NCBI GenBank assembly: GCA_011391015.1
Contig: JAABRH010000009.1
Coordinates: 1 to 42,425 of the forward strand
Length of the DNA: 42,425 nt
Origin: Sulfurovum sp.
Lineage (GTDB): Bacteria; Campylobacterota; Campylobacteria; Campylobacterales; Sulfurovaceae
Reading direction: 5' to 3'
Shown: one piece after another, positions 1 to 42,425 of the stretch
Layout of the letters: every line of letters begins with the position of its first letter
Numbering within the stretch: the stretch's first letter is position 1
The notes under the pieces: generated by a model
What the model saw: only the letters and a program-made list of their open reading frames with translations
Told to the model about the DNA's origin: nothing
The model's database searches: none
Made by a program: the position numbers and the translations under genes

Positions 1-97
1 TTCTCAAAGCAACCGCTATAGTTTTTTTGGCTGCGTCTTGTCCAATGACGTAGTTGTCTAAGTAGGCTACTATCTTTTTGGGGGTTAAATTATCCAT
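1..97 (-). CDS. hslU: HslU ATPase, N-terminal fragment
   Basis: Only the first 32 codons lie in the window; the gene runs off the left edge. The translation begins [14 protein letters not shown] and continues with the [10 protein letters not shown] element typical of the HslU (ClpY) amino terminus just ahead of its Walker A region. HslU is the AAA+ unfoldase that feeds substrates into the HslV peptidase in the cytoplasm. It follows hslV with a 6-base gap on the same strand, the expected operon order. The start ATG is at 97-95. Function is safe from the match and from the hslV neighbour. Confidence 0.93.
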
Positions 98-103
98 CGT
101 TCT

Positions 104-634
104 TTATAGTTCCAATATCTTAATGTTTTTATTTGTATAGATACACAGGTCACCTGCCACTTCAAGTGACTCCTGAACCAGTTCTCTAGGCTCAAGCGTA
201 CTATGTTTATCTAAAGCACGTGCAGCTGAGAGTGCATAGTTTCCGCCTGAGCCGATAGCGGCTATCTTGCCGTCTTGGGGTTCAACCACATCACCATTTC
301 CAGAGAGTATAAAGATATGTTCGGTATTAAGTACAATCATCATGGCTTCAAGCTGTCTTAAATGTTTGTCTTGTCTCCACATCTTTGAAAACCCGATAAC
401 AGACTTAAAAAGATCCCCTCTTTTTTCAGCCAGTATCCCCTCAAACATATCAAAAAGGGTAAACGCATCTGCAGTGCTTCCTGCAAAACCTGCCAAAATT
501 TTTCCTTCATGAAGGGTACGAATTTTGGTCGCATTTCCTTTAAGAACCGTATCACCAAACGTTACCTGACCATCGCCTCCGATGACTGCCCTGCCTTCAC
601 CCTTATAGCCGAGTATCGTGGTTGCTTCAAACAT
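104..634 (-). CDS. hslV: HslV peptidase subunit of the HslUV protease
   Basis: This 176-residue protein is the proteasome-like threonine peptidase (ClpQ) that forms a double hexameric ring capped by HslU. The proteasome-beta fold markers are present: the TTI amino-terminal strand, [10 protein letters not shown] at about 18-27, Lys37 in GNATKIR, and GSGGNYA at 128-134. In most bacteria the catalytic threonine directly follows the initiator Met; here the protein starts MFEATTIL, so the aligned nucleophile is Thr5 and a four-residue propeptide must be removed. H. pylori HslV has the same MFEATTIL start. The gene sits between rplI (3-base gap) and hslU, as in other Campylobacterota. Confidence 0.97.
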
Positions 635-637
635 AAC

Positions 638-1081
638 TTATATACCTACTACTTCTACTTTAATCGTAGCATGGATAGCGTGACCCAGTTTTGCATCCAC
701 TTCGTGTATACCGGTACACTTGATTGCTTTTTTAAGATTGATATGTTTTTTATCAAGTTCAATGTTGAGCTGTGCTTGTATGGCTTCAGAGATATCTGCA
801 TTGCCGACTGAGCCTTTGATGCCCACAGGCGCGGATGCTTTTTCTATTTTTATGATACTGGCTTCAAGTGTGATTTTCTCCGCTTCAAGTCTTGCCAACT
901 CATCTTTTAGGTTACGTGCCATCTCCTCCTGCTCTGCTTTCCAGTTTTCTATCACATCGGGTGTAGCCAATTTTGCCAACCCTTTACCGATGAGGAAATT
1001 TTGACCATAACCGTCTTTAACCTCTTTGATTTCACCTGCTTTTCCAAGTGTTTTTACTTCTTTGATTAGGAGTACTTTCAT
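638..1081 (-). CDS. rplI: Ribosomal protein L9
   Basis: L9 binds 23S rRNA near the base of the L1 stalk and helps hold the reading frame. The 147-residue protein has the classic amino-terminal globular domain with the signature [17 protein letters not shown] and a lysine-rich start of the long connecting helix (about 40-75), followed by the carboxy-terminal domain. Length is normal for the family (about 148). It is the first gene of an rplI-hslV-hslU operon read leftwards; a GAAGGAA ribosome-binding site lies just before the ATG at 1081. The upstream 133 bases are shared with the divergent mlaA. Confidence 0.97.
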
Positions 1082-1214
1082 CCGATAATTCCTTCTTATG
1101 CTATATATGGTTATAATTCTAACCTATTTTTACTAGACATCGGTTAAAGCTGCGTACATACTTCACACAAAGTGCACAATATCTACGTACAGTTATATAA
1201 AAGGAGAATGTATC

Positions 1215-2036
1215 ATGAGAGTTTTGTACTATGTTTTATATCTTCTTCTCTTTCTCTTTCAAGGGTGCAGTAGCGCAAAAATGACACCTCAGCCAACAGC
1301 CTCGGTGAACGCAACGGCTCATACCCAATCGAATTTTCCCCCAAACGTTCCTGCCAATAGCATAACAGAGAGTTTTGAAGATGAGTTTACACAGGATGAA
1401 GCAACACAATCTACCGATGACTTTCACACCTACAATAGAGCGATGACCTCTTTTAATGATGTGTTTTACAGTTCAGTTTTAGACCCTGTTTCAAAAGCGT
1501 ATGGCGATGTAGTCCCTCAACCTTTTCGTATAGGACTCTCAAATTTTATTCAAAACCTGCAATTTCCCGTTCGTTTAGCCAACAATCTCTTACAAGGTAA
1601 AATCAACAACAGTGCACAAGAATTTGAAAGTTTTCTTACCAATTCTATTATTGGTCTGGGTGGATTGATGAACCCTGCTCAGGATCTGTTGCATATTCCT
1701 GTGCATGATGAAGATTTTGGTCAAACCCTTGGGTATTACAACATAGTTCCAGGACCTCACATCGTTTTACCGTTTTTAGGCCCTTCCAATGCAAGGGATC
1801 TGTTGGGTGTCACTCTGGATGCATACGCTTCTCCATGGGTTAACGTTCGCGGTCTCGAGCGGTACAAAATACCTAACAACCTAGCGCAATCTGTTGGTGT
1901 TATTGCTGTACAAATGACAAACAAAAATTCTCTCAATCCAGGTGTTTATGAGAGTCTCAAAAAAGATGCTTTAGACCTGTATCCATTTTTAAAAGATGCA
2001 TATGAGCAAAAACGTGCTGCTCAAATTGCCAGATAA
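1215..2036 (+). CDS. mlaA: MlaA (VacJ) family outer-membrane lipoprotein
   Basis: MlaA removes misplaced phospholipids from the outer leaflet of the outer membrane and hands them to periplasmic MlaC. The 273-residue protein begins with a hydrophobic signal and a lipobox-like LFQG-Cys18, so it should be lipidated at Cys18. Residues 20-70 are a low-complexity Ser/Thr/Gln/Asn linker. The MlaA core follows, with the family patterns YNRAMTSFNDVFY, LDPVSKAYGDVVP and PVRLANNLLQGK. An AAGGAG ribosome-binding site at 1201-1206 fixes the ATG at 1215. It is followed 18 bases later by mlaC. The inner-membrane MlaFEDB transporter is not in the window. Confidence 0.93.
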   Translation: MRVLYYVLYLLLFLFQGCSSAKMTPQPTASVNATAHTQSNFPPNVPANSITESFEDEFTQDEATQSTDDFHTYNRAMTSFNDVFYSSVLDPVSKAYGDVVPQPFRIGLSNFIQNLQFPVRLANNLLQGKINNSAQEFESFLTNSIIGLGGLMNPAQDLLHIPVHDEDFGQTLGYYNIVPGPHIVLPFLGPSNARDLLGVTLDAYASPWVNVRGLERYKIPNNLAQSVGVIAVQMTNKNSLNPGVYESLKKDALDLYPFLKDAYEQKRAAQIAR

Positions 2037-2054
2037 ACAACATAAGGAAAGACA

Positions 2055-2618
2055 ATGATCAAAAAACTGCTGACACTTTTACTGCTATCCGGGGTCTTCG
2101 TCCATGCCATAGAAGAACAAAATATCAAAAAAGTGATGGATACCAGAGTAAGCAAAATACTCTCTATACTTAAAAACAGCTCTCTCTCTCAAACACAAAA
2201 AGAGCAACAATCCATTGTGTTGATTGATGATGTGTTTGACTACAGCACCATGTCACAAATCAGTCTAGGCAGACAGTGGACAACGCTTAACGAGAGTGAA
2301 AAAGCACAATTTACCAAAGCATTTGAGCGAAAAATTAAATACTCCTATTTAGATAAATTAAGACTGTATAACAATCAAAAAGTAATCATAGGCAGTCCTA
2401 AAAAAATCAAACCCAACCGCATTATATTTGATGCACAGGTCATAGGAGTTGATGATACCTATAAAGTAGAGTATCTCTTTTATAGAAATGACAAAAACAA
2501 TCAATGGTATATTTACGATGTAGTACTCGTAGGTGTAAGCATCATCCAAACATACAGAAATCAATTTGCTGAATTTTTAAAAACAAAGTCTGTAACTGAG
2601 CTTACAAAGTCACTCTAA
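2055..2618 (+). CDS. mlaC: MlaC-like periplasmic phospholipid carrier
   Basis: This 187-residue protein has a typical Sec signal (MIKKLLTLLLLSGVFVHA, cleavage after residue 18) and the Ttg2D/MlaC fold pattern: an early helix with VDDVFDY-like residues (LIDDVFDYSTMSQISLG at about 57-73), followed by LNESEKAQFTKAF and a beta-rich half ending in a conserved YRNQFAEFLK helix. MlaC ferries phospholipids through the periplasm between MlaA and the inner-membrane complex. It lies 18 bases after mlaA behind an AAGGAAAG ribosome-binding site, so the two are one operon. The operon stops here: the next gene has its own promoter. Confidence 0.9.
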   Translation: MIKKLLTLLLLSGVFVHAIEEQNIKKVMDTRVSKILSILKNSSLSQTQKEQQSIVLIDDVFDYSTMSQISLGRQWTTLNESEKAQFTKAFERKIKYSYLDKLRLYNNQKVIIGSPKKIKPNRIIFDAQVIGVDDTYKVEYLFYRNDKNNQWYIYDVVLVGVSIIQTYRNQFAEFLKTKSVTELTKSL

Positions 2619-2627
2619 TTTTTCTTG

Positions 2628-2658
2628 TTGAAACGGGCAGTTGCCATACCCGTTTCGA
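2628..2658. terminator. Inverted repeat after mlaC, possible terminator
   Basis: The arms GAAACGGG (2630-2637) and CCCGTTTC (2649-2656) pair perfectly around an 11-base loop. A T-rich stretch before and an A-run after let the stem extend weakly. It sits right after the mlaC stop and before the next promoter. There is no clean T-run on either strand, so termination strength is uncertain. Confidence 0.5.
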
Positions 2659-2714
2659 AAAATATATCATCTCACCTCCATCGGGCAAGAATCAATCGCT
2701 CCTTTTATAAAATA

Positions 2715-2723
2715 TGCTACAAT
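2715..2723 (+). promoter_or_regulatory. Extended -10 promoter of the oligopeptidase gene
   Basis: The sequence TG-C-TACAAT is an extended -10 element (hexamer 2718-2723). Transcription should begin near 2730, giving a leader of about 25 bases to the ATG at 2756. An in-frame ATG at 2714 lies inside this element and so cannot be the start. Confidence 0.6.
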
Positions 2724-2755
2724 CAAAAAAAATTAAAATACGGATACCCTCACCT

Positions 2756-4705
2756 ATGTTTCAAGAATTTAAACTAGACAATTTAGAACAGTTTCCCCAA
2801 GCCTTGGATGCCCTGCTCAACAAGCAAAGAGCAACCATTAACACTATCACAAGCTCACAAGAGAGCAGTTATGAAAAAGTCCTCAAGCCCTTGCAAGATT
2901 TAGATGAAGAGTTGGGACTTTTTTTTACCCCTCTATCACATCTTAACTCCGTGATGAACTCAGAAGAAACCAAAAAAGCCTATGAAGCTTCTATCCCGCT
3001 GCTCTCCAAATTTAGCTCAGAGATAGCACAAAATGAAGCACTTTTTAAAAAGATAGCTCAGATAAAAACCACACATCCTGAAGCAAAAAAAGTAGTCGAA
3101 AATGAGATAAGAGATTTTGTACTCTCTGGAGTCAATTTGCCCCAAGAACAGAAAAAAAGAATGGAAGAAATCTCACTTGCACTCTCAGAACTTGGCAACC
3201 AGTTTTCCCAAAATCTTCTGGATGCAACCAATGCCTATGAACTACTCATGAGTGATGAAAAAGACATTCAAGGCATGCCACAGTCCGATATTGTTGCAGC
3301 CAAAGTAGAGAGAGATGGCACAATAGTCTACCAGTTTACCCTACAGCTTCCAAGCTACTTGGCATATATGACTTATGGGCCAAACCGAACCTACAGACAA
3401 GAACTTTCAAAAGCCTATGCAACACGTGCACCTCAAAATGCAGCGATTATAGACCAGATTCTTGCACTCAAAAATGAAAAAGCAAAACTGCTAAACTTTA
3501 AAAGCTACGCCCACTATGCACTTGAGACTAGAGATGCGAACCAAGAAGAAGATGTCATACGGTTTTTAAATGATTTGGCAGATGCGGCACTTCCACAGGC
3601 AAAAAAAGAGATGGAAGAGCTTAAAGCCTTTGCAAAAAAAACAGACGGGATTGAGGAGTTGGCAGGCTATGATGTTGCCTACTATAGTGAGAAACTCAAA
3701 AAAGAAAAATTTGACTTTGATGATACCATGACAAAACCCTATTTTGAGCAGAACAAGGTGCTTGCCGGACTTTTAGATATCGTCTCGGAACTGTTTGCGG
3801 TAACCTTTAAACCTGCTGATGTTCCGACATGGCATGCATGTGTCAAAGCGTTTGACATCTTTGATTATGGCAAACTCACGGGTCGTATCTACTTTGATCT
3901 TGAAGCACGCAAAGACAAAAGTGGCGGCGCATGGATGAATGACTGGGAAACGCATTATGTTGACAGTGAAGGGAAACAGCATTTTGCTTCTGCTTTCATC
4001 GTATGTAACTTTTCTGCTGCAAGTAAAGAGGCACCTTCCCTGCTCAGGCATGATGATGTGGTCACACTCTTTCACGAGATGGGACATGCCGTACATCATC
4101 TCTTTGGTACCTGTACAGAGCGTTCTGTCTCCGGTATCAACGGGGTGGCTTGGGATGTGGTAGAGTTCCCTTCTCAGTTTTTAGAAAATTTTGCCTATGA
4201 GGCTGCGATACTCAAGCGGTTCGGCTTTCACTACCAAAGTGACGAGCCTATTTCTATGGAACTGATGAGCAAAATCAAAGAAACCAAAAACTTTCAGGCT
4301 GCACTTGGTATCTTGCGTCAAGTAGAGTTTTCTCTCTTTGACTTTATGCTGCATCAAAACCTCTATCAGGGTGAGGAGGTACAAAACCTCATCGACACCA
4401 TCAGACAAAAAACCTCTTTGCTTCCCGTACCGCAGTACAATAAATTTCAACATGGTTTTTCACATATCTTTGCAGGAGGCTACGCCGCAGGGTATTACAG
4501 CTACAAATGGGCAGAAGTCCTCTCAGCTGACGCCTTTTTCTCGTGCCTGGATGATGAAGACGGGTTTAACAAAACCCATGCACAAGGCTACAAAACTTTC
4601 ATCCTTGCCAATGGCGGTTCAAAGGAGATGAGCGAACTCTATGAGGCATGGCTTGAACGCAAACCAGATGTCAAAAGTCTTACAAGGCTTTATGAGATAG
4701 CCTAA
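2756..4705 (+). CDS. prlC: Oligopeptidase A-like M3 metallopeptidase
   Basis: This cytoplasmic zinc peptidase cleaves short peptides, for example signal-peptide fragments. The protein is 649 residues from the chosen ATG, close to the usual length of about 680. The M3 zinc site is complete: HEMGH at 440-444 supplies two His ligands and the catalytic Glu, and Glu470 in VEFPSQF is the third ligand. The carboxy-terminal FAGGYAAGYYSYKWAEVLSAD pattern, typical of the substrate-binding loop, is also seen. I prefer the start at 2756 over an in-frame ATG at 2714 because the latter sits within a -10 box. No strong Shine-Dalgarno is visible. The gene is followed 14 bases later by a small membrane protein gene. 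Confidence 0.93.
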   Translation: MFQEFKLDNLEQFPQALDALLNKQRATINTITSSQESSYEKVLKPLQDLDEELGLFFTPLSHLNSVMNSEETKKAYEASIPLLSKFSSEIAQNEALFKKIAQIKTTHPEAKKVVENEIRDFVLSGVNLPQEQKKRMEEISLALSELGNQFSQNLLDATNAYELLMSDEKDIQGMPQSDIVAAKVERDGTIVYQFTLQLPSYLAYMTYGPNRTYRQELSKAYATRAPQNAAIIDQILALKNEKAKLLNFKSYAHYALETRDANQEEDVIRFLNDLADAALPQAKKEMEELKAFAKKTDGIEELAGYDVAYYSEKLKKEKFDFDDTMTKPYFEQNKVLAGLLDIVSELFAVTFKPADVPTWHACVKAFDIFDYGKLTGRIYFDLEARKDKSGGAWMNDWETHYVDSEGKQHFASAFIVCNFSAASKEAPSLLRHDDVVTLFHEMGHAVHHLFGTCTERSVSGINGVAWDVVEFPSQFLENFAYEAAILKRFGFHYQSDEPISMELMSKIKETKNFQAALGILRQVEFSLFDFMLHQNLYQGEEVQNLIDTIRQKTSLLPVPQYNKFQHGFSHIFAGGYAAGYYSYKWAEVLSADAFFSCLDDEDGFNKTHAQGYKTFILANGGSKEMSELYEAWLERKPDVKSLTRLYEIA

Positions 4706-4719
4706 TCAAGGGAGAGCAT

Positions 4720-5235
4720 ATGAGCGAATATCGTACCCTTGCATTGACTATTATTGCTATTTTTATTATTACACTGCTGGGTGCGTATTTCTCTCCGACA
4801 TTTTCGGAGCAAAAATCATTTTTGGAGATGTTTTTCTTTTTTGGCGCTCTGCTATTCATCTTTTCTGTCGTAGCCATTTTTGCTACGCTGGGCTTTGAGT
4901 CTTTTGCCCTTTATTTTGCCCTTTTTCTTGCCCTTGCCACCTCTTTGTTTGGCATAGAAGGCACGCTGCTTGTCACTGCGCTAAGCTACTTTCTCTGGGG
5001 CTCTATTTTTGCGATGGAGGTGCTTTTATTTTTTAACGGCAGCCAGAGTGCGAAAGAATGGTTTATGACTCGTTACACTTTGAAAACATTTAAGATTGAA
5101 TACAGAGCCTTTTATCCGCTAATGGGACTGCTCTATGTGATGCTGGAAGTTTTGCCTCATCTTTTGAGTAAAGAGAGATTTGCAAGGTTTTCCCCTTCAG
5201 AAGTACTGAAGGAGATGGAGACCCTTTTAAAGTAG
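4720..5235 (+). CDS. Small integral membrane protein, unknown function
   Basis: The 171-residue protein is dominated by about four hydrophobic segments: roughly residues 6-24, 37-58, 64-85 and 87-105. A short loop then leads to a possible fifth segment near 130-148, and the tail is charged (KERFARFSPSEVLKEMETLLK). No catalytic or binding motif is evident and I do not recognise the family. It starts 14 bases after the oligopeptidase gene behind a GGGAGAG ribosome-binding site, so it is probably co-transcribed with it. Its stop is one base from the stop of the converging argG. Confidence 0.75.
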   Translation: MSEYRTLALTIIAIFIITLLGAYFSPTFSEQKSFLEMFFFFGALLFIFSVVAIFATLGFESFALYFALFLALATSLFGIEGTLLVTALSYFLWGSIFAMEVLLFFNGSQSAKEWFMTRYTLKTFKIEYRAFYPLMGLLYVMLEVLPHLLSKERFARFSPSEVLKEMETLLK

Positions 5236-5236
5236 G

Positions 5237-6490
5237 TTAATTTTTATCTGTTTTATTCACTAAGCTAGCGATACGCTCAGGCTGTTTTTTACCTTCGATG
5301 ATAAAACGAAGTGCATTGAGACGGATAAATCCTTCTGCATCTTTTTGGTTATACACTTCATCGGCTTCAAACGTAGAGTGTGCTTCAGAGTAGAGAGAAA
5401 CATTTGATTTTCTGCCCACAACTGTTACATTGCCTTTGTAGAGTTTGAGTCTTACATCCCCGTGTACATGCTCCTGTGTGGCATCAATGGCTGCTTGAAG
5501 CATCTTGCGCTCCGGCGACCACCAGAAACCCTGATAGATGAGTTTTGCATAGCGTGGCATCATCTCATCTTTGAGGTGTGCCTCTTCTCTATCAAGCGTA
5601 ATGGACTCAATAGCCCTGTGTGCTTTAAGCATGATCGTCCCGCCTGGCGTCTCATAACACCCGCGCGCTTTCATTCCCACATAACGGTTTTCTACGATAT
5701 CGAGTCTTCCGATACCGTGTTTTTTACCATAGTCATTGAGCTTTGTAAGCAGTGTTGCAGGACTCATCTCTACACCATCGATCGCCACAGGGTCACCTTG
5801 TCTGTAGGTAAGTGTGATGTACTCTGCCTCATCTGGAGCATTTTCAGGACTCACTGACCAGAGCCACATATCTTCTTCAGGTTCTGCAAACGGATCTTCA
5901 AGATGCTCACCTTCATAAGAGATATGTAAAAGGTTTGCATCCATAGAGTATGGTTTTGCTTTGCCTTTTCCATCGATGTTGATGCCATGTTGCTCAGCAT
6001 ATGCAAGGAGTTTGGTGCGCGAGTTTAGATCCCACTCTCTCCACGGTGCGATGACCGCGATATCTGGATCAAGTGCAAGATACCCAAGCTCAAAACGCAC
6101 CTGATCGTTTCCTTTGCCTGTAGCACCGTGACTGACCGCATCTGCACCTGTTTGATGTGCAATCTCTATCTGTTTTTTGGCGATGAGTGGTCTTGCAACC
6201 GATGTACCCAAAAGGTACTCACCCTCATAAATCGCATTGGCTCTAAACATCGGGAATACAAAATCTTTTACAAACTCTTCTCTCAAATCCAAAATGAAAA
6301 TATTCTCAGGTTTGATACCCATATCAAGCGCTTTTTGTCGTGCCGGTTCTACCTCTTCACCCTGTCCGAGATCTGCAGTAAATGTCACCACTTCACACTG
6401 ATACTCATCCTGAAGCCATTTAAGTATGATACTCGTATCCAGTCCCCCCGAATACGCCAATACCGCTTTTTTGATTGTTCTTTTTGCCAT
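5237..6490 (-). CDS. argG: Argininosuccinate synthase
   Basis: ArgG joins citrulline and aspartate, using ATP, to form argininosuccinate, the penultimate step of arginine synthesis. The 417-residue protein shows the ATP pyrophosphatase loop SGGLDTS at 14-20, the [17 protein letters not shown] citrulline/aspartate-binding region, and the family motif [15 protein letters not shown]. Length is slightly above the usual 400-405. It stands alone: convergent with the membrane protein on its left, and with an 80-base leader to the right containing a plausible -10 (TAAAAT, minus strand, 6519-6524). Confidence 0.97.
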
Positions 6491-6574
6491 GTCATAAGCC
6501 TTTAGTTGATATGTCGTGATTTTAGCGTAATCTTGGTTATGATTTGGTTTTAATGTTTGTTGCCGGAGTAGATC

Positions 6575-7141
6575 CTATTCAGACAGATATGCCCCTCTTG
6601 CACCGCTTACTCCGGCACTGGCACCCGTTTTTGCCTTCTCTTTTTTAGCTTTTTCTACATTTTGTATATGCTCTTGAGCCGATAAATAATTGCCGAATAT
6701 TTCAAATTCATCTTCTCCTTTGGCATTGAGCTGTTTCTCAAAAAGTCTCAGTCCATTTTTCAGTTTATCACTCAACATGATGATTTCATGATAGTGAACC
6801 GTGGATATTTTAATTGCCGCATCACTCAGAGGCTTTTTTATTCCGAAGAAACTGTTTTTTTGTTTTTGTGCACACACTTCATAAATATCCATAAAATGAC
6901 TGTGTATCTCTGTCCACAATGCTTCCATTTCACTGACGGTACTTACGCATGTACCTTCTGAAAACAGCATGGCTTCCTGATGAAACCATTTTCCAAAATC
7001 TATTTCCAATGCATTCAATTCGATGGTTTGCTTAGAAGTGTCGTAGAGTCCTGCAGATAATAGTTTAATCATTCCAACCCATCTGGTATACTCTACTCTT
7101 GCCTGATGCAGATGATGCAGATATATTTCTTTGTTTGTCAT
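6575..7141 (-). CDS. CZB-like (chemoreceptor zinc-binding) domain protein
   Basis: The 188-residue protein is mostly helical and resembles the CZB domain found in bacterial chemoreceptors and diguanylate cyclases: an early His-rich helix (HHLHQARVEYTRW), the box DFGKWFHQE in place of the usual CxxGKW-type motif, and LWTEIHSHF further on. The zinc-ligand Cys of the box is replaced by Asp (residue 48 of this start), so zinc binding may be altered. There is no signalling output domain, only a Lys/Ala/Gly-rich tail. I chose the ATG at 7141 because AAGGA lies 8 bases before it; the in-frame ATG at 7150 directly abuts that site. It may be a soluble accessory to chemotaxis or redox sensing, which is inference. 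Confidence 0.65.
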   Translation of the reverse strand: MTNKEIYLHHLHQARVEYTRWVGMIKLLSAGLYDTSKQTIELNALEIDFGKWFHQEAMLFSEGTCVSTVSEMEALWTEIHSHFMDIYEVCAQKQKNSFFGIKKPLSDAAIKISTVHYHEIIMLSDKLKNGLRLFEKQLNAKGEDEFEIFGNYLSAQEHIQNVEKAKKEKAKTGASAGVSGARGAYLSE

Positions 7142-7221
7142 TGAAGTCATCCTTTTATATGTTTACTGGGCTATTAGGAGATATTCTATCTTAAAATCTG
7201 TTCTTATATTTTTCATAAGAT

Positions 7222-7236
7222 GATTAAATTTTAATC
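7222..7236. promoter_or_regulatory. AT-rich palindrome between the CZB gene and pdxJ
   Basis: GATTAAA and TTTAATC form perfect 7-base arms around one base. It lies about 80 bases before the CZB-like gene in a 216-base divergent gap and could be an operator. The AT-rich context makes chance occurrence fairly likely. Confidence 0.3.
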
Positions 7237-7323
7237 AAAAATCAAAAGGCTGATTTTAAATATTTTGACCCAAACTACAAGCCTCAAAGCTAGCCTGCAA
7301 ACACTATCTTAAAAAAGTTTGCG

Positions 7324-7329
7324 TATAAT
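7324..7329 (+). promoter_or_regulatory. pdxJ -10 box
   Basis: A perfect TATAAT lies 29 bases before the pdxJ ATG, giving a leader of about 22 bases that contains the ribosome-binding site. No good -35 match is present, as is usual for Campylobacterota housekeeping promoters. Confidence 0.7.
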
Positions 7330-7357
7330 CTCTATTATTCAGATACAAGGAGAATCT

Positions 7358-8140
7358 ATGCTGTTGGGTGTCAATATCGATCATATCGCGGTGTTAAGAG
7401 AAGCACGAAAAATCGCAGACCCCGATCCGCTTGATGCACTGAGTATCTGCAAGCGTGCAGGAGCGGACCAGATTACCATCCACCTTCGTGAAGACAGACG
7501 GCACATACAAGATGCAGATGCGAAGAACATCATTGCACTCTCAAGCCTGCCTGTCAATCTTGAATGCGCCATAGAACCTTCCATGATAGACATCGCCTGC
7601 ACACTTAAACCCCATCGTGTCACCCTTGTACCTGAAAAGCGTGAAGAAGTCACTACCGAAGGCGGTCTTGCGGTTGGCACAGAAAACCCCAAACTTAAAG
7701 TTGCTATACAGAGGCTGCAACAAGAAGAGATAGAAGTTTCACTCTTTATCGACCCTGTTTTGGAAGCCGTGCAAGCCTCTTCTGCGCTTGGTGCAGAATG
7801 GATAGAGTTTCACACAGGCAAATATGCCAATATCTACGCGATGCTCTATACCCAACTCTCCAAGACGCATCATAGTATCCCTGAGCTTGAACTTCCCCGC
7901 AACACACTCAAGCAGATGCTTAACGATGAGTTGCGCTGTTTACGCCTGCTCTCTGGCGATGCGGTGGAACTGGGCTTGCGTGTAGCTGCAGGTCATGGAC
8001 TTACCATGCACAATGTTAAAGAGATCGTAGAGATAGAAACCATCGAAGAGCTCAACATCGGACAGAGTATCATCGCACGTTCAGTCTTTACAGGGCTTGA
8101 GCAAGCCATCAAAGAGATGAAAACCCTTCTAAAAAGATGA
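7358..8140 (+). CDS. pdxJ: Pyridoxine 5'-phosphate synthase
   Basis: PdxJ condenses 1-deoxy-xylulose 5-phosphate with 3-amino-2-oxopropyl phosphate to give pyridoxine 5'-phosphate. The 260-residue TIM-barrel protein starts with the family signature LLGVNIDHIAVLREAR, continues with ITIHLREDRRHI and ends with VAAGHGLTMHNV, where phosphate-binding residues lie. The ATG at 7358 is favoured over an in-frame ATG at 7319: an AAGGAGA site sits 6 bases before it and the -10 box at 7324 lies between the two. The gene ends in an ATGA overlap with pdxA. Confidence 0.97.
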   Translation: MLLGVNIDHIAVLREARKIADPDPLDALSICKRAGADQITIHLREDRRHIQDADAKNIIALSSLPVNLECAIEPSMIDIACTLKPHRVTLVPEKREEVTTEGGLAVGTENPKLKVAIQRLQQEEIEVSLFIDPVLEAVQASSALGAEWIEFHTGKYANIYAMLYTQLSKTHHSIPELELPRNTLKQMLNDELRCLRLLSGDAVELGLRVAAGHGLTMHNVKEIVEIETIEELNIGQSIIARSVFTGLEQAIKEMKTLLKR

Positions 8141-9051
8141 AAAAAGTAGCCATCTCAATCGGTGATCTTAACGGTATAGGCATACAGCTTGCCCTTGAAA
8201 ACCATCATACCATCGCCAAAGTAGTTGAACCGGTTTACTGCATCGACAGCGCCATGCTAAATCAAGCCGCCCAAAAACTCAGCCTGTCCATACCTGCTGA
8301 TTTCCAAACTTTAGAAAACATAGCACCCTACTTTGAGATAGAAGCAGGTACTGTCAATGCAAATAGCGGTGCATACGCCTATGCCTCGTTTACCAAAGCT
8401 GTTGAACTGGCACGCCACAACAAAGTTGATGCCATCAGCACCCTTCCTATACACAAAAAAGCGTGGGAACTTGCAGGCATCACTTTTAAAGGGCATACCG
8501 ATGCCCTGAGAGCAATGTTTGATGCCAAAGCCATTATGATGCTAGGCTCGCCTCACATGTATGTCGCTCTGTTTACAGAACATATACCACTCAAAGATGT
8601 TGCAGCCAGTATCGATGAAAAAAAACTCACACAGTTTTTTATAGACTTTTACCACACTGCCAAACCTGACAAACAAGTCGCGGTTTTAGGGCTCAATCCG
8701 CATGCGGGTGATGACGGGGTTTTAGGGAATGAGGAAGCAATCATACAAAAAGCAATAAACAATGCACAAGACATACTGTGTAAAGAAATCTTTACCTCTC
8801 CCCTTGTACCCGATGTGGCTTTTACGCCTAGAGTAAGGGCACACTACACCCATTACATCGCGATGTACCACGATCAGGGTTTGGCACCGCTAAAAGCACT
8901 CTATTTTGATGAGGGGATCAATGTCTCTTTAAATCTACCTATACTCAGAACCTCCGTAGATCACGGTACGGCATTTGATATTGCATACTCTAGTGCAACA
9001 CTGAGTGCATTAAGCTACATCAATGCGGTCAAATACATCACCGAACATTAG
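8137..9051 (+). CDS. pdxA: 4-hydroxythreonine-4-phosphate dehydrogenase
   Basis: PdxA oxidises 4-phosphohydroxy-threonine with NAD, and spontaneous decarboxylation then yields the amino-ketone used by PdxJ. The 304-residue protein carries the family metal-binding His motifs, GHTDALR in the middle and YHDQGLAPLKAL near the end, plus the closing pattern TSVDHGTAFDIAY. It is slightly shorter than the usual 325-330. Start codon and pdxJ stop share ATGA, so translation is coupled and the two enzymes that meet in one reaction are made together. The stop overlaps the stop of the converging mini-gene by four bases. Confidence 0.96.
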   Translation: MKKVAISIGDLNGIGIQLALENHHTIAKVVEPVYCIDSAMLNQAAQKLSLSIPADFQTLENIAPYFEIEAGTVNANSGAYAYASFTKAVELARHNKVDAISTLPIHKKAWELAGITFKGHTDALRAMFDAKAIMMLGSPHMYVALFTEHIPLKDVAASIDEKKLTQFFIDFYHTAKPDKQVAVLGLNPHAGDDGVLGNEEAIIQKAINNAQDILCKEIFTSPLVPDVAFTPRVRAHYTHYIAMYHDQGLAPLKALYFDEGINVSLNLPILRTSVDHGTAFDIAYSSATLSALSYINAVKYITEH

Positions 9052-9272
9052 CAAAAAAGGCTTGGATTTTCCTCTTCCATCACTTCACAGTTCTCATTCA
9101 TGCGAGCACAAAGAGTCTCCTGACATTTCTTACACACATAACGGAAATTTTGCACATCATAATGAATGATATCGCCTTCATCTATATCATCATAACACTC
9201 GGCACAAACATTCGTGACTCTTAGCAATATCGCCTGCGTTGCTTCTTGTGAGATGAAACATGTACTACTCAC
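9048..9272 (-). CDS. Small cysteine-rich zinc-ribbon-like protein
   Basis: The 74-residue protein has two CxxC pairs, Cys23/Cys26 and Cys47/Cys50, spaced as in a zinc ribbon, with four further cysteines (5, 55, 62, 74), the last being the terminal residue. The acidic middle (YDDIDEGDIIHYD) is typical of short zinc-binding adaptor proteins. I do not recognise a named family. Its start overlaps the end of the upstream TPR gene by 8 bases, so both are one operon read leftwards. Confidence 0.7.
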   Translation of the reverse strand: MSSTCFISQEATQAILLRVTNVCAECYDDIDEGDIIHYDVQNFRYVCKKCQETLCARMNENCEVMEEENPSLFC

Positions 9273-9909
9273 CCTGCCCCTCCAGTTCTTCTATCATTTT
9301 TTTAGCCACTTCAAGTGTTTTATCAAGCGCATAGGCTTTAGTGTATCCTTCGAGTGCTTCTTTTTTACGTCCCAAATCATACAAGGTATTGGCATAATTA
9401 AAATGGTGTGGTGCATACTCAGCATCAAGGGTAATTGCACGTTCATGGTGTATCTGTGCACCCTCTTCATCGCCAAGCTTATGTAGTGCATTTGCCAAAG
9501 CGGCATGCGCCATGTCATCACTCTCATCGATGCTCAATAGTTTTTCATAACTCTCTTTAGCCTCAGCATACTCACCACGCTGCACCTGCACATACCCCAT
9601 GCGTCCGAGTACTTCAGTGTTATCTGCATCGAGTATCAAAGCTGAACCCAATGCCTTCTTCGCTTCTTCAAAATCTTCTTTTGCTACAGCCTCATCTGCC
9701 ATCAAAAGAAGCTGTTCCAAGCGTGATGGCTGCAATGCAGGCGAAGAAAATGTTTTGTCCAGACGGCTGATGCCGCCGATCTGCTCATCTGGGATTTTGG
9801 CTTCAAAATCAACCCCGCGTTTAGGATGACTGCCTGAAAAAAGCTGCTTAAAAAATAGATAAAATACCCCTCCTGCAATTACAAGAAGAAATAGTTGAAA
9901 TGTCGTCAT
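9265..9909 (-). CDS. Membrane-anchored TPR protein
   Basis: The 214-residue protein has one amino-terminal membrane segment (about residues 4-20, LFLLVIAGGVFYLFFKQLF) and a carboxy-terminal array of tetratricopeptide repeats from about residue 67, visible as repeated A-L/G-Y-A patterns such as LGRMGYVQVQRGEYAEAKE and ANALHKLGDEEGAQ. TPR arrays bind partner proteins, here probably in the cytoplasm or periplasm next to the membrane. The partner is unknown. It is co-transcribed with the downstream zinc-ribbon mini-protein and diverges from msrB. Confidence 0.8.
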   Translation of the reverse strand: MTTFQLFLLVIAGGVFYLFFKQLFSGSHPKRGVDFEAKIPDEQIGGISRLDKTFSSPALQPSRLEQLLLMADEAVAKEDFEEAKKALGSALILDADNTEVLGRMGYVQVQRGEYAEAKESYEKLLSIDESDDMAHAALANALHKLGDEEGAQIHHERAITLDAEYAPHHFNYANTLYDLGRKKEALEGYTKAYALDKTLEVAKKMIEELEGQGE

Positions 9910-9968
9910 AGTCTCTCCAAAATTAATGCCTTATCATAGAATAATCTAACTTAAATCCAAAGAAAACC

Positions 9969-9977
9969 TGCTATGAT
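9969..9977 (+). promoter_or_regulatory. Extended -10 promoter of msrB
   Basis: TG-C-TATGAT (hexamer 9972-9977) lies 25 bases before the msrB ATG, with an AAGGAA ribosome-binding site in between. Confidence 0.55.
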
Positions 9978-10002
9978 TGATAAAATCAAATAAGGAATAT
10001 AT

Positions 10003-10401
10003 ATGTCTTATAAAATAAAATTGGATACCGAAAAACTCAAAAAAGAGCTCACACCCCTAGAGTATAATGTGTGCCTCAACCATGGTACGGAAGCACCGTT
10101 TCAAAACGCATTTTATGACTCCAAAGCAAAAGGCATTTACAGCTGCAAATGCTGTGATACTGCGCTTTTTACTTCAGAGAGCAAATTTGACTCAGGGACG
10201 GGATGGCCTAGCTATTTTGAGCCTATCTGTAACGATGTGATAGAAGAAGTAGTGGACACAACACATGGCATGAGACGCGTAGAAGTCCGCTGTGCTGCTT
10301 GTGGTTCACATCTGGGTCATGTCTTTCCTGATGGTCCTGCCCCCACCTATCAGCGTTACTGCATCAACTCAGCTTCTTTAAACTTCAATGAAGAGGCATA
10401 A
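10003..10401 (+). CDS. msrB: Peptide methionine-R-sulfoxide reductase
   Basis: MsrB repairs oxidised protein methionine (R-sulfoxide form). The 132-residue single-domain protein has the structural zinc site Cys48/Cys51 and Cys97/Cys100, the GTGWPSYF substrate loop at 65-72, GHVFPDGP at 105-112, and the catalytic cysteine Cys120 in RYCINSASL. All key residues of the family are present. It is a single gene with its own extended -10 promoter, convergent with the following small gene (9-base gap). Confidence 0.97.
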
Positions 10402-10410
10402 GCATTCAAA

Positions 10411-10677
10411 CTATCTCTGAAGCTGTGCGGCAATGCGCCCCACAGCCTCATCCATTTCTTCTCTGGTCTCAAAAACAAAACTGTGTTTTTCTTCTTCGCC
10501 TAGATGCACAAAAACGCCATAGCCTACTATCTCCACTCTGCCTTTAGACTCACTGTCTATCCACTCAAGACTTACCTGGGTAGTTTCCTCTTTATGTCCT
10601 GTTTTTACTACCGCTGCAGGATAAAGCTGGGTGATGGTTGCTGTATTAAATTGTTTGTCTTCAATCGTAAGTATCAT
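10411..10677 (-). CDS. Short conserved-looking protein, unknown function
   Basis: This 88-residue protein has no signal peptide, membrane segment or cysteine. It reads as a small alpha/beta protein: strands around VVKTGHKEETTQVSLEWID and RVEIVGYGVFVHLG, and a carboxy-terminal acidic helix (REEMDEAVGRIAAQL). I do not recognise it. It lies 37 bases after the NifU-like gene on the same strand, so it is probably co-transcribed with it. Codon use is like its neighbours. Confidence 0.65.
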   Translation of the reverse strand: MILTIEDKQFNTATITQLYPAAVVKTGHKEETTQVSLEWIDSESKGRVEIVGYGVFVHLGEEEKHSFVFETREEMDEAVGRIAAQLQR

Positions 10678-10714
10678 AAAGGGATTATAGTCAAATCCCT
10701 TTTAAAGAGTCGCA

Positions 10715-11635
10715 TCAGATAGGGATAACACGGATATTGGGGTGGAGTTTGTGTTTGAGTGCATTTTCAATGGCAATAAGTGTACCACTGCCTGAACTTG
10801 AACAACTGCTGCATGCACCAAGGTAGCTGATATAGACTTCAAATTCATCACCTTTTTCTTTGACGCTGAGCACATCGATATCACCGCCATCCATGATGAG
10901 AAACTGTCTTACAGTGTTGTCTATGGCGGTGTCTATCGCAATGATGCGCCCCTCTTCACACAACTCTTCAAATGGTGTAGCAGAAAGGATGCTGTCAGCT
11001 TCTTCTTGCTCTTTGAGTGCAACTTTGTGCGCTTCAAGCAAAGCCGTGAGCGTTTCATTGCATGACATATCTACAGAGCCCGCTTTAGTGTACGCTATCA
11101 ACGTCTCATGGTTTTGAATGTTGTGTGTCTTGATGGCATCTTTAAGTGCAGCTAGACTCATCGGTGTATCTTTACATGGAAAGGTTTTTTCGTCATGACT
11201 GAGTGCTTGATTGGTATAGACTTTTACTGCGCGTTTGGCTGCATCGATACCAAAAACAATAGAATAATTTTCAGATGCAGGGAGTGCTTCAATGGTTGGA
11301 TTGTCACGCAACAAACGCTCGATGACCTGATAATTGACTGTATCTATCTGTGCGATGGTTTTATTGGTGAACATCAGTGCTAGCATATAATTGACCGCCA
11401 CACCAGCAGGAACACCCTCATAGGTGTAACGTGCTAACACAACGGTGTCTTCAGTCGTATTGACCGCCCAGTAAAAAGTGAGCATATACCCGACTGATTC
11501 GTCGCCATAGCTATAAGTAAACAAAGAAGTACCCAACCCTTTGGCTTCTTCTTCGGTGATGATACCGCGATATTTGGAGTCATTGATCAGCATCGCAACT
11601 TTGACGCCGTATTCGTTATTTGTTTGCATATCCAT
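10715..11635 (-). CDS. NifU-like protein with a cysteine-less scaffold-like N-terminal region
   Basis: The carboxy-terminal part is a NifU C-domain: MDGGDIDVL at about 248-256 and GACSSCSSSGSGT with Cys275 and Cys278, which in this family hold a transferable [4Fe-4S] cluster for delivery to target proteins. The first 140 residues look like the IscU/NifU scaffold fold, with an ARYTYEGVPAGVAVNYML pattern where the scaffold normally has a glycine-cysteine loop, but there is no cysteine before residue 154, so the three scaffold ligands are missing. The BFD-type ferredoxin centre of nitrogenase NifU is also absent. It is probably an Fe-S carrier (Nfu-like) rather than a scaffold. An AAGGA site precedes the ATG at 11635. 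Confidence 0.8.
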   Translation of the reverse strand: MDMQTNNEYGVKVAMLINDSKYRGIITEEEAKGLGTSLFTYSYGDESVGYMLTFYWAVNTTEDTVVLARYTYEGVPAGVAVNYMLALMFTNKTIAQIDTVNYQVIERLLRDNPTIEALPASENYSIVFGIDAAKRAVKVYTNQALSHDEKTFPCKDTPMSLAALKDAIKTHNIQNHETLIAYTKAGSVDMSCNETLTALLEAHKVALKEQEEADSILSATPFEELCEEGRIIAIDTAIDNTVRQFLIMDGGDIDVLSVKEKGDEFEVYISYLGACSSCSSSGSGTLIAIENALKHKLHPNIRVIPI

Positions 11636-11755
11636 GTTTAGTCCTTTGGAATAATGATGCCTACAATAGCATGCTAAACTAAAACTAAGATAAAAAAATG
11701 ACCATTATGAAAAATATGCGCCTTCGTTTGGTCAATGCTACTCTAATCTACTGCC

Positions 11756-11764
11756 TGCTATACT
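11756..11764 (+). promoter_or_regulatory. Extended -10 promoter of yqeY
   Basis: TG-C-TATACT (hexamer 11759-11764) is 25 bases before the yqeY ATG, with AGGAG in the short leader. Confidence 0.5.
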
Positions 11765-11789
11765 TTGCCAAACCCACAGGAGAGCAACC

Positions 11790-12233
11790 ATGAACCTAAA
11801 CGAACAAATCAAATCTGACATCAAAGTTGCGATGCGCGCTAAAGATAACGCCAAAAGAGATACACTCAGAAACATACAAGCCGCTATCAAACAGATAGAA
11901 GTGGATGAACGAAGAGAACTGAGCGACAGTGACGTGGAAGCCATCTTGATGAAGTACATCAAGCAGCGTGAAGATGCCAAAGCACAGTTTGCTCAAGCCG
12001 GCAGAGAGGATCTTGTCACCAAAGAAGAGGCAGAGATAACCATCGTCAAGGCCTATCTACCCGAACCCATGGATGATGCTGAACTAGAATCCACACTCAA
12101 AGCCATCATCACTTCCATAGCAGCTGAAGGCATGAAAGATATGGGCAAAGTCATGGGTGAAGCAAAAACAACTATCGGCAGTCGCGCCGATGGGGGTCGC
12201 ATCAATCAGATGGTGAAAAAACTGTTGAGTTAA
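11790..12233 (+). CDS. yqeY: GatB/YqeY domain protein
   Basis: The 147-residue protein matches the stand-alone YqeY family, which shares its fold with the tail domain of the amidotransferase subunit GatB and so may bind tRNA. Family features seen are the start [17 protein letters not shown], the [12 protein letters not shown] helix, [12 protein letters not shown] and the [11 protein letters not shown] motif before [14 protein letters not shown]. An AGGAGAG ribosome-binding site precedes the ATG. Its stop overlaps the stop of converging trpC by four bases. The cellular role of the family is not settled. Confidence 0.92.
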
Positions 12234-13027
12234 ATCAAACCATATTTCAAAGCTTTAACCGCCTCAGTAACATCTGCCTGTCGCATAAAATGCTCTCCTA
12301 CCAAAAAGGCATCTGCACCTATCTTGGAAAGTTCCACCACTGTTTCATGCGTCGTGATGCCGGATTCGGCTACGATAATCTTGCCGTTGGGGATAAGCGG
12401 TATGAGTTTGGCGCTCAGGCTCATATCCATCTCAAATGTCTCAAGGTTACGGTGGTTGATACCGATGATATCTGCGCCTGCAAAGGTCGCTTTGATGAGA
12501 TCAGATTTATCGTGCACTTCCACGAGTACATCAAGCCCTAAATGTAGCGCATAGTCATACAACTCCTTGAGCTCTTTGCGACCAAGTGCCGCTGCGATAA
12601 GGAGTACATAGTCTGCACCAAAAGCCAAAGCTTCGACCAACTGATATTTATCAACAATAAAATCTTTTCTAAGAAGCGGTAGATTGACATAACGGCGTAC
12701 CATACCCAGATACTCTTTGTCACCCTGAAAAAAATGCGGTTCTGTCAGAATGGAGAGTGAATCTGCTCCGCCTTTTTCGTACTGTTGAGCAATAAGCATC
12801 GGGTCAAAATCTTCACGGATGACCCCTTTACTGGGGCTGGCTTTTTTAACTTCAGCGATGATACGATAGGGGTTTTGCGGTGTGGATCTGAGGGCACTTT
12901 TGACATCTTTTGGCATAAAAGGATTGAACGCAAGAGAGCGACCTAACCATTCAAGCGGGTAGTCCACTTTTCTTTTTTCCAAATCTGCTCTTGTTTTTTT
13001 AAGGATTTCATCCAATATCTGTGCCAT
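12230..13027 (-). CDS. trpC: Indole-3-glycerol phosphate synthase
   Basis: TrpC closes the indole ring from carboxyphenylamino-deoxyribulose phosphate in tryptophan synthesis. The 265-residue TIM-barrel protein has the family motifs [13 protein letters not shown] (catalytic Lys), [32 protein letters not shown] and the phosphate-binding AESGI. It is a monofunctional TrpC, not fused to TrpF. No other trp gene is in the window, so the pathway is dispersed in this genome. A 37-base gap separates it from the upstream TPR gene on the same strand. Confidence 0.97.
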
Positions 13028-13064
13028 GCTTCTGCCTTACATAAAAGTTTTGGCGTATTATATC

Positions 13065-14318
13065 TTACTTACACTTTTTGATGGCATCCCAATGCTCAGC
13101 AATCTCTTGCTCTTCAAGTCCTTCTTCATCCACCACACGCTTCATCAGCTCGTAAGCTTTCGTGCATTCATGTTTTTTATAGTATCCCCACGCTAAAGAG
13201 TCCAGATAGTAGGTATTATCAGGCTGTTGCACCAGTGCATCTTGTATGATTTTCATCCCTTTTGCAACATCGACCTCTTTATCGATGAGAGTGTACCCAT
13301 AATAGTTCAGATAAATACTGTCATCCACACCCAAAGCAATGGCTTCTTCAAGCGTAGCAATGACTTGGGATATCATCTTTTTATCGTTTTTGTCTTGTGC
13401 ATTTTCAAAAAGCAGTACACCTTTTTCAGCGATCCATTTGGCGTCCTTGTTCTCTTTGTAGAGTTTATCGGCAAGGATTAAAGCTTTAGGGAAATCTTTT
13501 TTCGTTTTATAGAGTTCATACAAAATATCGTCTCGTTTGGCGTCTTTTTCCAAAAATACTATCGCACCGTCAATATCTCTTTTATAAACATAGGCATCGA
13601 TGATTTTCAGCAGATACTCTTCACTGTCATCTTGTGCATACATCGCTTTATACGTCTCCAAGATACCCTCGATATCTCTCTCTTTTTGATAGAGCAGCAA
13701 CAAGCGAATATACAACTCTTCACTTACGATATTCATACGTCGATGCATTTCAAGAAGTTGTATCGCTTCTTTGCGCTGATTGGTAAACTCATCCATGATT
13801 TCAGTAATGCGAAGTATTATCTCTTCCTGCGGCATGGTTGCATAGATTTTATTTAACAGCTGTAATGCCCGTTCAAATTCACCTGCATACAAAAATGAAT
13901 TGGAAGCCAAATCCAAATCGATAGGCAAAGTGGATTGCTCCAACAGAAATTCTGCTTCTTTTTTTGCATTGTCGATCTGCTTGGCCGTCAGATAGAGCGG
14001 TATGAGCAATCTTCTTACTTCAATGCTCTGAGGGTGTGTTTTGTCCCATATTTTCAAACGGGCAATGCTCTCAAGTATGTGGCGTTTCCCCATAAGCGCA
14101 GACGTTGCCTCCCTAAAGAGATAGACCTCTGCACCCGTGTCATCAAAAAGTTTTTTATAGACCTGATAACTGTTTTCATATGCTCTGTATTCATCATACA
14201 GCAGTGCTCTGATGATAAGCTCATCTTCGCTGATCTTCATAATCTCTTTGGCAGAACTTGTAACAGTATGCAGCCCGAAAACCACACAGAGCGTTAAGGC
14301 TATACGATTCCAGGACAT
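13065..14318 (-). CDS. Secreted TPR-repeat protein
   Basis: The 417-residue protein starts with a signal peptide (MSWNRIALTLCVVFGLHTVT, cleavage near residue 23) and consists of helical tetratricopeptide-like repeats, for example LDLASNSFLYAGEFERALQLL, LLLLYQKERDIEGILETYK and AWGYYKKHECTKAYELMKR. The two cysteines near the end (CTKAYEL and the final CK) could form a disulfide. It is probably a periplasmic scaffold or assembly factor of the kind common in Campylobacterota; no specific role can be given. Its start overlaps the upstream YkgJ-like gene by 19 bases, so they are one operon. Confidence 0.85.
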   Translation of the reverse strand: MSWNRIALTLCVVFGLHTVTSSAKEIMKISEDELIIRALLYDEYRAYENSYQVYKKLFDDTGAEVYLFREATSALMGKRHILESIARLKIWDKTHPQSIEVRRLLIPLYLTAKQIDNAKKEAEFLLEQSTLPIDLDLASNSFLYAGEFERALQLLNKIYATMPQEEIILRITEIMDEFTNQRKEAIQLLEMHRRMNIVSEELYIRLLLLYQKERDIEGILETYKAMYAQDDSEEYLLKIIDAYVYKRDIDGAIVFLEKDAKRDDILYELYKTKKDFPKALILADKLYKENKDAKWIAEKGVLLFENAQDKNDKKMISQVIATLEEAIALGVDDSIYLNYYGYTLIDKEVDVAKGMKIIQDALVQQPDNTYYLDSLAWGYYKKHECTKAYELMKRVVDEEGLEEQEIAEHWDAIKKCK

Positions 14319-14674
14319 TCTTTACGTACCTCATCTTCATTGTTTTTAAATTGTTCCCAAAACGGGAATGTACGACATTGAAAAGGTCGCACAGGATAAA
14401 TAGAACAGCGTTTTTTACTTTCATCAAAAAAAATACAGGCAAAATTATTGGGTGCCAACTGCTTTTCAATGAGCGAATAACGATGTTTGACCTTGCGCAA
14501 ATAACGTGTGGCAAACTCTTCGATGCTCAACGTTAAAAAAGCAGCCATTGCTTCTATCTCTTCATACTTCGCCCAGATATAACCCGTCTCACCCGTGCAA
14601 CAGTGCCCACCACAGGCTTCACAGGCACTGGGTGTAAACTTGTAGGTGTATCCTTCTTCAGATAACAGTTCCAC
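14300..14674 (-). CDS. YkgJ-type Cys-cluster protein (UPF0153)
   Basis: The 124-residue protein shows the eight-cysteine pattern of the YkgJ family: Cys18, Cys21, Cys25 and Cys26 in ACEACGGHCC, followed by Cys80, Cys90, Cys100 and Cys120, with the conserved box YPVRPFQCRTFPFW. The cysteines are thought to bind zinc or an Fe-S cluster; the biochemical role of the family is unknown. The ATG shares one base with the stop of the upstream methyltransferase gene, suggesting coupled translation. Confidence 0.88.
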   Translation of the reverse strand: MELLSEEGYTYKFTPSACEACGGHCCTGETGYIWAKYEEIEAMAAFLTLSIEEFATRYLRKVKHRYSLIEKQLAPNNFACIFFDESKKRCSIYPVRPFQCRTFPFWEQFKNNEDEVRKECPGIV

Positions 14675-15369
14675 TAAAAATCACCTTTGATACTATGGGT
14701 ATTTGCTTTTACAAATGCTTGTGTCGCTTGAGGCATATACAGCCCTGCTTCATCAAACACCGCAAAAGGAGGCAGTATCTGCACCATAGACTTCGAGCCC
14801 ATACGCGCTGCAACCATCACCAGCTTGGACTCTCTGTCTAATTTGGCATGCACAAACTGTATCACTTCAACGTTTATACCATACATTGTTAAATAATACA
14901 ATACCCTGTCTGTCTGCTTTGCATCGTAGCAAAAAATGAAGTACCCTCTGGGCTTTAAGAGTTTTTTGACCTTACTTACAAAAGCTTCTATAGGCAGGTG
15001 ATGCGCATATCTGGCAATATTGAGGTGGGTGTTTTCACTCTGTACCACGCAAGAGTCATAAAAAGGCGGATTTGAGATGATAAAATCATACTTTTGGGCA
15101 CCTTCAAAGTGTGTAAAGTCTTCAAGATGGCTTTGGGCTTTTAAACCGTTAAGCAAAAAATTATGCTCTGCATACCTCAGCATCACTTCTTGTTTGTCTA
15201 TGATGCTAGTTTTCGTACCAAAATCTCGTGTCAAAAGAAGGGATAATATCCCTACCCCGCACCCTACATCAAGCAAATTTCCTTTAGGCTTAAATCTGGA
15301 GATAAACTGGTACAAAAAGAGGGAGTCACTGTTGTAGCAGTACCCTGATGTCGGCTGATAAAGAAACAT
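14674..15369 (-). CDS. trmN6: TrmN6-like tRNA adenine-N6 methyltransferase
   Basis: This 231-residue protein is a class I S-adenosylmethionine methyltransferase with motif I DVGCGVGILSLLL at 34-46 and the amino-methyltransferase motif IV NPPF at 100-103, the signature of N6-adenine (or amino group) methylation. The overall layout matches TrmN6 (YfiC), which modifies A37 of tRNA-Val. It is the first gene of a leftward operon with the YkgJ-like and TPR genes and is divergent from bpt. Exact tRNA target is inference from family; an N5-glutamine methyltransferase is the alternative but the usual PrmC neighbourhood is absent. Confidence 0.82.
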   Translation of the reverse strand: MFLYQPTSGYCYNSDSLFLYQFISRFKPKGNLLDVGCGVGILSLLLTRDFGTKTSIIDKQEVMLRYAEHNFLLNGLKAQSHLEDFTHFEGAQKYDFIISNPPFYDSCVVQSENTHLNIARYAHHLPIEAFVSKVKKLLKPRGYFIFCYDAKQTDRVLYYLTMYGINVEVIQFVHAKLDRESKLVMVAARMGSKSMVQILPPFAVFDEAGLYMPQATQAFVKANTHSIKGDF

Positions 15370-15409
15370 GCTGCCCTGTCATTTTTGAATAATTTTACTA
15401 TACTTTGAG

Positions 15410-15415
15410 TATAAT
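15410..15415 (+). promoter_or_regulatory. bpt -10 box, implying a leaderless mRNA
   Basis: A perfect TATAAT ends 7 bases before the ATG at 15423. Transcription would therefore begin at or within a base of the start codon. No ribosome-binding site is possible in this layout. Confidence 0.65.
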
Positions 15416-15422
15416 CGCGTTT

Positions 15423-16190
15423 ATGAATGAAGAACTAGACCTACTCAACCCTCCTTCTACTGACTTTTCCATGCTTGACTATGACTGCGCATACTTGCCC
15501 GGTAACAAAGTACGCATGAACTACAAGTATGTCTCACATGCGAGCAAAGCTTTTGCCACAGCGGTGATAGACAGAGGCTGGAGACGCTTTGGCAAGTACT
15601 TTTTTCACCCTATCTGCAATGGATGCAATGAGTGCAAAAGCATCCGCATCGATGCTGCAAACTTCCGCTATACCAAATCACAGAAAAAAGCCATCAAACG
15701 CAACAGTGAAACCACCATCATCGTACAAAAACCAAGTCTCACGCAGGCACACATCAACCTCTATAACAAATACCACCATCACAAACACTTCAAAGACGGG
15801 TGGCAACACAAAAATATCTCTCAACGTGAATACCATGAAAATTTTGTTGATGGGGCGCATGATTTTGGCAAAGAGATACTCTACATCAAAGATGAAAAAC
15901 TCATCGGGGTGGATCTCATCGATGTGTTGGATGACGGTATCAGTTCGATTTACTTTTACTACGACCCTGACTATGCCAACCTCTCACTGGGTACCTATTC
16001 GCTGCTCTATCAGATAAAACTTGCCAATATCCTTGAACTGCCATGGATCTATCTGGGTTACTGGGTAGAGGGATGTAAAGCCTTTGCTTACAAACCAAAG
16101 TTTCAACCCCAAGAGATACTGGATGACTTTCCGCACATCAGCCAAGAACCAGAGTGGAAATTTTGGCATGAAAGCACCCAATCAGCGTAA
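15423..16190 (+). CDS. bpt: Aspartate/glutamate leucyltransferase
   Basis: Bpt transfers leucine from leucyl-tRNA to proteins with amino-terminal Asp or Glu, marking them for ClpS/ClpAP degradation (N-end rule). The 255-residue protein has the family amino-terminal block DCAYLPG, RGWRRFGKYFF, the cysteine cluster CNGCNECKSIRI, and the carboxy-terminal YYDPDYANLSLGTYSLL and YLGYWVEGCKAFAYK. The ATG at 15423 is chosen over one at 15405 because a TATAAT box at 15410-15415 lies between them. Its end overlaps the converging mnmC-like gene by 9 bases. Confidence 0.93.
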   Translation: MNEELDLLNPPSTDFSMLDYDCAYLPGNKVRMNYKYVSHASKAFATAVIDRGWRRFGKYFFHPICNGCNECKSIRIDAANFRYTKSQKKAIKRNSETTIIVQKPSLTQAHINLYNKYHHHKHFKDGWQHKNISQREYHENFVDGAHDFGKEILYIKDEKLIGVDLIDVLDDGISSIYFYYDPDYANLSLGTYSLLYQIKLANILELPWIYLGYWVEGCKAFAYKPKFQPQEILDDFPHISQEPEWKFWHESTQSA

Positions 16191-17336
16191 ATACTCCAAA
16201 TCAGGACTTTTACGACACCACTTCCAAAATAACCTGTCTGTACACACCCTCTCATCTACTTCTTTGTCATCAACAATACATTCAGCCAACCATTTTGCCA
16301 TCAGCGGTGCAAACACAAAGCCTCTGCCTCCCAAACCGTTACAGATATACAGATGCTCTCTGTACTGCAGCGGAGCAGTTGCACCTCTAACAATCGCAGG
16401 CGTGATTTCTAGCATCTTAGAGACATCGATTATTTTTCCCACCAAAGGAAAATAATCTTTCGAACCTGCTCTCATACCGCAGAAAATCTCTTTGAGTACC
16501 AAGTCACTGACATTGATGAGTGCAGAAGCTTTTTCTTTGAGACCCAAAGCCTGCTTCTCTTGACACGGCACACTCTCTTTGACCTCTTTTTCATGGGTAG
16601 CCCCCAGCTTGATGATACCACCTATATTAGCACCCACAGACATACTTTGGTGCATACTCACATTAAGTGCCAAGTCTGAGACAAAATCACCCCTCGTTCC
16701 CCAAGTGCCTTTGATACCCATGTACTGCATATCTGCAAAGTTACTCTCAAACCCTGTAGCAATCACCACATTTTTAGCCCTATAGTCACCCACATGCCAA
16801 TACCCGTTTTCTTCTTGCCTTAATTTATTGACTTCATACTGCACAACTTCTATGTCTTTAAGCAAGAATGCGCAAACCTCTTTGGCATCACAATCCCCCG
16901 CCTCAGGAAAGTAAAACCCATCAAATGCTGTATGTATCCCCAAAGCCTGCAACATCTCTTTTGTGTAGTTTTCATAGACATTTTGATTATGCTTTTCGTA
17001 GTCGCTAAACTTTTGTGCATCCGCCTCGTCTTTAGGCAGTCGCACAACGCCTGTTTGATGAAAATGCTGCGGGCAGTGTTCTAAGTAAAAATCTTTCGCA
17101 TAAACAAAGGCTTCATTAGTCAAACTCTGAAGTGCACCGCCTTTGCCTATCTTGGGAGAGACAAAAGCTCCCGCAGCTCCCGAACCACCCGAAGCGATAC
17201 CATTTTTATCTAACACCAATACTTTCTGATTTTTTTGTGTGAGTGTATACGCCGTAGCAGCACCAGCGATGCCCGCGCCGATGATGATGGTGTCGTAAAA
17301 ATATTTATTTGCGTAAGAAGACTTTATCAAAAACAC
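16182..17336 (-). CDS. mnmC: MnmC-type FAD-dependent tRNA-modification oxidoreductase
   Basis: The 384-residue protein is a DAO-fold flavoenzyme with the dinucleotide-binding GAGIAG at 20-25 and the MnmC-specific patterns GGSGAAGAFVSPKIGKGG and GMRAGSKDYFPLVG. It should remove the carboxymethyl group from cmnm5(s2)U34 of tRNA. Bacterial MnmC is often a fusion with an amino-terminal methyltransferase; only the oxidoreductase half is present here. The likely start is GTG at 17336, giving a 32-base overlap with the upstream small gene; a TTG two codons later is the alternative. It sits among other tRNA genes (glyS, trmL, cca). Confidence 0.87.
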   Translation of the reverse strand: MFLIKSSYANKYFYDTIIIGAGIAGAATAYTLTQKNQKVLVLDKNGIASGGSGAAGAFVSPKIGKGGALQSLTNEAFVYAKDFYLEHCPQHFHQTGVVRLPKDEADAQKFSDYEKHNQNVYENYTKEMLQALGIHTAFDGFYFPEAGDCDAKEVCAFLLKDIEVVQYEVNKLRQEENGYWHVGDYRAKNVVIATGFESNFADMQYMGIKGTWGTRGDFVSDLALNVSMHQSMSVGANIGGIIKLGATHEKEVKESVPCQEKQALGLKEKASALINVSDLVLKEIFCGMRAGSKDYFPLVGKIIDVSKMLEITPAIVRGATAPLQYREHLYICNGLGGRGFVFAPLMAKWLAECIVDDKEVDERVCTDRLFWKWCRKSPDLEYLR

Positions 17337-17583
17337 ACCCCATCAAATAAAAAAACCATAAAGTAGGAATGCCAATAAGAAAATACACCATTGCCCAAGA
17401 CATAGCAGGAAGATACTTTAATATACCTAGTGTATCAAGTCCTGCCATCTGTAGTGCCAACGGTAACTGTAAAATTACAAATTTACCCTTTGGATCATCT
17501 ATCAATACAGCCCAGACTATACAAGCTAAAACTATAAAAAAATAGATTGATGCAACAATCAAACCTATTTTATTGAATTTCAT
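17305..17583 (-). CDS. Small two-TM membrane protein, unknown function
   Basis: From the ATG at 17583 the protein has 92 residues with two hydrophobic segments, about 6-28 (IGLIVASIYFFIVLACIVWAV-like) and 60-83, joined by a loop containing DDPKGKF. I do not recognise a family. The start at 17583 lies 4 bases after the glyS stop; an in-frame ATG at 17619 would lie inside glyS and adds only a basic leader. It is probably the last-but-one gene of a glyS operon that continues into the mnmC-like gene. Confidence 0.7.
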   Translation of the reverse strand: MKFNKIGLIVASIYFFIVLACIVWAVLIDDPKGKFVILQLPLALQMAGLDTLGILKYLPAMSWAMVYFLIGIPTLWFFYLMGCVFDKVFLRK

Positions 17584-17587
17584 AAGT

Positions 17588-19636
17588 CTAAACCGTAATC
17601 TCTTTAATATCCGCAACACTCTTAAATGTTTTATAGATCGATGCGATGGTGTGCAGTCTGTTCACTCTTAGATCTTCATCTTCGGCATTGACCATCACGT
17701 CATCAAAATACTTGTCAAGTTCCCGCTTCAGTCCAAACAGTGCTTCAAGTTCTTCTTTGTAGTTGTGGTAAGAGGCATTAATTACTTTTTCATACGCAGT
17801 GTAGAGTATCACTTCTGCTTCTTCTTTAAAGAGTGTTACGTCTATGTGTAAAGGAGCATCCAGAGCAACCTCTTTAGAAATGTTTGCCACCCGCTTAAAG
17901 GTTGAAAATTGCTCTTTGAAGGTGTCGGCACAGACGATGGCACCCAGTGCAGTGACTTTTTTGGCTATCTCATTGATGTCTCTTTCACCTGATGCCAGTA
18001 CCGCAGCGATAACTGAAGGATTGGCAGGTAGCGATTTGTTGATACGCTCTACGATAAACTCACTCAAGAGCTTTGCATCAAAGGCTTCATAGCTGCCTTT
18101 CAGCAGGGTAATCACATCATCAATGTTAAAGGGCAAATCATACGCTGTCACGATACGCACTACACCGTTAACCGCGCGACGAAGTGCAAAAGGGTCTTTG
18201 GAGCCCGTCGGGATTTTGCCTACAGAGAAGAGTCCAAAGAGTGTATCAAGTTTGATGCTCATCGCGACGATGGCACTAAACACAGAGCTAGGAATCTCTG
18301 CGCCCTCACCTACAGGCATATATTGTTCCCTTATGGCATTATAGACCAGCTCTTCTTCACTCAGTGCTTTAGCATAATAGTACCCCATAAGCCCCTGAAG
18401 CTCAGTAAACTCATACACCATCTCACTCATCAGATCGGCTTTGGCAAGACCTACCGCTCTATCCATCGCTTTTTCAAGCGTGACTGAACTTTTTCCTGTA
18501 GTCTCTTCAACTTTATCCATGTATAGTGCCAGCAGTCTAATGGCGATATTTTTCTCTCTTTTGATTTTGTCTGCAAGCGTTCCTAGTCCATCAATAAACT
18601 GTACTTTTTCAAGCCCATCTATGCGCAGTCCGTTTTTAAGATCATTGGTGTAAAAGAAAAGTGCATCAGCCAAACGCGGTTTGAGTACGCGCTCATTTCC
18701 TGCGATGACTTTAGTGTAGTCATCAGTGTAGGCGTTGCTTACCACGACAAATTTACTCGTTATCTTGCCGTATTCAAATACGGGGAAATAACGCTGATGC
18801 TCTTTCATGGAGGTAATGATGACTTCAGGAGGCAGTGCCAAAAACCCTTCATCAAACGAACCCAAAAGTGCTTTAGGGTTTTCTGTGATGGCGACCACTT
18901 CGGCCAATAAATCTTCATCTCTTTCTATGATAATGCCATGTTGTGCCTCCAAAGCATCAAACTCCACTAAGATTTTTGCTTCTCTGTCTTTAGGGTAGAG
19001 CATCACCGCGCCCTCTGCCAAAATGTCCTCAAAGCTCTGTAAGGTTGGAACGGCGATGGCTTCATAACTGAGCATTCTGTGTACATAGGTTTTGCAGTCT
19101 GAGTGGATGCCAAAAAGTTCAACCGGTACCAGTCCATCACCCAGTCTGACCTGAAGCCATCTGAGGGGTCTTATAAATTCATCCTTCCGATCCCCCCAGC
19201 GCATCATCTTGCCAAACGCCATCGAAGCAAGCCATTTCTCAAGCATCGCTTGTAACAATGAAGTGGTAGGAGCACCTTTTTCTTCTTGCCTGAAGTAGAG
19301 TACCTCTTTACCGCCCTTTTCCCCTCTGCCCAGTAGCTCAAATGCCACACCACACTTCTTAGCAAACCCCAGTGCTGCCTGCGTAGGCTCACCCTCTTTG
19401 AGTGCTGCTTCTACGGGTGGCCCGAAGTGTTCGATGGTGCGGTCAGCTTGATACAGAGGCATAGCAACATGCTTGAGCACAAGGCGTCTAGGAGTGTAGA
19501 TAAAGGCAAACTCACTCTCAAGATTGTACTCTTGAAGGATATTTTTCCATGATGCTTCTATGTCTGTTACGATTTTAAGTAATGGCACTGCGGGTAGTTC
19601 TTCTACACCAATTTCGATGAGTAAAGCGTCTGTCAT
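17588..19636 (-). CDS. glyS: Glycyl-tRNA synthetase beta subunit
   Basis: GlyS is the large tRNA-binding subunit of the bacterial alpha2-beta2 glycyl-tRNA synthetase; the catalytic alpha subunit GlyQ is encoded elsewhere. The 682-residue length is normal. The amino terminus LLIEIGVEELPA and FIYTPRRLVL are diagnostic, as are the HD-like region VGLAKADLMSEMVYEFTELQG and DPFALRRAVNGVVRI. Upstream is a 60-base region with a -10-like TAAAAT/TATAAC flanked by an inverted repeat, so glyS starts a transcript read leftwards. Confidence 0.96.
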   Translation of the reverse strand: MTDALLIEIGVEELPAVPLLKIVTDIEASWKNILQEYNLESEFAFIYTPRRLVLKHVAMPLYQADRTIEHFGPPVEAALKEGEPTQAALGFAKKCGVAFELLGRGEKGGKEVLYFRQEEKGAPTTSLLQAMLEKWLASMAFGKMMRWGDRKDEFIRPLRWLQVRLGDGLVPVELFGIHSDCKTYVHRMLSYEAIAVPTLQSFEDILAEGAVMLYPKDREAKILVEFDALEAQHGIIIERDEDLLAEVVAITENPKALLGSFDEGFLALPPEVIITSMKEHQRYFPVFEYGKITSKFVVVSNAYTDDYTKVIAGNERVLKPRLADALFFYTNDLKNGLRIDGLEKVQFIDGLGTLADKIKREKNIAIRLLALYMDKVEETTGKSSVTLEKAMDRAVGLAKADLMSEMVYEFTELQGLMGYYYAKALSEEELVYNAIREQYMPVGEGAEIPSSVFSAIVAMSIKLDTLFGLFSVGKIPTGSKDPFALRRAVNGVVRIVTAYDLPFNIDDVITLLKGSYEAFDAKLLSEFIVERINKSLPANPSVIAAVLASGERDINEIAKKVTALGAIVCADTFKEQFSTFKRVANISKEVALDAPLHIDVTLFKEEAEVILYTAYEKVINASYHNYKEELEALFGLKRELDKYFDDVMVNAEDEDLRVNRLHTIASIYKTFKSVADIKEITV

Positions 19637-19650
19637 AAAGGGTTTCCTAG

Positions 19651-19677
19651 TGGGTAATAATGGTTATATTTTACCCA
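19651..19677. promoter_or_regulatory. Inverted repeat around the glyS promoter
   Basis: TGGGTAA (19651-19657) and TTACCCA (19671-19677) are perfect 7-base arms around 13 bases that include a -10-like sequence for glyS. A third near copy, TTGGTAA, follows at 19682-19688. It could be an operator or a leader stem-loop; no regulator is known to me. Confidence 0.4.
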
Positions 19678-19696
19678 AGAGTTGGTAAAGCGTTGG

Positions 19697-19831
19697 TTAG
19701 TCTTTCTCTTTATCGTCTATGCGTCTGCCCTCATCATCAAACTTGTTTTTATAATAATTTCTCACGATACCAAAAGTGATATAAGCAAACAAAACCGTCG
19801 CAACCACATAAAGTACATCACCTAAAGACAT
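19697..19831 (-). CDS. 44-residue single-pass membrane mini-protein
   Basis: The reading frame starts at ATG 19831-19829 and codes for MSLGDVLYVVATVLFAYITF followed by a basic stretch (VRNYYKNK) and a strongly charged tail (FDDEGRRIDDKEKD). It has one membrane helix (about residues 5-22), with the tail most likely in the cytoplasm by the positive-inside rule. The start is coupled to the trmL stop as TGATG. Composition and the textbook membrane-protein layout argue for a real gene, though I do not recognise a family. Its function is unknown. Confidence 0.62.
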   Translation of the reverse strand: MSLGDVLYVVATVLFAYITFGIVRNYYKNKFDDEGRRIDDKEKD

Positions 19832-20322
19832 CAAGACTCCAGCGTGTTGGGGATGGTGATTTTCTCAAAACCATCATAGTTTTGTCGTAACGCCTCATAC
19901 AGCACGATACCCGCACTGATGCCAAGATTGAGGCTTCTGCCTTTTGCGCCCATGGGGATAGTGATGCATCTGTCTGGATGGGCTAACAACACTGCTTCAT
20001 CAATGCCTTTGGTCTCAGAGCCAAATAAAATATAATCGCCTTTCTCAAAAGCAACATCGAAATAGAGCCTGTCTGTTTTGGTCGTAGCCATATAGCTGTT
20101 TGTACCGATGGGATGCGCTTCCAAAAACGCCTCAAAACTCTCCCACACCACCAGATCCAACTCCTTCCAGTAGTCAAGCCCTGCACGCTTCACTGCTTTG
20201 TCATCAATGTCAAACCCTAGCGGCTTTATAAGATGCAAAGTCGCACCTAGATTGACGCAGAGCCGTCCGATGGTGCCTGTATTGGGTGGGATTTGGGGCT
20301 CTACTAGTACGATATTAAACAT
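19831..20322 (-). CDS. trmL: tRNA (cytidine/uridine-34 2'-O)-methyltransferase
   Basis: TrmL methylates the 2'-O of the wobble base in certain leucine tRNAs. The 163-residue SPOUT protein starts FNIVLVEPQIPPNTGTIGRL, a family signature, and has the knot motifs ILFGSETKGI and IPMGAKGRSLNLG followed by the AGIVLYEALRQ helix. Length is normal (about 157). It lies 9 bases after purU and is coupled by TGATG to a membrane mini-gene. Confidence 0.94.
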   Translation of the reverse strand: MFNIVLVEPQIPPNTGTIGRLCVNLGATLHLIKPLGFDIDDKAVKRAGLDYWKELDLVVWESFEAFLEAHPIGTNSYMATTKTDRLYFDVAFEKGDYILFGSETKGIDEAVLLAHPDRCITIPMGAKGRSLNLGISAGIVLYEALRQNYDGFEKITIPNTLES

Positions 20323-20331
20323 ATTTTTCTA

Positions 20332-21168
20332 CTAAAACACCACGGTTTTATTGCCGTTTACAAAAACTCTGTCGTGTAAGACAAGTGAGAGTGCACGGGA
20401 GAGTACGATTTTTTCGCCGTCACGACCTGCGCGTTGCATATCTTTCCAGGTGAGGCGATGATTGACGGGGATGACATCTTGCGCGATGATTGGCCCTTCG
20501 TCGAGATCATCTGTGACAAAGTGTGCTGTCGCTCCGATGATCTTCACGCCTCTGTCAAAAGCTTGCTTGTAAGGGTTTGCTCCTATAAATGCAGGTAAAA
20601 AAGAGTGGTGAATGTTGATAATCTGTTCAGGATACGTCTTGACAAATGTTGGAGTCAAGATACGCATATATTTAGCCAGCACGATATAGTCAAACTCAAA
20701 CTCTCCAATGAGCCTCATCACGTGCTCTTCATGCTCTTCACGGCTCATACCCTCAGTAGGGATATGAAAAAAAGGAATGTCAAATCTGCGTACAAAAGTC
20801 TCAAGCGTATCATGGTTGGCGATGACGCACTCAATATGCGCATCGAGTTCACCGTTTGCATGACGCACCAAGATATCACCCAGCGCGTGAGACTCTTTAG
20901 TGACCAACAAAATGATTTTTTTATCTTCAGGTTCTATGACTCTGATGTGTGCATCACCGGGTATGGCGGTTTTGAGTTCGTCCAAAAGCTCTTTTACATC
21001 AAAGACCCCAGAAACAACGGTACGCATAAAAAATCGTTCGCTTTCTTTGTCTACAAACTCACGGTTATTGTCGATATTGAGCCCTCTGTCATAAAAGACT
21101 TTTGAGATTTTGTATACTAGTCCTTTTGCATCTTTGCAGTCTATGAGAACCCTTGCTGTTTTTTCCAT
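20332..21168 (-). CDS. purU: Formyltetrahydrofolate deformylase
   Basis: PurU hydrolyses 10-formyl-tetrahydrofolate to formate and tetrahydrofolate, balancing one-carbon pools. The 278-residue protein has an amino-terminal ACT domain (about 1-80; ARVLIDCKDAKGLVYKIS, a possible Met/Gly sensor) and a formyltransferase-fold domain with IINIHHSFLPAFIGANPY and the catalytic Asp in EGPIIAQD. Length fits the family (about 280). A TATAAT box on the minus strand at 21204-21209 provides its own promoter. Confidence 0.95.
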   Translation of the reverse strand: MEKTARVLIDCKDAKGLVYKISKVFYDRGLNIDNNREFVDKESERFFMRTVVSGVFDVKELLDELKTAIPGDAHIRVIEPEDKKIILLVTKESHALGDILVRHANGELDAHIECVIANHDTLETFVRRFDIPFFHIPTEGMSREEHEEHVMRLIGEFEFDYIVLAKYMRILTPTFVKTYPEQIINIHHSFLPAFIGANPYKQAFDRGVKIIGATAHFVTDDLDEGPIIAQDVIPVNHRLTWKDMQRAGRDGEKIVLSRALSLVLHDRVFVNGNKTVVF

Positions 21169-21203
21169 TGTTACCCTAACACTTTTTTAGTCAATTTTGT
21201 GAA

Positions 21204-21209
21204 ATTATA
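21204..21209 (-). promoter_or_regulatory. purU -10 box
   Basis: A perfect TATAAT on the minus strand ends 35 bases before the purU ATG, in the 42-base gap after cca. It probably drives purU, trmL and the 44-residue mini-gene. Confidence 0.6.
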
Positions 21210-21210
21210 C

Positions 21211-22365
21211 CTATTTTTCCTGCAAAGCATTTATCTTTTCTTCGATGCGCCGATGCAGTTCACACCCCAATGCCTCACCTTCGTATCCCTGTGCCAAAAG
21301 TTCTGATGCATGCACGCCACTCTCAAAAGGCTTATCCCACACATCCAACTTGTGCGCCAACTCTCTTACTCTAGTATCATAATTGCCCACGTACTCTGCA
21401 ATGCCTGCTTTAAGAGACACTCTAGCCACAAAAGGGGCCGTTATCTTTTTTGGCAAAGGGGTTGTTACGATGTTCCTATAGTACCGCTTAGGTGCACCAA
21501 GCTGATTGAGTATCGTAACACTGTCTGCACTCAAATAGTCTCTAGAAATAAATAGAAAATAATAGGGTCTTAGTTTTTCAACAAAAAATGGCTGTGAGCG
21601 TTGAAGTTGTTTAGAAAGCGTCATAAAATCTTTTTTTTTCAGCGCTTGTGTGTTACCAAAAAGCTTTTGATAAATACCAAGTGCAAAAAGATAGTAGAGC
21701 CCATAATGCAGGTATCTGCCGTTAAACATTTTTTCAAACTCACCAAAAAGCCGCTCTTTTGGCAAATCATCAAGCGCCATCCCCCAACAGAGTTCACAAC
21801 TTTTCTTTTCTATCTTGAAGCCAAAACGCGCAGAAAATCCCATGGCACGAAGCACGCGTAAACTGTCATCTGCAAAGGCGTGTTCGTCCACGACACGCAA
21901 CACCTTGGACTTCAAATCCTCTAAGCCCCTCCAATAATCAACCACACGTGCATTTTCTATGTCATACATCAACGCGTTGACGGTAAAATCTCGTCTTCTT
22001 GAGGCTTCTTTTTCCTCATACGCCAGTTCTACACTAAAACCTTTGTGTCCTTTGGCGATTTTTTGTTCCCTTCTGGGTAAAGAGATATCTAAATGACGGT
22101 ACTTATAGACAAAAAAACTTTTCCCCACACCCTGAGCACCCAGATGTGTCATGGCTTTTTCAAAATCTTCTACCCCGATACCAAAACACTCGATGTCGTA
22201 ATCTTTACACACTTCACCGAGTAAATAATCTCGCACCGCACCGCCAACGACATAACACTTTGCGCCATACATCTGCTTGAGATACTGCGTAACCCTCAAA
22301 ATATCTTGGTAGGTTGAAAATTCGGTTAGGGAAAAAAAATCAGGAGAATGTAAAAATATGGGCAT
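21211..22365 (-). CDS. cca: tRNA nucleotidyltransferase / poly(A) polymerase family protein
   Basis: This class II nucleotidyltransferase would add or repair the CCA end of tRNA. The 384-residue protein has the nucleotide-binding GGAVRD at 41-46, the metal-binding DYD at 55-57, and RRDFTVNAL followed by the DDSLRVLRAMGFSARFGF helix typical of CCA/poly(A) enzymes. A divided A-adding or poly(A) polymerase role cannot be excluded from sequence alone. It lies 52 bases after leuB on the same strand with a hairpin between them. Confidence 0.9.
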   Translation of the reverse strand: MPIFLHSPDFFSLTEFSTYQDILRVTQYLKQMYGAKCYVVGGAVRDYLLGEVCKDYDIECFGIGVEDFEKAMTHLGAQGVGKSFFVYKYRHLDISLPRREQKIAKGHKGFSVELAYEEKEASRRRDFTVNALMYDIENARVVDYWRGLEDLKSKVLRVVDEHAFADDSLRVLRAMGFSARFGFKIEKKSCELCWGMALDDLPKERLFGEFEKMFNGRYLHYGLYYLFALGIYQKLFGNTQALKKKDFMTLSKQLQRSQPFFVEKLRPYYFLFISRDYLSADSVTILNQLGAPKRYYRNIVTTPLPKKITAPFVARVSLKAGIAEYVGNYDTRVRELAHKLDVWDKPFESGVHASELLAQGYEGEALGCELHRRIEEKINALQEK

Positions 22366-22393
22366 ATGTTACGCCCTTTGCGTAGTATAGACC

Positions 22394-22411
22394 AAAGAGG
22401 AACTCCTCTTT
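22394..22411. terminator. Hairpin between leuB and cca
   Basis: AAAGAGG (22394-22400) and CCTCTTT (22405-22411) pair perfectly around the AACT loop, directly after the leuB stop. On the minus strand there is no T-run after it, so it may be a weak terminator or an RNA 3'-end stabiliser. Confidence 0.45.
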
Positions 22412-22417
22412 AGTGTT

Positions 22418-23488
22418 TTATCTGCTGGCATAATCAGCGATAATGTCACCCATTTCACTACAGGTACATATCTCTTTGGCATCATAGTCACCAATGTCAC
22501 CTGTACGATACCCCTCGCTCAATGCTTTTTTAATCGCAGCATCGATCTTGTCTGCTGCTTCAGATTCTCCGAGCGCATACCGAAGCATCATGCTTGCTGA
22601 AGAGATGGTAGCCAGTGGGTTCGCTATACCTTGACCCGCGATGTCTGGTGCAGAACCGTGAATAGGTTCAAACAACCCGACGCCTTTTCCCGTACTCGCA
22701 CTTGGCAAAAGACCTATAGAACCACTGAGCATACTGGCAGCATCGGAGAGGATATCACCAAAAATATTGCCTGTGAGTATCACATCAAACTGTCTTGGGT
22801 CACGGATGAGCTGCATCGCGGCATTGTCCACATACATATGCGAAAGTGCCACTTCAGGGTAGTCTTTGGCAACTTCTTCTACGATTTCTCTCCAAAACTG
22901 GCTGACTTCAAGTACATTGGCTTTATCGACTGAACAAATGCGTTTTTTTCGTTTCATCGCGATCTCAAATGCCACTATAGCGATACGCACGACCTCTTCT
23001 CGTGTATAGACCATCGTGTTATAGGCTCTATCTTCTAGTAACTCTCTTGGCTGTCCAAAATAAATACCGCCCGTAAGCTCACGTACCACCATGATATCTA
23101 CACCTGCAACCACTTCAGGCTTAAGACTTGAAGCATTGACCAACTCATCATACACCATCGCTGGACGTAAGTTGGCAAAAGTACCCATCTCTTTACGAAG
23201 TCCCAAAAGTCCCGTCTCTGGACGCAAATGTCTCTCCAGATTGTCCCATTTTGGTCCACCTATGGCTCCAAAAAGAACGGCATCACATTTCTTGACACCC
23301 TGAATGGTCTCTTCAGGTAAAGGCACGCCTGTCTCATCTATGGCTGCGCCACCTAAGAGCATCTCTTCATATCTAAGATTAAATCCCTGCTTTACCGATA
23401 CGGCATCAAGTACCTTAATGGCTTCATCGATGATCTCAGGACCGATTCCGTCACCTTTAATCACACCGATTTTATAGTTATTACTCAT
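22418..23488 (-). CDS. leuB: 3-isopropylmalate dehydrogenase
   Basis: LeuB oxidatively decarboxylates 3-isopropylmalate with NAD in leucine synthesis. The 356-residue protein has the family start [38 protein letters not shown] with the catalytic Lys, [13 protein letters not shown], the metal-binding [11 protein letters not shown], and [18 protein letters not shown]. The ATG overlaps the leuD stop as ATGA, so translation is coupled. Confidence 0.97.
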
Positions 23489-23979
23489 GCATTATTCCTT
23501 GCTATCTCTTTTTTGGCATAGGCTATCAGGCCGCCTGCATCGACCAACTCCTGCATAAAAGCCGGGATGGGTGTAAATTTATAGGTTTTGGCTTGAGAGA
23601 CATTGATGACTTCACCTGCTGCCATATCAATGCGTACCACATCACCTTCACAAATCTCTGCAGCTTCGGGGAGTTCAAAGATTGGCAATCCCATATTGAA
23701 AGCATTTCTATAGAAAATACGTGCAAATGTAGGGGCAATAACGGCTGAGATACCCGCAGCTTTGAGTGCGATGGGTGCATGTTCACGACTCGAGCCGCAC
23801 CCGAAGTTTTCACCCGCAACGATGATGTCGCCGCTTTGCATTTTGGCTACAAACTCAGGGTCTGCATCTTCCATCACATGTTTGGCAAGCTCTGAGGGCT
23901 CACTCGTGTTCAGATATCTTGCTGCGATGATAAGATCCGTATCGACATTATCACCAAATTTCCACACTTTACCTTGCAA
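23485..23979 (-). CDS. leuD: 3-isopropylmalate dehydratase small subunit
   Basis: LeuD, with the Fe-S subunit LeuC, isomerises 2- to 3-isopropylmalate. The 164-residue swivel-domain protein has [34 protein letters not shown] and [11 protein letters not shown], all typical of the compact archaeal/epsilon LeuD type. The start codon is TTG at 23979; an AAGGA site lies 7 bases before it and no ATG or GTG is available nearby. leuC is not in the window. It diverges from rpoD across 181 bases. Confidence 0.95.
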
Positions 23980-24104
23980 AATAGTATCCTTCTTTGTCTA
24001 TCTAAGGTTTTATCCTAGAGTTTTGATGCGACTAAAATTTTCGCGATTATAGCCAAAAAAAAATATTTTGACAAATTTGTTAGCCATAAAGCAGAAAATT
24101 TCGG

Positions 24105-24110
24105 TATAAT
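24105..24110 (+). promoter_or_regulatory. rpoD -10 box
   Basis: A perfect TATAAT lies 51 bases before the rpoD ATG. The expected -35 position reads AGCCAT, a poor match, so this is a -10-led promoter. The leader contains a 5-bp stem (24127-24131 with 24139-24143) and an AAGG site. Confidence 0.65.
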
Positions 24111-24160
24111 CCACCTTAATTCACTCTGAGGGTTTTCACCTCACACATCAAAGGTTTTTC

Positions 24161-26023
24161 ATGGCAGTAAAAGATAGTATGAAGAGTATCGAAGCGATAT
24201 TTAAGTCCAAAAAAAAGGGTGATGCAATCACACTTGAAAATATGGCAAAAGAGTTTACCAAACTCCCCACAGCTGCACAGGCAAAGAAAATCCATACGCT
24301 TGCCACAGAAGCAAAAGTAGAAATCGTTTCTGCTTCAGAATACTCAGAACTACTCACAGGTAAAGAAAACAAGAAAAAAGAAGATGCCAAAAAGAAACTC
24401 TTAGAGCAAGACGATGAAGATCATTTTGACCTGCATAAAGAAAAAGAACTCCTTGAGTGGAGTCGTTCTGACAGTCCTGTAAGGATGTATCTGCGTGAGA
24501 TGGGGAAAATTCCACTACTCACCAAAGAAGAAGAGATCGATCTTTCTATCAGTATTGAAGAAGGTGAAGATATCATCATCGATGCAATCTGTTCTGTTCC
24601 TTACCTTATAGGATATATCATCAACTACAAAGAACCCTTGCTCAATCGTGAAAGACGGGTAAAAGAGCTTTTTAAAAGTTTTGAAGATGAAAAAGGCGAA
24701 AAAGAGGATGAGGATGACAGCGATGAGGATGACAGCGATGAACTCCAAGATGAGGCTACACCACCCAAAGATGACAAAAGAGTTAAGCAGGTCATAGACA
24801 GCTTTAAACAGCTGGAAAAAGCGAAAAAAGAGTGGATGAAAGCACGGGATGATCTCGATACCTTTATGCAAAACGAAAATGATCCCGCGGTTATCCTTCA
24901 CGAGCGATTGAAAATTGCCTTCAAAAAAGAGCAGCTTAAAGATGCATTACTCAATCTTGGGCCAACATCCAAGCTTATCAATGAATTGGTAAAAGCGATG
25001 GAGACGGCACTCACGAGCGATGACAGTTTCGAACGCGAACTCAAACGCCTTGAGTACAAACTGCCGCTTTTCAATGAAGCACTTCAGGAAAACCATGCGA
25101 AACTGTTAGCCAATATCATCAATATGGATAAAGATGACATCATAGATGCCGTGCCTGAGACGACAATGGTGAGCACCTATGTTGAGATCAAAAAGCTTTT
25201 TGAAACCAGAGAAGCGAGCAAAGGCGGCTTTGATCTTTCAGAAGAAAAACTGCATGAAGTCCTAGGACAGATTCGCCGCGGTAAAGCCAAAAGCGAAGTA
25301 GCCAAAACACGTATGGCAAAGTCGAACCTCAGACTGGTGGTCTCCATCGCCAAACGGTACACCAACAGAGGACTTCCGTTTCTTGACCTCATCCAGGAAG
25401 GCAACATCGGTCTGATGAAAGCCGTCGATAAATTTGAATATGAAAAAGGGTACAAATTCTCAACCTATGCCACATGGTGGATACGTCAGGCTATCTCCAG
25501 AGCTATCGCAGATCAGGCTAGAACCATCCGTATTCCTATCCATATGATAGAGACGATCAACCGTATAAATAAGATCATCAGAAAGCACCTTCAAGAAACA
25601 GGCAAAGAACCGGATCTTGACACCATTGCTGAAGAAGTAGGACTCTCTGTCGATAAGGTAAAAAACGTCATCAAAATCACCAAAGAGCCTGTCAGCCTTG
25701 AAACGCCGGTTGGTGATGAAGATGACGGCAGATTTGGTGACTTCATCGAAGATAAAACAACGCTCAGCCCAACCGATGTGGTACTCAAAGATGATCTCAA
25801 CAACCAGATTGATGACGTACTTGACCAGCTCAATGAAAGAGAAAAAGCGGTGATACGTATGCGTTTTGGTCTGCTTGAAGATGAAAGCGACAGAACACTC
25901 GAAGAGATAGGAAAAGAGCTCAATGTGACACGTGAAAGAGTGCGTCAGATAGAATCTTCTGCTATCAAAAAACTCAAACACCCTAAAGTAGGACGCAAAC
26001 TTAAAAATTATATTGAAGAATAA
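24161..26023 (+). CDS. rpoD: Primary sigma factor RpoD (sigma-70)
   Basis: The 620-residue protein is the housekeeping sigma factor. Region 1.1 lies near the start ([17 protein letters not shown]), region 1.2 is [20 protein letters not shown], followed by a non-conserved insert with a very acidic tract (about residues 183-205) that is partly a DNA tandem repeat. Regions 2.1-2.4 include [19 protein letters not shown] and [13 protein letters not shown]; region 4.2 is [20 protein letters not shown]. Its own promoter drives it and two following genes lie close behind (14 and 6 bases). Confidence 0.98.
24710..24739 (+). repeat. Two perfect 15-bp tandem copies inside rpoD
   Basis: The unit GAGGATGACAGCGAT occurs twice in a row, at 24710-24724 and 24725-24739, coding for EDDSD twice in the acidic insert of sigma-70. 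The unit is a multiple of three, so copy-number change keeps the frame. Confidence 0.95.
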
Positions 26024-26037
26024 GTCAAAGGATAGTT

Positions 26038-26793
26038 ATGTCTGAGCCTAGATTTTTTGCCCTTATCATAGGCACAGAGATACTCAACCGTCGAAGAGTA
26101 GATAAACATTTCGACTTTGTTACCCAAGCACTTGAAGAAAAAGGATACGCCCTTAGCGGCTCTTTTATCATCGAGGATGACCCAGCACTTATCGTTCGTA
26201 CGATTGCATTTATCGCTTCAGATCCCCATGCTGTACTGTTTTCCTTTGGAGGCATCGGCTCCACACCCGATGACCATACGCGTAAATGTGCCTCCTTGGC
26301 GCTCAGGGACGGTACACTTGCTGTACATGAAGAGGCAAAACAAATCATCGTTGACAAATTGGGTGACAATGCCTACCCCTATTCTGTGCGCATGGCTGAA
26401 CTGCCCCAAGGTGCAAAACTGCTCCACAACCCTATCAATAACATGCCTGCATTCTCTTTGGATGGGCGGTTTTACTTTATGCCGGGGTTTCCGCAAATGA
26501 GCCATCCGATGGTAGACGCCATACTGGACAAACTTATACCCGCCAAAACACACTACTATCGCCATACCCTTACCGCAGCATGCAAAGAAAATCTGTTTAT
26601 TGAAATCATGGAACAGACCCCCAAGGGTGTAGATGCCTCTTCCTTGCCAAAACTATACCCTGAAGGCTGGCGCGTTTCCATCTCGGTGGGTTCAAGAGAC
26701 CAACACGCTGCAGAGGAATCATTTCAGCACTACATAGACTTGCTTGAAGCTAGACAGATACCCTACATTCTTGAAGATGAAAGTAACCAGTAA
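26038..26793 (+). CDS. CinA/MoaB-like molybdopterin-binding domain protein
   Basis: The 251-residue protein matches the MoaB/CinA amino-terminal fold: ALIIGTEILNRRRVDKH at the start and the substrate loop FGGIGSTPDDHTRK, followed by MPGFPQM. It lacks the carboxy-terminal amidohydrolase part of full-length CinA (nicotinamide-mononucleotide deamidase). Related stand-alone proteins are annotated as competence/damage-inducible or molybdopterin-binding, but their substrate is not established. It lies 14 bases after rpoD and 6 before an MFS gene. Confidence 0.85.
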   Translation: MSEPRFFALIIGTEILNRRRVDKHFDFVTQALEEKGYALSGSFIIEDDPALIVRTIAFIASDPHAVLFSFGGIGSTPDDHTRKCASLALRDGTLAVHEEAKQIIVDKLGDNAYPYSVRMAELPQGAKLLHNPINNMPAFSLDGRFYFMPGFPQMSHPMVDAILDKLIPAKTHYYRHTLTAACKENLFIEIMEQTPKGVDASSLPKLYPEGWRVSISVGSRDQHAAEESFQHYIDLLEARQIPYILEDESNQ

Positions 26794-26799
26794 GACAGT

Positions 26800-27984
26800 A
26801 TGACCTACCTTGAAACACTGAAACACCCCATTATTAGAAGACTCTCGCTGATACAGTTTATCTCCTACTTTGGAACATGGTTTTCACAGGTAGCTATCTT
26901 CTCGATGATTGTAGCCTATGGCGCAGATGAGGTCACCATTGCCTTAACCGCTGCCATGGCGATGTTTCCTGCTGTGGTTCTTGCTCCGCTGATTGGCATC
27001 ATTATTGACCGTATAGAATTTAAAAAACTGATGCTGATACTGCTGCTCACAGAGATCACAATGACGATAGGATTTATCTTTATTGACTCCTTGGAGTCTG
27101 TCTGGATATTGATGCTTCTGATCTTTTTGCGTTCTTCGGCTGCTTCCATGCTCTTCTCTGCCGAGATGACCCTCTTTCCAAAGCTCGTACAAGGAGAGAT
27201 GCTTAAAAACACGAACGAGATCCACTCCATCATCTGGTCTGTGTGTTACGCTTTTGGCATGGCTGTAGGAGGGCTTGCAACTCATAATATGGGGTTTGAT
27301 ACCGCCTTTATCGTGGATGCTCTGTTGTATAGCATCGCCGTACTGCTTTTGCTTGGACTACAGCTTGGGCTTGACAAAATGGTTCATGTCGACTCTGGTT
27401 GGCAGATGTTTAAAGACGGTTTTTCCTATCTTGTTTCCCAAAAAAAGATTCTTCATCTTCTTTTGCTTCATGCAAGTATCGGACTTACCTCTTTTGATGC
27501 ACTGATCACCCTGCTTGCCGATGTGCACTACAAAGAACTCCTGGCCGTACCGCTTTCGATTGGCTGGATGAATGCGACCAGAGCCCTAGGTCTCATGATT
27601 GGCCCTTTTATCATCAGTAAAATCATCTCAAAACACAATCTGCATTATTTTTTCATCATCCAGGGGCTTGCCATTATGCTCTGGGCAGGGCTTGAATACG
27701 ATTTTTATCTCGCACTCTTGGGTTTATTTGTGACAGGATTTTTTATCACGACGCTCTGGTCTTATACCTATTTGCTGATACAGGAAGAAACTGACCCGGC
27801 GTATATGGGACGAGTGATTTCTTACAATGATATGTTTTTCATGCTCTCCAATGTGGTTACAGCGCTGTTCATCGGCTATGCTGCAGAGTGGGGATTGTCA
27901 TTGGAAGGTATAACGTTTACTCTGGGTCTTGGATTTATCATGACAGCGATGTATTATCTTTGGTTTAAAAAAACCTATCTCTGA
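26800..27984 (+). CDS. MFS transporter
   Basis: The 394-residue protein has about 12 hydrophobic segments and an overall layout of major facilitator efflux proteins of the EntS/multidrug group: a first helix with FGTWFSQVAIFSMIV, then a cytoplasmic loop IGIIIDRIEFKKLM matching the family A motif, and a central loop near residue 200. Substrate cannot be told. It starts 6 bases after the CinA-like gene without a strong ribosome-binding site, and a hairpin follows its stop. Confidence 0.85.
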   Translation: MTYLETLKHPIIRRLSLIQFISYFGTWFSQVAIFSMIVAYGADEVTIALTAAMAMFPAVVLAPLIGIIIDRIEFKKLMLILLLTEITMTIGFIFIDSLESVWILMLLIFLRSSAASMLFSAEMTLFPKLVQGEMLKNTNEIHSIIWSVCYAFGMAVGGLATHNMGFDTAFIVDALLYSIAVLLLLGLQLGLDKMVHVDSGWQMFKDGFSYLVSQKKILHLLLLHASIGLTSFDALITLLADVHYKELLAVPLSIGWMNATRALGLMIGPFIISKIISKHNLHYFFIIQGLAIMLWAGLEYDFYLALLGLFVTGFFITTLWSYTYLLIQEETDPAYMGRVISYNDMFFMLSNVVTALFIGYAAEWGLSLEGITFTLGLGFIMTAMYYLWFKKTYL

Positions 27985-27987
27985 TAC

Positions 27988-28011
27988 ACCATCTTTAGAT
28001 GCAAAGATGGT
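27988..28011. terminator. Hairpin between convergent MFS and acs genes
   Basis: ACCATCTTT (27988-27996) and AAAGATGGT (28003-28011) form a perfect 9-bp stem with a six-base loop. It lies between two converging genes and probably ends transcription on both strands, although no long T-run follows. Confidence 0.6.
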
Positions 28012-28022
28012 AGCACATTTGT

Positions 28023-29990
28023 TTATCTTGCTTTACACAAATTTTCAATAATATCTACAATAGATGGGTCTTCTAGCGTAGAGATGTCCTGAGTGATTGT
28101 TTCACCTTTGGCAATGGCTCTAAGGAGACGACGCATAATCTTGCCTGATCGTGTTTTTGGAAGATCAGGTACAAAGACCATGTCATCACACAGCGCAATA
28201 TTTCCTATCTCATTTTGAATGATCTTATTGATCTCTTTCATGGTCTCAATCTCATCGGCTGCATCATCTTTGTGCACTACTGGTACGGATTTAAGTACAA
28301 CATAGGCAAAGATGCCTTCTCCTTTGAGTTCATGCGGTTTGCCTACCACTGCCACCGCAGCGACATTGCTGTGCTTTTTGATCGCTGCTTCCACTTCAGC
28401 TGTGCCCATACGGTGACCCGATACATTGATCACATCATCCGTACGGCCCGTGATTGTAATGTAGCCATTTTCACCATAAATAGCTCCATCACCTGTAAAA
28501 TAGACTGGTTTTCCCTTATGGATCACATCACCAAAATAAGACTTTCGAAAACGCTCATCATCTCCCCATACCCCGCGTATCTGAGAGGGCCACGGGCGTG
28601 TAACACACATATATCCGCTTTCGCCTTCGCCCACTCTCTCACCCGTCACAGGATCAAGTATTTCAGCCATGATACCCGGCAAAGGAAGTGTTGCACAGGC
28701 TGGTTTTATGGGTGTAGCACCAGGGAGCGGAGATACGATATGCCCGCCTGTCTCAGTCTGCCAATAAGTATCTACGATAGCGCACTTGCTTTGCCCCACT
28801 TCTTCATAGTACCATTTCCATGCAGGCGGATCGATAGGCTCCCCAACAGTTCCGAGTACTTTAAGGGAAGAGAGATCATATTTAGCCGGTTCATCTTCAC
28901 CCATTTTATGTAATACACGAATTGCCGTTGGCGCTGTGTAGAATTGGTTTATTTGGTGCTCTTCTACCATTTTCCATGGACGCCCTGCATCAGGAAAAGT
29001 AATGACCCCCTCAAACATCACCGTCGTAGCCCCCATCGCAAGAGGTCCGTATACGATGTAGGTATGCCCAGTAATCCATCCCACATCCGCTGTACACCAG
29101 TAGGTATCATTTTCTTTCACATCAAACACCCACTCCATGGTCATCTGTGCCCAAAGGATATAGCCTGCGGTGTTGTGCTGTACGCCTTTTGGTTTACCTG
29201 TACTCCCAGAGGTATAGAGCAGAAAGAGAGGGTCTTCACTCTCCATCACTTCAGCATCGCAGCGGTTTGATTTGCTCTTGATGAGTTCATTGTATGAGTA
29301 GTCACGTCCGGCTGCCCATGTCACTGCTTCATTGTTTCTCTCTACAACCAACACGCTCTCAACCGGTGTTTCTCCCGTCAGTGCTGCATCGACCACGGGT
29401 TTGAGCATGTATGGTTTTGTTTTTCTGTACGCACCGTCTGCAGTGATGACCACTTTTGCCTGCGCATCTTCGATCCTGTCACGCAGTGCTTCTGCAGAAA
29501 ATCCCCCAAAGACGATGGAGTGTATCGCACCGATACGTGCACAGGCAAGCATAGCATACGCCGCCTCAGGAATCATCGGCATATAGATAATGACTCTGTC
29601 ACCTTTTTTTACACCAAAATCTTCCTTCAGAAGATTGGCAAATCTGTTTACATTGTAAAAAAGATCCAGATAGGTAATGACCTGTTTGTCCCCGCGGTCA
29701 CCTTCGAAAATGATGGCTGCTTTATTTTTATGCATTTTTAGATGACGGTCGATACATTGGTGTGCAACATTGAGTTTCCCGCCATCGAACCACTTTACAA
29801 AAGGTGCATTAGACTCATCCAGTACACTATCATACGGCTCAAACCAATCGATCTTCTCATCTGCATAGACTTTCCAGAAACCTTCATAATCATCCGTCGC
29901 TTTTTTGACCAAAGCATTGTATTCATCCATACTTTTTATTCTTGCATCTTTTGCAAATTCAGGGTTTGGCTGATAGATTTCTTGTAACAT
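28023..29990 (-). CDS. acs: Acetyl-CoA synthetase
   Basis: Acs converts acetate, ATP and CoA to acetyl-CoA. The 655-residue protein has the full set of adenylate-forming motifs: [42 protein letters not shown] and the carboxy-terminal [14 protein letters not shown], with Lys617 the equivalent of the lysine whose acetylation inactivates Acs in other bacteria. Start: ATG at 29990 with GAGGA before it. It is the last gene of a one-strand acetate cluster; an 8-bp palindrome lies 27 bases before the start. Confidence 0.97.
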
Positions 29991-30016
29991 AGTTCATCCT
30001 CATGTAAATTTATGTA

Positions 30017-30036
30017 AAAATTACCGCTGTAATTTT
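30017..30036. promoter_or_regulatory. Palindrome upstream of acs, Crp/Fnr-like spacing
   Basis: AAAATTAC (30017-30024), CGCT, GTAATTTT (30029-30036): perfect 8-base arms. The core ATTAC-N4-GTAAT has the 5-4-5 geometry of Crp/Fnr-family sites. It sits between the exonuclease gene and acs. A weak terminator hairpin is the alternative, because T's follow on the minus strand. Confidence 0.5.
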
Positions 30037-30045
30037 AAAATAAAT

Positions 30046-30678
30046 TTAAACTCTACGCAATGCGCCTTTACTTCTTGACATATTTTTTAACTTGATATAC
30101 ATCATGGCTGTCATCACCGCATCATTGAGTGCATCATGCCCCGGCAGGTTCGGCAAAGCCAGATCTTTAACTATAGAATCAAATCTCAAATCGATATGCC
30201 CCTGAGGTATTCTTGCAATTTTCTGATCATAATAGAGTGCAGAGACCTCTTCTTTTCTGTTGGGTAGCGTTATACCAAACATGGGCTTAAGAGTTTTGTT
30301 TATCATCGCCACATCAAACTCAAGATAGTAGCCCACCAGTGTTTGGCTGCCTATATAATACAGAAATTTCTCTATCGCTTCATCCAAAGGAATCGCTCCG
30401 TCCAAATCACAGTTTCTTATTTGATGAATGGTAATGCTTTTATGGTTTATTTCTTCTTTTTGCTGAACCAAAAGATGTAATGCTTCATTGGTTAAAATTT
30501 TGTTTCCTTTTATTTTAACTGCACCTATAGAAATAATGTCATCAATTTTTGGGTTCAGTCCTGTTGTTTCGCAATCAAATACAACATATTCATCTGCGTC
30601 GGGTTCTTCAAACAAAAAAGAAAAACGCTCCTCTTTTAAACATTTAAAATTGCGTTTTTGTTTCCATTTTTCAAACAT
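30046..30678 (-). CDS. DnaQ-like 3'-5' exonuclease (DEDDh)
   Basis: The 210-residue protein has all catalytic residues of a DEDDh exonuclease: Asp35 and Glu37 in VFDCETTGLNP, Asp122 in YYLEFDVAMIN, and His181/Asp186 in GHDALNDAV. The family includes the polymerase III proofreading subunit and RNases; this short version linked to a nucleotidyltransferase protein is unlikely to be the main replicase subunit. It starts 3 bases after the upstream DUF294-type gene, so the two are co-expressed within the acetate cluster. Substrate is unknown. Confidence 0.88.
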   Translation of the reverse strand: MFEKWKQKRNFKCLKEERFSFLFEEPDADEYVVFDCETTGLNPKIDDIISIGAVKIKGNKILTNEALHLLVQQKEEINHKSITIHQIRNCDLDGAIPLDEAIEKFLYYIGSQTLVGYYLEFDVAMINKTLKPMFGITLPNRKEEVSALYYDQKIARIPQGHIDLRFDSIVKDLALPNLPGHDALNDAVMTAMMYIKLKNMSRSKGALRRV

Positions 30679-30681
30679 ACC

Positions 30682-32508
30682 TTAACTTACCACTGACAGA
30701 TGAAAATGATGACTAATACGTTTTTTGAATGCATTGACTGTCTTTAAAACCTCTTTGAGTGCATCTCTCTCAATTTTACTCAGAGCACTTAAAGAAATGT
30801 AGTTATCAATTGGTTCGCCTTTTGACTGTTTGATTAGCTGTGCATCCAGTCTTAAGGTATTGATCACCTCCAACGCTTCAATTAGATTCTTCGCATCTTG
30901 TTTACTAAGGTAGCCAATATTGTTAAGTTCTTTAATTCTCAAAGAGGTATTTGTCAGAGTTATCCCATACTCTAAAGCCAGTCCCCTCACCCCATGAACC
31001 AATGCAAAAAGTGCACCTTTTTTCATGTCTATCTGATTTTTATGTTCTTTATCAGTGCTGATAAATTGCGAAAATAGTCCTAATGGAGATTCAAAATGCT
31101 CAATGGCACGTACAAAATGTGGTAGTATGGTCTTTGTCTCTTGCACTTTTTGTATCATATAGGCTTTGAGCCTTTGATGCAGGCTTTCATCTCCTGCCAC
31201 ACTCATGGAATCGAAAAGGATTGCCATGTCCATAAAACCCTCATACGTTGGGGCATCTACCCATGTGTCGATATCTTTTTTATATGCCCTAAGTGACTTA
31301 GCCCATTTGGGGTTAATCATCATCACATTGCCTTCACAGCGGGGAAACCCTATCTCATCCAATACTGCAATAAACCGTTGCGTTATTTCTTCCAACCACT
31401 CTGGCTCATAGGTATCTTCAAATATCAATGCATTGTCCTGATCCGTACGCAAGATTTGCTCCCCCCGACCTTCACTTCCCAATACGATAAAGTTTGACTT
31501 TTCTCTACACTCCTTTGGCATGATAAACATAAAAATTTTCATATACATCTTACGGTTAATCTCTGAGATAAGTTTGGCAATATACCGCGTTTTAATCCCT
31601 TTGGCATGTAACGCTTCTATGATGACATTGACTCTTTTTACCGCAGTGATAACCGCATCTAGCGTGAGTGCTTTTTCTACTTGAACACTCACAAGATGTG
31701 TTTGATTGGAAAAATAACTCAAGAGGTCGATCAACTCTAAAATACCTATGGCTTTGCCCTGTTCATCCAAAACCGGAAGATGTTTGATTGAGTGTCCTGT
31801 CATAAGTAAAAGAATGTTAAAAAGCAACTCTCCCTCTTGTATAGTAGAGATGGGATAAGTTTGTATATCTGCTGCCACTCTAAGGTTTTCTTTCTCTTTA
31901 TTGAGTATGTAGTAGCGTAAATCTTTATCAGTGATGATTCCATATCCCTCAGAATTTTCAACCAATATGGAAGTCGCATTTTCTCTATCCATCTGTTCCA
32001 GTGCTTCTAAAATCAGTGTTTGTTCTTGTGCAATAAACACTTCATGAAGAATAGACTTATCTACCCTTGATACCATCAAATCACCAATGGCTGAAAACTC
32101 TTTTTTGTCTTTTAGCAACTTCATCCTCTCTACCATCGTAGAAAAAAAGTATGCCTTAAATGTCTGGTTTTTTTGAGTCAATGCTAAAAATACCTTTGCC
32201 GGTATCTCATAACAGATCAGCTCCTCATCGACACTATAGTCATAATCCGAAGTTTTATTCTCAATCAATTCGATACCACCAAATGTATCATGATTTTGAT
32301 ACACGTCAATCATCTCTTCTTCTTTTTGACACACTACCCTACCTTTAATAATATAATAGAGGGATTGTAATGTAGCATGTTGACGAATAAGAACTGTTGA
32401 TTTTGGATAATACGCGATTTGAGCAGAAGTTTCTATTTCTGAGAAAGACTCCTCATCCATATATGAAAAAGGAATGTATGTTTTCAAACTTTCTAATAAT
32501 GCAATCAT
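30682..32508 (-). CDS. cNMP-binding / CBS / DUF294 nucleotidyltransferase regulator
   Basis: The 608-residue protein has three parts. Residues 1-130 resemble a cyclic-nucleotide-binding barrel (YYIIKGRVVC, GGIELIENK). Residues about 150-270 are two CBS motifs (ENATSILVENSEGYGIITDKDLR and HLPVLDEQGKAIGILELIDLL), which usually sense adenine nucleotides. The rest is a GlnD-like nucleotidyltransferase with GSEGRGEQ at 344-351 and the metal-binding Asp356 and Asp358 in TDQDNA, followed by a helical substrate-binding domain. By analogy with GlnD it may attach a nucleotide to a partner protein. It lies after actP and a strong hairpin. Target is unknown. Confidence 0.88.
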   Translation of the reverse strand: MIALLESLKTYIPFSYMDEESFSEIETSAQIAYYPKSTVLIRQHATLQSLYYIIKGRVVCQKEEEMIDVYQNHDTFGGIELIENKTSDYDYSVDEELICYEIPAKVFLALTQKNQTFKAYFFSTMVERMKLLKDKKEFSAIGDLMVSRVDKSILHEVFIAQEQTLILEALEQMDRENATSILVENSEGYGIITDKDLRYYILNKEKENLRVAADIQTYPISTIQEGELLFNILLLMTGHSIKHLPVLDEQGKAIGILELIDLLSYFSNQTHLVSVQVEKALTLDAVITAVKRVNVIIEALHAKGIKTRYIAKLISEINRKMYMKIFMFIMPKECREKSNFIVLGSEGRGEQILRTDQDNALIFEDTYEPEWLEEITQRFIAVLDEIGFPRCEGNVMMINPKWAKSLRAYKKDIDTWVDAPTYEGFMDMAILFDSMSVAGDESLHQRLKAYMIQKVQETKTILPHFVRAIEHFESPLGLFSQFISTDKEHKNQIDMKKGALFALVHGVRGLALEYGITLTNTSLRIKELNNIGYLSKQDAKNLIEALEVINTLRLDAQLIKQSKGEPIDNYISLSALSKIERDALKEVLKTVNAFKKRISHHFHLSVVS

Positions 32509-32535
32509 GATTTTGTTTTCTGCTCTATTGTATGG

Positions 32536-32561
32536 TTCTAAAGCCCTAAAGGACTTTAGAA
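32536..32561. terminator. Strong 11-bp hairpin between actP and the DUF294-type gene
   Basis: TTCTAAAGCCC (32536-32546), TAAA loop, GGACTTTAGAA (32551-32561) pair over 11 positions with one G-T wobble. On the transcribed (minus) strand no T-run follows, so it looks more like a partial terminator or an RNA-stabilising stem that sets different levels for the symporter and downstream genes. Confidence 0.6.
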
Positions 32562-32567
32562 GGATTT

Positions 32568-34238
32568 TTAGTGACTTGTGTTGGCATCATCTGCACCAAT
32601 GCCTGTTTGACATCTGATATCTTGCGCATCAAATGCATCCATACATCTTTGTGCGTCATCTGATTTGTCTGTAACAGAAAAAAACCAAATAGCCATAAAT
32701 GCTAAAGGCATTGAGAACACAGCCGGAAAGCTATAAGGTACAATGGCTGAAGCATTACCTAAGATATCTACCCAAACACCAGGACCAAGGATGACAAGCA
32801 TAAGTGCCGAGATCAAACCGATATATCCACCCACCACTGCACCTCTTGTTGTGAGCTTTTTCCAGAAGATTGACATAAACAATACAGGGAAGTTGGCTGA
32901 TGCAGCGATGGTAAATGCCAGAGCAACAACAAATGCGATATTTTGTTTTTCAAAAGCGATACCAAATACGATTCCCGCAATACCAATAGCAACAGTCGCC
33001 ATTTTTGAAACATTCATCTCTTTTTTCTCATCTACTTTAGATGTTGCAAATGCATTGGCATAAAGATCATGTGATATTGCCGAAGCACCTGCCAAAGTAA
33101 GACCAGAAACCACTGCAAGAATAGTAGCAAAGGCAACTGCAGATATAAATCCTAAGAAGTAATCACCGCCTACTGCGTGAGCAAGCCAGACTGCTGCCAT
33201 GTTGTTCATCCCTTTGAGCGTTACACCATCTGCTGCCAAATAAGAACCTGCTGGGTCACCAAGTACAAGCACAATAGCACCAAAACCCATAATAAATGTC
33301 AGTACATAAAAATAACCGATAAGACCTGTTGCAACAAAGACTGATTTTCTTGCCTCTTTTGCATCAGCAACCGTAAAGAATCTCATCAGAATATGAGGAA
33401 GACCTGCTGTACCGAACATCAAAGCAATACCTAAAGAAATCGCTGAAATAGGATCGCTTACAAGTCCGCCGGGGCTCATAATGGCTACACCTTGAGCATG
33501 AATCTCTGTTGCTCTTGTAAAAAGTGCATCAAAGCTAAATCCAAATTTGGCCATCACCATAATGGACATAAATGTTGTACCTGCAAGAAGTAAAACCGCT
33601 TTAATGATCTGTACCCATGTGGTTGCAAGCATACCGCCAAACACGACATATAAGATCATCAGTATACCAACAAGAACAACGGCAAACTCATAATTCAAAC
33701 CAAATAGAATCTTAATCAATTGACCTGCACCAACCATTTGAGCAATCAAATAAAGAATAACAACAGACAAAGATCCCAGTGCTGCTAAAATTCTTACCTG
33801 TTTTTGTTTCAATCTATAGGCAGTCACATCGGCGAAGGTATATTTACCAAGATTTCTAAGCTGCTCAGAAATCATAAAAAGAATGATAGGCCACCCAACC
33901 AGAAAACCGATTGAGAAGATAAGACCATCATACCCTTTAAGGTATACCATTCCGGTAATGCCAAGGAAAGAGGCTGCTGACATATAGTCTCCAGCAATCG
34001 CTGTACCGTTTTGCGTACCTGTTATACCGCCGCCTGCAGTATAAAAGTCTTTAGCCGATTTTGTTCTTTTGGAAGCCCAATACGTCACACCCAGTGTTGC
34101 CGCCACAAAAATAAAGAACATCACAATCGCAGGAATATTCATAGATTCCGCTTTTGCCGTCTCACCAATATCTGCACCGACTGCCATGGCAACCGTAAGT
34201 CCTGCTACCGTAAATAGAGATAAAATTCTACTCAACAT
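32568..34238 (-). CDS. actP: Cation:acetate symporter
   Basis: The 556-residue inner-membrane protein belongs to the sodium:solute symporter family with about 13 transmembrane segments and a leading signal-like segment. ActP-specific stretches are [33 protein letters not shown] and [15 protein letters not shown]. It takes up acetate and related short carboxylates. The ATG overlaps the yjcH stop as TAATG, and acs lies three genes downstream, which supports acetate as substrate. Confidence 0.93.
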
Positions 34239-34558
34239 TAATTCATCTCCTTTTTCAAATCACTTTTTAATTCATTTAAGATTCCATCAAATTCACTATT
34301 GGCTCTTCTTACATACACACCTGTCATTACAAACGCAAAAACAATAATGGCTATACCAATAGGAATACCCCATGTTGCCATACCATCAGGGCTTATTTTT
34401 GTTCCCAATGTTTCGGGGCTGAATGCAATAAATAAAATAAATGCATAATAGACTACTAACATGATAATAGTCAGCGTCCATGCAAATTTACTTCTTGTAC
34501 TTACTAAGTGTTGATACTTAGGATTATTTTTAATCACTTGTACATGTTCTTTCGTCAT
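34238..34558 (-). CDS. yjcH: DUF485 membrane protein YjcH
   Basis: The 106-residue protein has two transmembrane helices, about residues 28-46 and 66-87, and the family pattern [18 protein letters not shown] followed by [19 protein letters not shown] and [11 protein letters not shown]. YjcH is regularly encoded just before actP and is thought to help the symporter fold or work. An AAGGAGAAAAG site precedes the ATG, and it overlaps actP by one base. Confidence 0.92.
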
Positions 34559-34626
34559 CTTTTCTCCTTATAGTTTTACGTGTAAGCAACCAATACTGCT
34601 CACGCAATCAATTTTTAAATATTTCA

Positions 34627-36000
34627 TTAAAAGTTGTAGTTTGCTATAACTCTGTATTCATCCCAGTCTAAATCTGGTGCAAAATCTCTTGGGTAATTGG
34701 CTCTAAGTTTTAAATTAAGACCTTTTACTGCTGCGACATCGTATGATATATCAAACCCACTTTCTGTTGCCGTCCATGCTTTTCCTGGTTTATATGTGTT
34801 CAATGAGCCCACATCAAACTCTGCATAGTACGCAGAAGCTAAAATTCCCGTGTCGGAAAACTTATAAGCTCCTGCCACTTTCCAAGTATCAGTGTCTGCA
34901 AAGAATTGATGTCTTGTTACCATACCTTGTGTATATGCCGGCATACCACCCCATGGAGTGATAATCCCACCATTCATTGTCCCGTCACTGTCCCCTGTTA
35001 TAGAATAGGCAGCATATCCGCTGAGTGCACCATATGATACACCTATTTTGGTTCCAAAATAGTCACTGTCTACAGAAGCTGCAAAAGTATCACCAATATC
35101 TGTTTCATTTATGTATTGTCCAGAAACAGTCATCTTAACAGTATCTGTGACAGTCCAAGTATAATCTGCATCTAAATATATTAAATTAAGAATATCCCAC
35201 GCAATGTAATCCCATAGTTGGGCTTTTAAACCTTCTATTCCTGTATACACTGCTGCCAATGCTGTAACACCTGCTGTACTGTTATCTGTGCTGCCATCAC
35301 CATTTACATCATTGTAGCCCAAAGCAATAGTTCCCATATTTGCAAACGTACCGCTTGAGCCTTCTTTAAAACCCAAACCATAACCACTTTGAAGTGCCAG
35401 TGCTTGATTCGAAGGATCACCGACACTATAGACATTCGAGAATGTACCCGTTGTCTCTCTGCTTACATGTGCAGCGATCAATGTAGTATTTTCCACATCC
35501 GTGTTACTGAGTACAGCTGCTTCAAAAAGGTTTGGCAGCATTCTTGCATCATCTGCACCTGCCATAGGTGTATTAAGTTCTTGACGCCCTATTTTAATAC
35601 TGGTATTGCTAAATGCATAGTTCATATATGCCTGTCCAATAAATGCATAATTATCAAAATTATCTCCATAATGCGAAGGTTCGTAACTTGAAGAACCGAT
35701 AACGTCCGCATCTTCACTATGGATATCAAAACCATATGTTCCATAAGCTGCCACTACAGCACTAAAGCCATTCATTACTGGTGATTTATATCCAATATAA
35801 CCACCTGTAGCAAGTGCATTACGATTATTGTTTACCGTACCAGCATAGGTTCTGTCAATGTAAAATGTTCTGGATTGTCCAAAAATCTCACCATAATCCG
35901 GCTCTGCTGCCACCTCTACTACGGACTCAACAGGCTTTATCTCTCCACCCGCCATAAGCACCGCAGATACTATGACTGATAGCACTAGGTACTTTCTCAT
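34627..36000 (-). CDS. Outer-membrane porin (OprD/MOMP-like)
   Basis: The 457-residue protein has a signal peptide (MRKYLVLSVIVSAVLMAG) and alternating beta-strand patterns typical of a trimeric or OprD-like porin; it ends in Phe, the usual last residue of outer-membrane barrels (VIANYNF). An early block FGQSRTFYIDRTY resembles epsilonproteobacterial major porins. It probably lets acetate or other small carboxylates through the outer membrane, given its place between a sensory pair and yjcH-actP. An AAGGAGAAG site precedes the ATG at 36000. A repeat array lies just upstream. Confidence 0.85.
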   Translation of the reverse strand: MRKYLVLSVIVSAVLMAGGEIKPVESVVEVAAEPDYGEIFGQSRTFYIDRTYAGTVNNNRNALATGGYIGYKSPVMNGFSAVVAAYGTYGFDIHSEDADVIGSSSYEPSHYGDNFDNYAFIGQAYMNYAFSNTSIKIGRQELNTPMAGADDARMLPNLFEAAVLSNTDVENTTLIAAHVSRETTGTFSNVYSVGDPSNQALALQSGYGLGFKEGSSGTFANMGTIALGYNDVNGDGSTDNSTAGVTALAAVYTGIEGLKAQLWDYIAWDILNLIYLDADYTWTVTDTVKMTVSGQYINETDIGDTFAASVDSDYFGTKIGVSYGALSGYAAYSITGDSDGTMNGGIITPWGGMPAYTQGMVTRHQFFADTDTWKVAGAYKFSDTGILASAYYAEFDVGSLNTYKPGKAWTATESGFDISYDVAAVKGLNLKLRANYPRDFAPDLDWDEYRVIANYNF

Positions 36001-36037
36001 CTCTTCTCCTTCATTTATATTACATGGGGAGTATGCG

Positions 36038-36067
36038 CCATTAACATAGCATTAACGTAGCATCAAC
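36038..36067 (-). promoter_or_regulatory. Three 11-bp-spaced repeats, likely response-regulator operator
   Basis: On the plus strand CCATTAAC (36038-36045), GCATTAAC (36049-36056) and GCATCAAC (36060-36067) repeat with exactly 11 bp spacing. OmpR-family regulators bind such head-to-tail sites on one helix face. A -10-like TAATAT at 36017-36022 (minus strand) would put the nearest copy over the -35 region of the porin promoter, as in activated promoters. Confidence 0.65.
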
Positions 36068-36091
36068 AAAAAGAAGAAGTAAAGTTGTATT

Positions 36092-36123
36092 AAAAAAAGT
36101 TATCTGTGTATATTGGTTACAGA
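36092..36123 (-). terminator. Weak terminator after the response-regulator gene
   Basis: On the minus strand a 5-bp stem TCTGT/ACAGA (36119-36123 with 36103-36107) is followed after four bases by seven T's (36098-36092). It lies just after the regulator stop and would separate the sensory operon from the porin operon. The stem is short. Confidence 0.4.
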
Positions 36124-36147
36124 GGAAAATACTTTTATCGTCAAAAT

Positions 36148-36810
36148 CTAGATCTGTTTAGAAATCCTATATCCGACTCCCTTGAGTGTTGAGATCAAAT
36201 CTTCTTTGAGTACTTGACGTACTCTGTGTATCTCTGATCTGATGATGGCATTATCTACAGGGCTATCATCCCATGCGTAGTGCCTAAGCATTTCAAGGTC
36301 AACCACTTTATTGATATTTACTGCAAAAAGTTCCATAATTTGAGATTGTTTATTGGTTAGCAGTTGTTCTACACCGTCAAATAATAGACATTTGTTCTTA
36401 ACGTCATAAGAATACATTTTTGAGATCTTTATAAAACTCTTTGCCCTGATATCTGCGATTTTCAACAATCTCTCAATATGTAGGCTTAATTCTTTAAGAT
36501 GAAAAGGTTTTTTCAAATAGTCATAACATCCCAAAGCGTAGGCTTGGGAAATCTGCTCTATTTCGGTGATGGCAGAAATGAAGACAGTAGGTACATATAT
36601 CTTCTCTTTTTGCAGTCTGCTCAGTAAAGAAATGCCATCTATCGTAGGTGTATTGATATCAAAGATAAAAAGGTCATAGTTGTTCACCACTATGCTTTCA
36701 TATGCTTCCCGACCATCTTCAAATGCCGTTACATCATACCCCGTATCTGTCAGATACTCTTTTATAGCACTTTGCAACATCAACTCGTCTTCAAGCAATA
36801 CTACTTTCAT
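36148..36810 (-). CDS. OmpR-family response regulator
   Basis: The 220-residue protein has a receiver domain (about 1-115) with acidic Glu7/Asp8, phospho-acceptor Asp51 and Lys101 in the KPF motif, then a winged-helix DNA-binding domain (about 125-220) with LTNKQSQIMELF and DNAIIRSEIHRVRQVL. It starts directly after the stop of the histidine kinase (TAA-ATG), so the pair is co-translated. Likely targets are the porin, yjcH-actP and acs genes downstream. Confidence 0.93.
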   Translation of the reverse strand: MKVVLLEDELMLQSAIKEYLTDTGYDVTAFEDGREAYESIVVNNYDLFIFDINTPTIDGISLLSRLQKEKIYVPTVFISAITEIEQISQAYALGCYDYLKKPFHLKELSLHIERLLKIADIRAKSFIKISKMYSYDVKNKCLLFDGVEQLLTNKQSQIMELFAVNINKVVDLEMLRHYAWDDSPVDNAIIRSEIHRVRQVLKEDLISTLKGVGYRISKQI

Positions 36811-38388
36811 TTACGCTTCCTTTCTGAACCTATAGGAAAATATGGTCATTTCATCGCTGGACTGTACATATATTTTTACATTTTCCTTTTGACAGATAGT
36901 ATAGACTATTTCAAGTCCCAAACCAAAACCGCCTCGCACATCATTTTCACGTTGATAGGCTTTAAATATACGTTCTGTATCTTCTATTTTAGGGGAAACC
37001 GTTAGAAATTCCAAAACAATCTCTTCTTTTTCTTCTTGAAGTCTGACCTTGACATCAGTACCTTTATTGGCATATTTGATCGCATTGGACAAATTGTTAT
37101 CTACAATTCTCTGTAGTTCTTCAAGACTAAAATAAAGCCATAGGGAATTTTGTATTGCCGAGATAATCGTGTGTTGGTTGCCTTTTGCTATTTCATAGAA
37201 AAAGTCAATCCTTTCCTTAAGAAATGCAGAAACATTAAGCCGCTTTTTCACATAGTCAAAACGGTTTTTTTTCACCATATAGCTCAAATCTTCATATATC
37301 GTACTGATGATCTTGCTGGCTGCTTCTATTTTGCTCAGATATCTGTTTTCACCTTCTTTCATTTTAAACAGATCAATATGTGTCATGATTACTGCCAAAG
37401 GTGTATTGATCTCATGAATAGAATGTTTGATAAAACTGTCTTGGGCTTTAACAAGCGAGGCATTAAAATCTTTTTCCTGTGCAAGTAGTCTATTTTGCTC
37501 ACTGAGGTCTTTGGTCTTTTGCTCTACCTTTGATTCAAGTGCAAGATTCAACTCTTTTAGTCTCTCTTTGCGTCGGTGAATGACACGAATCATCGTATTA
37601 ATATAAGGTACCATTCTTTTAAACTCAGCAAGCCGTATCTTGGCATCATCTATCATTACATATGTCGATGATGCCTCTTTAAAATAGTTGCTAAAGGAAG
37701 ATATCTCTTTTTGAAGGATACGATTTGTGATGATGATACCTATAATACCCACGACACATAAAATACCCAAAAGAAAGACCATTTTCATAGAATATTGATT
37801 GAGCCTGCTTTTAAGTATATCTCTCTCTTCTTGTATCTGTTTGTTCACTTCATCAAGATATACACCCGTACCCACCATCCAACCCCAAGGTTCAAATGAT
37901 TTTGCATAAGAGATCTTAGGGCTTAATGAACTCGTAGTAGGTTTAAGCCATTGGTATTCAACAAAACCACCCTCTTTTTGACGTGACATATTGATAAGAT
38001 CCTTGATGACCATCACCCCGTTGATATCTTTAGTCTCATAAAGATTTTTGCCTACATTCTGTTTTTGTACCGGATCAGAAAGCACCATACCCGTAAAATC
38101 ATAGATAAATATATATCCTGTACCGTCCTGGCGACCATACAGATTCTCTATAGCATCGAGTATCTGTTTTTTCAGTAATGCTTCATCTTTGACACTATCA
38201 CTATATTGATACGCATGGTTGATAAAATGCAGTACACGCATCGTATCAAAAACGATCGTATCTTTTTGTTTTTGTATAAATGCTGCTTGAATTTTTTTAG
38301 CTTCAGATTCAAAATTTTGATATTCTTTATAGGCAACAAAAACAGAAAATACAATAATGACAACAAGTATCAGCAGCATACCGATCAA
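36811..38388 (-). CDS. Cache-domain sensor histidine kinase
   Basis: From a TTG start the protein has 525 residues: a membrane segment (about 3-20), a periplasmic single-Cache domain (about 25-200; GTGYIFIYDFTG, WGWMVGTGVYLDEV), a second membrane segment (about 201-221), a coiled coil, and the kinase core with phospho-accepting His325 in HEINTP, the N box DNNLSNAIKYA and the G2 box GGFGLGLEIV. The G1 box DxGxG is replaced by TVSPK. Cache domains of this type often bind acetate, propionate or pyruvate. The start is doubtful: a GTG at 38429 with AAAGGA before it would be in frame if the T-run at 38423-38416 had one more base. Confidence 0.88.
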   Translation of the reverse strand: MIGMLLILVVIIVFSVFVAYKEYQNFESEAKKIQAAFIQKQKDTIVFDTMRVLHFINHAYQYSDSVKDEALLKKQILDAIENLYGRQDGTGYIFIYDFTGMVLSDPVQKQNVGKNLYETKDINGVMVIKDLINMSRQKEGGFVEYQWLKPTTSSLSPKISYAKSFEPWGWMVGTGVYLDEVNKQIQEERDILKSRLNQYSMKMVFLLGILCVVGIIGIIITNRILQKEISSFSNYFKEASSTYVMIDDAKIRLAEFKRMVPYINTMIRVIHRRKERLKELNLALESKVEQKTKDLSEQNRLLAQEKDFNASLVKAQDSFIKHSIHEINTPLAVIMTHIDLFKMKEGENRYLSKIEAASKIISTIYEDLSYMVKKNRFDYVKKRLNVSAFLKERIDFFYEIAKGNQHTIISAIQNSLWLYFSLEELQRIVDNNLSNAIKYANKGTDVKVRLQEEKEEIVLEFLTVSPKIEDTERIFKAYQRENDVRGGFGLGLEIVYTICQKENVKIYVQSSDEMTIFSYRFRKEA

Positions 38389-38415
38389 ATGGATGCCTGC
38401 TATAGTTTTATTTTT

Positions 38416-38423
38416 AAAAAAAA
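38416..38423 (-). repeat. Run of eight T's at the histidine kinase start
   Basis: On the minus strand eight T's followed by five A's come two codons after a GTG with a ribosome-binding site. The GTG frame ends after nine codons at TAG (38402-38400). One extra base in the run would fuse it to the kinase frame. Confidence 0.9.
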
Positions 38424-38472
38424 TGACACTATCCTTTCTGCTGAAACAGTTTTGTCTTTATAGTACCATCAT

Positions 38473-38505
38473 TTGACGAAGGATTTATAAAGATTATGCT
38501 AGTAT
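38473..38505 (+). promoter_or_regulatory. ppa promoter
   Basis: TTGACG (38473-38478) is followed after 16 bases by TATGCT (38495-38500); an overlapping extended -10, TG-C-TAGTAT, ends at 38505. The ribosome-binding site AAGGAG follows before the ATG at 38534. Confidence 0.55.
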
Positions 38506-38533
38506 TTGCAAAATTTTTCAAGGAGTATCACAT

Positions 38534-39052
38534 ATGGATATTACAAAAATAGGACATGGTGAAAACCCGGATGCTGTTAAGGCAATCATCGAAGTACCAC
38601 TTAACTCAACTATCAAATACGAGATAGACAAAGAATCAGGCGCCGTTCAAGTAGACAGAGTACTCTACTCAGCGATGCACTACCCTGCAAATTACGGCTT
38701 TGTTGCCAACACACTCTCAGATGATGGTGACCCGGCTGACATTCTTGTACTCTGTGACTACCCGCTTCAGGCTGGATCTTTCATCAAATGCCGCCTTGTT
38801 GGTGTACTGATGACAGAAGATGAAAGCGGTGGAGATGAAAAACTCCTTGCAGTCCCAACCACCAAAGTAGACCCAACTTATGCTAATATCAACGACCTGT
38901 GTGACATACCAGAACACACACTCAACCGCATCAAAAACTTCTTTGAGACGTACAAAATGCTTGAACCAAACAAATGGGTAAAAGTGGCAGGATTTAAAGA
39001 CAAGGCAGCTGCAACGGCTATCTTAGACAAAGCAATCAAAAACTATAAATAA
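38534..39052 (+). CDS. ppa: Inorganic pyrophosphatase
   Basis: Ppa hydrolyses pyrophosphate, pulling forward reactions such as acetate activation by Acs and amino-acid activation. The 172-residue family I enzyme has IIEVPLNSTIKYEIDKESG at the start, YPANYGFVANT, and the metal-binding signature DDGDPADILVL (Asp residues near 65-70). Length is typical (about 170-175). It is a single gene with its own promoter and a strong hairpin after the stop. Confidence 0.97.
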   Translation: MDITKIGHGENPDAVKAIIEVPLNSTIKYEIDKESGAVQVDRVLYSAMHYPANYGFVANTLSDDGDPADILVLCDYPLQAGSFIKCRLVGVLMTEDESGGDEKLLAVPTTKVDPTYANINDLCDIPEHTLNRIKNFFETYKMLEPNKWVKVAGFKDKAAATAILDKAIKNYK

Positions 39053-39059
39053 TCCCTCC

Positions 39060-39087
39060 TTTATCTGCCAGATTTTTGGCAGATAAA
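39060..39087. terminator. Perfect 11-bp hairpin between convergent ppa and amidase genes
   Basis: TTTATCTGCCA (39060-39070) pairs perfectly with TGGCAGATAAA (39077-39087) around a six-base loop. It lies 8 bases after the ppa stop and 8 before the amidase stop, so it likely serves both strands, though T-runs are weak. Confidence 0.65.
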
Positions 39088-39094
39088 GCTTCTC

Positions 39095-39892
39095 TTAAAA
39101 CCCAACTTCTTTTTTGCGGTTATCTATATATCTTCCAACTCCGGCAACTATCCCTTTTGCTAACTGTTCCTGATAGTCAGGTGTGAAAAGCCTTTTTCTC
39201 TCTTTAGGATTGGTGATATAGCCAACCTCAACCAATATAGAAGGTCTGCTTGCTCCGACCAAAACATAAAACGGTGCAGGTCTCACGCCGCCATTTTTGA
39301 CACTTCTATAGTTTTTGTTGAGTAGTCCGAACATATTCTTTTGCACATCGATGGCAAGCTTGTGGGATTCTATCACTTTAGGTCCGCTCAACACAGAATC
39401 CAAGATCACATTTTGACTCAACGGATCCGTACCCATCAGCACCGAAGCATTTTCTCTGGCTGCTATACTTTGTGATCTTGCATCTCTTGTTTTTTGCAGG
39501 TAATATGTTTCAACCCCTTCAACCACATTAAAACGCTTCATATCAGCAATAGCATTGGCATGCACAGAGATAAACACGTCGGCATTTTTTCTGTCGGCGA
39601 TTTTTGTACGCTGATCCAATCTTAAAAATCTGTCGCTGGACCTTGTCAAGTATATCTTGTAACCCTCTTTTTTAAACTCTTTGTAGAGCTTTTGTGTGAT
39701 CTGCAATACCGCATCTTTCTCTTTTTTTCCACTGTTGACTGCACCACTGTCCTGTCCGCCATGCCCTGCATCAATAACAACAACATTGGAAGATCTATCT
39801 ACCTGCAATGCACTTCCCCCACACCCTGCAAGTACAAAAAGGACGGCAATGCCCATGATGAATGTGCTCTTATTTCGTATTATTTGTTTCAT
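39095..39892 (-). CDS. N-acetylmuramoyl-L-alanine amidase, lipoprotein
   Basis: The 265-residue protein starts with a lipoprotein signal ending in LAG-Cys24 and is otherwise an Amidase_3 domain. Zinc-site residues are visible: His44 in DAGHGGQDSG, Glu58 in GKKEKD and the His of FISVHANA; the catalytic Glu lies in SILVEVGYITNP. It cleaves the bond between N-acetylmuramic acid and the stem peptide and should be anchored to a membrane in the periplasm. It lacks the AMIN domain of its upstream twin, from which it probably arose by tandem duplication; 14 bases separate them. Confidence 0.94.
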   Translation of the reverse strand: MKQIIRNKSTFIMGIAVLFVLAGCGGSALQVDRSSNVVVIDAGHGGQDSGAVNSGKKEKDAVLQITQKLYKEFKKEGYKIYLTRSSDRFLRLDQRTKIADRKNADVFISVHANAIADMKRFNVVEGVETYYLQKTRDARSQSIAARENASVLMGTDPLSQNVILDSVLSGPKVIESHKLAIDVQKNMFGLLNKNYRSVKNGGVRPAPFYVLVGASRPSILVEVGYITNPKERKRLFTPDYQEQLAKGIVAGVGRYIDNRKKEVGF

Positions 39893-39906
39893 TCAAAATC
39901 CTGACA

Positions 39907-41100
39907 TTAAAAATCTATCTCTTTTTTTCTATTGATCAAATAGATATCTACACCCTCTGCGATCCCTTTTGCAACAAGATTCTGGTACTGTGGGTTACAC
40001 AATCTCTGACGCTCGTTAGGATGGGAGATATATCCCACTTCAACCAATATAGAGGGTCTGCTCGCACCCACTAACACCCAAAATGGTGCATGTCTGACCC
40101 CGCCATCTTTGACACCGCTGTATCTGCTGCGGACATTGGCTAAAATGCGTCGCTGTACATCAATAGCAAGCTTGTTGGACTGAACGATCTTAGGACCTGA
40201 GAGAACCGAATCCAAGATAATATTGCGACTGAGCATACTTGCTCCCTGAAGTACAGATTTGTTTTCTCTCTCTGCAATACGCTTGGATCTGGCATCTCTG
40301 GTTTTTTGCAAAAAGAAGGTCTCAATGCCCTGTACTTTATTTTGTTTGTTTGTGGGAACCGAGTTGGCGTGTATCGATATAAATGCAGCCGAGTCTTTCT
40401 GATCGGCTATCTTTGTGCGCTGAGGAAGTGTTAAAAACCGATCGGTTGTACGTGTCATATGGACAGGATGCCCTCTTTTTTTTAGCTCTTGTTCGAGTTT
40501 TTTGGCTATTTGCAAGACAACATCTTTCTCTTTTTTTCCTCCCACAACCGCACCGGCATCCTGTCCTCCGTGTCCGGCATCGATGACGATGAGTTTCGAG
40601 CGGCTTGATTCGATGGGGAGAGGTATTGCGCTTTCTCTAGGAAAAATTTTAGGCTCTGTTGCAACTTTACTGGGTGAAGTTCTAAGATTTTTTTTCGGTT
40701 CAGGGTTAACCTGTTTGGCAAACACTTTGTTAGGTGTTTTAGGCAGAGTGATATAGTACTGGTTATCAGGGAAGAACGGCTGGTAGCCAGCAAATTTGAT
40801 ACGCGTGTCTGCCTCAATTACAATCCGTACAATGCCCGGTTTATACTGTGAGATGCGTACATTATCAGGGAGTCCTGATGCAACACGGTTGTGTGCCAAA
40901 CGCGTGTTTTTAAAGTCATAAATAATACGATAAGGTACATTCAGCCCAAAATGAGCCAAATCATTTTTACCCAAGGGTTTAGCAAAATAAAGCTGCAATT
41001 CACCCTTTTGTACGAGTGCTTTCTGCAAAGTATTAATGCCTGAGACAAGCAGGGTATTCATAACAAAAAGTAAAACGAAAATCCTACCGAGTTTTGTCAT
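39907..41100 (-). CDS. amiA: N-acetylmuramoyl-L-alanine amidase with AMIN domain
   Basis: The 397-residue protein has a signal peptide (about 1-21), an AMIN domain (about 28-122) that usually targets amidases to the division septum or peptidoglycan, a Pro/Lys/Ser-rich linker, and an Amidase_3 domain from about 169 with His177, Glu191, and the His of FISIHANS; the catalytic Glu is in SILVEVGYISHP. It splits septal peptidoglycan so that daughter cells separate. It starts 3 bases after the fabX-like gene and corresponds in place to amiA downstream of tyrS-fabX in H. pylori. Confidence 0.93.
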   Translation of the reverse strand: MTKLGRIFVLLFVMNTLLVSGINTLQKALVQKGELQLYFAKPLGKNDLAHFGLNVPYRIIYDFKNTRLAHNRVASGLPDNVRISQYKPGIVRIVIEADTRIKFAGYQPFFPDNQYYITLPKTPNKVFAKQVNPEPKKNLRTSPSKVATEPKIFPRESAIPLPIESSRSKLIVIDAGHGGQDAGAVVGGKKEKDVVLQIAKKLEQELKKRGHPVHMTRTTDRFLTLPQRTKIADQKDSAAFISIHANSVPTNKQNKVQGIETFFLQKTRDARSKRIAERENKSVLQGASMLSRNIILDSVLSGPKIVQSNKLAIDVQRRILANVRSRYSGVKDGGVRHAPFWVLVGASRPSILVEVGYISHPNERQRLCNPQYQNLVAKGIAEGVDIYLINRKKEIDF

Positions 41101-41103
41101 GTC

Positions 41104-42207
41104 TTAGCTATTTTCACCATTCATCAGTTTATCCATCAACTCTTTTACTGTGATAATCTCTTTAAGCCGATAGCCGTTTGCTCCTGTAAAGAAAAGTCCC
41201 GTTTCAGCTAGCCCGTCATAGGCATCGGTCAGTCTATCGGCAATACAGTAGCCTACAATCTTGGCTTCTTCACCACGGTGGCAGGGAGCGACACAATTTG
41301 AGATACACGCCACTTTGGGTGCTGTGCCTTTTTCAATATCTTCATGCAGCTGTGTTCGCACACCTCGTGCAGGGTATCCCACGGGAGACTTAAAGAGTTG
41401 GATATCGTCTTTGTCTGCAGCGATGATAATATCTTTCATCACCTGACTCGCATCACACTCCACTGTACCGATAAATCGCGTTCCCATTTGCACGGCATCC
41501 GCACCCAGCTCCATCATTCTGACGATATCATCATGATCCCAAACACCACCCGCAGCAATGATAGGCATAGAACCCCAATTTTTGGCTTCTTCTACCACGG
41601 GTGGCAAAATCATTTCCAGTTGATTTTCAGGCATAAAACACTCTTCGTACTTAAAACCCTGATGCCCTCCACTAAGCGGGCCTTCCACGATGACCGCGTC
41701 AGGAAGCCTATTGTGTGTTTTTTCCCAGCGACGACATAAGATCCTTAATGCTTTGGCTGTAGAAACAATGGGCACCAACGCTACATCAGGGTAATTTTTT
41801 GTTGCCTCAGGCATCGTTAGAGGCAATCCTGCACCGGTAATGATGATGTTGGCTCCGGCCCTGCAGGCATCTTCTACTACACGGTTGTATTCGCTTTGCG
41901 CATAGAGCACATTGGCAGCCAAGGGTCTATCACCACAAATTTCTCTTGCATTATCAAAGATTTTTTTCAGGGCAGGATACGAATAAAAGTTGATAGCTTC
42001 CAGTGGTCTATGTTCTTTTCCGACTGTCTTTTCAGCGTAGGCTCTGTTTTTATAAACCCCTGTACCTACGGCTGAGATGACACCCAATCCACCTTCTTTC
42101 GAAACATTTCCCGCCAACTGATCCCATGATATGCCAACACCCATACCACCTTGTATAATCGGCTTTTCAATCGTATATTTTCCGATTTTAAAAGATTTAA
42201 ATGGCAT
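41104..42207 (-). CDS. fabX: FabX-type flavoprotein (nitronate monooxygenase family)
   Basis: The 367-residue TIM-barrel flavoprotein belongs to the nitronate monooxygenase/FabK family (IIQGGMGVGIS at 17-27, GPLSGGHQG around His182, GADAVQMGTRF at 235-245). Two facts point to FabX, the H. pylori dehydrogenase/isomerase that makes the unsaturated bond from decanoyl-ACP: the same neighbour order tyrS-fabX-amidase, and a four-cysteine cluster Cys301, Cys305, Cys309 and Cys321 near the end, suited to the [4Fe-4S] cluster that FabX carries. Plain nitronate monooxygenases lack it. Its ATG overlaps the tyrS stop as TAATG. Confidence 0.87.
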   Translation of the reverse strand: MPFKSFKIGKYTIEKPIIQGGMGVGISWDQLAGNVSKEGGLGVISAVGTGVYKNRAYAEKTVGKEHRPLEAINFYSYPALKKIFDNAREICGDRPLAANVLYAQSEYNRVVEDACRAGANIIITGAGLPLTMPEATKNYPDVALVPIVSTAKALRILCRRWEKTHNRLPDAVIVEGPLSGGHQGFKYEECFMPENQLEMILPPVVEEAKNWGSMPIIAAGGVWDHDDIVRMMELGADAVQMGTRFIGTVECDASQVMKDIIIAADKDDIQLFKSPVGYPARGVRTQLHEDIEKGTAPKVACISNCVAPCHRGEEAKIVGYCIADRLTDAYDGLAETGLFFTGANGYRLKEIITVKELMDKLMNGENS

Positions 42208-42425
42208 TACCTAACCTTTACTTTTGCAAATTTTCGCTTGCCTACTTGCAGTATATACTCACCGGCACTAAGGTTTAGGGCATCATCAGAAACTTTTTCC
42301 TGATTGAGGCTCACAGCGTTTTGCTTGATGTCTCTTCTGGCCTGAGAGGTAGATGGCTCTAAACCTGCATCAACCAAGGCTTTACAGATCCAGATACCCT
42401 CTTTTACCTCTATTTCACTCATATC
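42207..42425 (-). CDS. tyrS: Tyrosyl-tRNA synthetase, C-terminal fragment
   Basis: The last 72 codons of tyrS enter from the right edge. They encode the S4-type RNA-binding tail: LVDAGLEPSTSQARRDIKQN, AVSLNQEKVSDD and the ending GEYILQVGKRKFAKVKV. This domain binds the long variable arm of tRNA-Tyr. The Met at 42422 is internal; the frame is open to the window edge. The stop overlaps the fabX start by one base. Confidence 0.92.
   Translation of the reverse strand, partial: DMSEIEVKEGIWICKALVDAGLEPSTSQARRDIKQNAVSLNQEKVSDDALNLSAGEYILQVGKRKFAKVKVR

Follow-up and report, generated by a model that had tools for sequence, protein, structure and literature searches.

What is the role of a predicted nucleotidyltransferase and a DEDDh exonuclease that are encoded between an acetate symporter and acetyl-CoA synthetase? 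The genes lie in a 42,425-nucleotide stretch of Sulfurovum sp. DNA, here called the window. The original suggestion was that the two proteins may form a reversible nucleotidylation switch on acetate use.

Locus organization and domain analysis

The genes are encoded on the minus strand in the order histidine kinase (36811-38388), response regulator, OprD-type porin (opr, 34627..36000), DUF485, ActP, transferase, exonuclease and acs. Domain matches identified the porin and the DUF485/YjcH small subunit (34238..34558), domain and family profile matches the cation/acetate (monocarboxylate) symporter ActP (32568..34238), and profile matches acetyl-CoA synthetase (acs, 28023..29990). From opr to acs the intergenic gaps are 68 nt, an overlap, 59 nt, 3 nt and 55 nt; the coordinates and strand confirm that transferase and exonuclease genes are separated by 3 nt and lie between actP and acs. 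A simple scan of the minus strand found no terminator-like sites from the opr stop codon up to the acs start codon, 4 within opr and 1 within acs; both strands together gave 8 sites vs 6.4 expected. The response regulator and sCache sensor kinase (36148..38388), partly MctS-like by profile matches, are possibly the regulators of the operon, judging by position.

The transferase, the proposed writer (30682..32508, minus strand), is a 608 aa protein with cNMP-CBS-CBS-DUF294-DUF294_C architecture. Domain E values are 4e-11 for cNMP_binding, 2.6e-14 for CBS, 7e-38 for the DUF294 nucleotidyltransferase domain (31243..31635) and 1.3e-40 for DUF294_C (30703..31125), a putative substrate-binding helical domain. 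Scores against Pfam PF03445 (130 bits, cut-off 21) and PF10335 (138.9 bits, cut-off 22.5) are above both gathering scores. The catalytic motif GS...R.EQ...TDQDN (residues 344-359, 31432..31479), of the GSx10DxD type, is intact in the window protein and all 232 aligned rows, with G344, S345, R348, D356, Q357 and D358 in 232/232. The top three structure matches of the predicted model (pLDDT 86.1, pTM 0.63) are GlnE 1v4a (Z 26.1), DrrA 6yx5 (Z 25.7) and GlnE 3k7d (Z 25.1), both GlnE entries being halves of the protein. The model resembles these protein adenylyltransferases in overall fold, catalytic and helical domain included, though a shared fold is no proof of function. The catalytic centre had been described as intact and GlnD-like. 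It is intact, but its likeness to GlnD did not hold, since the nearest folds are GlnE and DrrA and GlnD_UR_UTase (PF08335) reached 15.1 bits, under the cut-off of 21. When the transferase profile was run against the sequences of solved structures, the transferase part had no credible match, and a further search of this kind returned CBS and cNMP matches only. On balance we favor a protein nucleotidyltransferase.

Two nucleotide-sensing modules had been proposed for this protein, cNMP and CBS. The cNMP-binding-like domain (residues 33-114, 32167..32412; domain match and alignment) lacks conserved cAMP contacts. The phosphate-binding cassette Glu and Arg of cAMP receptors such as CRP fall by eye at columns ~79 and 88-90 of the 232-row alignment, and these columns are unconserved. 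CBS1 has the sequence G190-x-x-T193-x-x-D196 (31921..31941), and GxxTxxD is the motif of adenylate-binding CBS domains (adenosine-ribose type). G190 is found in 199/232 rows and T193 in 220/232, while position 196 is Asp in 155/232 and Asn in 31. With this mostly conserved motif CBS1 may bind adenylate; in the same rows CBS2 has mainly Glu where the motif has Ser or Thr. The missing cAMP contacts in the cNMP domain make the CBS module the likelier of the two to sense adenylates. cAMP sensing by the transferase is unsupported given the missing contacts and the presence of class III cyclase, the sole class searched, in 16/38 genomes with the pair.

The proposed eraser (30046..30678, minus strand) is a 210 aa DEDDh 3'-5' exonuclease with an RNase_T domain (E 7e-24). 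It scores 275.3 bits against the NCBIfam equivalog PRK09145 (NF006601), above the cut-off of 189. Its DEDDh centre is intact, as originally described, with all five catalytic residues D35, E37, D122, H181 and D186 in the window protein. D35-x-E37 (30568..30576) is conserved in 207/210 and 206/210 rows, respectively, H181....D186 (30121..30138) in 206/210 rows each, and position 122 is Asp in 175 and Glu in 32 of the 210. The nearest folds to the predicted model (pLDDT 91.8) are the DnaQ, DinG and PolC exonuclease domains and RNase T. A role in anti-phage defence found no support, as PADLOC gave no single system that both proteins match strongly (exonuclease, 101.6 bits for the general DEDDh model and 40.8 for PDC-S48; transferase, 22.7 for the cNMP part of PycTIR).

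Distribution of the pair and its symporter context

That the two families recur together, as originally claimed, was borne out by a co-occurrence survey. Both are over cut-off in the identical 38/200 Campylobacterota genomes, with 43 copies of each. In the other 37 Campylobacterota genomes, every one of the 43 transferase hits (two of them from a single split gene) has an exonuclease within 1.5 kb. The same holds for 78/87 hits in the best 80 named loci, and 3 of the 9 exceptions lie at a contig end. Among 103 sampled Pseudomonadota transferases, 90 are accompanied by an exonuclease no more than 3 kb away and 11 have none in the region, some of them at contig ends. Distance matrices of transferase and exonuclease correlate with r = 0.73 in the ActP-linked set, 0.89 in its Campylobacterota part and 0.93 in the SSS-linked set; the corresponding values for transferase and symporter are 0.70, 0.75 and 0.31. 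A natural fusion, RNase_T-CBS-CBS-DUF294-DUF294_C (705 aa), adjoins SSS/DUF4212. Exonuclease and transferase are almost certainly one functional unit. A 977-aa protein at another locus (L122), considered as a second fusion, is actually a transferase with shortened DUF294_C joined to acetate kinase. In 25/90 Pseudomonadota pairs the exonuclease is preceded by 2-3 membrane segments predicted from hydropathy, and these include 20/21 pairs whose transferase is without the cNMP domain.

ActP, YjcH and Acs had all been named as possible targets. In Campylobacterota the pair comes after SLC5 symporters, either ActP/DUF485 or SSS/DUF4212, and DUF485 or DUF4212 is present in 38/38 pair genomes. The link also holds in the 6/38 genomes where the pair and DUF485/ActP are at separate places. 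In six genera of mixed content, DUF485 or DUF4212 occurs in 10/10 pair-bearing and 0/13 pair-less members, while Acs is kept by 11/13 of the latter. Fisher p values on Campylobacterota co-occurrence disregard descent. Counted in full, over-cut-off DUF485 or DUF4212 is found in the 38 pair genomes and in 39 that lack the pair; a 92-bit DUF485 line, at which the symporter set equals the 38 pair genomes, was drawn after the data were seen (94.4 vs 90.3 bits). The 39 genomes have DUF485 without the pair, and the 12 such loci that were read contain DUF485-ActP but not the pair. The acs-yjcH-actP locus of E. coli K-12 likewise has no pair, and the DUF294_C profile control gave no E. coli match.

A target in Acs or another acetate-activation enzyme is suggested by position, as acs directly follows the pair in the window and at many Campylobacterota loci, and Acs is over cut-off in 32/38 pair genomes. 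However, it is absent over cut-off in the other 6/38, and it occurs in 38 genomes that lack the pair. Together with the mixed genera, these counts led us to reject Acs as a general target and make this explanation very improbable. Since co-occurrence follows the symporter and not Acs, the pair is probably tied to the former, which stays a possible target. Restriction to acetate was not supported, since the pair is also found behind SSS/DUF4212 and, in single plasmids, behind an MFS gene or sugar-hydrolase genes.

In Pseudomonadota, 35/103 copies have no symporter or CrbS-like kinase gene in the ~12 kb fetched, and the same is true of 26 of the 90 copies with an exonuclease within 3 kb; the label CrbS-like comes from a profile built on matches to a single plasmid kinase, which scored 20.1 bits for SSF, below the cut-off of 22.8. 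No neighbour family is common to these 35 copies, the largest cluster being present in 9 loci. In a tree of 233 transferase sequences, built by a fast method and containing many long branches, the neighbour changes 5 times between ActP and SSS; clustering through descent limits the weight of this number.

Genetic precedents, proposed mechanism and alternatives

P. putida PP_0354/PP_0353 and P. fluorescens PFLU5625, of the CrbS/R (MxtR/ErdR) regulon, are the same kinds of protein as the window pair. PFLU5625 has cAMP-binding-type, CBS and nucleotidyltransferase domains, and P. putida has the RNase_T partner within one operon. Homologues are found beside actP-yjcH in P. aeruginosa; a pair on a P. 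aeruginosa plasmid aligns to the window proteins over 596 aa (transferase, 28%) and 188 aa (exonuclease, 37%), and its exonuclease is also above the PRK09145 cut-off. The pair is located near glcB in P. putida KT2440 and P. fluorescens SBW25, whereas in the window a Cache-type kinase and response regulator adjoin the operon. No terms for the pair genes were found in a CrbS/R paper (PMC5436829). Deletion of the P. putida exonuclease gene pp_0353 impaired growth on pyruvate like deletion of actP-I, and neither deletion affected growth on 20 mM acetate; deletion of the transferase gene pp_0354 left growth unimpaired on the carbon sources tried, acetate included (PMC9927547). Deletion of pflu5625 had no acetate phenotype, and nucleotidylation by this P. 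fluorescens homologue has already been proposed (PMC5715377). The P. putida single-mutant phenotypes fit a switch in which a transferase mark inhibits uptake and the exonuclease relieves it, the two enzymes working in opposite directions and the exonuclease favouring uptake.

We tentatively propose, at somewhat less than even odds, that the pair is a reversible nucleotidylation switch on uptake of acetate, pyruvate and similar acids by SLC5 symporters. The CBS/DUF294 protein would use ATP to attach AMP, perhaps as a short 3'-5' linked tail, to a hydroxyl of an uptake-system protein, and this tag would lower uptake. The CBS module would read adenylates, and the DEDDh exonuclease would take off the tag or trim the tail, keeping uptake on. 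This proposal is based on the evolutionary unit, the conserved catalytic residues, the GlnE/DrrA-like predicted fold, the symporter link in Campylobacterota and the natural fusion. We infer AMP as the nucleotide, a protein acceptor, the exonuclease as eraser, the symporter complex as target and the direction of the effect. The chances that the exonuclease reverses the product of the transferase are even; the symporter complex as target is a guess with about one chance in three. The original switch is thus supported in part, as one unit with an adenylyltransferase-like predicted fold and a symporter link, but without Acs as a general target, cAMP sensing or an acetate-only role. If the proposal is true, bacteria control acetate and pyruvate uptake by covalent attachment of a nucleotide that a dedicated eraser removes, reversible AMPylation gains a new eraser fold, and a large uncharacterised family (DUF294 plus exonuclease) gains a testable function. 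Quite unlikely is its most specific form, in which 3'-5' oligo-AMP tails on the SLC5 symporter complex are trimmed from the 3' end by a proofreading-type exonuclease acting as protein deAMPylase. This would be a covalent carboxylate-uptake switch spread over both Campylobacterota and Pseudomonadota, some forms having a membrane sensor and others a single chain.

Several known systems resemble the proposed one in part. GlnE, the glutamine synthetase adenylyltransferase/deadenylylase, is like the transferase in predicted fold (297-340 residues, Z 25.1-26.1) and combines writer and eraser in one system; however, it has no sequence match and erases with a second nucleotidyltransferase domain (PMC12663964), whereas the window partner is a DEDDh hydrolase. 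The Rab1 AMPylase DrrA/SidM, a predicted-fold match over 293 residues (Z 25.7), has a separate eraser protein, SidD (PMC12663964), as proposed here; SidD has a phosphatase fold and the DrrA target is a host GTPase, unlike the window pair. SelO is an AMPylase erased by a ribonuclease, the deAMPylase RNase Z (PMC12663964), but it is a pseudokinase, and the same study found RNase T, also DEDDh, unable to remove AMP from SodA in vitro or from SucA in cells. MntA, a GSx10DxD transferase with a nuclease partner, puts three 3'-5' linked AMPs on a tyrosine of HepT; snake-venom phosphodiesterase removes the tag in vitro (PMC7641770). There the nuclease is both target and toxin, while in the window family loss of the transferase was harmless in P. 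putida as tested. A HEPN/MNT toxin-antitoxin reading is unsupported for this reason and because the partner is RNase_T and not a HEPN RNase.

Three other explanations were weighed. Control of RNA 3' ends, in which the transferase tails RNA or acts otherwise and the exonuclease is an ordinary 3'-5' RNase on carbon-metabolism mRNAs, would suit the fold neighbours of the exonuclease, and mRNA degradation was suggested by the P. putida authors (PMC9927547). It is unlikely given that the transferase fold ranks with protein adenylyltransferases and that some exonucleases near symporters are joined to predicted membrane segments, which does not point to a general RNase. Oligoribonuclease-type DEDDh enzymes degrade short oligonucleotides. 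The transferase might therefore make a small nucleotide or oligonucleotide signal that the exonuclease destroys, consistent with a writer paired with a nuclease and with nucleotide-sensing-type domains, also where no neighbour gene is shared. The protein adenylyltransferase folds and the lack of a receptor family common to the loci seen (neighbours of the 35 Pseudomonadota copies) render this improbable. Tight pairing, the natural fusion and the precedent of MntA on the HepT RNase (PMC7641770) would also suit a transferase that modifies, and so controls, the exonuclease. This too is improbable, because the phenotype in P. putida came from deleting the exonuclease, and deleting the transferase with the exonuclease kept was harmless on the tested carbon sources, unlike loss of an antitoxin.

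Comparison of symporter residues with and without the pair

Sequences of ActP (120 vs 24) and DUF485 (115 vs 24) from pair-bearing and pair-less genomes were compared. No tyrosine in either protein cleanly separates the two groups. Positions that differ by pair status are L151, H at window W351 and A448 in ActP, and P66 and E89 in DUF485. The most skewed tyrosine, a weak lead, is ActP Y393 in the SHDLY stretch, which is Tyr in 111/117 pair-bearing rows. Among pair-less rows this column is Phe in 9/12 from Campylobacterota and Tyr in 11/12 others, E. coli included.

Architecture and predicted folds of the pair

As originally predicted, the two genes lie on the minus strand with 3 nt between them. 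The exonuclease (window 30046-30678, 210 aa) is a DEDDh protein of the NCBIfam equivalog PRK09145, and the transferase (30682-32508, 608 aa) carries a cNMP-binding domain, two CBS domains, DUF294 and DUF294_C. Both belong to a compact minus-strand run of sensor kinase, response regulator, OprD-type porin, DUF485/YjcH, ActP, transferase, exonuclease and acs. The N-terminal part of the sCache sensor kinase (36811-38388) resembles NCBIfam MctS (121.5 bits) and CtpM (84.9 bits), both matches being far below cut-offs.

Conservation of the transferase was examined in an alignment of 232 rows; these come from the window, from 37 regions of Campylobacterota and 100 of Pseudomonadota, and from 80 named loci, and exclude plasmid rows and any row that scores below 200 bits or contains stops. 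G344, S345, R348, D356, Q357, D358, C391 and G393 are invariant (232/232). The Glu/Arg residues expected of CRP-type cNMP domains are not conserved in these rows, 26–28 of which are gapped there, making cAMP sensing by this domain unlikely. GxxTxxD, the motif expected for CBS, is mostly conserved in CBS1. In the exonuclease, D35, E37, H181 and D186 are conserved in 206-207/210 rows, with at least one of them missing in six; at position 122, 175 rows have D and 32 have E.

The AlphaFold2 model of the exonuclease (pLDDT 91.8) is nearest to the exonuclease domains of DnaQ, DinG and PolC and to RNase T. When the transferase model (pLDDT 86.1, pTM 0.63) was compared with solved entries, the top three were both GlnE halves and DrrA (Z 25-26, 293-340 residues), ranking above cNMP-only structures (best Z 18.6). 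A sequence search of solved structures with this part of the transferase gave no match. DUF294_C has been grouped with the C-terminal domains of GlnD and GlnE (PMC3710099). The genome of the window also has another, weak DUF294 match at G000:C2:33708-33923, within an 834-aa frame that is perhaps GlnD.

Coupling of transferase and exonuclease

DUF294_C and PRK09145 exceeded cut-off in the identical 38/200 Campylobacterota genomes, with 43 copies each. In the 37 of these other than the window's own, the exonuclease lies within 1.5 kb of the transferase in 43/43 hits, two of which are parts of a single split gene. Among the 80 best named loci, a set biased by selection for similarity to the window, it lies within 1.5 kb in 78/87 hits, and 3/9 misses are at contig ends. 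The Pseudomonadota sample comprised 100 regions from a 200-genome draw, leaving out 8 DUF294_C places of at least 60 bits (hand count). Here the exonuclease is within 3 kb of 90/103 transferase copies, on the same strand in 89. These partners vary widely in score, and one that was scanned is nearest PRK09146. Because some partners belong to another exonuclease subfamily, the coupling seems to predate the acetate cluster.

Distance matrices of transferase and exonuclease correlate with r of 0.73 in ActP-linked, 0.93 in SSS-linked and 0.89 in Campylobacterota ActP-linked sets, the last being a subset of the first. The corresponding values for transferase and symporter are 0.70, 0.31 and 0.75. 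The pair is a real and widespread two-gene module, probably an old one, and very likely a single regulatory device.

At one Pseudomonadota locus (L307:6000-8117), which neighbours SSS/DUF4212 genes, a single 705-aa chain combines RNase_T, two CBS, DUF294 and DUF294_C. In 25/90 Pseudomonadota pairs, for example L247:3501-5618, the exonuclease forms the C-terminal end of a larger protein (465-760 aa) for which hydropathy predicts two or three membrane segments; a Pfam scan of five gave weak PAS matches in two. Such an exonuclease accompanies 20/21 transferases that have no cNMP domain, the remaining one being the L307 fusion, and 5/69 that have one. This association suggests that sensing can reside on either member of the pair and that the exonuclease can act at the membrane. 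It may reflect few events, since many of these pairs belong to one clade. At L122:12029-14962 a transferase with shortened DUF294_C runs in frame into acetate kinase, perhaps after loss of the exonuclease by deletion.

Published homologues and the proposed eraser

Nucleotidylation is already in print for the transferase alone, having been predicted for the P. fluorescens homologue PFLU5625, which is CrbS/R-controlled and whose deletion reportedly had a negligible effect on acetate (PMC5715377). In P. putida, acetate induces the transferase gene PP_0354 and ErdR binds its promoter (PMC8402216). It shares one operon with the exonuclease gene pp_0353, and deletion of either is reported to have no effect on 20 mM acetate or succinate; pyruvate growth was impaired by deleting pp_0353 or actP-I, not pp_0354 (PMC9927547). 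Transposon data cited there made actP-I and pp_0353 similarly important at 5 mM acetate, a result those authors failed to repeat, and the part of their strain table covered here has single deletions only (PMC9927547).

We infer that these phenotypes are what an inhibitory mark and its eraser would predict, because loss of the exonuclease mimics loss of the transporter while loss of the transferase is silent. The P. putida authors themselves proposed mRNA decay (PMC9927547). Precedents exist (PMC7641770, PMC12663964), and the latter paper also gives cause for caution: RNase T, itself of the DEDDh type, was reported not to remove AMP from SodA in vitro or from SucA in cells (PMC12663964). The exonuclease as eraser for this transferase was not found in the literature searched, most subscription papers being outside the search. 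Of the original prediction, in which a writer-eraser switch would read energy state and mark ActP, YjcH or Acs, the writer-eraser idea is reasonable and has gained support on the transferase side.

Symporters and candidate targets

Each of the two SLC5 symporter types has its own small subunit, DUF485 or DUF4212, and at least one of these occurs in 38/38 Campylobacterota genomes with the pair. Within the six genera of the draw that are mixed for the pair, the symporter is present in 10/10 members with the pair and 0/13 without. Acs is now an unlikely target, as it is absent over cut-off from 6/38 pair genomes and retained in 11/13 of those pair-less members. The symporter complex is the leading, though tentative, candidate target of the proposed nucleotidylation. 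A lower-scoring DUF485 occurs in 39 Campylobacterota genomes lacking the pair; at the 12 of their loci that were read (11 genomes), DUF485 stands without the pair together with an ActP that shares 55-64% identity with that of the window.

Comparison of ActP and DUF485 between pair-bearing and pair-less genomes revealed no clean target tyrosine. The most skewed, ActP Y393 in an SHDLY stretch, is Tyr in 111/117 pair-bearing rows, Phe in 9/12 pair-less Campylobacterota rows and Tyr in 11/12 other pair-less rows, and may be taken as a weak lead only.

Arcobacter-type arrays have one pair behind SSS/DUF4212 and another behind ActP. In six genomes the pair is apart from DUF485/ActP, yet both are present. 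At L056, L063, L066, L074, L077 and L082 the pair is unlinked from symporters and follows a gene of ~215-246 aa, a GDSL-type lipase at L056, the one scanned. Five of these loci come from whole genomes with DUF485-ActP elsewhere; acs is next in four and a contig end cuts the fifth.

The link to symporters is looser in Pseudomonadota than in Campylobacterota. For 103 copies, the region holds a symporter in 62, a kinase labelled CrbS-like by inference in 26 and neither in 35, and 26/35 of the last have the exonuclease. DUF294_C of at least 60 bits occurs in 41/50 Pseudomonadota genomes with DUF485 and 37/150 without. One Paracoccus transferase adjoins an MFS gene, and genes for a kinase, a regulator and an exonuclease lie downstream of it; on a Bacteroidota plasmid the pair lies among sugar-hydrolase genes.
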